Part shown: positions 1 through 64,000 of the stretch, one piece after another
How the letters are laid out: the number at the start of each line of letters is the position of its first letter
Numbering within the stretch: position 1 is the first letter of the stretch
NCBI RefSeq assembly: GCF_021134715.1
Contig: NC_060020.1
Location: 1,922,001 to 1,986,000, forward strand
Length of the DNA: 64,000 bases
Direction of reading: 5' to 3'
Source: Daphnia pulex
Lineage: Eukaryota; Arthropoda; Branchiopoda; Diplostraca; Daphniidae
The notes under the pieces: generated by a model
Seen by the model: the letters and a program-made list of their open reading frames with translations, nothing else
Database searches by the model: none
Told to the model about the DNA's origin: nothing
Translations under genes and position numbers: made by a program

Positions 1-2758
1 AATGAATAACAGAAGAGGAGGTGATGCTTTGTGCTCAACGACGACTGGTGGTCCCCTTTCGAATACTTAATATGCAGGCATCGGTATGTGTTCATACAGT
101 ATATATACGACGGACGTATATATAACAGCAGTGTGCGACAGCACATCAGGAAGGAAGCCGATGCGGATTAACTATGGATGCATTTAGATTCGGTGCTGCG
201 GACCTGCTTTGTGCTGGGAAAGTGCAGACACGACTGAATAATGTACGCATCACTCCCAATCGTGGGCCGACGAGAAATCCGTGCCTGCACACAAGTGCTG
301 CTGCGGATCTCTCCGGGTATAATATAGGTGTGTATATATGATAAGAGTCTTACTATAAATACAATGATAATCCTAATGCGATAATTCATAGTGAGCAGAT
401 CGAGTAAGACGTATAATAGAACTCAATCGATCTACGCCCTATATGCATTGAGCCTTCTGAATATAATATACGTATAAATAGTCAATTTCAGTTCATCTCG
501 GCACAGTCACGTGTGATCGGCAGATGCTTTTCCCTTCCAAACGTCAGTCCATCGGCGTCAAACACGCGGCGGATACACGTGCCGTCGCTATAGACACGCT
601 CTTCATCCGCGTATAAATCGAATCGGGGGGATGAAAAAAAAGAAGAAAATAAAAGAAGGACAGGGCAATCAAACCAAAAAAAAAAGTCAACTTTGCTTTT
701 ATTTTTTATTTTATTTGACTCTTCTCTTTTTTTCCGCTTTCTTCCGTGTCGAAATAAAAAGAAGGAGACATAGCAGGTCCCAGATGACACTCCCCCTCGA
801 TTCCTTGGATTCCGATTGCAATCACGCTGGATGGTTAAATAAAAAAGAAAAAGTAAAAAACAAAAAACAAAAAACAAAAAAGTTTGCCAGTCGTCGTATA
901 ATCGTATAAAGGAGAAAGGAGTAAGTCAGTGGACTAAAGCTGTCAAGCCGAGGGAGGAAAAAGTAAAGTCCAACGACTCGTCGCAAGATGTCCAACGGTC
1001 GATCGAAAAGGGTGGAAAAACTTGGCCATAAAATATCGGCAAACAGAACCCGCGGGATCGATGATGATGCTACGCCAGCGGCAGCAACAGAAAGGAAAAC
1101 GAAAGCAAACAGCAAAGAACAGGAGGGAAATATATATACTGTATATACCGTATACCGGATTTTAAATATATAAAAAAATGTAATAACATTAAAAATAAGA
1201 AAGGAAGGAAGGGGGAGGAGGGTTGAATCGATTCGCTCTTCACTTGTCGTTGTTAAGTATTTGCCATGTCAATTCTCCGGCATTTTTGCGCGTCAACATT
1301 CCCATCGTTATATTACTTTTGGCATACAAATATGTACTATATAGTCTCGTATAGACGTCACGCCGGAATCGCCCGTCCGTGTTCTAGATGATGTATGTTC
1401 GCCTCTGCCGGCACATTTTTATTCGCGATGTCTCTTCATCGACATCAATCACCTTTGGACGAAAGAAGACGTTTCGTCGATTATATTGACCTCCTGCTCC
1501 TATATAGTCTCCGGCCGTCAGCAATCATATACTCTGGTACAGGGGTTTGACGTCTGTATGTACACGATGCAGACGTCAGCCAACGTCTAATCAAAACCGA
1601 AAATAGGATGGTGATGTTAAGCTCTGTGGCCAGCAATATGTTCCGTCAAGCAGCTGATGCTGGTATAGGCGCAGCGAGGATGTCGTACTGGTCTGTACAC
1701 ATGCTGCTGGTCGGATGATGAGCAACGCACATATATACAGCGAGCAGCCGGAAGAAGAAGAAGAAGAAGGGGCCGCAGAATCCTTTGCTGGGTTCTATAT
1801 TATAATGTGTGCAGGCTTGTTTGTAAATTATAAATATATCTCTTCATGGCGCGTGATTTACCATTCCTCCTGTAGGTTTCGTGATCGCGGAGGTGGTGTA
1901 CTGCTGATGGCAGCTGCTGGTACCCACAATGTATCATGTCCGGCAGCAACTCGCGCCAGCCCCATACATCGCGGGGCGACGATTCATTTACTATAGGAAA
2001 TAACGCCTATAGTCTCTCGGGTCCATGTTAATCATCAGACCGGGGGTTCGTCTTTTCCTTTCTCTTTCCGCCGACTGCTCGCTGCTTGCCGCCACGGCTC
2101 CGCGATTGTTGTTGACCGTGGCAATCTTATTGCAGCAGCGCTAGCGTGAAGATTAACGGGCGCCGGGCTCCGGGCTCCGGGCGCGCGTCTATTTAGACGA
2201 GATTCACATCGTGTTGAAGTATTTAACCGTATAATCCCACCTTTTGATGGCAGCAGCAGCAGCATCAAAGAGAAGAGAACGTCATCCACCTCTTGACTGC
2301 TGCTGCTGCTGCTGACAATGACGCGGCAATACAAATGACGACTTTCATCAACATGTGAACAAGTCCCAATTCGTCGGCGACACAAAAGAACTTTGCTGGG
2401 TGTTGGAAGTCAATGAGCCGAGATGTCTGCATGTGGATGTGTTCGTCAGCACACGGCCAACGACCAAGATGAATTTGGCAATAAGCGTATATATATAGTT
2501 CTTCTATATAACGACTTGCGCAATTCGCGCAGCTCACAAAGGGCGACTGGCGACCGGGAGGGTCGTCCTGTGTGTGTTTGTCGATTGTTTCTGTTAGATG
2601 TGCTGCTGCTACTGCTCGCCTTCCTTGTCATTCGGCACTTTGTTTCTCTCCTAAATCTGAATGCTGCTGTTCAACGTCATTGTTCTCCTCATTAGTCTGA
2701 TGATGAAGGGCCTTGTTTAATTGGGTCACACAGGTACTTCTATAGAGCAGCAGCGCTG
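1..2758. other. Non-coding flank downstream of the GPCR gene
   Basis: No convincing gene is seen. The part nearest 2758 is probably 3' UTR and downstream sequence of the minus-strand GPCR. The stretch contains A-rich and T-rich runs (about 630-890), many TATATA strings, and CTG/GCA triplet runs near 2247-2315. Short open frames here lack family resemblance and splice context. Confidence 0.5.
2297..2314. repeat. (CTG)6 triplet microsatellite
   Basis: Six uninterrupted CTG units. It is one of many CTG/GCA triplet runs in the first 29 kb, such as the (CAG)6 run at 13097-13114. It lies outside any supported coding exon. Confidence 0.8.
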
Positions 2759-5700
2759 CTAATGATCAGGTAGACTGCTAGCGCATTGATCGACGGCTCC
2801 TGCTGCTGCCGAGGACACCTGGGCTTTCGTCCTGCCAGCCATCAGGTTGGCGGCAGTGGCGGCTGGCGTCGAGACGTTCTCCACCGACGGGTTCCGGCTG
2901 GCCTGGCGGAAATGAGACGGCGGTGCGATGTGCGGCTGGTTGAAATGTCTTCCGGCGGCGGCCCCGGCGCTCGCCTGCGACGACGACGACCGGCCCCGGC
3001 GACCGCACAGGATCTTGGAGAAGGCCCGCTTGAATTCGCGACTCGTGCTGGCGTAGATGAACGGGTTGAGGCAGCTGTTGCAGTAGCCCAGCCAGAAGCA
3101 GCAGGAAAACAGCGGCGATGGGATGTTGCACGTTGAACACAAAGCCTCTGCACAACAAGGAAAAAAGAAAAACAAAAGAAAACAACAAAATCAATACATT
3201 TTTTTTAAGAGTTCAAAAATATTATTCGATAACTCTTAACAGGCCGGAAATAATGGCAGCTTGCATCATCGTAAGTATAGGTATAGATTACTGATTTTAT
3301 TGTTTCGCTCGTTTGAGTTTGAAGCTTTTATAAATGCAAAGTGAGAATGGTAATGATGACATTTAATTGCTCGCTAAAAGTGAGTAGCGCTATCAACATG
3401 AAATGCCCATAAGATACCGCAAAGTTCTGTCTATCTTTATAATAGCTACATAAAGTATAGAAACCGGATCCACATAATAATGGTGTACTATGTATATATA
3501 CTATAGGCGAGGTCCGCAACAGCACAATGATCGACTCGTTCTAAATCACCTCGGGACAAAAGCACTTCATCATTAATATTCATTGCTGGCTGGCTGGCGT
3601 CTTTGTCTATCACAACAGAGAAATGATGAGAACATCATTATATTTCTGTTGACATGGGCCCGAGAAAATTCCCCCCTCCCCCCCAAGTGTTTGAGTTCGA
3701 GTTACACGCTAATGAGGCAGAGATTCTTGAAAAAATATAAAGCTGATTTTCTATGCAGCTGAGAGGAGACTCGCTATATAGCCCCCCAAAAAAAGAACCC
3801 ACTCGTACAGTTCATTGCTGATGGATTTTATGATGAGGACTGGAATTTTCTCATTTGGACTCCATTCCACTTGGCAAGTCATTTGACTATTCAACGCTAG
3901 CGTCTCTCCTCAGACTCGGTTTTTCGGCCGGGCTTGCTGGTCTGTGTGTTTGCCTCCGCTCTCTATGCGTAATTCCAATTTCAATTTGCGTGGAGGAACC
4001 CAAATAATGAGTCCTGTTTAGGCTAAGATTTTGCTGAACGCCAACAAAAAAAGGGGAAAAAAAAGGAACGAAATTTTTGAGCAATGAATTTCGCCTCCAG
4101 CAAAGAGCGGCGGCGGGGCCAAGTCACGATAAATTAAGACGCGGCCGTTAATCTTATTTCGACGACCACGTCGTCCGTCTAGACGACGTGACTGTCTTCC
4201 CCCCCACCCTATTTTTTTTTAACGTAACCTATACATACATCTCTCCAGCGGTTAACTCGCTTTCTGTGCGTCTATATAGGTCGTAATTGATCAACGTGCG
4301 GGATCGTCTAAATCATCCGGTTGCGCGGGATATATAAAAATGGGACGCACATCAGTGGCTGCAGTCGCGAGTTCTTTTTTTTAAATCCTGAATGTGTGTC
4401 TCATTCCCATTGCGTCCGACTCGTAGAGAAAGAGAGAAAGAAAGAGACTGAATCGCTTTGATTAAAAAAAAAGACGCGTCTAATCAATCAGTCCAGTCTC
4501 CCAGCACAAAAGAGACGCAGTGCTGTGCGCTGCTGCCAAAAGGGTTTCCGGTGACGTTTTCAACGTTCGTATTCTCCGTAGGCTTGTAATATATTAGAGG
4601 CGTATAATATAGATCTATATAGTCTAGCCTAGATCTCTCTTTCTCCTCCACATCAGTAGTATAGGAATCATTGATACGCATTTCATTAATCAGTTGAGCG
4701 CGGGTTGATCTGAGATGAGATCGCATCACGTATAGAGAGAGAGAAGGTCAGCAGCACATGATCAACAGATCCGATCATCAACCCCCCTTTTCTTTCTTTC
4801 CCAAGTATAATAATAATAGTCAGCTCTGCTCGCCGTTCATTTGGGCGTATAACAGACTCGAGGCGAGATATAATATATACCGGTAACGTTTATATTCCGG
4901 AATATATATTGTGTATAATTGAAAATATAGTTGCTGGATATAAATCCCGCACTATATATATTGATGCCGTCTGAGCGTGAGCAATCGGGACTCGTGTCCC
5001 TGCTCCCTGGGGGCGAGTATTATGGAGTCCATAGAAAAGGAAAACGGCAAGACTGAAAGGGCATACTATATATATAGTCAACATACATACAGACGAGAGT
5101 CTCTTATTCTACTATTGAATCTCATATCAAATTGCATAATAGTGATGATGGCTATATATATAGCCTATCAGATTCCATGACGTGCGCCCATCATCATGCT
5201 GGATACCGGGAATTGTTGGCGAGTAGCTGTTTAGTGCAGATCGAAGACGCCGTATTGTGCACTTGAAACAATACGTAATTTCAATCGCTGGGAAGCAGAC
5301 GTTTAGCCCTATCTACTCGGATAATGTGCAAGGCTATATAAGCATTTTGATGGAAATTGTTTAATTAAATTATTATTAATAATAATTTGGTTAAGTAATT
5401 AAATTTCTTGAAATTGATAATTAAGAAATTTATTGGGTGCACAATTAAATGTGTATTAGGACGTGTAACTACAATTCCAGATAATTTTATAATAGCGCCT
5501 GGATGATATCGGTGCGATGAGATTTTGGCCCATATGATTGGATGTGCGGACTACGTAAATGTGGGTCATTCGATATTATATGAACGAGATGCAGACTCCG
5601 CGATTATATATACGTTGCTATGCAGTATATATAGTCCCCCCCCCTCCTCCACATGTTGTGCAAGTCTGTAGACGCAAGACTGCAAGACCATTCCATCTTT

Positions 5701-8700
5701 CTCGTCAGTCTCGAGGCATTCCCTTTTATTCCGGCGCTTAGATATATAATCACACAACTGCGCCGGGACGAGGAGTCGAGGAACGAAAGCCAAGCCCATC
5801 AACCGGAGATTACGAACGCGGGACTAACCCCCGTCATATATTACAGAGAATCACTGCCGACGCTGCAGATAATAAGAGAGAAAAGTCTTTCGGTGTATAT
5901 AAGAAACCTTATACAGCAGCCTTTATATTCCGTGTATAATTTTCCTCGTCACAAAATCGTTGCGCATGCAACAACTGCTGCCGTCGATGATACAGCAATC
6001 AAAAGAAAAAATGCGCGACTGCGCAAATATGCGCAGTCTGTACATTTATTTTATGGCTCAGTTCCCCTGATGGATGAATCGGTATTGAGCCGACATACTA
6101 TATAGATACGCCAGAACGGGAGTATAATAGCGAGATATAAAAAAAATACCATCACTGAACGTCACTGTGCACGAGAAAGGAGTTCATTTTCGAATGCTGT
6201 GACACTGAGAAATCAATCAAGCCACTGCATCTACTTCGGCATTCTCAGTTGGGGCGCGCTATCCTATATGTGTCTCGTTTATACTATCGTTATCCCGCCG
6301 AAGCCCCAGCTATGCATCAACCCTATATATATAAATCTGACTCCATTCACCTATCGATTCCTCTCCTATCTTCCCAAAGTCACGTTTACTGCTGCTGGAT
6401 GCTCACGCTGCTGCAACCATTTGCGGATCTCCAAAGTGGGTTGGCACTAAAATATTTCGGAATTGTATAGCAAAAGATGCTGGAGAGCGCAGAGGGCGAA
6501 AGCTATACTATTAGTACATATACGTACTCCAAACAAATTCGCTTGCGCGGTCTCATCAACTATCTGCTTTTGTCCGGCAGGGCCAGCAGCAGCACACACA
6601 TATATATTATTCAACAATTCAACCTCAATTAAGGAATGTGCACTTGATGGAGTGCCCAAGTGCCTTTGTACGATGTCCCTGCTGCGCTGCTGCTGCTGCT
6701 GTTTTACCGAACTCTAGACTATAGACTTTGTTATTGGCTGTGTTTGCCATATAAGACGAGCGCAGCACCATCCATTTCTATATAGACGGCATCACGCAGT
6801 AGGCCTATATACAGCAGCAGCTATTGCAAATGTTGTAGAGAGGAGCCAACAAGCAAAGTCTATTTGGAAAAGGCAACTTATTGCCAGCAGCGTTGCTGGG
6901 TCAAATCTCAGTTGGCTGGTTTTTCAAAGTCGAATTTTATATGCAAACAAACCCGGGCGGCGGCCTGGCTGTTTGTTCACCTTAAATTATTATTGGCCAC
7001 CGCCAGGAGCGGCGGGACGAGACTATCCGTCGTGATGTGTAGACGATGTGGACAAATCTCGTTAACAAGCCACATTGCCCTCGTCGCAACCGGGCGCATT
7101 ATCGACCGAGCATTGCAACAGTTTATAGTGCTCCTATTATACTTTCAAAGTCAATGGAGCGTATAGATGATGATGCCGAAGCTCAACAAACTGAATCATC
7201 ATTGCCAAATGCAGCACTGTAATTATTCCCCCCATCAAGTCCTGCCTGCCTTGACGTACTCTCGGTATATGTACATAGAGCCTGTAAACAACGAAAACTG
7301 AATATTCTTCCCCCTCTCAGAAGAAAGGAGATAAGAAAGAAAGGGAAAAAAAAAACAAACACAAAAACACGTAACTCGTTATTATACAAGGGTTGAGGAG
7401 CGGCCTGTAAATGACCTATAAAAGTGTTTTGCGATGGCCCGTTTTCACGCCATCGCAAGCGGATGGCTGACGTCGTTCGACGCGACTTTATTTAGTGTGT
7501 GGCAACCGGGAGCTGCATGGTGGCAATTCCCTCCCAAAAAAAAAACGGATTATCTTCAATGAAAATGTGTCTCGTCGTCTTCCCCGTCGTTGGGAACATG
7601 CACCAACGGTTTTTCCGTGCTGGGGGCGACTTGACTTGAGAAATTATCACGTCAGTAACCATCAACCCCAGTGTCCTGGAGCGCGAGGGAGGAAGGCATG
7701 GAAGCAAAGGCTCTGGTGTGATGTGCTTATTTTAGACCATGTTACAACTTCCCATTATTCTAAATTGCAAACTCCGCGCTTGAATAAGTATTTGATCGAT
7801 GAGTCAACGTCGGCCATAAGGCTGTTGGGAGACATGCATATATAGGACTTTATATCTCCCCAAAAAAATAAAGAAAAAATTCCTAAAAATTCCCCGTGTA
7901 TTGTTTATGCAACACCAGTATGAAAGAAAATCCGATATAAAATTAAAGGAAAGCCCTTCGCATAAAGCGCATAGGCTTGCGCATATAAGTTGAAGAAAAA
8001 AAAATGAATTGTTCCTTTTTTTTCTAAAAGCGTCATGTTGGATATTTGGAATAACGGGGATAGTTGACTCAATTTCCACAAAATAAAGAACTTGTTATAA
8101 CTCGACATGTGCAGTCCCTAGAAAAATGTCGTAGACAGAGCCCGTTTTTCATCCTCTGGATAAATATATATAGTCCGGAGTCGTGTATCGGCACGTTTAG
8201 GTTTGACAAAGCGTGCAGTTGCTGTGCACTTTAGCGATATACAACGGCAACAGGGGAAGGAGGATGGCGATATGAAATTGAGATATTGGAACAAAAGAAA
8301 TACCCCCACTGATATAACGGGTTATAACCAAAGGAATAACCAGTTCACATGTCTGAGGGTATATCACGTTTTGCAATAGTTTATGAATAACTTTGTGCTA
8401 CATAGATATGTAAAGCTGCCATAAGTATACTTATGATTTATTGCATGGAATTGATACCGACTGAGGTACGATCTAGTTGTCCAGAAAAAATTAAAAACAA
8501 AAACAAACAATCATTATATATTATAAGAACTTACTCAAATCTTCCTCGATTCGGCATTATAGCTATATTTTTTTTCCTTTGTCCACTTATTTTTCAATCG
8601 GGTGAATGCGCATGATATTATTTTGCTGAAAGAAAATTGACCATTACAAAAGTCTAAAATAAAAGCCTCGAAAAAAGTGTGAAATGAAAGTTCAGAAAGA

Positions 8701-11700
8701 GCAGGAAAAAAACAACCGCATTGACGTCAGCACGGCGCCCGGCAGAGACTCTCATGCCTCGTTTGATGCTGCAGCACAGCACTATTATCGTTCACAGTGC
8801 GTGAACGAAGCAGCAACGCACACCCGCGCAGCAAATGATGAGGTTGTCTTGACAAAGTTTTTACTCTTTTCAAGTTAAGAGAACTTGTAAATACATATAC
8901 AGTTTCTGCGTATGTGCAAACACAACACGTATAAACGGTGTCAAACAGGGCCAGCACGTTTTTAGAACGTACATGACGCGAGAAGGAACCGAGGGGGGGA
9001 AAAATGGCCCGCTCTAAATTCAAATAATGAAATGCATCTTCTAAAAAGCCGATTAGGTTATATATAAAGACTCTCTAAATTGAAAGCTGCATATTACTAA
9101 TGCAACGTAATCATATGCAGTTGTGAGACGGAGAGCGCCGAGATTCGACTGAAACCTTCCTGGTATAGTTTCTCCGAAACGTTATTTGGGGATTCTAACG
9201 ATGTTGAGAGTGCAGCATTGACGGCCTCTTTGAAATACTTATTTTTACTGCATTCGCCAAGATATGGTCCTGACTATATACACACACACACATCTCTTAT
9301 TGCATTTCCCCCTTTTTCAAATGGTCTCCCTGCTGTGGCAATCAACATATCTTGTACAGTCGGCGTCTATTGCACATCCGCTTATCTCAGCGGGCGTATA
9401 ACTTTGGGTCCTTTTGTGTATCGTACAAGTATCTACTCGGAACTGCTAGAATATATCCCTATACATCTACATTATTCTCTTTACATGTACATGGTGGCAG
9501 TAATATGTAGCAATATGCTTATTCTCTATATGGTTAATAGAGGCCCACGTTGGTTGTCATGTATGTTAGTGCCACATCCTACCGAATTGTTTACAGAAAT
9601 ACTAAAAATATGAGACGACGATTGCCGAGCACTCCAGCCAGCCATATATGCTGCCACACACGGCTGGTTAAACATCTATTAGGCTGCGGCTGTTGCGGCT
9701 ATTTTTGGTACCGTAATAACACAACAAAAGTGGGCGGTCGAATAAATTTGGAGGTTTGCGCTTTTATTCTCTTGCTCTCAAGAAATACACACAAGTTCCC
9801 GGCCCCTTTTTTTCTTTCTTTTTCTTTTATATGTTCCTGACAGATATATATATAGTCCAGCAGTTAGTTGTCTATACCGCCCCCCGTGCTGCTGCCATCA
9901 TCTCAATTTCCCCGGCCACAGTGTGTCATTACTATCGTGGTCCTCCTATCAAGTTTCCCCTCCGTTCCTTTTATTCCGTAAAGATGCGCTCTTTATTGTC
10001 GGCTCGCCTTCATCAAGCCCGTAAAAGAAAAGAAAGAGAGGACAAAAAAAAAAAATATTTGACTCTGATCTTCCCAACTTTGGGGCTTTTAAAACGCCCC
10101 CAATCATACGCACGTCACAATAGAACGCCTCCGCATCCGGCGGCCCCTTCACGCAATCAACGGGGCGGCCTACGTCGATCTCGACGCGTCTTCTCAATCA
10201 AACAAATCAACTCGGATGAGAACCTCAGCAGCAGAGGCCCAATTTTAAATTCAAGATTTAAATTTTATTTAAATGTATTGCTCCTCTGTGTCAGGAAAAG
10301 AAAACCCTTGGTTTTCTGCTTAGATTTCAAATGCAGAAAGAATCCATGCATTATCCACACGAAGTAGTGTCAGTCCAAACACTTATATATATACACAGTA
10401 TATAATTAGCTATTACATGATGGTCTAATCTACTCACCAACGGGTAAAATGACGAAGAAGGGGAACCAGCAGAGTAGAAAAGCTCCGACAACAATTCCCA
10501 GCGTTTTGGCGGCTTTCTTCTGGCGCCGGAATTTGAACATCTTGGCCGACAAGCCGGTGCTACTGCCGCCCCCGGAAAACGCAGTGGCCGTCGTCGTCAC
10601 TGTCAACGTGGGTCCCGACGACGCCGTCGTCGTGACCGAGCTGGTCGTCGTGCTGGAAGGCCGCCTCGATGAATTCTTCCTCTGGAAGTGGTGCACCAGG
10701 CTTTTCTTTTTGATTACAGGGCTGGCAGTGGCCAGTTCGTTGAGGTCCTTGGCCAGCTCGCTGTTCAGCGGCGGTGGCGAAGTGTCCAGCTGCTGCTGCT
10801 GCTGCTGCAGTGACGTCTGCGGCGATGAGCGGCAATTTTTGTTATTTTTGCTACGCGAAGAAGTGGAGGATCGATCACTGATGTTTGCCGACGAGTCGAA
10901 GGCAGACGGGCGAGGGACCGAACGGCCTTTGCCCACATGGAGATGATTGTTGGGCGACGGGCGGTGGTGGTGGTGATGGTGGCCGACAGTCGTCGTCGCC
11001 ACCGTTTTCATGGGATTGGCACGTCCCACGTGAACCCGCAAAGTTAAAACTTCACTGCCACTGAGCGACGAAGTGGATTTGTCCGTCTTGGTCCCGCTCT
11101 CCAGGAACTTGGTCTGCTTGACGGCCGTCCGGTAGATGCGCCAATAGATGGCCAAAATGATGAGTGTAGGCAAATAAAAGGAGCCGATGGTGGAGAAGAG
11201 GACATAGGCTTTCTCCTTGTTGACATTGCAGGCCTGCAGTTCGGCCGAGTCCAGCAGCAGCACTCCGGCCGTCGGTAAGCTGCTGGTAGCCGCTGCTGGT
11301 GACGCGGTGGACGTCTCATTACCGGCTCCCGTCGACGAGGAATCAGCACTGCGCTCTTTCCAGCCCAAGAGCGGGCCAATGCTGATGGACAACGAGGAGA
11401 TCCAAACAATCAGGCAGAGGACGGTGGAGCGCTTGGCCGTCACGATGGAATAGTAATTCAGCGGCCGGGTCACGCCGATGTAGCGGTCGACGGAAATGAC
11501 GCAGAGCGACATGATAGACGCCGTGCAGCAGAGGACGTCCACCGCCGCCCAGACGTCGCAAAAGATGGGGCCGAAATACCAGTTGCCCGTCACCTGCAAA
11601 TCAAAGAGTCAGACGCATATCTATTATAATTGACAGGTGAGATGATGATGGATTGACGTCATGCAAATAACGACTACTCTCTCCTCTCCTCTCTAATCGT

Positions 11701-13853
11701 TCCTGAAAGACACACTAACAGCCACAGCAGGCCAACGACATTAGTAAATGAGCGAGACTCGCGTCCTACTCACTTTTTCTTTTTCTTTTTCCCTTTGATG
11801 CTCCTGGTGCGACATGGTTTAATTAATGAAGGGGAAACGGGAAAGAGGATTCGTTTCGCTCAAGTCTGCATAGTATATTACTGCCATGGCGGCGGTGTGT
11901 CTTTCAGTTCAGTGACGTCATTTCAATATAGGACTCGCGGAAAAAACGGAAGGGTGTCGTGTTGCGGTGCTGTGTGGTCGAGTTCGGTTGGACTCTTAAG
12001 ACTTTGGTTGTTTGCTCCGTTTTCTTTTTGTTTCAACATTTCGCTCTCGGGCGCTAATCTCTTTACTGAGCCGGACCTCCCCCCTCGAGAGAGAGAAAGT
12101 CAAGAGAGTCAACAACAGCCGCACCACCACCACCACAGCAACAGCAACAGCCAAAAAAGAATAGATAAATGCGTCTCGTCTCTCTCGGTTATGTCTCTCT
12201 TTTGTCTCGCCAGCTTATTTTATTTTTTTTCCAGCTCTTTTTCCGTTTCTATTTTGGCGTCCCGTCACCATCAATATATAGACTATTCGCGGCTGAAAGG
12301 GGGAAAAAAAGTGCGCTGCTGCTGTTTGCTAAGCGACGCGTTCTCACTCTCGTCCTCACTCCCAGATATGTCTACAGAATCTTCCCATATAGTATTATAT
12401 AAGAGCATCTCAGCACAGCAAAGGCGCTTGTTTGGTGTATGGACTTCCGCTCGATCCCATCAAGATTCATCTTTCTGGCGGGGCCCGTTCATTCGCCGAC
12501 GTTTTTTTTGGGAGGGGGAGGGGGAAGCGCTCTTATTTGATGGCGGCTGTGTGCATTCCTGAGAATGTGTCGAGTGCTATTTTAAAAAGAAGGAGAAGGG
12601 GAAAAAAACATCACCTCCCTGCTCCATTCAAGTTGCCCATTTAGACGACTCGACGAGCATATCCTGCTTGTTGGGTTGGCACCCACGACTTTGGGTATGA
12701 GAGGAGTATAGCAGCGCTCGTTTGTTGAATGTCTTCGGCGAACGAGGAAAGACGAGATATATATGATATTATATAAGTATACATAACTCCGAAAAGAAGA
12801 AGAAAACTGTTTGGGGCTGTGCTGCAGGAATAATATACGTATGCTGTACATGCTGAGCTGCGGAGGTGGAAGATGAAGCATATATTCACGACCCATAAAT
12901 CAGAGCAGCTTTTCCTAATGCCAGCCCATTGCTGCACATATGCATATATGCAGTGTCTGTGCCCCTAGGCATTTATGCCAGCCAGCCTTTCTTCCATTCT
13001 TCTTTGAGTATTGATTTACAAAATTCCTAAGACTTGTACTAGATTCCAATGCTATAGGCGGCTGCCTATACACTATATAATAAGACGTGATGCATCCAGC
13101 AGCAGCAGCAGCAGCCGAAATACCGACATATTGCTTTCACAGCAGCGCGTTCGGGAGCGAAAGGGATCACTTTTGAAATTGATGTCGAATTCCATCGAGA
13201 GTCGAAGCATAGAGGGAAAAAAACACACACCATCAGACTTAAAAAAAAAGGGGAGGACGAGAGAGCGAGCGAAATAAGCTCACGTCTTGGGTGTTAGACT
13301 ATGTCTATGATACCTCTAAAGTCGCCGAAAAGGGTAGAACGAGGAATCCCAGGAGCAGGTCGGCCACGGCGAGATTGGCGATCAGAATGTGGGTGGGACC
13401 TCGCAGATTGGAGTTGAAGAGAACGGCGGCCAAGATCAGCAAATTGCCGCCGATGGTGAGGAGGACGATGACGGACAGGGCCACGGCCACGACCAGCGAC
13501 ATCCAGTTCATGCTGGCGGCCAGCGACGCTGAGGCGTCTGTTGGGGATATGGCGGCACTCATCGACGTCGATTCGCCATTCATCAATAGGACGGCCAGTC
13601 CGGAGCCTAGCCGGGCCAAGCCGTCCTGCTGCTCGGCGGCAGATACTGCAGTAGTAGTAGTAGTATTGCCAACGCCACTCATGCTGCTGCTGCTGCTGTC
13701 ATCCACCGAGCCAATTATTCCGGCGTCTTCCGGGACGTTGATCGAATCCAAATACAAGACACTCTCTCCCTCGCCAGCACCACTACCTCCTCCTATTGCA
13801 TTGCTCAGATTTCTGGCCATCAAATCCACGACGGACATGACGAGCGGATGCAT
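2759..13853 (-). CDS. Octopamine/alpha-1-adrenergic-like G protein-coupled receptor
   Basis: A rhodopsin-class amine receptor of the plasma membrane. Exons on the minus strand are 13314-13853, 10438-11593 and 2759-3147, with GT/AG introns, giving 694 residues. An in-frame TAG at 13881-13883 supports the chosen ATG. TM1 is at about 118-145 and TM2 at about 154-176. TM3 has Cys192, amine-binding Asp199 (VDVLCC) and DRY 216-218. TM5 is at about 310-334, followed by a third cytoplasmic loop of about 200 residues with His6 (385-390) and Gln6 (443-448). TM6 is at about 543-563 (CWFPF) and TM7 has NPFIY 592-596. The segments [37 protein letters not shown] and [12 protein letters not shown] match the alpha-1-adrenergic/Oamb group, so octopamine (or noradrenaline-type) sensing through Gq is inferred. 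N15 (NLS) is a possible glycosylation site. I am sure of the GPCR call and less sure of the ligand. Confidence 0.88.
3148..10437 (-). other. Large intron 2 of the GPCR gene
   Basis: A 7.3 kb intron between the TM6 and TM7 exons. The donor is gtgagt and the acceptor is tgttgtgcag on the minus strand, with phase 1. It contains many TATATA strings, CTG/GCA runs and short open frames on both strands, none with recognisable protein features. I see no nested gene. Confidence 0.75.
11594..13313 (-). other. Intron 1 of the GPCR gene
   Basis: A 1.7 kb phase-0 intron between the TM2 and TM3 exons. It joins LPFSATLE to VTGNWYFG, which restores the family alignment exactly. Open frames inside it, including one of 255 codons on the plus strand at 11795-12562, are low-complexity Ser/Phe/His sequence without family resemblance. 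Confidence 0.75.
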
Positions 13854-16800
13854 TCTTCCTCTGGCTCCCCTCCACTCTCCCTATACGCGATCCGGTTGTC
13901 CCCAAAGACGACTCGTCCGATCACTTTCATGTACACACAGACACACTCTCCGCTGCTGCTGGTATATTAGTGTTGATTCAGTGCGGATGGAGTCAACAAA
14001 GTCCACTGGTGTAAGGCCGTGAAAGTGCTGCTGCGGTGCAAATGAAGCTGGACACGAAATAACTCAAAGCATTCGGAATCCATTAGTTTTGCAATCTGCA
14101 ATCGGTAGCGCGATAACAAAATGTTATGGGCACGACGAGTGGGAAATCCGACAAATGCTGCATGTTCTCGGTTATATTATTGTTGAAAGCCAAAGAACCC
14201 AAAAGGCAAAACGAAACCAAGACGGAGCAGCACCGAATCTCTAAGCGACGAGCGCAGACGATATAATAACTGACACTGCTGTTGTTGTTGTTTGTGGAAC
14301 GGTCACCAACTCTTTCGCTTCGCCGCCGCCGCCTCACTCATCGCAACACATGCGAAAATCAACAAACGGGGAAATGAAATCTTGACGCTCTTCCGCGCAG
14401 CACGAGAGATGAAATAACAATCGGAAAAAGAACGAGACGAGAAGAGAATCGTCGTTGCGGAGCTGAGCGAGACCGCGGACGACGAGGTGGCGCAACGGAC
14501 TGACAGTGGTGCAAGCAACCCAAGGACGAAGGCGAGTTGGTCCGGATGCGCGCCGCTTTCCCGTTTATCCAGGGTGGGGGGCGGCGCGCGGAAGGACCAG
14601 ACACTCTGTGCCACGCACATCAGCACACATCCCCCCTCCACCTCTCTCCTTCCAGCAATATACAACATGATGTAGAGAGACACAATGCCCAGTGTATTAA
14701 ACCCCCAGACAGACCACGGCATACTTTGCACTCATATATACAATAAAGCTCCTCTCGTGCAAAATAAAAGAGTGCAGCAGCATAGACAATATAACAGTCC
14801 GGCTGCGGATGTGCTGGAGCTGACCCAAAGCACAACTATCCGATCTATTCGAAACTGCCCTCTCTCTCTCTCTCTATAGATCTCTCTTGCTGCTGTGCTA
14901 TTATTCATATCTGAGTTATAGTCTGTATACATTGCGCGGTGCAACTGTGCAAGGTCGAGATGCCATTTCTATGAATGCTATATAGGGCAGCCCAGCGCTG
15001 TGTATGATACCTATACATATACACACAGCAGCAGCGGGAAAACGAATATAACGCGCGCTCTAATTCAAGTTTGGCGCCATCCAATCAAGAGGAAACACTC
15101 AGACTGTTGGCATTAAACTTGGCGATTTCGAATGTTTCCGTCGGCATCGCTCAACTCGTAACAATTTGCGTGCGGTTGATAATGGTGGTGGCGAAACCTC
15201 GCGGGTGCGATGCCACTTTTGAATCCAACTATTACTCCCCTATAATAAAATGTTATCCAGTTGCATGCGCCATGGTCGTTACATGCAAACTCCTTTCTCC
15301 GCCTCGGAGTCGTAATAATATCGTGTACGCGATTAAGATCATCATCCTCCCACGACTTTATAGGTTATCTTAATGTCGCAACACACTTGAGCGTGTAGAC
15401 GACCATCAGCGTTGCCATGGCAATGCCAATCGAGACGGCGCTTTTTTGATGTCCTCGCGACGAATGGAAGTAGTACAGTGTAGGCTATATCCGGCAAACA
15501 TCAATCGACGATTCGACGTTTCCAGTTGGATTGCATTATAGATAAGTTCCATGATATGCTGGGCGCAACATGATCGGCTTCCAAAAACAAGTGGAAATCC
15601 TGTGCTGCTGGCACAATTGGACAGACATAGACATCAGCATCAGTTATTGTCGAATTTCCGAGGCTTCTTCTTCTTCTTTTTTTCCCGTTTTCGGCTTTCG
15701 CTATATATTCGCTCACGTTTTATTTGTTGTGTTTGATACACGCCACATCAAATATTTAGCCACTCTATGGACAGCATATAGGCCTACCGTGTTTGAGCCG
15801 TCTTTCGTGCGATAGATTCCCATCACAAAAAAGTTCAATCCTGAATCATCTGGCCATTCCCATTGCCCGTGTTGGCATTATACTATGTGGCTGCTGACCT
15901 GCAAGAAATAGCCGAGGTCAGACCACAACAGCAAATGCTCGCCGGTCTTAGTCTGGCTTCAAAGTGTACATAGAAGCTAGTCTATATCTGAATGAAAAAC
16001 AGAAATTCCGACTTCAGCAGCGTTGTACTGATTTTTAAAAGAAATAGTAATAAAGGACGAACAACACTTTGAAAAATCAATAATTTTCGATACAATAGTC
16101 TAGAACTTTACATCTATAGTTCATGGACATAAAAGCATGTCTTAGCCTTCCTTTTCATTTAGCAACTTCCCAGCGAGGTAAAATATAGTCAAAACAACTT
16201 TTAAGCACCCTTTGTAGGATTTCTAGGAAGCCAGTTGGTAGCCAGCAGAAGTACACTATACAAGTCGGAATCACCAAATTTAAAAATAGTAGCTGCTGAA
16301 TAAAAAAAAAATGTGTACGCATTGTATTGATTGCATGTCTAAAGTCCGTGGCCATTTGCGTGGGAGCCGCTGAAATCGGCAAGTCACCAGCACCCGAACG
16401 AAATTATACAGCGATATATCCTTTATCCCGTGTATCCTCTATACCCCGCAATGACACCAGTAAATCCTACAAGATGAATATTCATCGATAAAAACTATTG
16501 ATATACTGTCCACTATATAAAATCCCGTGCATCACGGCGGTGTGTGATTAAATTCATGCGTGCGTGTTATTATGACGACCTAATCCTCATCTTAGAGCTT
16601 TATCGCCTCAGCACTGTGCTGGGAAATATTTATAGCAATTTACAAACCCCGTGCGATATATTTGACGAAGCCAGCAAGAAAAATTTAAATCTCAATTTTT
16701 CCCCCGGCGATGAGAATGTAATTTTATTTTCACGCGTGAACGAACTTTTCTTATTTTACAAACTACGGCGGGTGATTGCGTCGTGAGTCCAAAGAGTCAA

Positions 16801-19800
16801 GACCAGAAGACAAACTGTTACGCAGGGCGGAGTCTATATATATGTACATATACGCTTGCAGGCTACAGCAGTGACAAAAGCAAGCGAGTTCCGCTGTCCC
16901 GCCGGCCGTTCGATACATTTAATTCTGATTTAGTCTCAGGCGCTTTATAGGAGCTATATAAGAAGGGCGAGAGAGAGAGAGAGGGGGATGTTGTTGTTAG
17001 ATCTAGTGTGGCAGCATCCAGTCGCGGTTATTCGCTCCCCTTCAGGCCAGTTGGTCGAGATTTCTTCATTTCGTCCGAAAATCTTCTACGACGCATCGAT
17101 TCGCCATAACTCTTCCAGCGACCCACCCCGGTAATACTTGCTCAGACGTATATATTCTTCTCCTCTTCTTCTTTTTTTTTTTTTTCCTTTTTATTGCGGA
17201 GGCAGATGACATCAAGAGGGACGAGAAAAGCGCGAGGTTTATAAAGGCTTTGGCGCAGCAGAACATGTCGCTCGAAAAAAATCAGTTAACCTCCACAATA
17301 GCGCTAGCTGTGTTATTCTTCTGTTATGCAATAGCCTCTTCACGCTCAGCTACGGCACTAGCACTGTATTATTGTGTACCCGGCATGCTCGGGGGCTTAT
17401 GTTTTCTCTTTCTATTTTGTTTAGTTTTTTGTTTGTTTTTTTATCATTTTCTTTTGAGTCTCCGCTTGTTGTCGTTGTGTCCGAATCTTTTCAAGTGTCA
17501 CAACAAATGGCGTTGATTAACATTTGGTTTGTAATTGATTGCGTATGGCAACAACGGGCAACAATATCCAGAAGCCCATGGACTGATGAGCTTCAAGTAA
17601 AAAAATAATAAAAAGAAGCTCTTGAATCGATTCTCTTTATTTTCCTTCGTGAACAAAGTTGCGCATTAGATTATTACATTGTCGAGGAGAATTTTCTGGA
17701 AACTTGTAACAAGAGGCGCCAACGGCCGGGGAGACGAAATGGAAGACAAACAATCACCGGGACACCGAGACAGTGGGCGACGCGAGAAGCCAGTCACGCA
17801 ACAGAATGAACAGAAAATAAGGACGAAATCAGAGACGGAATGTTGTAGTATGTGCTACGGCAGTTCACTGCTGCATTTCCGTGAAGGTTACAATATCCCA
17901 GACACAAGTCGTGGCCGTCGTGACGTAATATGATATGCCGTAATTAATCAACAATGGCGACATGAGACAACCATCACCCGGCGGCAGTTTATTTGGGATT
18001 TGCGGTCGTCAACGGCTTCACGTCATTATGTGTGGGACGCCAAACAGCTCTGACACTAAAACCGTTGAAACGTTATTTACTCACGTGTTTATACTGATGA
18101 GACCTGCAGCATATTATAGCCATGGCAACCGAACCCGGAAATAATTTAAAAAAAAATGCGGATGCTGTGATGCTCATGACACTTATACCTAATACTCTAT
18201 TCCGCATTTCTAATAATAGGCCAGCATTTAAATTGGATAACACAATAAGTATACCTATGACAGATTTGAAGATTGCTATGATACCTACTATACGGTACAT
18301 ATTGTGAGAGCGTGTGCCATTTTTTTTTTCTTATTTTTGGCAAGGAAAATTGATGCGCTTGCCGGAGCACAAATTCGATATCTGAGAATTTTCTTTTACG
18401 TTTAATTGCATTAACGTCACGATAGAGGTGGAACCGGATGGAAAAGCACTAAACATCCGGTCCTTTTTTCAGCTTTTTCATTTTTAATTGTGGCCATTAT
18501 TAGGCTTAGAGTTTGTTGTAGTTTATAGAGAATAATAAGGGGAAAAGGAAAAAAAAAAAAACAAATTCGGGTGAATAAGTGGCAGCTGTCTAGGACTATG
18601 ACGATGGAACGGCCCTATAAAATTTTTCTCAGCGTCAGGTCGGCGGCTGTCATTCATGTAGCGGCTATAAAGAGTCTCCCAATCCTGTTTATCGATATCA
18701 CTATCTATACTCTTTTGACTTGACTGGTGATGATGATGTCTACACTATTAAGGAGACCCCACTCCACGTCCTCTGTAACCCGTACAAACAAACTCAAAAA
18801 GAATCCCTTGATTACCTGGAGCGTATAAGAAGGTGATAATTACTCACGGCTGCAGCTGCTGAATGTTGTTTGCTTCTGTATGACGCGCACCAATAAGAGC
18901 ACATCGACTATATAGCTGCCTAGGTAATCATCGCATATGAAACGAAAATCTTTTCCTTGAAGAAACGCGTATATGCTCTGCGTATTTGAATCTAATAAAC
19001 GATCAAAAGGATCATGCGTGTCAACATTAAATACCCTGCGCGCTGTAAAAATATATAGTAGGCCATCAACTATCGATTTTCCCTCTCTGATGAATAAAAG
19101 AAAATCACCTTTTCATCGGCTTTGTGCCTGTACCCTAATTAGTTCCCGACCTTATCTTTTTTTTATGAAGAAAGACGGGAGGAAAAAAAAAGCTTACGTT
19201 CCAAGGCTCACAGCATGGTGAATGCCTTTGGTGCTCGACAAACGCGCAATTAAGTCGGAAAAGAAACGGACTGAAATACCGAAGACTTTTTTTTCCTCGT
19301 TCGATTTTGTGAAATATGTTAAGTAAGCGGAACTTTGTCAAGAAGAAGAGATCGAGGACGACAAATAGAAATTAATCAAATATGTCCTGCATGCGCATAT
19401 AGCAGCACCGGCGGGGACTGCATAATAGTGCATATATATGCTGATAGTTCGTCAAAGAGAATGAAATAAATAAATAAATGTCGAATCATAATAATAAATG
19501 AATGAATCATTTGATTATTACAAGAGGGTACGTGGACAGATATGGGTCCGTGAGTCCGAGAGTCCACGTCTCCGTTGACCCCTCGACTGCTTGCGCATCG
19601 TCCAACTCTCTCAAGCGCATATCAAAGGCAAAACCCAAATAAACGAGTACGCAGATAATATAACATATACTCGTCTCTCTTCTGTCAATCTTAAACAAAA
19701 TAACTACGAAGAGAAGGAACAAATCGACACTGCTGGATGCCCTTTATATTCACGTCAATTCCGGGTGAAATGGAAAAGTTCGTTCTTTATTCTCTGTAAT

Positions 19801-22800
19801 ATTTTTAGAGTTTCATGAGCTGCGCGTCTTATTGAATCCTCAAATGGACACTGTGGATACCAACTTTCCGGGCAGCTGCTGATGATCCAGCAATATGTGA
19901 TAGATTGAACGAAATGGTATATATAGGCCTAGTATATAGACGTCGTGCTGAGCGCAGCCGAGCGGGATCATCATCTCATATATAACGTCGTCGCTGCTCC
20001 TGCTGGCCGCCTGCTGACCGGATCCGGCCGGATCTCTTTCTCTCTCTATGCGAACGTATATACGACATGTCGCCTAAGATACCGAATGGACGGCACGTCT
20101 TCGATTATGTGAAACGTGCCCAGTTCCGTCTATCTATAACGTCATGCTGTGTCCTTCGACTGATGAGATGTACTGTCTCCGCGTCTAGTTAGTCGACAAG
20201 AATGACATTCCGCCGCGTTTGAGTCAAGAGTTTGACGAACTTGTCTAGATATATATATATACTATATGTACTACCGGCAGCATTATTCACTTGGAGCGTG
20301 ACACGCATTTACGTGCTTTTTCCTACATATATCTGGCATCCCCTGCACTTCTGCACGTGTATATAGCGGATGACATGGTCACTCGGGGTCCAACAGCAGT
20401 CTCCGGACGGGCATTTAATACGTATATTATTATATACCTATACAGAAATTCAATGCTCAAAGTTTTGGCCGATTCCTTGTAAACTTGAACTATGCTCGTC
20501 TCTCTGCTGGCTCCGCTCGCTGTTATCATTCTCGTAATAGTAATATCGATAGTGCTGCCACGACGACCTGATAGCACTTTGTAGTGTGTTGTACATTCGT
20601 TGTTATTATACTTTCGCTCCCCACTGCACTACAGGCAGCAGCAGTCATTGTCTGATGTTGAAAACACAACGGAACGGGGAATCGAATCCAGGGCGATGGA
20701 TGTCAGAAAGACGAAAATGCAGCACGGAAATTCAAGACGGGCTGCTGCCATCCTTTACAGAGGTAACTAGCAACTATGTAGCTATAAGACAAATAATAGA
20801 ATCGAAACCATTTCTATGTGAAAAGTCTACATGTACTGCAAACATTATTTGAGATGGGACGACTGTATTAGGAAACTATATTATATATATCGTCTGTTAT
20901 TGGCCCAATTTTCCTTTATCCGGTATATATAGATTTTCATTTTCTTGTTGCCCGCCCAGCACTGCTGTGTCCGCCCGTCTCTAATAAGCTACATATGATT
21001 TAGAATGTCACAGACCTTGGGCCAGTCAACAATTGTAGACAATTTGGCCAACCTAAAATACAATAATATAGGGCCAGCAGAACATAAAAGTCGAGCAACC
21101 GTACATGTATGTAACCCTATATATACCGGTAACGACGACCAGCATCCCAGCCTAAACGAGTTCTGAAACAGGTCTTTTGTCGTTTTATAATAGAGTCGAA
21201 GAAATGGAATCAGCTGGCTCCTTATTCTCCTAGACAGCATCAAGGAACTATCTAATAACAATCAGATTCAATCTAAAGATTATACCGCTGTCGTCGCTGG
21301 CCCATTCTCAGCAATTGTTTCATCTTTTCTTGTGTGTCTCCTATAGCTCAAAGTCTTTTGGCCGCCGACTCCAATTTCAAAATCATCCTTTTGTCGAATC
21401 CTTGATTTTTTTTTGTTTTTTTTTGCTTTCTTTCTTTCTCCTTTTTCTTATTCTTCTTCCAAACGACGTGGTCTATACAGCACACATAATGGAGATCGAC
21501 GAGACGGGATGAGTGCCCTGCGTGTAGATTGTGTTCCCTCATCCGGATGGATGGAGGCTCGGCTGCTGATGCTGCGGATGGTCTTGACGAATAAACCGAC
21601 CGCGTGGGACTTAAGAGGCCTTAAGGATGAATGTTGAAACTGAGAGAGGCAAAAAAAAAGGGACGGAATGAGGAAAAATAAAGTGGAAGAAGAAGAAAGA
21701 GGCGAGGGGACAAGAGAAACTTCTTTAGGACAAAAAGAAACGATAATGGATTTGTATGTGTATACACAGCCCAGCACTAGAGAGATCCACACATGTGAGA
21801 CAATGCCCTGTACTTGATCTATCCTTATTTGATATAAGAGTAATTTCATCAACTAAGTGAATATATAAACACTTTGCGAGCCCTCAAACGAGTTAACGAG
21901 AAAACTACTAATTCGTTTTAATGATGAAGGCTAATTCAATGATGAGGTAATTCATTTAGCCATAAGTCATCAGCGAGGAATGAATCATTGCAAAATCAAC
22001 TGAATGTTGGATCTAGTTTATACGCAACGAACTAACGATAAATTGTTGTGGGTTTCGGGAAAAAAGCAAAATAATAAGGCGTTATTCGCTTGAATTATCG
22101 ATCCCTCCTTTTACCAGCGACGACCGGGCAACTGCTGGCAACTTGATGGAAATTTCACATTTATCATTTACCATGTTATCGCATGTTATGTAATAAATGC
22201 TGATGTATCATTAAAAAAATTCTGTGGCCGCCACATCAGCCTTGAACAAGATCATAAAGTGCTCTACAGCGGCAATGTGCTCAGTAAATTTATAGGGTTC
22301 AAAGCTGTTCAAAATTTAACCTTTCGGTTCATCAGCTTATACATCAGCACCATCAGAGCCAGCATGCAATATTAACAGTATATGCCGCGGTGTATATTAT
22401 TGCCCAGAGATAAGGGATACACGTAGAGGATCGCACAAGTTTATCGTCCGACTCTAGACTCCTATATGTGTGTTTTCTTACATGGGATATTGAATAATGG
22501 ACTGTATAGCGCTGCGTATGTATAGTGCAGCACGCGTGCCGAGGTGCTTTGTCATCTCTCCCCACTGGGGAAGCCGACTCTTATATATATATTGTTACAG
22601 CAGTACGTCGGCATCCAGACTGGAGGGCAATAAGAGAGCCAGCCAGACTGGCCCATTAAAATCGCATTGTATACTATCGTCTATATTGTATATCTACCAC
22701 CGCATCACTTGCTGCGTTTTTGGAGTGCGCAAGTTTATTCGTTGGATTGCGGCGCCGTCGATCGAGGTCTGAATCAAAAGGAAATATAGAGACTGGCTGG

Positions 22801-25800
22801 GCTCTCTCAAGGCTCTCTCCTCCTGCTGCATGTGTTTATATATATTTACGTAAGCAGCCTTTGAGCAATCTACATTCAACACACCCGATATTAAATAAAT
22901 AAAAGCTAGAAACATCTGAAAGGCACAGCGCGATCCTAAAAAAGGATTCAATCTAGTTTATATGCATGTCGCTGAGTCTATATATACTCAATTTGTTGCT
23001 GTTTGCACCGTTTTGCCAACACCAACAGAGCAGCAGTAAATGTATGTATATAATACTATACGTACCGAGTGGAAATAGCAATTTAGCCTACTACTTCCTT
23101 TATTCGAATATTATTGGCGCCAGGATTCACATCGAGCCAATATACACAGCAGTATATGTTTGGTGCCTTTTTTGCCAGCTTTTTGCACTTTGGCTTTGAA
23201 AAATCAAACACTTTTTACCAAGTAAACAAAAAAAAGTTTTTAATAAGAAAACAGTTTTTTTTTTGTCGAATCTATGCTATAATAACCCTCCCAAAAAAAA
23301 TCGAGTGGTCATTTAAATAAGTAATTGATTTCCAAATATTTAAATTTAATAATTAGTTTATTGAATCAGATGCGGAAAATGAACAAGAATGTATTATATT
23401 ATGGATAGTCTACACAAATGGGTTTCAAATTCAAGATTATTATTGTCTCCAGCAGACATCAGTTTATAATAAATTCTTTTTTCTTTATCGTATGCAAATT
23501 TGTCCTGTTCGAATACAAGATTGGATCCTGAGATTCTTCCGACTTCTGTAGATTTTCCCACAGCTATTGCCATTGTGTTGGCGTCTGAGGAAAGAATAAA
23601 TGCAAAGCTTTACGATACATCGCGATTGCATCAATCAAATAAGATTTTCAGGGGATTCAATATGTGACAAGAGGCAATTTTCCAAGGCACTAGATAAAGT
23701 CGTTTCAACTAGTCCCGTCCCAACTATCTCTCTTTCCTTATAGAACATAAAACGAAAAAGAAACGATGTGAAATATGCTGCTTTATCCTGGTGCAGCTAA
23801 GGTGTCAAGAGGGAAAGATTTTCAGACCTTTTTATTGAAAATATCCCGTTTCATTGCGGATGATTAAGGAAATAGACGACTATCTCAATTTCGTTATTAT
23901 TAGATACAACCCACCCTTACGGCGTTAATAATGGGCGGGAAACTATTTCAAAAGGGAACTTTTTTTTCTTCTTTTTAAGAAAAAAATAATTCTTTACAAC
24001 AAAAAAAACAAAACAAAAAAAATAAATCTAGCATGGAATAATTCCTGGCAAAATGAGGAGACAATTAAGGCAATGGATTCATGTTTGATTGGCTCTATAC
24101 AATCAGCTAAATAGGACTAAATTTTTTACCCGTTTCGTTGTTATATAGTAGATTCATATCGCTTGGCAACTTTTCGATTCTGTATATAGCTCATCATCGT
24201 TCCATTCTCCTACTTATAAGTAGCAAGAATTCTGTGTTGACGTCACGAATGAGGCCGAACGGCCGGGTCATATCCATTGCTCGTTAATTTCCCTTGATTT
24301 CCCGAAAATTTACCAGTATACGTGATGGCACAATCGCGCATTATTATTAGCATCAGATCGAACGACCCCATGAAAGCGGGTTCTTATTTGTTGTATTACC
24401 CCCATCTCTTTTTGCTATGTACGTACAACTTATACTCTTATTCTTCTTCTTCTTCTTTCAGACTCGTTTATGAATATTGATGCCAGCAACAGCCCAGCAT
24501 TAACTAATATGCGAATGCTCCATACAAAATACAATCAATGAACAAAGAGACAGATGCAAGGAGAACCTTGATATATTATGCTGTGCTGGGAAGGGGGAAA
24601 AAAATAAACGCCAATACTAATATCACGGAATTGCTGCGTGTGCAGCATGTTCCGTGCATAATGTATTTACTTTGAGCGCATCAGTGTCTTAATTGAGATC
24701 TCTGCTCGTCGACGATCCCTATATGTACTATAGCGTATTACGTCCGGCGTTTTCATGCAGCCGCTCTTTTCCTTATTATTCCCTTTCTTCTTCTGCTTTT
24801 CGTTTGATTAATAATAAGTCAGAATGCAAATGCTGATGCCCTATTATACGGTTTCCGAGAATAACGAGGTCGTCGCCATCAACTGTTACGCAACTATAGC
24901 CTCAAATATCAACATGTTGCCGGCGTATACAGTATATTTACAAAACCTGTTACACTAATATTTTTTTATAAATAACCAACAGTCTCATCTAATCTTTATA
25001 CCAGCGACCAATTATCGATCCAGCCCAGATGGAAATGCTTTTTTTTGCGTGAATGAATAATATTCAATATTTTGTGTGTCTTGTGAGGGGGGGGGGGAGT
25101 CTGGTGAAATATGCATAGACGAAGCAAAGTCCTCCTGATGAAAGGTATAGCTTTGTGACAAAAGCTAAATATTTGGCAAGCGGAAAATGTATGAGCAGAT
25201 CAAGCAACGAGTTTTGATCTATATAAAAGAAAAGATACAGAGAAGGGTCATTGGGTGTAGACTCGCTCTAAAGTCGTCTCCGGAACCCTTTTATTTTGGC
25301 TTTGATGTCTCTTTTTAAATATATATAGGCTCCCGAACAGATGGCAAACTTTTTCATTTACTTACTAATTCTTTTTGCGGTATATATACCAATCGAATAA
25401 TAGTCCTAAAAATTCAAACGATCCGACCAATTACATGCAGGTTATATCTTTCAACACACCGCGTATTTTATTCCGAATTGACTGAGTGGGTCGGCTGCCA
25501 TAGCAACTCACCGAAAATTCACCCAACCATCTGTAATAATATATCAAATTTACTTAACCCGGAAAAAAAGTTTTGATTGCATTTTCCCCTCTGCCGCGCT
25601 CACTTTCTCTTTGTTAATCTTTTTCCTTGTTCTTTGCTTATATTTATTTTTCAAGAAGATAATTGCTGAGCCTTTAGTAATTACATGCGCACATAGGCAG
25701 TAGTATATAGTATATCCTTGTTGAATTCCGTCTGTATAATCCGAGTGAGCTTTACCAATTAAGGGGGATCTTCGTGAAGCCTTGGATGAAAACAAAAACG

Positions 25801-28800
25801 TCACCGACGCGACATTGTTATCTCTACTTTGATTTAGTCAGCAACGTCTGAGGGTCGCGGTAGGGCGAAAAGAGCAGACCAATAAGCAGTTTTGCTGTTT
25901 CATGGCGTAGCAAATGACGTCCTCAAATGATCCCCGGCGCGAGGCTTGGAGGAAAAAAAAATCACGGGGGACGAAAATGGACATTATGGCATCATACTAT
26001 ATTTAACTCCCCAAGATAGGATTTGATATCCTGTGGACCAGTGATTGTATTGGCTTCTGCTATTGCGCTGCGCCGCTATATAAAGAAAGATGGGGACTAA
26101 TATATATAAAAAAAAAGTGAATTAATATGCTTTCTTCATCATCATTTGCTGCTGTGCTGGACCTCTCCGTCGCTGCTGCAATATCTTTTCGTCTTTGGGG
26201 AGCTCCTTTCTCGTGAATGACGCAAAGATCATATAGCATTCATTGAAACAATAAAGTAGGCCTACGCAAGTATAGGCCTACTTCTTCGATGAACTATATT
26301 TATCCACATTTTTTGGAATAAAAGTTCCATGGGCATCGAGCGAGTGTTTCTGCGCCGTGGGCTCATATATTATAAGTATGAAGCAATTATAGCGTGCCTG
26401 TATAGCCTACAGATCTCTGTAATAGGATCTCTCCTGCTGAGCTTTATGATGAATGAAACTTTGTGTCAGTGAAGATGAAAAAAAAAACAAAAAAACAATT
26501 ACTCGATTTCGCTTCCTGGTCGAATTCGTGGAATATCTATATAGACAGTAGAGTGATGTATACGTAGGCCTATATAGCCGGTGCGATGCGAAAGAATATT
26601 GAATAAGAGCTATATATACGCTATTGCGCTTTTCTTTTCTTTTTGACGCTTTTTGCTGTTGCAGAGCGCCGTTACTGTAATGAGATCAAAGGCTCTGCAC
26701 TATATGTATACGTATATAGCTATATGTACAGCTATAGAGAGAGAGAGAGATGGAAACTGTTTAAATTGCAACTTCAGTTGCGCGTAATATCGTGAATTGA
26801 CGGAGCCGCTTTCCTGCTGCGTTGCCGTGAATTCCAATATACTTTCGTGTGCAGCTCTTCACAGTTGAGTTGGATGCTGTGCCCAAGAATCGCTGTGCGC
26901 TTTGATCTACTTGAACGGGCGCGGTTGAAATTCCGGCGCTGCTCTTTTCTGTCCCTCAAGGCGTTTATCAAAAATCGGCGTTTGTGTGAACCGAAATTAT
27001 TCTGCAGCAGACAGCATCAGGAGAGAGAAAGAGGAGAGGAATCGATGGCCCAGCAAGTCAACGGCTGGTGTCTATATACTATTTTAAACCAGCAGCAGCG
27101 CCAGGGTTTGTTTTATTCGCGTCGATATAGAGCACAACTCTCGCTGTTATTCACTAAAACACGCAGTTATACTGCGCAAGCGACTGTCAGTCTATAGGCT
27201 ATATGGAGCAGCACAACTACATACGACATGTACAGTTACACACTCAGAAATGCCAGACGTCTGCATGCTGTTGCACTCCTATGTCTGCCCCTGTTATATC
27301 CTCTGTTACATCTCGTCATCCAGACTGCTGGTGAACTATACATCCATGAGTTTAAGCACCAGTAAATGCACTTAGGATAATATGCATTTATAATGCGTCT
27401 TTCGCTGTTCGCCGCGGGTTAAACGCATTTGATTTCATTCGATTTGCACTGGGAAAATCGAGCTGAAATGTCTAAGGGAATCAAATAGGAGAAGACTTGA
27501 GCTCTTTGTCAACATCAACTCAGCGAATTACCGCGCACATTGTCTTCTGATTGCTTTCCGCCCGTCCGCCGACAGCTTTTAAAACAAGAGCTAATATGCT
27601 TGGATGCATCGCGGCATTATTTAAAGTTGAGCGGCAGCATCGAGTTATTTATTATTCTTTCTTGGGCGGCTTGAAAGTATATATATATAGGAGAGTGGTG
27701 GGCGTCGGGCTGACCAAATTCACTAGGCAATAACAGAAAACAGATATGGACACCATTAAATATTGCAGCGCATCAGCGACACAATAAAATTGGAACTAAA
27801 CATTTCCCTTTCTTCCCACTCAGCAATATAAATAAGTTAGTTACTTACTTAGTTTACGCAACCGCACAGTTGCGTAATGTTTAAACATGCATAATTGAGG
27901 ACCCCGCGGGGGATCTTCTGTCTGCAATGCCCCCTTTTTTCTGATATTTTTCGTATCTTATTTTGCTATAATTCCGAACGCAACATAAGATGGTGCGGTG
28001 CTGCGGTTTATACACAGTGTGCGCTGCTGCGTGTTTATTGTTTTTGCGCCTGGCTGTAATTCACATTCTTATAATACATTTTTGGACTTGTGACAATAGA
28101 ACGCTGCCTATATACTTTTCGGCTGAACAACCAAGGCTCTTAGACATCACCCGGCGGTCTGTGCACTCTATCTGAAGATATGGATCCTCTCCCATAAGAT
28201 GTGGAATGCAATCCAAGCACCACCAACTATATTAGTTATAGCGTATATATATTCGTTTGAGTGTAAAAATAAGTTTATGGGCTGTGGTATAAATACATAG
28301 GACCTATATAAGACTATTTCCGGTTCTTATAGGTTATAATATATTTTATCCTAAGACGATTATTTCTTTTCTTTTTTATTGCAAGATGAATTAATAAAGG
28401 AAAAGAAAAATGATTTTGTTGTTGTTGTTGTGTTCGCTTGGGTGATGTTCCTGATGAACGACCCTATGCTGTATTATAGAGCAGGATATACAGCCTGTAT
28501 ATCCTACGTATATACACCGGATGCAAACAAAGAGCCTTAGTTTCGTTTTCCGGAGAAAAACTGGCCTGTATAGTCATCAGTCTAATGGTAAATAAAAAAA
28601 ATTGACTAAACCCGTTTCAAAAGTTATATATTCTACAAATGCGTTAGTATCTGCCACTTGAACGTGTTTTGACGTCAGACGTACAAATAAGAATTGTTAA
28701 ATACTCTTTCTCGCTTTCCCTGTTACTAATTTCGTTGCCAACGACAACTGCGCTCGTAAATCCTCCCGTTGCCGGCAACATTAAAGTGAGTAACAACACA

Positions 28801-29734
28801 AACTTGACTTTTTATACATTTATTTTCTTGTGTGCACAGCAGAGACCCCTTTGTTATTCTATTCACGTTCGCATGGCCACTGATGTCCTCGTCCCATATT
28901 GACGCACAACAGAATTCCCGCTAACTGTGTTTAAGGCGGTCGCGTCGATCAATGGGAAGCACAATGGTTTTAAAACAATCGAAGAAATGTTGACGAGAAT
29001 ATAAGAGTTATACACTTTAACTTTAACTGCAACTAACTTTTTATACGGTTATAATAACAACATAAGTATTACCTAACATCCTTGCGACCCACCCCGACGA
29101 CGATTTAGGAAAAACAACAATAAAATGTAGGCCTAATGTGAAAAAAAACCTATAGGAAGTTGCCAATTTGCTTGAAGCTGATGGACTTTGGTACGGATCT
29201 AGCGGCCATTCACAGCAGTTCCGGAATGCCGGATGCGTGGCTCCTGCTGACGGTCATTCAGGAAATGATCAGTTTAGCGATTAAACGGGTTTCTATACTT
29301 TCGTCACGGGATGAGGCTATACTACATCTATAGGCCCATAACCATAATAACATCACGCGATGGTCGGTATATTGCCCCAAGAAAATGGAGAAAGCTGTAC
29401 CGGTCATTTGAAAGCGTTTTCTCGAAATTATATTTTAGATCATTTAGATATACGTATAGGCCTAAATATGTTCTTTGTATATAAATAAATAAGTAGTGCA
29501 AGCAAATGCCAAGATCGAATCATATGCCGTCACCAAGAACGATGTTTTCAGCAGTTGTTTTCAATTTTTGAAATCAATATTTAATCTTACCGCTAGATGT
29601 CTCTATCCTCTTAAGTTTTTCTTTCTTTTCTTCAAGAAATCCTTTTCCTTATTCTTATGATGCTTACCCTGCCGCCGACCCGCCATAGTTCTGTAGATTT
29701 CTTTTTTGGAGGTGCCCGTGAGAAGTTTTGCAAA
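13854..29734. other. Gene-poor interval between the GPCR and the BMP receptor
   Basis: About 15.9 kb upstream of both flanking genes' start codons, so it probably carries 5' UTRs and regulatory DNA for both. No exon with recognisable protein content was found. Texture is TATATA-rich, with GCA/CTG runs, (CT)n near 14860-14875, (GA)n at 16968-16982 and 26736-26750, poly-A/T tracts, and a G run near 25087-25099. Frames such as 15071-15373 and 17250-17516 look random. Confidence 0.5.
16968..16982. repeat. (GA)n dinucleotide run
   Basis: An uninterrupted GA run just downstream of a TATATAAG string at about 16956-16963. Similar runs occur at 26736-26750 and 38267-38284. Confidence 0.8.
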
Positions 29735-31896
29735 ATGGCTGACATATTAGAAACATACAAAAAATATCAGAGTTGTTTATTATGGGTTCTGGTGTTGACT
29801 TCAAATATCAGATGCGGTAGGACACGTTTGCAAATTTTTTAAAAGAATGGAAAAATGTTTTTTTTTGTCTATTGAAATATTTAGAACTACCAATGTTTTT
29901 ATTTGTCTCTTCAGGATATGGTCTCACATGCTATTGTCAAGGGCATTGTCCTAATGACAATTTTAATGGCACATGTGAAGCTAGACCTTTCAGCCAGTGC
30001 TTTGCTGCGGTGGAAGAGGTATACAATCCTGACACAGGTTTGCCAGAACCTGAATACACTTATGGCTGTTTGCCGCCAGAAGAAAAAGGTCTCATGCAAG
30101 TATGTTCTTGCATTTTATTTGACCAACGAATTTCACTTACAGTTTTCTCATGAATTTGATTACAGTGCAAAGGCCACCTTGTTCCTCATTTAGTACCCAA
30201 ATCAATACAATGTTGTTACCAGTCTGACCATTGCAACAGATTGCTATCTCCTATGTATGAAATACGCAGTACTACACCTGATCCCAATTCAGGGTTGGGG
30301 TCTGATGAAAATGTTCACTATTTGGCCTTACTAGTTTCAGTCACAGCCAGTGTGATCATTCTGTTTGTTATGGTTGTTTGTGTCTATCTGCAGTAAGTTG
30401 TTTTGCTTAATCTAATGTTCTGAAAAATTATCAAGTTTAAATATTATTACTTTACAGTTACAAAAAGAAAGAGGATAAAAGACAAGTTTCCATTATCAAA
30501 GCTCCTTGTGTACCATACCTTGGAGGAAATTCAACAATCAAGGACATGGTGGACCATAGCCAGAGTTCTGGTTCTGGTTCTGGTTTACCTTTACTTGTAA
30601 GAAATTGTGATCTAATTTATCAATTTAATAATAAGCTAAAACCATGTTGTTTTTGTTTTTTTAATTAGGTTCAAAGAACAATAGCCAAGCAGTTAGTTAT
30701 GGGCCATTCCATAGGTAAAGGCCGATATGGTGAAGTTTGGATGGCCAAATGGAGGGAAGAAAAGGTTGCTGTCAAGGTGTTTTTCACAACTGAAGAAGCT
30801 TCTTGGTTTAGAGAAACAGACATTTATCAGACTGTACTCATGAGACATTCACACATTCTTGGTACAGTTTTTAAATATATTTTTATTTGGTACCCTTTAA
30901 ATTAATTATGAATTTAAAACAAAAACTTTAGGTTTCATTGCTGCTGATATCAAAGGAACAGGCTCCTGGACACAGATGCTACTCATTACCGACTATCATG
31001 AACTTGGATCTTTACACGATTTTCTTCAACAATATTCTCCTGACGGAGTAGCAGCTGGAAGGTTAGCATTTACTGCCGCTAGCGGATTGGCTCATTTGCA
31101 CACGGAAATCTTTGGTACCAGAGGAAAACCGGCCATTGCTCACAGAGATATTAAGAGTAAGAATATCTTGGTGAAAAGAGATTGGACATGTGCCATTGCT
31201 GATTTTGGTTTGGCTGTCAGATATATAAGGTACGAATTCAACAGCCAAATAAGCGAACAACCGAGTAATCCTCATGCTTTTTCTTTTATTATTATTTAGC
31301 GAATCCCAAGAGATCGATATTGCACCAAATACCCGTGTCGGAACTCGTCGCTACATGGCTCCTGAAGTGTTAGACGAAAGCTTAAACAAATTTTCTTTCG
31401 AGGCCTTTAAGACAGCTGATATTTATTCGTTCGGTCTTGTTTTGTGGGAGATTGCTCGTCGATGTAACACGGCCTCAAGCACAGTTAGCGAAATCATAAC
31501 AGACGAGAGCCAAGAGAAATTGGTCACCTATGGCCCCGATGACTACCAACAACCGTACTATGATTGCGTTCCTTCTGATCCATCTTTCGATGACATGTAC
31601 AACGTGGTGTGTGTCAAGAAAGTGCGACCGGATATCCAACCGCACTGGCTCACCGAGGAGGTAAGCCTAAAATCATAATCTACTATACTTTTATATTCCT
31701 AATTATATTTTTTATTTGTGCCCTTAAGCCCCTGAAAACTTTAGCTCAAGTGATGCAAGAGTGTTGGCATCAAAATCCGGCCGCCCGATTGACGGCTTTA
31801 CGCGTTAAAAAATCTCTTACTCGCATCAACGACGAATCTGACATGTACATGTACATCGAAAAGTATAACGACAAAGAAATGCTACCATCCGTTTAA
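29735..31896 (+). CDS. tkv: BMP type I receptor serine/threonine kinase (thickveins/BMPR1 class)
   Basis: Receptor kinase that pairs with type II receptors to phosphorylate Mad-type Smads in BMP/Dpp signalling. Eight exons: 29735-29816, 29915-30099, 30166-30392, 30458-30596, 30669-30861, 30932-31229, 31300-31660 and 31729-31896, giving 550 residues. In order it has a signal peptide (1 to about 27), a cysteine-rich ligand-binding ectodomain ending in CCYQSDHCN, a transmembrane helix (about 141-163), and a GS box SSGSGSGLP (201-209). The kinase follows with GKGRYGEV, Lys247, HRDIKSKN (346-353), DFG (366-368) and GTRRYMAPE. The L45 loop reads [12 protein letters not shown], the ALK3/ALK6/Tkv type rather than the Saxophone or Baboon type. 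ATG 29735 is preferred because a hydrophobic segment follows; an in-frame ATG at 29657 would add 26 residues. All introns are short (65-98 bp). Nothing looks broken. Confidence 0.95.
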
Positions 31897-32965
31897 TTCA
31901 CTGTTGTAACATTGCAAGTCTTTGAATCTGAAGTTTGACCAAGGTGTTCTTAAAATTACTGAAATTTTTCTTAGTGCGTTCTTTTGACAAGTGTTTGTTT
32001 GTAAATAATTTGCGCGTGAAAGGGTTTTCTGAATGTGAATCGTTTGTCGTTTCGTTTTGATATTGCTCCACTGCAACTGCCGTGCCATTAATAATTGTTG
32101 CCTCAAGCCTTAAAACGGATTCAAACAAAACTGTTGGGTGTCTTAATTAACTAAAACAATCGTCTCCCTTTGCTCATGTTATTACTCTTCCATTGCTTCC
32201 AGGAATCGTTTTATTCTCTTTTAACGTGTAAATACAATGAATTGAATCAGCGGTTTTTAATAATGATTTTTTTTTTTCATGACCGTTTAATTCAAATTTT
32301 CACAAACTTGTCGATTCAATGTAATTTTTCTCTTGCAAATATTATTGTCGTTGCTGAGGAGTGAAACCAAATGATCTATACATACCTTGCCAGTATACAT
32401 TAAGAATGAATCAATGAAACCTTGAATGAGTTGAATCAAGACTTATTACTACTGTAAATGGAAAATGCACTTCTGCAATTTTTCCGTTCTCATTGGTTAT
32501 TTGCTGCTCGGTACGAAACAGATGTAACTATTAAAACGACACCAACGATGACTAATGTGCTAGACAGGACTATTAAGAAGCACTTGCGGGTTTCCACAAC
32601 AATGCGCCAAAAATTCGTTGTTTTTCTTTTTCGAATGAAGAGTGAATATTTTGAACAATTAGTGAAACAAACAGTACGTTTCAGATCCAAGACACATCCA
32701 AATTCGATCCATCCAAATAGTCTGCTAAATAAGCCGAAACGAAAACGCTTGTCAACACAACCCATTCGTGACAATGTAATAAAATGGTGAACCTATCGGA
32801 TAAACCACAGAAATATTATGTATCAACAAATTTCGGCCTCCACTGTTTCAACTATACCAGATGTGGAAACTAATGAAATATAAATTCAAACTATTTCCTT
32901 TACACAAAAAAAATGCTTGTATTTAACTTTACTCCATAAATATTCAGGGCTTGTCGGCAAACAGT
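31897..32965. other. 3' flank shared by convergent tkv and CP1
   Basis: Presumed 3' UTRs of the two converging genes. An AATAAA-type signal lies near 32777 on the plus strand. Overlapping open frames occur on both strands at about 32458-32790, one with a hydrophobic stretch, but neither resembles a known family and no splice or promoter context supports them. Confidence 0.45.
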
Positions 32966-33661
32966 CTAGTATTTACTAGGGTAAGCAGCGGGGTAGGCCG
33001 GAGCAGGGTAGGCTGGTGCGGGGTAGGCTGGTGCGGGATAAGCGGCGGCCTTGTATGCGGGTTTATTGTATTCGGGGTATTTGGCTTCACCCTCGTATTT
33101 CACATCAGCGACGTAGCCGGAGTAATCATCAGCCTTGTAGGTGACGATCTGAGTGCGGCCGTCGGGGAGAAGGACACGGTAAGATCCGGTGACGTAACCC
33201 TTGTCGTCAGCGGTCTCCTGGTGAGCGTAGTCGTTGTAGGTGTAGTCATCCTTCACAGCCCAGGCGAAGTTGTAGGGCATTGGGGCCTTTACAAATAACA
33301 TTTTGTGAAAATGAAATCAATCAATAAAATAAAAAAACGTAAAAAATGATATTTAGGGGATTGAAATTTCTTTAGGGATAAATATTCTGATTAAGACTTA
33401 CATAATCGTAGCTCTTTGGTGGATAGGCGGCGGGGTAAGCCGGTGCGGGGTATGCGGGCTTGGGGTAAGCGACATTTGCGGCGACGGCAGCGATCAAGAT
33501 AGCGAAGATGAAGACCTGAATTGTTCCAATTAAACAGAAATGTCAAAAGGGTTATAAGTGATCCAGAAAAGTCAGAATGGACTATTAGATGCTGGAAAGT
33601 TCCAAGTTGCGTAAAACTTTTTGAGGTTGCCATTTGACTGAAACTAGAAGCTCACCTGCAT
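32966..33661 (-). CDS. R&R cuticle protein CP1 (chitin-binding type 4)
   Basis: Secreted structural protein expected to bind chitin in the exoskeleton. Exons are 33656-33661 (ATG CAG only), 33402-33515 and 32966-33286, giving 146 residues. There is a signal peptide (MQVFIFAILIAAVAANVA), a short YPKPAYPAPAYP repeat, then an R&R domain starting at APMPYNFAW with the core GSYRVLLPDGRTQIV and YKADDYSGYVADV. A PAYPAPAYP tail ends in SKY. Domain wording is closest to RR-2/pro-resilin-like proteins. It is divergently oriented to CP2, with which it shares gene structure and most of the domain. A TATA box and TCAGT initiator lie just upstream. Confidence 0.93.
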
Positions 33662-33690
33662 GTTGAGGGTTTGTTTGTGCTGAGTAAACA

Positions 33691-33728
33691 ACTGATGTCC
33701 ATTTGAAAAGTTTCGGCTACTTTTATAC
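33691..33728 (-). promoter_or_regulatory. CP1 core promoter (TATA box + initiator)
   Basis: GTATAAAA at 33721-33728 and a TCAGT initiator at 33691-33695 (both read on the minus strand) have about 30 bp spacing, about 30-60 bp upstream of the ATG. This is a standard arthropod TATA/Inr arrangement. Confidence 0.75.
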
Positions 33729-35630
33729 GGTTGGACATCTTGCATTTGGCTATGTTATAGTCCCCCATGTGTTTGGGATACAAAATCTATTCAGGAGCAT
33801 TACACGGTTGTTGCTGCTGCTGCTGCAAGGTTTCACTTTTCCCTATAACTAGTCTTGCGTTTAGAAGAAGACGTACGCAAGCCTTTTGGGTGAAACTGCC
33901 CGTGGCCACGGCATTAAACACACCTTAAGGCTAGGTCGATGGGTGGGGCCGCTAGGTAGGAATATACAGCAACGTTATTCGGAGGACTCATTCTTAAATC
34001 GCTTTCCTCCCTTTTTGGTTATTGTAACGAAAGGAAAATGATTACGGCCGGTAACTGCTGTCTTATCCAGAAAGAAAGGTTCGCCCAGTGCGAGACATAT
34101 ACGCCAGCCTTGAATTGTACTTCGCTTAATGTGTAAATTGTGTATGCATCGTTTGTTCTGACTTCTGTCTTAAGAAAGCGAAAATAGAAAAGTGCACTTG
34201 CTGTTCGCAGATGTTAGTCGCCACTTCCATTCTTCCTCCTAAAAGTAATCCAGGTTAAAAAAAAATAATCGATGAAATCTACAAGAAACATGTGTTTAGA
34301 GAGGAATGGCCAGTTAGCACTGGCAAGGTTGGGGGCTGCACGACAGAGAGGCGTAAATATAGCGTTGTCAAACAATAACTCAACGTTAAATACGACGCCT
34401 CGTAACAGCATGACCACCTTTACGAAACTGAAACACGGATAACTTTAAAGCATCGGCAAGGTCGACGCACAGAAACATCGAAAGTGGATCACGTTTAATA
34501 TCGGCTGTGGGGCGACCATCACGATCTTGTTTCACTCGTGTTATAGTCTGTATTCAGTTGCGAGAGTCGTAACCGTTCTCCTTGTTTCATACGTTTGCTA
34601 TACGCATTTCGTTACGAAATATGGCAAAATCTGCCGTTTTCTCGCTGGCTCGACTTGGCAATCGTGACTCCGCTCAGCAACTTCGCCTTGACTCGGCGAA
34701 GATTTATGCGACTAATATTTTACTCAAATCTGCGGAATTGAACGGAACAACGCGCCCCACCCACCTGTTGAATGCTATTCACGAACTCACGATTAAGACC
34801 TGATTATATCAAAAAAAGTTTTAAACAGATATGGTAAGTTATGTCGGAATTATACATATCCAAATTCCCGCATTTCCATTCAACTCGTTCGTTTTCGAAA
34901 GCTCGATGCGGAAATCCGACCAGACGTGTCGAAGTATTTTTCAAGGTGCACCCGTGTAAGTCGATTCATGGTTTCATCATCAGATACACGTAACATTCAG
35001 AATCTAAGCACTTCTTATGTGATGGCCTGAACAGCTGGAGAAGAAGATCGCCGACCTTGCTCTACATTTTTCCTCTGTATATTATCTCCAGCCGTGAGAG
35101 TGAGACGACTATGTTGTAAGAACGGTTAACACATATAGATTGGCCGTTCGAAGGACGACGGTAATCGAACGTCTCGAAATCATCAGATCCAGTTGTGATA
35201 ATAATGCAGTACATCCGTTCTGCCTGCTCCTATTATACCCAACGCCCGTTAAATGCTGGGCAATCGAAAAATAGAAATTCATCGCCTCCGCAGGGCCAGC
35301 GCCATCAGCAGAGTCTTGAGGAAAAGAGAGAAAGGGACGCACAGCACACTAAACGAGAGTAAAGGGATCGTTTTCGAAAATTTACTAGAATAAAGCAAGT
35401 GAACGATAACATACACGGGAAGGGGTGCGAACATTTCGAGTGAGAATGAGGTCAGATCTTAGTGCGCTCAAATGATCACAAGGGCAAAATGTAAGTTTGG
35501 TTAGAACCGCGCCCATCTCAGCAAGGGCTAATGATTATTTCCCCATCGGTTTGATTTTATCCATGTGAACGGTAAACGCCACGTTGAAGTTATCCAGCAG
35601 AGCTACCGAAACAGAATTGGCCCAACTCCC
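33729..35630. other. Bidirectional upstream region between CP1 and CP2
   Basis: About 1.9 kb between two divergently transcribed cuticle genes, so it probably carries control elements for both. It contains a GCT triplet run near 33810-33826. Short open frames (34214-34417, 34582-34803, 35109-35342) have no recognisable content. Confidence 0.45.
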
Positions 35631-35667
35631 TATAAAAATCGAAGCCAAACTTCTAAATGCTATCAGT
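35631..35667 (+). promoter_or_regulatory. CP2 core promoter (TATA box + initiator)
   Basis: TATAAAAA at 35631-35638 and TCAGT at 35663-35667, about 30 bp apart, lie upstream of the ATG at 35696. Confidence 0.75.
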
Positions 35668-35695
35668 TGTACAACAACCAGATACTCGACTCAAC

Positions 35696-36265
35696 ATGAA
35701 GGTAAAACTTGCTTCGACTGTCTTGAACAAAAATAATCGTCTTGTTTAACTTTTATAACAATTATATTCTACACAGATCATCATCCTCGCCGTTGTCATT
35801 GCCGCCGCAGCTGCTGCCAGTGTCTATCCCCCAAAGCCGGCATACCCTGCCCCAGCTTACCCCGCACCCGCCTACCCAACAAAGAGCTACGATTATGTAA
35901 GTTATTTTCAGAATATCCCAAAAGATCGGAACGCTAATGAATTCTTTGTCAATTATTTCGAAATGAATTAGGCCCCGATGCCGTACGATTTCGCCTGGGC
36001 TGTGAAGGATGACTACACCTACAACGACTACGCCCACCAGGAGACCTCCGATGGTAAGGGCGCCGTCACCGGATCTTACCGCGTCCTTCTCCCCGACGGC
36101 CGCACTCAAACCGTCAACTACAAGGCTGATGACTACACCGGCTACGTTGCTGATGTCAAGTACTCCGGAGAGGCTAAATACCCCGAATACAACAAACCCG
36201 CATACAAGGCTGCCGCTTATCCCGCACCAGCCTACCCCGCACCAGCCTACCCCAGCAAATACTAG
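35696..36265 (+). CDS. R&R cuticle protein CP2 (chitin-binding type 4)
   Basis: Secreted cuticle protein. Exons are 35696-35701 (ATG AAG only), 35777-35896 and 35972-36265, giving 139 residues. The signal peptide (MKIIILAVVIAAAAAASV) is followed by YPPKPAYPAPAYPAPAYP. The R&R domain from APMPYDFAWAVKDD includes GSYRVLLPDGRTQTV and YKADDYTGYVADV. The protein ends in PAYPAPAYPSKY. It differs from CP1 in having SDGKGAV where the others have ADDKGYV. It is head-to-head with CP1. A polyadenylation signal AATAAA is at 36337-36342. Codon use in the domain is C-ending and biased, as often seen in strongly expressed genes (inference). Confidence 0.93.
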
Positions 36266-39200
36266 GCGACGACATTGAAATGAATGGCCTCTTCTGTCAA
36301 CGGCTGTAACTTAAAAGAATAATTTAAACATCTTGAAATAAAAAATAAAAAGATTCCGTTTCGAATAAGGGCGTGTTAATTTCACTTCAATAAGTTGCAA
36401 CGCGCTGTGTATGACTCCATCTATTATTCGAACCGTTTCGCATTTTCATTCTGTTTTTCTGCAGAAAAATGGATTTGGAAAACAAAACGGTTGCGGTATG
36501 CGCCGCCGGATGAATCAATGTCTGAGCGTAACTAATCTATTTATGGTCTAAGGTCATTATCTTCAAAACATTTTTCTACCATGACGGCCGTTTTGGCGAT
36601 AACGTTCGCATGTTATTGTTTAGCAAGCCATTTTTCATTTTGTACCTTATTTGCGTGTGAATATTTCAGGGCGTGGACCTGACCTCATTTCTGTCGGCCT
36701 CAGACTCTCCACTATTCTGCGTAGTTGGGCCTCCGTCATTACGATGCCTGTCTATAATCAAATATGGGAAAAATAATGTACAGTGTCCAAAAAAAAACAA
36801 GATCCACATCATTAGGTATCACCTTCATCCTATACCAAATGAATCGAATATTATGAAAATTATGTAAAAAAAAAAATGTTCGTTCGAGCTTGTCGCTATA
36901 CTAGCTTGTCCATACGACAACAGAATTCCCAAAGTCAACCGCTACGAAAAAAAAAAAAAGAAAACAGGCTACAAACGTACAATTCGTGAGTGAAAATATT
37001 GTTCGTATGATTGGACACGGCTCCAATTTTCTCCGTCCTCGGAAAAAATGACCGCTTCTTTACAATAGACCTATAAACATGAAAACAATCCGAGACTCTC
37101 TCTCTCTTCTCTTCACTTGTCTTATTCGGTCTCTACGACCTGTTATATGGTTTTCGGGCAATTAGGCAGATTAAGTTTTGCCTTTTCGGCACTATCATTT
37201 ACTCTGCTCTCCATTTCTTTCTGGTAGACCCATAGCATATACCTTTTTGCCGACGTCTTTGATCGTTTGCATCATCTGAAGCAGCGGCGTAAAGGAAAAA
37301 AAAACATTCCAACAACATAACGGAATTCAACGTTTATATTTGGAAACGCTATCGGCGTTGAAAGAAGAAAAAAGCGAATTCATTCTTAATTGATACATCC
37401 ATCACGGAGTACAAAATGCTATACAGCCAAACAGATTTTTTTGTCTAGTCACACAACCCACAGAAGCAAACAAGCTGTCAGTAATTTGACTAGATGCAAA
37501 CGTTATCTAATATCATGGTGAATAATACCACCCGCTATCAAGTGAGAGCTTTTTATTACTTGAAACATGCTGCCCTTGACTATAATACATTGTCGTTTGG
37601 ACTTGTTTTATTTCTTTTCGAATGCGTGTCGATCGAACGCGCGCTTATATAACTGATGCAACGGACATTGAAAGCTTTAAACGGAATTCGGTAGCAATAT
37701 AAAGCCTTTGGTAGAGATGACGTCACGTTCACGTCGTTTGAAAACGCATCCGTTCTTGGGTATTGGCGTCTGCACACAATTGCCACCATTATTTTTAACA
37801 GTCTGTCTCGTACGCTATTGTGCTCCAAAAATTTATTGGCTCGTTCTAGTGGTCGCCGAGGAGGGCCTCCTAATCAGAATGTATGGCGGTTATTCTGTGT
37901 ATAACAACGAGGAGGCGCGCGCGTGCTTTCGCTTTCGTCGGCGGCCGGGTTTCGGGCCGCTCTTCACCGTCACCGAGCGACGCCAACGTGCACGAAAAGA
38001 GTCGACGAGGAGAAGCGGCGATGGAGCTCGACTTTCCCTTTCCCCGTTGGTATATACCTAAAAATTGCGATGCACTGCGTGTGCATACACGGATAAAAAA
38101 AAAGCCAGGTGGGGGGAGAGCCGCTCCCAATCTGGTGTAACCTCGTTTCGCCTATTCTCATCCCTGATTTCGGAAAAGTCACGACGCGCTCACGACATAC
38201 CATTTGCTCCCGTCGCGGTTCTATTTTGTGTCTGACGAAAATGCAATGCTGCATGGAAAGGCAGCTAGAGAGAGAGAGAGAGAGTCTATATTGAATAGTT
38301 TGACCTTTTCCGACTATAATTCCTTTATAGTATTCACGCTACGTTATTCACGGGTATCATAGGCCGTATTTAGAAAACAATGCGATACATATTATATTTT
38401 ACCACCAGTGATTTGATCAAAAATCTCGAATTTTCTTGAAAAAGAAAAGAAAATGCTGGCCCAATGAAATTTCTTTTCGTGTCTCTCTCTCTTTCTTTTG
38501 TGCGATGATTCATCAACGGCCATGGAATTCTGTAAAATATATAGCTGGCCCACCGAGAAACAGATTTTTCAATACCTACCTTTTACCTTGGCGGTGGTCT
38601 AGCCCGAAAATAAAAATACCCAAAATGTATCAAACCAGTGTGAACTTTTTCGGTAACTTATTGCTTGATGTAACTTTGACAATTGACAGCCGCATTGTTC
38701 CAGTTCATGGTTTATGGTCGGATATAAGACAGCAACATTTTTTGGGTTATTATTAGGTTCTTTTTTGGGCTTTACCTGTAAGCTCACATTCAATCCAAGA
38801 TCATCAATTTCCCCATCGTTATTACTGTCACGGGAGAAATTCGATTTCATCCTGTTAGAACAAGAGTGTGGCGTGACGCCGAGTGAGAGGAGAGAGAAAA
38901 CCAAAACATTGAATTCTGGCACTGTTGCACACGCACAACATGTGCGGTCTCGTCGTCGCATAGTCATCACCACCGTCATCACGACCATCATCGTCGAGGT
39001 GTTGTCTTTAACGACTTCCAATAATGACGCCACGAATTTTGTTTTTCTTTCCAATTCTTTTTTTCTTTTTTTTTTCTTTTTGTTTTTGTGTGGGTTGCAC
39101 CGACAAGGCGACAACACACTTTAGATCTCATACACGGGCTATTTGATACGATAACTGCGTCTGGAGTCGGTATCGACGTGGGAATTGCGCGCCGCTGGGA

Positions 39201-42200
39201 AGTGTAGAAAACGGAACGGATAATCCCACCAGCGTGAAGTCGAAATTTCATGTTGGACGTCGATATTGTTGTATAACGGCCTTACTTTTGGCTTGTCTCG
39301 TTTTTCCGCGTTACCAGAAAGTAGTACCACTTTCTGATCACTTCCTTTCATTTGCTCCTGCATGACGCAACTTTGAACTTTGAGAAAAGACGCTGAAAGG
39401 GCGCCCCCGAGCGAACTAATGTTTTGTTTAGCTAATATGTGAAGGTTTTGAACGTATATTCTAGTTGGGAAAACAGAGCAACAAATCGTTACCCACCTTC
39501 GTTTACTCCGCATGAAACTTGTTGTGTTGGTGATCAAAAATGCGACGCGGTTGCTGCGATTTTGAATGAGGTCAAATCTGATATTGCGCCCCATAGCGCT
39601 GGGGTGTGCGAAATCTGCGCACATACGTATAGGTGAGTCGAAACTGAAATAAATAAGCATTGCTTAATATTCGGATTGGCCTTAAGAAAACAAGCCATAG
39701 CAGATCGAGAATAAAGACGAAAATGATGGCAAAAAAAAAAATGGGAGAGAAAATGTAAATGACATGAAACTTGTATAGCCCGAGAAACAAAAGAAAGTGA
39801 AAAACGAATAATAAAAAGACTAAAAAACAAAAAGACAATTGCACGTTATGCAGTGTAATTTACAAAATAGAGATTAAGATGCGGATGGAAGGTGAAATAA
39901 TTATGAAACAAAACTGTCGGGTAATTTTGCTTTAATACCCAAACGAGAGTATTACGCGGTATGTACGACGCGCAAGACAATCTAATTTTTGTTTTCTTCT
40001 TCGTTCGTGAATCACGTCCCTTAAATGGGCAAGGATATGAATCAAACCAAGAAGACAGCAGTTCAAATTGTGCAGCGATCATCAAAGAAGGGAAGAATGG
40101 ATACAAATGAGTGAAGATAAAGCCGAAGAAATATGTGACAGAAATTAACAACAACAAAAACTGCTGGGAGAGATAAACCAAAGAAATGAAAAAAAGTCAA
40201 TTGCGTACTGCAGCATATGATGCAAAGCCAAATATATAAAAGGCACTTAAAAGAGAAGTAGGCGAAGGAGAGAAGGTTATATAACGAGAATAAAACGGGA
40301 TAATTTTCAAAATTAAAAGAAATTAAAATATAAAAGCAAAGAAAAATTGAATAACCTTTCACCTCCCGCGTATTTTGTGTTGTTTTTCAGATACACATTT
40401 TGTCTTTAGTTTGGCTTCTCGCTGGAAACATACCATAACCCCATCACCAAAAATGCTAAAGAATTTTTCCTTTTTTTCAATAATTTGTATCTCGTCGTCA
40501 ACACAGTCCCCTTCGCCAAAAAGCCGAGCCAGTAAATTTTGACAAAAGAAAAACAAATTCAAACAAACAATAAGTTTTGAAAGAAAACTGATGAAAGAGA
40601 CCTTGATCTTTGCGGCCCAACCATTCTGCTGAGGTTATTTTTAGAGGTGCTTAGAACGATGAAAAATAAAATGGCACGGTCATGATGTTTGGGAATACGG
40701 ATCTCTGAATTGTGATGCTGCACGCTCCTGACGAAGACATTGCATTCTAAAAGGGGAAAAAAAAGAAGAAGGTGAACAAAATCACGACGAGATATTCTGG
40801 CGACAACAAAAGATCTTTTTTAAAGGCTCATCGCAGAGAATAGATGCGAGGATAGGAACAATCCGTTTTAGAAAACAAAAAGTAACGGCCGTTTTTCGCG
40901 CACCAGTCATCTGTAAATGATGATTGCACGGAAAAGCAATCACTCTCCTTCGTGATGGATGAATACTACCTCAATTCTGTATTTTTTTTTTTTTTCGAGC
41001 GGCAACTTTCACCCAACTCCAACCTCATCGGAGCAATGGAATTATGGATTATCGGGAAAAAATTGATTCCCACGATCACTCAAAATTTCCAATAGAAACT
41101 GAAAGCAAAATGATTTAATTTGATGCGGTTATATGATTTTAATATTTTATATTGTATGTACTGTCAAACAACAAACTTACAGCGGTGAATACGCAGCACC
41201 CTTTTTGAGGTGGTGGGCAACACCCAGACGCCGTGATTTATCTCAGGTTTGAAATTACGAATTTTCGCCTTGAGAACTGAGAAGCGTGATAACAATAAAA
41301 AAAAATGAACGGCACGCCTACCAGCAACCTCGGTATAGCGTATGTGTAACGACCACTTTGTCTCGGTTTATGTGGCGCATAGCGGTGATATATACTAGCC
41401 GGTGGTTATATGCGCGCTCCACAACCTCAAAGATGAATATAACTACACATAGAATGGAAAATATAACCTTTGATAATTCCTCCTTCTCACGGCACGACGC
41501 GAGTATTGTTGGCGAAGTAGAAGAATAAAACCGAAATGTAAAGGACAAAAAGAAGCCAAGAAAAACGAGAGTAAATAAAAAAAAACGAGAGTTTACGGTA
41601 GAATAAGGTATACACCAACTTTTACTTTCGTCTGTACCTTGAGGCCACCGGGGAGAGGGCGAAAATAAAATAATACGATATTATATTGCCACAGGACGCC
41701 ACTGCTGAATTCGATTCCCCCTCCCTTCTTTATTATATAGGTTATATTCAGCTATCATTTGAGTGTCGCCACAGGTCGTGCGAACCGCCTCGCCTATCAA
41801 AGTCGCCATTCGCACCTATATTTTAACACTAACCCCCACTACATCCAACCCAGCAACCTTTTCAACTATCAAAATAATTCTAAGTAAAAATGGTGTGTTG
41901 TCGGTTTCTCCAGTTTAAAGCAGTCGCCCATTACATCACCTGACTGCTGTTTAGTTGGAAATGCGTTATTACGCAACAACGGGAACGGCGCATGTAACAA
42001 AGTCACCGTCTCAACTTTCCTTCATCATCAAAACGATCAAACAAGGTGTTCAATCAAGATGTGCAAAAAATATAAAATCAAAAGATAGGGAAATGGATAC
42101 TCGGAATTTCTAAACAAACAGAGACAGAAAAAATAAAATGTGAAAGAAAACCTAATTGGGAAGGGAAAGATATCGGTTTCAATATAATCTGGAACGGTCG

Positions 42201-42753
42201 GCGGGAAACTTTCAACAACAAAAATGAAACACACGATAGCTTAATACGCGTGTGTTGTGTCTAGAGGCTTGAAACCAGAAACTCGCTATGTGTTTTACTC
42301 GTGGGTTATTGGGTAGAAAAAAGGCAATATCTTATTAATATTATTCTTAGAATTTTTTTCAGTTGAACTTTTCGGGAGGAGAAAGGGAAGAAGCGAAAAT
42401 TTTGCAATATTCGATAAAAACCTTCAAATACTTTTGGTGTAAAAACAAAATCGGTCGTTTGTAGAGGCACAGTCAGAAAACTAAAAACATAGATGACTTC
42501 CATTGTTACGTTATTTTCACGATAACCCAAAGGCGAGGCCGTCGTCATCGCTGCACTGAGATAGTGAGACACAGCCTTTAGCTACCGTACCGAAACCGCT
42601 TGAAGGTAAAAGCTACAAGTGTAACGCCATGACATGACGTCATGTTAAGCGATAGTTGCTCTATACCAGACACTAGCCGCTCAAAAAAGTCGACCATTGA
42701 TTTCACTATACCGTACAAGCCCAGCCCACAGCTTCGGTTTCTTTCACGTGTAG
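36266..42753. other. 6.5 kb interval inside the cuticle cluster
   Basis: No gene supported. It contains an AG run at 38267-38284 and poly-A/T tracts (for example 40982-40995). Open frames up to 173 codons (38599-39117 and 39139-39660, minus) lack family resemblance and biased codon use. An undetected small gene or non-coding RNA cannot be excluded. Confidence 0.45.
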
Positions 42754-42761
42754 TATATAAA
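42754..42761 (+). promoter_or_regulatory. CP3 TATA box
   Basis: TATATAAA lies about 56 bp before the CP3 ATG. Upstream there is a diverged version of the block shared by CP4-CP7 (a CCAGCCC string, then a TTTCTTT string, then TATATAA). Confidence 0.7.
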
Positions 42762-42816
42762 GGTCTAGTAAACAACTGGGAAGGTACAGTTTGATCTAAA
42801 CTTGCAAAGCATCAAC

Positions 42817-43524
42817 ATGAAGGTAAGAAAATGAAAAAGAAAAAGAAATTCGCAATTCTGTGGAAATCAAAAGTGATCCACTAAGTCTAAATTCAATATT
42901 CTTATTTGAATTTGTTGTCTACTTGAATTACAGTTCATCATTCTCGCTGCATTGGTCGCCGTGGTCGCTTCTCAAGCGTACCCCAAGCCGCAATACCCCA
43001 AACCCACTTACCCCGAGCCATCATACCCAAAGCCCGCTTACCCCGAGCCATCATACCCAAAGCCCGCTTACCCCGAGCCAGCATACCCTAAACCAGCGTA
43101 CCCATCTCCAGCTTATGCCAAGACCCCCGAATACGTAAGTAATTCAAAAAATTTAGCTTCAATCAATTTATTAATTATTTTATTTCAAAACTATCAGGCT
43201 CCGATGCCCTACAACTTTGCCTGGGCCGTTAAGGACGATCCTTCCTACAATGACTACGCTCACCAGGAGACCGCTGACGACAAGGGTTACGTCACCGGCT
43301 CTTACCGCGTCCTTCTTCCCGATGGCCGCACTCAGGTCGTCAACTACAAGGCCGATGATTACACTGGCTACGTTGCCGATGTCAAATACGAAGGCGAAGC
43401 CAAGGAGTACAAGCCTGCCTACAAGCCAGCATACCCAAGCCCCGCTTACCCAAGCCCAGCATATCCAAGCCCGGCATACCCAAGCCCAGCATACCCCGCT
43501 CCTAAATACCCAACCAAATATTAA
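42817..43524 (+). CDS. R&R cuticle protein CP3, first member of the tandem array
   Basis: Secreted cuticle protein. Exons are 42817-42822 (ATG AAG), 42934-43134 and 43198-43524, giving 177 residues. The signal peptide (MKFIILAALVAVVASQA) is followed by the longest N-terminal YPKP/YPEP repeat run of the array. Then comes the R&R domain from APMPYNFAWAVKDDPSY, with GSYRVLLPDGRTQVV and YKADDYTGYVADV. Four YPSPA units lead to the ending PKYPTKY. Intron 2 is 63 nt, a multiple of three, and has no in-frame stop, so an unspliced message would still encode one continuous protein with 21 extra residues. It starts the five-gene head-to-tail array CP3-CP7. Confidence 0.94.
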
Positions 43525-44363
43525 GAGAGTCCAATTTCGAACAAAGTTTCAATTATAAACTGTAATTTATCTCGAATTGAAATACAAGTCTGCCATCGAT
43601 AAAACAAGCAAATCATTTAATTATTGTGCATATGTCAACTGTCTAAATGCAAGCCTGATTTATATATCGACAATAATAATTTAAATAGGCTAAACATCTC
43701 TTACAGTCACAGGTGGACACAAAAATTTGTAGAAACCTTCGTTCTCATTTGTAGATTCAAGTTCCAAATATACGCTACGGCCATTAATGCCTCATAGAGC
43801 GTGACAGAACATTTGTTTTCCTATTTTTCTCTTTTCTACACGAATCCGCTTGAACAAAACCGAATACGGTATCTTAACGCTTAGCTATATATGTAACATT
43901 GTAACTATCTGCTTCCGTTTCTTTTTTTCTTACACTTTCACTAACCAGATTATAGATATCAGTGGGGATTTTTGTTTTGGTTCGTAAAATACGAATGAAA
44001 AAAGCAATAGAAAATATTTTTCCAGGAAACTATACTAAACCGGTACATATTTTCTAAGTGAGTTCCAATATCTTTTACCAAGAGGAAAATTTTTCAAATT
44101 AAGTTATTTTCTGTTTATCACCTTTGGATCACCATAACAAATAAAACTGATTTAGCATTTGTTAAATAAGGGAGAAATTATCGTCAGGGTATGTAAAATG
44201 TAGTTTAACTGATCAATAATCGGACAGGTAATAAAGCAAGTGAATCCCGTTGTTCAGCAGCCCCAGCATATAAGAATGACATTTTTATTTTTGCATACAC
44301 GTCAAACACAAATTTCGACGGAAATTTTGATTATGTATTATACGTGGCTTTCTTTAAAAAGTA
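43525..44363. other. CP3-CP4 spacer
   Basis: 3' UTR of CP3 followed by AT-rich sequence. I see no further gene. The repeat unit of the array (gene plus spacer) is about 1.7 kb. Confidence 0.5.
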
Positions 44364-44531
44364 GTGTGAATACCTTTGAAACACTCGAAGCCCTTGGATA
44401 TGAGCCAATATTTTCACAAGATGGTTTCAGTCGACCCAGCCCAAACTCGATTTCTTTTCGCCGACTGGTATATAAGTCAGTGGACTAACACTAAGAAGGC
44501 ACAGTTTCATTCCAACTTCCAAAGCAACAAC
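44364..44531 (+). promoter_or_regulatory. CP4 promoter block shared with CP5-CP7
   Basis: A block of about 168 bp ending at the ATG. In order it has CTTTGAAACACTCGAAGCCC, GCCAATATTTTCAC, GACCCAGCCCAAACTCGATT, a TTTCTTTT string, TATATAAG at 44469-44476, GGACTAACACT, AAGGCACAGTT and CCAACTTCCAAAGCAACAAC directly before the start codon. The same order recurs at CP5, CP6 and CP7. Confidence 0.8.
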
Positions 44532-45194
44532 ATGAAGGTAAAGAATTCTTAAAAAGATCTTCGTCTTATTACCGTACAGGAATTTTTTTTTTATGATTTA
44601 CTTTTGGAGGTTATTAAACTTTTTTTCTCAACTTGAATTACAGGTTTTTATTCTCGCTGCATTGGTCGCCGTTGTCGCTTCCCAAGCGTACCCCAAGCCC
44701 ACTTACCCCGAGCCATCATACCCAAAGCCCGCCTACCCCGAGCCCGCATACCCCAAACCAGCGTACCCATCTCCAGCTTATGCCAAGACCCCCGAATACG
44801 TAAGTTATTAAAAAACACACCTTGTTTCAATCAATTTTAACTCCAAATACATTTTAAACACATTCAGGCCCCGATGCCCTACAGCTTTGCCTGGGCTGTT
44901 AAGGACGATCCTTCCTACAACGACTACGCCCACCAAGAAACCGCTGACGACAAGGGTTACGTCACCGGCTCTTACCGCGTTCTTCTTCCCGACGGTCGCA
45001 CTCAAGTCGTCAACTACAAGGCCGATGATTACACTGGCTACGTTGCCGATGTCAAATACGAAGGCGAAGCCAAGGAGTACAAGCCTGCCTACAAGCCAGC
45101 ATACCCAAGCCCCGCTTACCCAAGCCCAGCATACCCAAGCCCCGCTTACCCAAGCCCAGCGTACCCAGCTCCTAAATACCCAACCAAATATTAA
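44532..45194 (+). CDS. R&R cuticle protein CP4 (tandem array)
   Basis: Secreted cuticle protein. Exons are 44532-44537 (ATG AAG), 44644-44799 and 44868-45194, giving 162 residues. It has the shortest N-terminal repeat of the array (it lacks the YPKPQ unit found in CP3, CP5, CP6 and CP7) and Ser instead of Asn in PYSFAW. The R&R core and the four-unit YPSPA tail match CP3, down to much of the nucleotide sequence. It is expected to bind chitin. Confidence 0.94.
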
Positions 45195-46013
45195 GAGAAT
45201 CTAACTGTTAATCACTTTGCACAAAGTTTCATTTGTAAACTATAAATTATCTTGAATAATTCAAATACAATTCTGTCATCCATTAAAAAAAAGAGCTTCT
45301 TATTTCTTTTTTACGGTTATACGACGAATTATGTATATGATCAAATGTTGTCGCAATAACAACTAAAATAAAAGGATCTATTTCTTTGAATCTCAGAAAC
45401 ACACCAATAATAGGTTTCAAACGGTCCGTTTGAACCTATATCATTTCCTCTTCAACATTTATTGAAGGTGGTTACGTAGTCATTGACATTTCTTAGATTT
45501 TTTGATTTCGCTTCTTTCTTTCATGAATCCGAGTTAACAAAACAAGTTACGCTTCCTCTTCATTCGTTTAGTACCGAATGCTAAATTTCTTCTTCCGATT
45601 TCTTTTCTCTAACAAAAATAAGTTTATCATTGTGGGTTTTTTTCAAAAATTAAAAAATGTGTAAATATTGTTTGTCAAAACTGGTGCCACAGGGGATTAT
45701 TTTGGATTTCAACTGAAATTCCTAATATATAGAACAAAATAGATATTGTCACATTAAGCCATTATTTCTTAACTGGCTAAAGAAAATGGTCCCTATTACT
45801 ACTGTGAAGAAGATAAATTTTTTTCAGAAAATGGGGTAATTAATATCAGCGATCGAAAATAAGCCAAATTGAGCAAAATTCAGTTTATTATGAAAAATTG
45901 CTCAGCAGCCATTTGTATGTAAAAGATATAAAAAAGAATATGTTGTTGAAACACCCAAACACAATAAAATCGGTCTATAAATTTTTGAATGTATGAAGTT
46001 TAAAAAAAAGAAC
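45195..46013. other. CP4-CP5 spacer
   Basis: 3' UTR of CP4, including sequence related to the CP5 and CP6 3' flanks (CACAAAGTTTCA, then GTAAAC, then AAATTATCTTG), followed by AT-rich DNA without a supported gene. Confidence 0.5.
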
Positions 46014-46179
46014 TGTGAACCCCTTTGAAACACTCGAAGCCCATGAACATCAGCCAATATTTTCACGAAATGCACGAGTTGACCCAGCCCAAACTCGATT
46101 TCTTTTCTCCCACTAGTATATAAGCCAGTAGACTAACATTCAGAAGGCACAGTTCTGTTCCAACTTCCAAAGCAACAAC
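46014..46179 (+). promoter_or_regulatory. CP5 promoter block shared with CP4, CP6 and CP7
   Basis: Contains CTTTGAAACACTCGAAGCCC, GCCAATATTTTCAC, GACCCAGCCCAAACTCGATT, TATATAAG at 46117-46124, AAGGCACAGTT and the CCAACTTCCAAAGCAACAAC leader. Similarity to the CP7 region continues upstream of this block (TTTTGAATGTAT). Confidence 0.8.
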
Positions 46180-46886
46180 ATGAAGGTAAAAAACCTCTTA
46201 CAACGAAATACGTCCCAGAATAGGATTTTTAAAAAAGGTTTACTTCTAGCGATATTCATCTTACTTTTTTGCTCAACTTGAATCACAGGTTTTAATTCTC
46301 GCTGCACTGGTCGCCGTTGTCGCTTCCCAAGCGTACCCAAAGCCACAATACCCCAAGCCCACTTACCCCGATCCATCATACCCAAAGCCTGCTTACCCCG
46401 AGCCCGCATACCCCAAACCAGCGTACCCATCTCCGGCTTATGCCAAGACCCCCGAATACGTAATTATTGAAGACAACTTTTTGTTTCGATCGATTTATTA
46501 ATATTTTTATTCATTTTAAAAACATTCAGGCCCCGATGCCCTACAACTTTGACTGGGCCGTTAAGGACGATCCTTCCTACAATGACTACGCTCACCAGGA
46601 AACCGCTGACGACAAGGGTTACGTCACCGGATCTTACCGCGTTCTTCTTCCCGATGGCCGCACTCAGGTCGTCAACTACAAGGCCGATGATTACACTGGC
46701 TACGTTGCCGATGTCAAGTACGAGGGTGAAGCCAAGGAGTACAAGCCCGCCTACAAGCCAGCATACCCAAGCCCCGCTTACCCAAGCCCTGCTTACCCAA
46801 GCCCCGCTTACCCAAGCCCAGCATACCCAAGCCCAGCATACCCAAGCCCAGCATACCCAGCTCCCAAATACCCCACCAAATATTAA
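46180..46886 (+). CDS. R&R cuticle protein CP5 (tandem array, longest tail)
   Basis: Secreted cuticle protein. Exons are 46180-46185 (ATG AAG), 46289-46459 and 46530-46886, giving 177 residues. The N-terminal repeat contains YPDPS where most copies have YPEPS, and the domain starts PYNFDWAVKDD (Asp in place of Ala). Both features are shared with CP7. The C-terminal tail has six YPSPA units, the most in the array. Intron 1 and exon 2 are almost identical to those of CP7 rather than to the adjacent CP4 or CP6. Confidence 0.94.
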
Positions 46887-47734
46887 TAGAGTCTAAAGGT
46901 TCATCATCGCTTTTCACAAAGTTTCAGTTGTAAACAATAAATTATCTTGTATTCAAATACAATATTTCATTTAAAAAAATTAACCTAAATTATTTTTTTG
47001 TGGGACAGTTGTACATTAAATCATATGCAAATAATTTCTTCAATATAAAAAGGGAAATGAAGATATGTGTTTGTCTTGAACTTTCACAGAAACGGACACA
47101 AAAAATTGAGTTTGTGGTATTTTGAATGCGATACGTCGTGGTCATTGGCAGTTTGTTAGAGAGTTTATTATAACCGAAAATTGATTTTGTCGTTTCCTTT
47201 ATCCTCCACAAATGCGTGTGAACAAAACGCATTACGTCGCTACCTATCATCGTTCGGTTTATCTAATACTCTTCTTTCGTTTCGTTTCTTTTTTTTTCTT
47301 TTTCCTTTCAATTTTCCCTTAGCAATCTAATAGAGGGTTTTTTTAGTTTAAAACTAGGAAATGAATTTGAAATGATGTCTCAAGAAAATTAGAAAATAAA
47401 TGTATTCCAACTCCAAGTGAGTACGTTGCGTATATATAACGAATGGAAAATCTTCAAACTGTTTAAGCCATAATTTCTCAACTTCCATGATCTCAATTGA
47501 TAGAAAATTGGTTTTGATTGGTTCCCATTTTTACTGCGAAAAGTGGAAATCATATTCATCTACAGAAATTAAATTCTGTGATCGCGGCAATCAGTAAGCC
47601 AACAAAGTTAGTTTTGTAATACTGAGTTATTCAGTCGCCCTTACGTTAAAGAATGACATTATTTCATCTGTAGAATGTATAGAAAATAATTTCGGATTGT
47701 AGATTTTAAATGGGCGAAGTTTTCTTTGAAAAGG
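46887..47734. other. CP5-CP6 spacer
   Basis: 3' UTR of CP5 and AT-rich DNA with short T-rich tracts. No gene supported. Confidence 0.5.
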
Positions 47735-47912
47735 GTGTGAATCTCTAAAAAAACGTTTAAAGCCCTTGGGCATCAGCCAATATTTTCACCAAATGTTCAG
47801 AGTCGAGTCAGTCGACTCAGACCAAACTCGATTTCTTTTTGCCAACTGGTATATAAGTCAGTGGACTAACACTCAGAAGATACAGTTCCGTTCCAACTTC
47901 CAAAGCAACAAC
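47735..47912 (+). promoter_or_regulatory. CP6 promoter block (diverged member)
   Basis: Same element order as CP4, CP5 and CP7, but with more changes: AGCCCTTGGGCATCAGCCAA, ATATTTTCACCAAATG, an extra GTCGAGTCAGTCGACTC string, CAAACTCGATTTC, TATATAAG at 47850-47857, then the common leader before the ATG. Confidence 0.78.
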
Positions 47913-48599
47913 ATGAAGGTAAAGAACTCTTTAAAAAAATATGTCTTAGTAGTAGACCTATATGTAGGATTTTTAAAGAATGATTCACTTATGGCGATCT
48001 TGATTCAACTTTTTTTCTCGACTTGAACTAAGGTTTTAATTCTCGCTGCACTGGTCGCCGTTGTCGCTTCTCAAGCGTACCCTAAGCCGCAATACCCAAA
48101 GCCCACTTACCCCCAACCATCATACCCAAAGCCCGCCTACCCCGAGCCCGCATACCCCAAACCAGCGTACCCATCTCCGGCTTATGCCAAGACCCCCGAA
48201 TACGTAAGTAATTCAAGAAAATTCGCTTGAATCAATTTATTAATCTTTTTATTTTTTTTTCAAAACCTTCAGGCCCCGATGCCCTACAACTTTGCCTGGG
48301 CCGTTAAGGACGATCCTTCCTACAATGACTACGCTCACCAGGAGACCGCTGACGACAAGGGTTACGTCACCGGATCTTACCGCGTTCTTCTTCCCGATGG
48401 TCGCACTCAAGTCGTCAACTACAAGGCCGATGATTACACTGGCTACGTTGCCGATGTTAAATTCGAGGGTGAAGCCAAGGAGTACAAGCCTGCTTACAAA
48501 CCAGCATACCCAAGCCCCGCTTACCCAAGCCCCGCATACCCAAGCCCGGCATACCCAAGCCCAGCATACCCAGCTCCTAAATACCCAACCAAATATTAA
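47913..48599 (+). CDS. R&R cuticle protein CP6 (tandem array)
   Basis: Secreted cuticle protein. Exons are 47913-47918 (ATG AAG), 48033-48203 and 48273-48599, giving 167 residues. Signal peptide MKVLILAALVAVVASQA, a YPKPQYPKPTYPQPSYPKP repeat (Gln in the third unit), and an R&R domain with VADVKFEGEA (Phe where other copies have Tyr). There are four YPSPA units. The exon 2 acceptor is ctaag instead of the cacag used by its neighbours, a weaker-looking site, although the frame is restored exactly. Confidence 0.93.
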
Positions 48600-49438
48600 G
48601 AGAGTCTAAAGGTTGAAGGTTCATCATCACTTTGCACAAAGTTTCAGTTGTAAACTATAAATTATCCGAAATTATCTTGCTGAATTCAAATACAATTCTA
48701 CCATCCATTTAAAAAGAACACTCAATTTTTATTAGCTACTAGCTATATATTTTACGGTTTTACAACGATATTCATCAAATGTCGCTATAATGAGTAAGTA
48801 TAAATAACAAATAATAAGCGATCTATTTTTCTGAAATGGTCACTGATAACCACAAATAATAGGTTGTAAATAGTAGTGCGTTTTTGTTGAAGCGAATATG
48901 TAGTGGTCACTGATGCCTGTTAGAACAGAGTAGAACATTTTTTTTCTTTATTTTCTTCTGGTGAATCCGCGCGAACAAAGGAAGCTACGTTTCCTCGTCG
49001 TTTAGCTTATTTTATTATTATGAGGCCTATTTTTTTTTCTTAGCAAAAATATTAGTAATGCGGTTTTGTTCAAAAATTCTGAAAATAAATTGAGAATGGT
49101 GTTGCAGGAAATTTTTGCGAATTCCAACTGTTTGAGTTGCATTTGTATAAAACGAAAAGAAGAAGATGTTCAAATTAAGCCATTTTATGTATCAACGACG
49201 TAAAAAAATGGTCCCCTATTACTGTGAAGAAGAGAAAGCATTATCATTATATATGTACAAAATAACTTCAGAGATCGACAATAAAACCAGACAGCAGGTA
49301 AGAAGTTATTGTTTTTAATACAAATAGTTCCCAATCTGTTTTTATGTTAATGATTGGCATATTGATGTAGTTGAACCCAAATAAAAATTTGGGCACCGTA
49401 AATTTTGAATGTATACATTGGAGCAAGTTTTTTTAAGG
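48600..49438. other. CP6-CP7 spacer
   Basis: 3' UTR of CP6 with the array's common 3' flank motif, then AT-rich DNA. No gene supported. Confidence 0.5.
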
Positions 49439-49605
49439 GTGTGAAACCCTTTGAAACACCCGACGACCTTGGATATCAGCCAATATTTTCACAAAATGCA
49501 CGAGTGGACCCAGCCCAAAGTTAGTTTCTTTTCGCCGACTGGTATATAAGCCAGAGAACTCTTACTCAAAAGGCACAGTTTCATTTCAACTTCCAAAGCA
49601 ACAAC
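49439..49605 (+). promoter_or_regulatory. CP7 promoter block shared with CP4-CP6
   Basis: CCTTTGAAACACCCGACGAC, then ATATCAGCCAATATTTTCAC, GGACCCAGCCCAAAG, TATATAAG at 49543-49550, AAGGCACAGTTTCAT and the common leader. The AACTCGATT segment is changed to AGTTAG here. Confidence 0.8.
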
Positions 49606-50264
49606 ATGAAGGTAAAAAAAAGTCTTAAAACGAAATACGTCCCAGAATAGGATTTTAAAAAAAGGTTTACTTCTAGCGATATTCATCTTACTTTTTTGCT
49701 CAACTTGAATCACAGGTTTTAATTCTCGCTGCACTGGTCGCCGTTGTCGCTTCCCAAGCGTACCCAAAGCCACAATACCCCAAGCCCACTTACCCCGATC
49801 CATCATACCCAAAGCCTGCTTACCCCGAGCCCGCATACCCCAAACCAGCGTACCCATCTCCAGCTTATGCCAAGACCCCCGAATACGTAAGTATAATTCA
49901 AACAAATTTGCTTCAATCAATTTATTAATTATCTTATTTTCAAAACCTTCAGGCCCCGATGCCCTACAACTTTGACTGGGCCGTTAAGGACGATCCTTCC
50001 TACAATGACTACGCTCACCAGGAGACCGCTGACGACAAGGGTTACGTAACCGGCTCCTACCGCGTCCTTCTTCCCGACGGCCGCACTCAAGTCGTCAACT
50101 ACAAGGCCGATGATTACACTGGCTACGTTGCCGATGTCAAATACGAAGGCGAAGCCAAGGAGTACAAGCCTGCCTACAAGCCAGCATACCCAAGCCCCGC
50201 TTACCCAAGCCCAGCATACCCAAGCCCAGCATACCCAGCTCCTAAATACCCAACCAAATATTAA
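49606..50264 (+). CDS. R&R cuticle protein CP7, last member of the tandem array
   Basis: Secreted cuticle protein. Exons are 49606-49611 (ATG AAG), 49716-49886 and 49953-50264, giving 162 residues. It carries YPDPS and PYNFDWAVKDD like CP5, but only three YPSPA units, the fewest in the array. Its exon 3 is otherwise close to CP3 and CP4. The 3' flank differs from the common CP4-CP6 form. Confidence 0.94.
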
Positions 50265-52088
50265 GTCATTTTGATTGGTTTCAATAATGTATACCGTTTT
50301 TTACTAAATTTTATCTCGAATGCAATACAACTCTATCGTCGGTAAGACAAATTTGCGCAAATCCTTTCTTTTGTTTTCATTTCGTTTCCAGTATTAACTA
50401 ATGCTTAGTAGTACTGCCTCAACGATTATCTGTCACAACATACGAAGTTAGAAGAATTATAAATTTCGGGTTCACATATGTATATATGATCAGCAGCACG
50501 CCACGTACACAATGTTAATTTCAAAAGAAAGTGATATGCGTGCAAACAAACAATTGTTTTTCTCAATGTCGACATTAAAAAGCTGCTACATTGTGGATCG
50601 GTACATTTTAATGATTCCCCTCGTTGAGACTTTGAACAAACCTGTGGAAACGAAACAAAGCAAAAATCCGCATGAATAGAAAGATGACACAAAAAGAACT
50701 TTGCGCACCAGCAGGTGGATGTCAGATTTTTGTTTTGTTATTTCAACAAACGACCAGTTGGGCAGACAATGTTTCGTGACGACGCCGAGGCAAGAAGCTT
50801 CTTTGTTATCTGCAAACATTATTTCGGCCAAGTTATACTGGAGGCATTAGACTTGAACGGAATAATAGGGACTGGGACCCTCTCCCTTTTTCAGAACCGA
50901 AATCAACTTTCTCTGGGAGTCGGCGCCTGTTCACGAGACGTAACGGTGGCTAATAACTTAATACAACGGTGGAAAAAACAACAAAACAACACAAACAAAA
51001 ATGTGTCCACAATAAGTGCAAAATTTTACACAAGTTAATTTTGCGAATGAAATTCTATCACCAAGCTTCTTTCGTGACCCTATAAATTCCATCCGTTTGG
51101 GCATATATTCGAGCATTCACAAAAATATTCGCAAAAACATTCTGAGCGAGGGGATAAATTGCTCAACTCTTAATTTCCATCAAATTCGCCTGATGGGGAT
51201 CTGATCGGGAAGTCACTTTCCTATTCGGAAAAAATAATGTTAAAATTTGTTTTCAATTTTTGGGGTAAATAAAATGAAAATTTAGCCTTCCGAGAATTGA
51301 ATTTGCTGTAAGCGATCGACAACCACAACAGGATTATTAACAGAGTTGAATGATCTCACATGAACGCCTTTTTCTTTTGACGTGACAGATTATAAGACAC
51401 GCGCACTTTCTGTTCAGCTTCCTGAACAGTTACGATTGTCGTACATACTCATTGTGACCTATTAGACTATTACGTTCGCACTTGCGGTAAACAACTCACT
51501 TTCTATTATGCGATTATATAATATGACAGCAGCGACGGCGAATCTTTCCTATAGAGATACTATTATTCCTGCGATTTCTCCACGTCAAAGTGAAAGTAAT
51601 CTCGAACTTCGTGTCACGGCATTTGCGAAAATCAACCACATAACGAGTGAATCGATCGACTCTTGTTTATCCATGCGATGTAATATATATATGGCTGTGA
51701 TTCCTTTCTTCCAGTTTTTGGAAAATCCAAACGACTCTGAACACCAAATCTACAGTCACGCGCTAATAATTATTATTTGCACTTAACAAAAAGAATAAAA
51801 TCAAAGAAAAAATTTTAAACTTGATTTAATTCGCTAGATTGATACGTAAGCCTATACCTAATGTCGTTAGAGGCTCTAGAACTGGATGAACTCTGGCGTC
51901 ATTACGCCACAAGTAATATTTTTTAAAAAGTGAAAACTTCAGTGATTAAATTTTCAAATGCGGTACTAAATTGTGCGACAATAATTTTATTGCATATAAA
52001 TATTCTTCTTCACATAGTAGTTATATAAAATGGGATTTAGGTTATTGCATTGTCATAGATTTCTCAGGGATTTCTCAGGAAAATAAAT
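50265..52088. other. Interval between CP7 and CP8
   Basis: Convergent 3' flanks of CP7 and CP8. Open frames at 50715-51038 and 51508-51786 show no family resemblance. Nothing else seen. Confidence 0.45.
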
Positions 52089-52921
52089 TTAATATCTTGT
52101 GGGGTATCTAGGAGGATAAGACGGATAAGTAGGAGGAGGGTAAGAAGGATAAGTTGGAGCTGGATACTCGGACTTGTAAGCGGGTTTCGGATAACTTGGT
52201 TTGGGATAAGTTGGCTTTGGGTATGACGAAGGTGCTGGATAAGTTGGGTAAGCCGGTTGCTTGTATTCCGGGTAAGAAGCAGCTGGCTTGTATGGTGCCG
52301 GCTTGGACTCGGGGAATTGGGCCTCGCCTTCGTATTTCACATCGGCCACGTATCCAGTGTAGTCGTCAGCCTTGTATTCAACAGTCTGTTTGCGACCGTC
52401 GGGGAGATCGACGCTGTAAGAGCCGGTTACGTATCCCTTGTCGTCACCGGTCTCCTGGTGGTTGTAGTTGTTGTTACTGTAGTCATCTTTAACGGCCCAT
52501 TCGAAGTTGTAGGGCATCGGAGCCTGTCAGCAAACGACAAGAATTATTAGTCGAACTAAACATTCTTATAGAGAAAACATTCAAGCATCAAGTGTGATAA
52601 AAGTAGTTAAGGACTCACATCGTAAGTTTGAGGATATGTCGGGTATGCTGGCTTGGCATAATCCGCAGGAGGGTACGATGGTTTAGGGTAAGAAGGATAA
52701 GATGGTTTAGGGTAAGAAGGATAGGATGGTTTTGGGTAAGATGGGTAAGACGGAGAAGGGTAAGCCGGAGCAGGCTTCTTAGGATAAGACTGGCCGTTGA
52801 CAGCAACGACAGCGATGAGAACGACGCAAATGAAGACCTTATTAAGCAAATAATAATAAAAACATTCAGACTTAAAATCAAGATGTTAGCTTTGGATCCG
52901 AAGATGTCACTTTACCTTCAT
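52089..52921 (-). CDS. R&R cuticle protein CP8 (long, Tyr/Pro/Ser-rich)
   Basis: Secreted cuticle protein. Exons are 52916-52921 (ATG AAG), 52619-52837 and 52089-52523, giving 219 residues. The signal peptide (MKVFICVVLIAVVAVNGQ) is followed by repeated SYPSYPKP units. The R&R domain from APMPYNFEWAVKDDYSNN has GSYSVDLPDGRKQTV and YKADDYTGYVADV. A long tail of YPKP and PTYPSYPP repeats ends in RYPTRY. It is transcribed opposite to the CP3-CP7 array and is more diverged from it, with NHQETGDDKGYV as in CP9 and CP10. It is expected to bind chitin. Confidence 0.93.
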
Positions 52922-52947
52922 GTTGATGTTGTGATGGTTTGGATGAG

Positions 52948-52986
52948 ACTGATGCTTCTAAACGCTGCTTTGCCGAGCTTTTATAC
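52948..52986 (-). promoter_or_regulatory. CP8 core promoter (TATA box + initiator)
   Basis: GTATAAAA at 52979-52986 and TCAGT at 52948-52952 (minus strand) have about 30 bp spacing, upstream of the ATG at 52921. Confidence 0.72.
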
Positions 52987-55654
52987 TCCTAGTCGGTTCG
53001 AGAGGAGTTGCACGACCGGCTTGGTCATGCCCCTTTATTACACGCTTAGATCAGTCACTTGCTCTGTGTGCACTTCTCTGACACATTTTTCTACCCGAGT
53101 TCAGAGCGAGCGCTTCACACTGGCGGCCTGCCAAAGGCCTTCCCGTTGGGCATTCCTCGCACCCGCGAGAAAGTTATGCGCCTTCGCTGCAGTCATATAT
53201 ATACAGTAATGACGTCAACGCACGCTGCACTGCACGATTCTCCCATCAATCCTTATTATCTATCGCGATTCATTTGTTTGGCACATTGCGAGTGGTGGGG
53301 CCAGCAGCCTCGCAGTAGATACGCGTGCTGAACACTTGTACTTTCCTTTCACAGCAGCGGACCTCTTGATGTTTCTCTTCGTTATTCCTGTTTCTGTCAC
53401 TTTTTATTTATTACCGTGAAAAATTGGTGGTGCGGGAATATGTTTCCCAGAATACCAAACAGGTAATACTGAATTTGTTTGTTTTAATTACAAATTTTGT
53501 CCTGGTACATCAAATAACGCTTATGTATACATAATAATAAGAATAAACTGGGTTGAATTTTTAATTCATGTTAAAAACTTTTGTTGCGAAAACTCCGTAG
53601 GCCATTCTTGTAAACGGAATATAACGACGATAAATTATAGACGGGGATTTCCCAACATTTACAATCTGATCCAGTTCATTTTCAAACGTGGTAGACATGA
53701 TTCAAGTATGAAAATAGAAACAAGAGCACTTAATTGATTCTCTTTTCTCTTTTTGACATTATTGCGTACACAATTGACGTATGAAAGGGAGACTGGTCTG
53801 CGTCCGTATAAGGATACGCACTTTAAATAAGAACGACTCACGAATGTCCTTGAAGTCAACCACTCGTGGCCAATGAGCAGCAGTGATTTTGAATATACTG
53901 AACCACAAACCCAAAACTGCAATATCGGTTGCATCATCAGACCAAAGCGGTATTCCAATTACGGTCTCTTTTCCCACAATATAGCCGAACAGCAGTGTGG
54001 AATGCCCGGTGTGTTTGTTTAGCTACGTTACAGGTCATCGTCCATTCAATTTTTGATAGATCTAAAAAGAAAAAAAAAATCGAAACGATTTAATCAGCCG
54101 AAAGTTTGTTTTATAGCCCAACGTTATAGACAGGCCATTGACACACATACTGGAAACAAAGATTCGATTTCGTGACTATGTAATAATCTCTTCGGTTTAA
54201 TGAAGAGAGAATCCCATCCTAGCAGCGCTAGCAGGTAAGGCAGCAGAGGAGGTAACGCAGCATTGCAATTGTTTCAATGCGCGGCGCATCCCAAACCACA
54301 AACGCAAATAGAAATGAGAGACGCGCGTGTGATACTTTCTTATCTTCTTATCTCTATCTCCGAAAATTCACAGCTGGATTTCGTTATGAAATTGTTAGAC
54401 TTGAAAAAGGATTTTCAGGCCCAGCACAACCCAACCGTTCGCCTTGTTTCCAAAATTGGCTCAAGGGAAAAATAAAGGGAAGAAAGAAAACGAGCGTGTG
54501 CCATTAGCACGCACTTGTTAAACCGAGGAATTCGCAATCTAAATTCAAGAGAAGATTTGGAACGAGGTTTCTTGATTGCTCTCTATTATATTTTTTAGCA
54601 GTACGTCTTTGCCTGCGCCTTCCTAATTCAAAAAAGTGCATGCAGGGCGTTTTATAATGCAGCAAGGAAGGACAGCTATGGCAAACAAAGACCTCCTTCT
54701 TGTTGGAATACCATTTACGACTGGTGACAGGTAGCTATTATCATTGTTTGTTATCGGTCGATCAGATTGTTTTTTTTTTCTGGCAAAAGTGTTCTTGTTT
54801 CGTCTTTACTTGAATCAGATGGAGTGACCTTTACTTTTCTTATCTTTTAAAATGGTGGTGATTATTGCTGTACAGATGGAAAGTTATTTATGCAATACAA
54901 TAGCAGCTTAATAGAAAGCCAGTTAATGCACTTCTTTTACTTTTGTCAAACTTCAGTGTTACCTATTGCCATTCCAAGGACCATCACGCTTCGTCGATGC
55001 CTGAAATCTTTTTTAAAATTTATGTTGGGTTGTTATTTGTAAATTGCAGAGACACGCGACCATGCTTTACTATTGTGTAAATTCATCGTGGGACTGATGT
55101 TTATGACCGTTGAGTTCAATCGTCCTCAGAGGAATGTGTTAATATTCGACAAAAATCAAGCGCGTCTGTTCGCATCTGAGGTAGTTGAAAATGCTTGAAT
55201 AACAATTATACAGCTATAACGGAATAAAATAATTAAGCGGCAGAAAATGCATCATCGCATGCTGCAGCGAACGTTTAAGAAAAGAGAAAGCTGTAAAAGT
55301 GATTCTTATGTGTAATTTCAAATATTTCGTTTTTCTTCAATTAATTTTGAAACAATTTCCTTTCCGAAATTGTCAGCCAGTCCAAAGGAAGTTGCTATCG
55401 TGCAGAGTCAAGCAAAATTTATGAATGATTTACTATATTCTTATTTATTAACGATGGCATATTAATCAATAAAGTTATATTTTAATACGTTCAAGATGTG
55501 GTTAGAATGACGAAATCCGGATAACCAAACGAAGCCAATGTTTCAAGTACTAATACATTGAATGTTTGCATTCGCTTTTGTTAGTTAATTTCTGAAATGT
55601 CGTAAGGCAAGCCCATGTAGTGAATATGAAACAAATATGAATGAATTTCAGATG
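52987..55654. other. Interval between CP8 and the inverted duplication
   Basis: Upstream region of CP8 and downstream region of CP9. No gene supported. Open frames near 53659-53977 and 54263-54507 are short and unrecognised. Confidence 0.45.
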
Positions 55655-55778
55655 ATTGTTCATGATAATAAAATTTATTTAACTCAACTCTCTATGCAAA
55701 TAATTATTGGGAATGTATATGTTATTAGAAGAAATCGTCGATATTAATTCATGGTATGAGATATTGGTATTTATCGTT

Positions 55779-56611
55779 CTAGTAAGCTCCAGTCGAATAT
55801 TCCTTCTTGTATGGTGCTGGTGCGGAGTAAGAAGGAGGTGTGTATTCCATCTTGTATGCGGGTGCTGGAGCGGTGTACTCGGGTTTATTGTAAACGGGAG
55901 CTGAATATGGCTTCTTGTAGGCGGGTGCTGGTGCAGAGTACTCGGGTTTGTAAGAGGGTACTGGGTAAGTTGGTTTTGGGTATGAAGGAGCAACGGCGTA
56001 AGAAGGTGCGGGCTTACTGTAAGGCGCAGCAGCTTTGTATTCGACTGGATAGGTTGGTGCGGAGTAAGTGCCAGTCTGGTATGCTGGGGCAGTCTTATAT
56101 TCGGGGTATTTGGCTTCTCCAGTGTATTTGACGTCAGCGACGTAGCCAGTGTAATCATCAGCCTTGTAGGTGACGGTCTGAGTGCGACCGTCTGGGAGAT
56201 AGACGCTGTAAGAGCCGGTAACGTAGCCCTTATCGTCACTGCTCTCTTGGTGATTATAGTTGTTGTAAGTGTAATCATCATTTACGTCATAAGCGAAATG
56301 ATATGCCTTCGGCGTCTATCAATAATGCAATAAAATTGATGGCAGATTCATTTTTTAGAACTTTTACTGGAATGATTGGAAAATAACACTCACGTCATAG
56401 CTCTTTCCGTAGTTGCTTTCTTGCTTGTACTCTGTATTATAAGTCATGGGGTATTTCTGATGATATGATCCTCCGGCAGCAGCAACGGCAAGCAAAGCGG
56501 CAAAGATGAAAATCTAGTAAATCAAACGAAAAGTAAAATGAGACTTTAAATATCAAGCAAACTAAAGTTTACTGTGAAACACAGGACAAGCAAGAAGAAA
56601 TTTACTTTCAT
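55779..56611 (-). CDS. R&R cuticle protein CP9 (inverted pair with CP10)
   Basis: Secreted cuticle protein. Exons are 56606-56611 (ATG AAA), 56394-56513 and 55779-56315, giving 220 residues. The signal peptide is MKIFIFAALLAVAAAG. A short KYPMTYNTEYKQESNYGKS spacer follows. The R&R domain starts TPKAYHFAYDVNDDYTYNNY, not APMPYNF as in the others, with GSYSVYLPDGRTQTV and YKADDYTGYVADV. A long tail rich in SAPAPAYKK and YKPEYSAP ends in STGAY. The polyadenylation signal is at 55674-55679 (minus strand). A TATATAAA box is at 56668-56675. It is head-to-head with its near-identical copy CP10. Confidence 0.94.
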
Positions 56612-56667
56612 GTTGAGGCTGTGATAGTTCAGACAAAACTGTACTGCTTCGGTGTTCCCTCTTGATG

Positions 56668-56675
56668 TTTATATA
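56668..56675 (-). promoter_or_regulatory. CP9 TATA box
   Basis: TATATAAA on the minus strand, about 57 bp before the CP9 ATG. The surrounding sequence is the mirror of the CP10 promoter. Confidence 0.75.
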
Positions 56676-56729
56676 CCACGCACTGACTGAGGCCATGCAC
56701 TTATACCTGCTAGTGACCTGAGTTGGGTG

Positions 56730-57620
56730 CGGTTGAATACGTATAACACGGCAGGATTCTTTCACAATATAGCGCAAATATAAACATGTCTCGTTTTTCA
56801 AACATTTGAACCGAAAATAATCATTTCTATGTCCCGATCACCCTCAAAGTCTCTCTCGTATTCTAGTTCGTACAGGAGAAAGTGGGGTTTGAACGATAAA
56901 TGACCATCCATTCCCACGTCATGCCAATTGAGGTGGTACACATCTACTTGACTCCGCTTGAATCGACATTGTTTTCATCACTGGTCTCAGTGAATTGAAG
57001 GTTATTATGCTTAAGTTTTTAAATTCTGCAATAGCTTCTTATTGTTCAAAAAGTAATAGCTCAGACGGATAGAAATAGATCGAGAAACCAAATTTTTTAT
57101 AGCCACTTTAGTCTCTATATACGTACCAGCATACATTGTGTAAGATATTCTTATGCAGTCAGACAGCATTAAATTTGTCAACATGCCTTCCCCTTTGTGT
57201 ATTGCGCAACTCTTTCATCGTAGTAAGTTTCACCATGTTATGGACTTTTCCATTCATGTTAAAAAACTAGAGCAGACTTTGATTTGGAACCAATGAAGAG
57301 ATTACCCGCAGTATAACCTCAGTTGGAAATTCAGAAGGGTCGAGCAATAGGTACATGGAGCCCATTTATCCACATTGCTCAAAATAAATTCTCTACAGCA
57401 AACGTTAATTGAACAATTAAACTAAATTTAGCAAAGCTATTATTGAACCGAGTATTGCATTGTGGTATATTTTTAGATCAGTGTCAACTTTCCCCGCCAC
57501 AGAATAAGTATGGGAAACCTTGCAAGACCAAAACGGACTGATTATTCGATACGTAAACTGTTGAAGGAGTTTGAAGCTGAAATTTTTTTTCCATGCTCTA
57601 AATCAATCCTTAACGGCTGC
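56730..57620. other. Spacer of the inverted duplication
   Basis: About 890 bp of unique-looking AT-rich DNA between the two arms. It is upstream of both CP9 and CP10 and so may carry shared control elements. No gene seen. Confidence 0.55.
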
Positions 57621-57674
57621 CACCCAACTCAGGTCACTAGCAGGTATAAGTGCATGGTCTCAGTCAGTGCATGG

Positions 57675-57682
57675 TATATAAA
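57675..57682 (+). promoter_or_regulatory. CP10 TATA box
   Basis: TATATAAA about 57 bp upstream of the CP10 ATG at 57739, in the same context as CP9. Confidence 0.75.
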
Positions 57683-57738
57683 CATCAAGAGGGAACACCG
57701 AAGCAGTACAGTTTTGTCTGAACTATCACAGCCTCAAC

Positions 57739-58571
57739 ATGAAAGTAAATTTCTTCTTGCTTGTCCTGTGTTTCACAGTAAACTTTAGTTTGCTTGATAT
57801 TTTAAGTCTCATTTTACTTTTCGTTTGGTTTACTAGATTTTCATCTTTGCCGCTTTGCTTGCCGTTGCTGCTGCCGGAGGATCATATCATCAGAAATACC
57901 CTGTGGCTTATAACACAGAGTACAAGCAAGAAAGCAACTACGGAAAGAGCTATGACGTGAGTGATATTTTCCAATCATTCCAGTAAAAGTTCTAAAAAAT
58001 GAATGTGCCATCAATTTTATTGCATTATTAATAGACGCCGAAGGCATATCATTTCGCTTATGACGTAAATGATGATTACACTTACAACAACTATAATCAT
58101 CAAGAGAGCAGCGACGACAAGGGCTACGTAACCGGCTCTTACAGCGTCTATCTCCCAGACGGTCGCACTCAGACCGTCACCTACAAGGTTGATGATTACT
58201 CCGGCTACGTCGCTGACGTCAAATACACTGGAGAAGCCAAATACCCCGAATATAAGACTGCCCCAGCATACCAGACTGGCACTTACTCCGCTCCAACCTA
58301 CCCAGTCGAATACAAAGCTGCTGCGCCTTACAGTAAGCCCGCACCTTCTTACGCCGTTGCTCCTTCATACCCAAAACCAACTTATCCAGTACCCTCTTAC
58401 AAACCCGAGTACTCTGCACCAGCACCCGCCTACAAGAAGCCATACTCAGCTCCCGTTTACAATAAACCCGAGTACACCGCTCCAGCACCCGCATACAAGA
58501 TGGAATACACACCTCCTTCTTACTCCGCACCAGCACCATACAAGAAGGAATATTCGACTGGAGCTTACTAG
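57739..58571 (+). CDS. R&R cuticle protein CP10 (inverted pair with CP9)
   Basis: Secreted cuticle protein. Exons are 57739-57744 (ATG AAA), 57837-57956 and 58035-58571, giving 220 residues, the same as CP9. The visible differences from CP9 are KYPVAYNTE for KYPMTYNTE in the spacer and YKVDDYSGY for YKADDYTGY inside the R&R domain. The latter changes the Ala of the usually conserved A-D pair. The tail sequence is the same. It is expected to have the same role in cuticle as CP9; whether the domain change affects chitin binding is unknown. Confidence 0.94.
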
Positions 58572-58691
58572 AACGATAAAAACCAATCTCATACCATGAA
58601 TTAATATTGACGATTTCTTCTAATAACATATACATTCCCAATAATTATTTGCATAGAGAGTTGAGAAATAAATTTTATTATCATGAACAAT

Positions 58692-59564
58692 TATAAATAT
58701 AGTTTTGTTTCTAATGATATCAACCACCGCACCTCATAATATTCTTTTAAATATTGATGAAAAAGTGTCGTACCGGAAATCGATGCATAGAATTAAGATG
58801 TCACATACTCACATTAATTGATTATCGATATCGATTTATTGCTAATTAGAAGATTAGTGTCGTCTGCTTTGTGCTTTTGCTTTCGTTTTTTCGTTGCTTT
58901 CGTTTTCGTTTACAACTTACAAGCATGAAACAAGTTTTGAAAAGGAGACTAACATTTCTAAGAAAACCGGAACGATAACTTTTTGGGACTTCGATGCACG
59001 AAAATAAAATTACAAAAAATGTGGTCATCGTCATGTGAATAACTTTGGTGTTGCAGCTTTTCATGCTCTCCACTCCATGCTGTTTAGCAGGTAAACACTC
59101 TAAATGAAAATGGGATGACTGTTGTAGCTTAAATAGAAGAGTAACACTTGTTCCAAGTTTGTGAATTGTTACTTCTTAACTATCATTATTTATCCCCTTA
59201 AACCTTTTACTCTGTGCAGATTTGAGGCCTGAGTCAGCCATTGTAACAGCAAAGTTTTGCTTGTGCTGGACCTCCAGTCATATGATTTGACTGTTGATCT
59301 CGTGTCATCAGCAACAATCACAGTTTCATTACTTAGGTAATAATTTTTGTTACTTTTATTAACCTGCATGTGACCTGCCATGATTTTTTATGATGCATGA
59401 CTTGCATGAATGCAGTGGAAACCTTCAAATATCCTGTTTAATAACAATTGGTGTATACCCCTGGTTTACAACTGCTGTCTTGTTTTCAACTTCTTCTTGC
59501 TTTTTATTGTTTCTGTAAATATTTTTCGTAACTCATTGTTGATATTTTTTATTTAGATAAACAG
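58692..59564. other. Flank beyond the inverted duplication
   Basis: No supported gene. A short potential first exon (ATG at 59062, donor GTAAAC at about 59091) and an open segment ending at a GTAATA donor near 59338 can be drawn, but their frames do not join cleanly to the segments that follow. Confidence 0.35.
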
Positions 59565-60095
59565 CATCTTCTTCAATTGGAGAAACTTCCAGTGTCGACC
59601 GAGTTAAGGATCTCTTCAATTCTCCTTTCTTAAATGTCCTCGTGTACGCCCATGCGAGTGTGGGTGTATTCACGAGGACTCCCTTTTACCTATCCCTCCT
59701 CTGGTGGATTCAACTTTCTGTGGATGGATGGAGCACCTATGGATGCCTGGCTGTATTTCCCAGGCTTCAAGGTAAGAAAAATTCATTTTTGCTTTTCCTT
59801 TCTGACTATTGAGTGGCGTTGATTATAAATCGTTGCGGAGTACGATTATTCTTAGGCCATGCAGTTGGTTGAAACTGTTTCATCTTGCTGTTTTTGTTTT
59901 TCTCAGTCAGGGTTCATTTCATGCTCACATGTAGAACCACTGCAGATTAGGCTTGTTTTTGTATCTCGCAACTTTGTCTGTGTGTTTCAACAATCAAATT
60001 CAGAAATATTTGAAATTGAAACATTTGAAGCAAAGGGAAACTTGAACAAATTTTTCCACCAAGAGGGTCTTGCCGCCACACTGGCACTTCCTGGT
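59565..60095 (+). CDS. Unassigned exon-like segments, possible partial or broken gene
   Basis: Two segments join in frame across GT/AG sites: 59565-59771 (donor GTAAGA) and 59911-60095 (acceptor tcag, donor GTATGT). The first has a hydrophobic stretch around FYLSLLWWIQLS and begins near KDLFNSPFLNVLVYAHA. The second includes GFISCSHVEPLQIRLVFVS and FEAKGNLNKFFHQEGLAA. I do not recognise the family. A third exon starting after a CAG at about 60131 could add a cysteine-rich ending with a stop near 60251. There is no credible start. It may be a gene fragment, a pseudogene or chance. Confidence 0.25.
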
Positions 60096-60225
60096 GTATG
60101 TTTGATTTTATTTTTAGATATTTATAGCAGTCGGACTGCACTTTTGCTGGACTTGTCCAAACTTAAACTCATTTTTTACGCCTAACGGACATTGTTGTCA
60201 CTCAACGTTTTTCGACGCGCGATTT

Positions 60226-60420
60226 TTAAAATGTACATCTGAAATACCCTGATTTATTCCGCATGAAACGAGTACCGGAGACTGTTGACAACCGACAGCC
60301 GGTATCTAACACTTGCACGAAGCGAAACATTCCGCCATTCAGCAAATCGTAGAAAGTCTGCGTGCTATCTTCATTGGCAAACGACACTATTGTGCTATCC
60401 CCGGCCAATGATGCCCCAGT
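60226..60420 (-). CDS. Unassigned terminal-exon-like segment
   Basis: On the minus strand an acceptor (attaactcag) at 60421 opens a 64-residue frame from TGASLAGDSTIVSFANEDST to a stop at 60226-60228. The composition looks protein-like but I recognise no family. It begins in phase 0, as does the last exon of the IRE1-like gene upstream, so an alternative 3' exon is conceivable. It overlaps the possible third exon of the plus-strand segments, and at most one of the two is likely real. Confidence 0.22.
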   Translation of the reverse strand, partial: TGASLAGDSTIVSFANEDSTQTFYDLLNGGMFRFVQVLDTGCRLSTVSGTRFMRNKSGYFRCTF

Positions 60421-60984
60421 CTGAGTTAATTTAAAACAAAACACCTTTTTGCTTTGCTTTTTAAAACAGGGCGATGCATTTTCTTGTCGCTGGCGCTCAC
60501 GAAAATAAAAAGGGGGAAAAAAAAGAAACAGACAAAATAGTTCCATTCTTGGCATTCCGCTACGTCTCGTCTTATTGTTTAACCACCCCTCGACAGTTGC
60601 CGTGCTGTCGACTCGAAAGTCGTAAAACTTGTTTAGAAACAGCTGATCCTAGTTTGTTATTGTCACCTCAACGGCGGATCAATAAATGCTCTATTCTTGG
60701 CCACAACAAACAGCCGCTTTTGAGATTATACGGTAAAGTTGCGGTTTGTTTCGCTGTCGTCTGTGGTATGTATTCAACTTGCCGGAAAAGCTTGCTCAAC
60801 ACTATAGGGAAGGCAGCAGATGATGTCGATTTATTTTCGTTTACTCTCACAACAAAATTAAATCAGTTACACAGTGCTGAGATAATATGCCCAGCTTGCT
60901 CGGGCTATATGTTGTCACTACTATCTATAGTCAATTGTGAAAACGAAGCGAAAAATAAAAATGGCAAAAAGTAAATTCGAAAAT

Positions 60985-62651
60985 TCAAACAGTCGATCCA
61001 AGCCGGTTTGCCATCACTCTCCATGTGTGGATGAGTAAAGAAGGGAACAAAGTCGACCAGTAGATCCAGTAGCCTTCGGGCTTACTTCCGAATTCGGCCT
61101 TGACTTCCGGGGACTGATCCGCATACTGCACCGCCTGGAAATCATAAAATGACGAAAGCGGAGACACATATTTCCGAGCTATTAAATCCTGACTGAGTAA
61201 TCCCGTCCCCGAGAGACGGGACGGAGTCTGCGTTAAATACGTACTTTGTCCCGGATGGCTAACAAAAGACCGGTCAATGACTTGGCGTCGTAACTGCGTC
61301 GCTCGATGAGTTTCTTTACGTAAGGCGTTAGGTATTGTTTCCAGTAGCCACGAATGATGGGCTGCTCTCCGTTTCTCAATTCGGCGACGATGGAACTCTC
61401 GCCTCCTTCGGCGACCTTAACCAATTCCGGTTTCAAAACTTCGTCCACCGCTTTGCAGATGAACGCCACGGCCTCTTCACTTCCCATAAAGTACGGATGA
61501 CTTAGGACGCCTTTTATGGTGATGCGAGTTGTTGGATCGCTGTCGAGCATACGCTTCATGAGATCAACAGCATTCGGATCGTTCAGCTTCTCCTCGGACA
61601 AGTGTAGAAATCCAAACAGAATACTAATTCGCCAAAACGATTCCGTGTTTTTAAGCGGGTATTTTAAAAGGCTGAAAAAATTGCGGCTATATTTAAATTG
61701 CTGCATACTTGCTCTGTTGAAGGTGAACAGGACCGAAAGGATGTAGGCCATTGGAAAGCAAATATGCGAAGACGATACCCAACGAAAAGACCTGTGCAAG
61801 AATTTCATTAGAACCCACCGAATTTGATGCCCAAATGTACAGTTCAATATTTTTGTTGTTTTGTTTTTACATCGGAAGCCGGAGATAGATCCTCTGATTT
61901 CAGTTCGTACTCGGGCGCTTTCCAACCGTCTCGAGCTCTGCGGGTTTTTATGACAATGACAGATATAGACTTCTCATCCGGTAAAGGAATGATAATAAGA
62001 AAACAGAACCCCCCAAAAAAGAAAAGAAAACAGAATATTCAAGATCCTGTATCCTACCCTTCGATTTCGAAGTTTCCCAGTTTGGCTTTGGGTGAAGGTT
62101 TCAGATCGTTGAGCGTTGGTGGCTGCTCGCAGATGACGATGCTTTGTGGATTGATGTTTCCGTGGATGATCTTCTTGTTGTGGAGGTAAGCAACGGCACT
62201 CGAGATTTGGCGGAGAATCTCCTTGTGAGTGCCGATCTCCGGCTTAGTCGTTTCCGGTTCCGTATTCTTCCGTCCCTCCACACCCTTGAGAGCTATGACT
62301 TCCAAAGTATCGGTGGTGTTTTCAGTCGCAATGTAGCTGCAAGAAAAAAGGTATTTCTATTAAGTAAAGACATACTTTGGATTTTGAGAAGGTAAATAAC
62401 CGTTACTAGAACTCATCGTCGGCTTCGGTGATGTAATAACGAGTGATGCTCGGGTGATTGATCTCCTTGAGCACTTTTTTGTCGACTACGGCGAGCGAAT
62501 TTTTGGCCCGCTTGACGGTAACTGGTGTTTTGCCGTCGTAGAGTCCTTGGAAAACGAAAACTTCGACACTTTTGGCGTTGGTTTGGGCAGACTGAGGGAA
62601 ACTCAGTTTGCCGAGCGTGGTCCATTGCTGAGGCTGATTAGGAGCGGCCAT
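60985..62651 (-). CDS. Soluble IRE1/RNase L-like pseudokinase with KEN domain
   Basis: Relative of the unfolded-protein sensor IRE1 and of RNase L. Exons are 62407-62651, 62058-62336, 61871-61937, 61709-61791, 61245-61671 and 60985-61134, giving 416 residues. The kinase-like domain (about 10-290) keeps Lys47 (VTVK), APE 182-184 and Asp197. HRD is HGN (140-142), the catalytic-loop Asn is Ser147, DFG is replaced by NFE (170-172), and there is no glycine loop, so phosphotransfer is unlikely. The KEN domain (about 294-416) has GYWKQYLTPYVKK, RRSYDAKSLTGLLLAIRDK and EGYWIYWSTLFPSLLIHTW. Tyr352 and Arg365 match human IRE1 Tyr892 and Arg905, but Asn906 is Asp366 and His910 is Gln370. There is no signal peptide, membrane helix, lumenal domain or ankyrin repeats, so a cytosolic protein is inferred. 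The 61938 acceptor is the only one I found that keeps the frame. Confidence 0.85.
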
Positions 62652-62766
62652 GATTAGCGCTATTATGACCACAGACTGCGAGTAGTCGGACTGGATCCAC
62701 TGGCCTAAGAGCGTGTCCTAGGCGCTCGCAAACTACTCCGCTGTCACCTTATTGGCGTTCCGGCTG

Positions 62767-62774
62767 TCACGTGA
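62767..62774. promoter_or_regulatory. Palindromic E-box upstream of the IRE1-like gene
   Basis: TCACGTGA, about 116 bp upstream of the start codon. It is the core recognised by bHLH-zip factors of the MITF/TFE and USF type. An 8-base palindrome can occur by chance, so function is only suggested by position. Confidence 0.35.
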
Positions 62775-64000
62775 TTCACGCTCCGCATCGCTGCATGCAT
62801 CGTTCTCAACGCGATAACGTGTTAACCCTCAACGACCTTAGACTTTTAGTGCTTGAAATGAGAGCGGGGGGGAGGGGGGAAATCCAGCGTTTCGAATTAG
62901 ACTCGAATAGAGTGAAGACAGCATCGATTTTGGTCATCCCCATAGGAATGGAAAAATGCTCGCCACCACAATCTGTCTAAAAGTGTTGCATACAGCTGGG
63001 GGCCATCCCTTAGGAAAACTAATGCAATAAACACTGTAATTTAGTAGTTTTTAAGCGACACTCCTTTGCTTATTTTTACCCGAGAGAGAATCTATTCTAA
63101 ACTGTGTTAACTGTACTCGTCGGTCGTCAGTATAATAGCATCAATCATTTGCAAAACCAAACAGCATGCAAATCAACGTTTACAGCTGAATAAATGAAGG
63201 CAAAATAACGAATAGGAATAGTACGTTTAGTTAGACCTCTGCATCTATTTCAGGATCTCACAACTAAGGCTAGAGACTAGACAATGGTATGCACACCAAG
63301 GCGGACAGATATAATAATAAGATTTTAATGGGCTTATTTGGGGAATTTTAATCCTTTTAATCCATCCATGTACAAGTCACGTTGAGATTTACCGTATCCA
63401 TTAATTTAAATGTAAGCTAATAGCTGGCAAAACTGTCGTCACTATTAATTGATACGGTATCCTATCTTCCCGCCTACGCCACGGGCATTTTGGCTGACAC
63501 TTAAAGATTTTTCTGCTTGGCAGCCAGTACCCGTAGCCCGTATCTTCAACAGCTAAAAATCGTGTAGGCCCTAGTGCAATCAAATATAGTTGCTTATGAC
63601 ATCACTGGAAGGAGCGTTTATTATCAGCTATTCGTTAACACCTCTTTTTTTATGCCACTTACAGGCCTCTTCCAGCCTCTTCATACCGAAATAAAATTGT
63701 TGTCAACATAAAGAGCGACAACTTGTCATTTTGGAGCAACCTGCTCTACACATCTCACTAATCTGATTTATTATGAGTGATCGAGTGGAACCTGAGGCTC
63801 AAATTTAGACGAGTGCTTTAAACTTGGCTCTACAACACCCGTCAAATTATTTTTAGCGCTTGGACTAGGGTATCAAGATTTGACTTCTAGGGTAGATTTC
63901 CGTTTCTCACGTAATTTAAGAGATTGAAAATTGTTTAAGTTAAAGTGGCCTACATGTAGCACTGTAGCCGGAACTGCAAAATTCTGAGTAAATGTAAACG
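62775..64000. other. Upstream region of the IRE1-like gene
   Basis: Presumed 5' flank. A G-rich stretch lies at about 62862-62880. No gene is supported up to the window end; the short frames (for example 63401-63583, minus) look random. Confidence 0.45.

What the first reader, a model, noticed from the sequence alone, without database searches (positions are those of the whole stretch)
60985..62651. IRE1/RNase L relative with both active sites degraded
Directly visible: HRD is HGN, DFG is replaced by NFE, the catalytic-loop Asn is Ser, and in the KEN domain the positions of human IRE1 Asn906 and His910 are Asp366 and Gln370, while Tyr352 and Arg365 are kept. In IRE1 and RNase L that His is needed for RNA cleavage. 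An intact, evenly spliced reading frame with a preserved fold but lost chemistry suggests a regulatory decoy or RNA/dimer scaffold. It could act on true IRE1 in the unfolded-protein response or in antiviral RNA decay. The function is inference.
Basis: partly seen in the sequence, partly recalled or inferred. Interest (0 to 1): 0.82.

Follow-up and report, generated by a model that had tools for sequence, protein, structure and literature searches.

The report
IRE1-like protein with disabled enzyme sites
This genome, said to be a water flea's, carries an unbroken gene for a relative of the stress sensor IRE1 that has lost key residues of both its enzyme sites, so it probably regulates other proteins rather than cutting RNA itself.

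Summary
On the minus strand, 60985-62651, six exons spell a 400-aa protein: an IRE1-type kinase domain followed by a KEN (RNase) domain. It aligns end to end with the genome's own canonical IRE1 (33% identity) and shares two intron positions with it. The kinase site is dismantled: 1 of 11 catalytic residues kept against 70 of 135 other conserved positions. In KEN the catalytic His is Gln, while Tyr and Arg stay. The Asn to Asp change is no sign of loss, since HEPN RNases often carry Asp there. No sensor or membrane exon was recognised. Expression and constraint could not be tested. The gene is not alone: contig C6 holds a degraded kinase joined to a KEN with RNKxxH intact, and a tandem pair with KEN remnants. 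About 100 other places resemble the IRE1 kinase. My reading is a non-catalytic partner of an active KEN protein, as IRE1-beta can be for IRE1-alpha; that part is inference.

The parts
62407..62651 (-). exon 1: start codon and kinase N-lobe (Gly-loop glycines changed, beta-3 Lys kept, alpha-C Glu is Lys)
   Evidence: first ATG of the open frame, donor GTAACG
62058..62336 (-). exon 2: hinge, catalytic loop (HGN at 62156-62164, Asn to Ser), NFE in place of DFG (62066-62074)
   Evidence: intron 1 splits the same codon in the same phase as in the canonical IRE1 gene
61871..61937 (-). exon 3: shortened activation segment, GWKAPE, start of alpha-F
   Evidence: acceptor chosen by phase and alignment, by eye
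61709..61791 (-). exon 4: alpha-F region, FSLGIVFAYLLSNGLHPFG
61245..61623 (-). exon 5: end of kinase C-lobe and first half of KEN (Tyr336, Arg349, Asp350; the codons of Arg-Asp at 61248-61253)
   Evidence: an alternative start at 61671 would add 16 aa
60985..61134 (-). exon 6: second half of KEN, Gln354 (61126-61128) where IRE1 has the catalytic His, stop codon
   Evidence: intron 5 lies after R-D-K as the KEN intron of canonical IRE1 lies after R-N-K

Best explanation
A gene with an unbroken frame, descended from a spliced kinase-KEN gene of the IRE1 family, codes for a protein with no recognised sensor or membrane part. Its kinase can hardly transfer phosphate and its KEN domain very probably cannot cut RNA. 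It most likely works by binding: its kinase/KEN surfaces pair with a catalytically able KEN protein of the same cell (the canonical IRE1 on C1, or the RNase L-like protein on C6) and lower or tune that partner's RNase activity. Shown: frame, domains, residue changes, two shared intron positions. Inferred: expression, folding, dimer formation, direction of the effect.
For: Domains and full-length alignment. Kinase catalytic residues changed preferentially: 1 of 11 kept against 70 of 135 others, Fisher p = 0.009, on hand-set alignment blocks. KEN keeps 25 of 54 other positions shared by human and canonical IRE1, plus the active-site Tyr and Arg. Open frame after deep divergence: 0 of 20,000 shuffles stop-free; 0 of 1,500 neutral simulations at 0.2 substitutions per site keep the frame open. 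No luminal, membrane or ankyrin exon recognised upstream. Precedent: IRE1-beta oligomerises with IRE1-alpha and acts as a dominant negative (review PMC11007444, section 5 read); IRE1 signals through dimers/oligomers (PMC10907699, passages).
Against: No expression or interaction data. Of four positions that I recall as dimer contacts in human IRE1, two are changed (D620 to N, W833 to M) and two kept (R627, D847). KEN catalytic positions are not lost more often than other KEN positions (2 of 4 kept against 25 of 54). Constraint could not be measured. In the exon-by-exon genome search the best match outside the gene is a kinase frame beside a caspase frame on C12 (60.9 bits), level with canonical IRE1 (59.9 bits).
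Confidence: 0.4

Rival explanations
1. A pseudokinase scaffold unrelated to IRE1 control: one of many IRE1-like kinase genes in this genome, used in a cytosolic, perhaps immune, pathway; the KEN is kept only as a structural or RNA-binding module.
For: The IRE1 kinase query gives 128 exon rows besides IRE1's own 5, some in loci with ankyrin-repeat frames and two with caspase-like frames (caspase confirmed by Pfam for one). The HEPN survey holds that some domains without the motif act as RNA binders (PMC3710099 passages). The window protein matches unit B on C6 at 61.6 bits and groups with unit C at 90/65.
Against: That tree fork is below the significance mark and unit C is a long branch. No KEN was found at E up to 5 in 34 fetched loci outside the KEN genes, so a KEN is not typical of the expansion as far as fetched.
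Confidence: 0.3
2. A gene in decay that still happens to have an open frame.
For: Both active sites are changed, 1 of 11 kinase catalytic residues remains, KEN catalytic positions changed no more than the rest, and no second DNA copy was found.
Against: The frame is open at 33% identity to IRE1. Exons have 46-54% G+C against 30-46% in introns, and the five introns are GT-AG. Fold anchors are kept.
Confidence: 0.15
3. The KEN domain still cuts RNA with other residues (Arg349, Asp350, Tyr336 plus a different proton donor).
For: Tyr and Arg are kept and Asp after Arg is common in HEPN RNases. Some HEPN families lacking the His have a second His that could substitute (PMC3710099 passages).
Against: The same passages state that the His is essential in the KEN of RNase L. 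I did not look for a substitute His in a structure.
Confidence: 0.1

Closest known systems
IRE1 (human ERN1, yeast Ire1, and the canonical gene of this genome on C1)
   Same: Kinase-KEN order, full-length alignment, two intron positions shared with the C1 gene, fold anchors
   Different: No recognised luminal or transmembrane part, kinase site dismantled, KEN His is Gln, activation segment 16 residues shorter
RNase L
   Same: Cytosolic pseudokinase joined to KEN (recalled; not aligned here)
   Different: RNase L has N-terminal ankyrin repeats and an active KEN (recalled); here neither was found
Arabidopsis IRE1C
   Same: IRE1 paralogue without sensor domain (PMC6788458, outline and abstract seen)
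   Different: Nothing seen there about inactive sites; not compared by sequence
Mammalian IRE1-beta (ERN2)
   Same: Paralogue with impaired phosphorylation that can act as dominant negative (PMC11007444 section 5)
   Different: The same section says both paralogues conserved their structural domains and that IRE1-beta has RNase (RIDD) activity
C6 array of the same genome (C6:1436500-1445900, minus)
   Same: Degraded IRE1-like kinase joined to KEN (unit A) or KEN remnant (units B, C); KEN intron after R-N-K in unit A
   Different: Unit A keeps RNKxxH; units B and C form one spliced frame and lie before an ankyrin-repeat frame

Membership tests
IRE1 family | Kinase domain followed directly by KEN, homologous over full length | tested here: met
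IRE1 family | ER-luminal sensor and transmembrane segment | tested here: not met
   The first ATG of the frame is at 62651; no such exon recognised by eye among minus-strand ORFs (at least 60 aa to window end; at least 70 aa in C4:1985501-1995000). Shorter exons spliced into the 22 in-frame codons before the ATG are not excluded
IRE1 family | Active kinase residues (Gly loop, Lys, Glu, HRD, Lys, Asn, DFG) | tested here: not met
   1 of 11 kept
IRE1 family / KEN RNases | R-N-x3-H plus Tyr in KEN | tested here: not met
   Tyr and Arg kept, Asn is Asp, His is Gln
KEN (HEPN) domain | Sequence profile match over the curated cut-off | tested here: met
   66.0 bits, cut-off 23.3
RNase L | N-terminal ankyrin repeats that bind 2-5A | tested here: not met
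   No ankyrin family in the 400 aa; none recognised by eye upstream; 2-5A binding not testable
IRE1-beta-like dominant negative | Oligomerises with and inhibits an active IRE1 | not testable with these tools
   Needs protein experiments
Functional gene | Purifying selection and expression | tested here: inconclusive
   Unbroken frame only; no orthologues or reads available

The most novel reading that the evidence does not exclude
The lineage has split the IRE1 toolkit into separable cytosolic modules: a kinase-degraded protein with an intact KEN motif (C6 unit A), a doubly disabled partner (this gene) that controls it as an allosteric or RNA-binding subunit, and many KEN-less IRE1-like kinases joined to ankyrin or caspase domains. 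This would be an RNase L-like, possibly antiviral, network arisen independently of vertebrate OAS-RNase L.
Probability: 0.12. Interest if true: 0.85.

Novelty: new variant of a known kind. Interest (0 to 1): 0.47.

Why it matters
A doubly disabled but unbroken IRE1 relative without a recognised sensor would be a natural test of whether the kinase/KEN fold is used for control apart from catalysis. The C6 unit A, with a degraded kinase and an intact KEN motif, suggests that RNase L-like layouts may arise outside vertebrates. The 2013 HEPN survey lists the motif as conserved in 95% of KEN domains (PMC3710099 table), so KENs without it were already known but uncommon.

Tried and rejected
Viral-contig search: 3 stretches matched a pattern, none a relative. 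DNA copy elsewhere in the genome: only the gene itself. Alternative splicing to restore R-N-x3-H: 199 GT-AG introns enumerated (donors from 250 nt into exon 5 on, lengths 35-400), 2 pattern hits, both out-of-frame readings of exon 5 that lose the KEN helix. Pfam KEN search of the genome: 3 rows at the default threshold, 5 rows at E up to 10, on C1, C4 and C6. Window KEN as query: itself and canonical IRE1 only. Unit A KEN as query: itself only. Canonical IRE1 as query: 133 rows, of which 5 are IRE1 itself, about 101 are kinase C-lobe rows at E up to 1e-9 and 27 are weaker rows, mostly N-lobe; the window gene's exons are not among the rows, and only 103 of 284 candidates were scored. KEN in the expansion: no hit at E up to 5 in six-frame ORFs of 34 fetched loci, some of which overlap; an earlier scan with a smaller profile gave only weak rows outside the KEN genes, the best (E 0.058) in the C6 array, which led to it. 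The other places were not fetched, and whether each is IRE1-type rather than another kinase was not tested. Phylogeny: 18 rows cut by hand to the kinase C-lobe, 4 of 15 inner branches starred, the window gene in no starred set; units A, B, C and L016 are long branches. MAFFT misplaced the beta-3 Lys and the DFG position of the window gene; the counts (56 of 93 kinase and 18 of 32 KEN positions kept) carry that error, so one search uses hand-set blocks based. Structure prediction was not run: the stated rule admits proteins that the DNA gives letter for letter, which a spliced protein is not. Literature: ten searches listed no paper that by title or opening abstract describes a doubly inactive IRE1 in Daphnia or another crustacean; only open-licence PMC papers were searched, lists were capped, and four papers were opened (PMC3710099 passages; PMC10907699 passages; PMC6788458 outline and abstract; PMC11007444 passages and section 5).

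Full report
What is there. On the minus strand of the window, 62651 down to 60985, six exons separated by introns of 70, 120, 79, 85 and 110 nt (GT-AG) give a 400-aa protein. Exon G+C is 46-54%, intron G+C 30-46%. The other two frames of the spliced sequence hold 16 and 8 stops; 0 of 20,000 mononucleotide shuffles are stop-free. Pfam finds Pkinase (80.8 bits) and Ribonuc_2-5A, the KEN domain (66.0 bits), both above their cut-offs. Among solved structures the 16 IRE1 chains (yeast and human) come first, E from 8e-44 to 2e-40; the next, a calcium-dependent kinase, has 3e-12. The window is C4:1922001-1986000 of a 133-Mb, 13-contig assembly.

Relation to IRE1. The same genome has a canonical IRE1 gene on C1 with a membrane-spanning stretch (by eye), HRD, DFG, a full activation loop and RNKKNH. 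The two proteins align over 401 columns at 33% identity. Two introns coincide in position and phase: one splits the codon five residues before the hinge Glu (phase 2), the other lies after R-N-K / R-D-K in KEN (phase 0) (positions read; the canonical stretch has four further introns and the window gene three, at other places). So the window gene comes from a spliced kinase-KEN gene, not from a retrocopy. No second DNA copy was found. In the exon-by-exon search its best match outside itself is a kinase frame beside a caspase frame on C12 (60.9 bits), level with canonical IRE1 (59.9 bits); the KEN domain and introns tie it to IRE1.

The lost chemistry. With alignment blocks set by hand around the BLAST alignment, the window protein keeps 1 of 11 kinase catalytic residues (the beta-3 Lys), against 70 of 135 other kinase positions shared by human and canonical IRE1 (Fisher p = 0.009; the list of 11 is from general knowledge of kinases). 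Changed are the three Gly-loop glycines, alpha-C Glu, HRD Arg and Asp, the Lys two further on, the catalytic-loop Asn, and DFG Asp and Gly. Between the DFG position and GW there are 6 residues instead of 22, which removes the stretch holding human S724, S726 and S729 (recalled names). Fold anchors remain: HRD His, APE, alpha-F Asp, alpha-I Arg. In KEN, Tyr892 and Arg905 are kept, Asn906 is Asp, His910 is Gln. The HEPN survey states that the residue after the Arg is mostly N, D or H, that the His is essential in the KEN of RNase L, and lists the motif as conserved in 95% of KEN domains (PMC3710099 passages). RNase loss therefore rests on one change, His to Gln. KEN catalytic positions are not lost more often than others: 2 of 4 kept against 25 of 54. 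That result does not by itself show selective disabling.

Splicing. The 85-nt version restores the IRE1 motif without an insert and drops 48 nt of 37.5% G+C. Both stay in frame. Of 199 GT-AG introns tried between exons 5 and 6, none restores R-N-x3-H in register; 2 pattern hits are out-of-frame readings.

Architecture. The first ATG of the open frame is at 62651, 22 in-frame codons after a stop. Among the minus-strand ORFs listed from there to the window end and in C4:1985501-1995000 (ORFs of 70 aa or more) I recognised no luminal, membrane-sensor or ankyrin exon; the first stretch that I recognised is tetraspanin-like, about 5.5 kb upstream, by eye. Shorter upstream exons are not excluded. 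The product should be a soluble kinase-KEN protein.

Relatives in the genome. The Pfam KEN model finds, exon by exon, IRE1 on C1, this gene on C4 and, below cut-off (18.4 bits), one exon on C6. Reading C6:1436500-1445900 shows an array. Unit A, once spliced, passes the KEN cut-off (32.2 bits against 23.3) while its kinase does not (13.1 against 31.7), and its motif reads RNKSSH, though the position of human Tyr892 is not Tyr (by eye). Units B and C form one open spliced frame of two kinase-like parts, each followed by a KEN remnant without the motif; the remnants score only 5.1 and 12.7 bits with a KEN profile made here and do not appear in Pfam's list. An ankyrin-repeat frame follows; whether it belongs to the same gene was not tested. 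Beyond these, the IRE1 kinase query gives 133 exon rows, 5 of them IRE1 itself, which I read as about 100 other kinase places (103 of 284 candidates scored). Some lie in loci with ankyrin-repeat frames (by eye) or, at two loci, caspase-like frames; the caspase was confirmed by Pfam for one, 94.4 bits. No KEN was found at E up to 5 in 34 fetched loci outside the KEN genes. Whether each of these is IRE1-type rather than another kinase was not tested. A tree of 18 kinase segments puts the window gene with unit C at 90/65, not significant; by BLASTP it matches unit B at 61.6 bits.

How it probably works. A protein with kinase-KEN fold anchors but without the residues for either reaction, and without a recognised sensor, is most simply read as acting by binding. 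The nearest precedent is IRE1-beta, which oligomerises with IRE1-alpha and acts as a dominant negative (PMC11007444 section 5). Arabidopsis IRE1C shows that a sensor-less IRE1 can matter (PMC6788458 abstract). I commit to a non-catalytic partner of an active KEN protein, probability 0.4. Against it, two of four dimer-contact positions that I recall from human IRE1 are changed (D620N, W833M), and nothing shows expression. A scaffold or RNA binder in another pathway (0.3), decay (0.15) and residual RNase activity through other residues (0.1) remain.

Verdict. The decoy interpretation is possible but untested. It is a new variant of a known kind, of moderate interest, which rises because the same genome holds a kinase-degraded protein with an intact KEN motif.

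Noticed in passing
G000:C6:1442904-1444500 minus (L048, L030): Unit A: kinase so degraded that it falls below the Pfam cut-off, joined to a KEN domain above cut-off with RNKSSH intact; an RNase L-like layout without ankyrin repeats recognised in its own frame.
   Followed up: partly
G000:C6:1439359-1441510 minus (L030, L049): Units B and C: one spliced frame with two tandem degraded kinase plus KEN-remnant parts, followed by an ankyrin-repeat frame (about C6:1437312-1439030). Inverted copies of a short sequence lie just before unit B, whose N-lobe I did not find (by eye).
   Followed up: partly
L010 / L037 (C5:2783622) and L036 (C12:5063342): IRE1-like kinase frame directly followed by a caspase-like frame (QACQG by eye; Pfam caspase 94.4 bits for the C5 copy), possibly a kinase-caspase fusion.
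   Followed up: partly
C3, C10, C11, C12: Large set of IRE1-like kinase exons, some followed by ankyrin-repeat frames; the count is a lower bound and the kinase type was not tested for each.
   Followed up: partly
window 55779-56315 (-) and 58035-58571 (+): Two nearly identical 178-aa tyrosine/proline-rich, cuticle-protein-like frames in opposite orientation, looking like a recent inverted duplication or conversion (by eye).
   Followed up: no
window 10430-11608 and 13305-13880 (-): Frames resembling a biogenic-amine-type G-protein-coupled receptor with a long low-complexity loop (by eye).
   Followed up: no
window 62768-62773: CACGTG palindrome (within GTCACGTGA) about 117 bases upstream of the start codon; possible E-box.
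   Followed up: no
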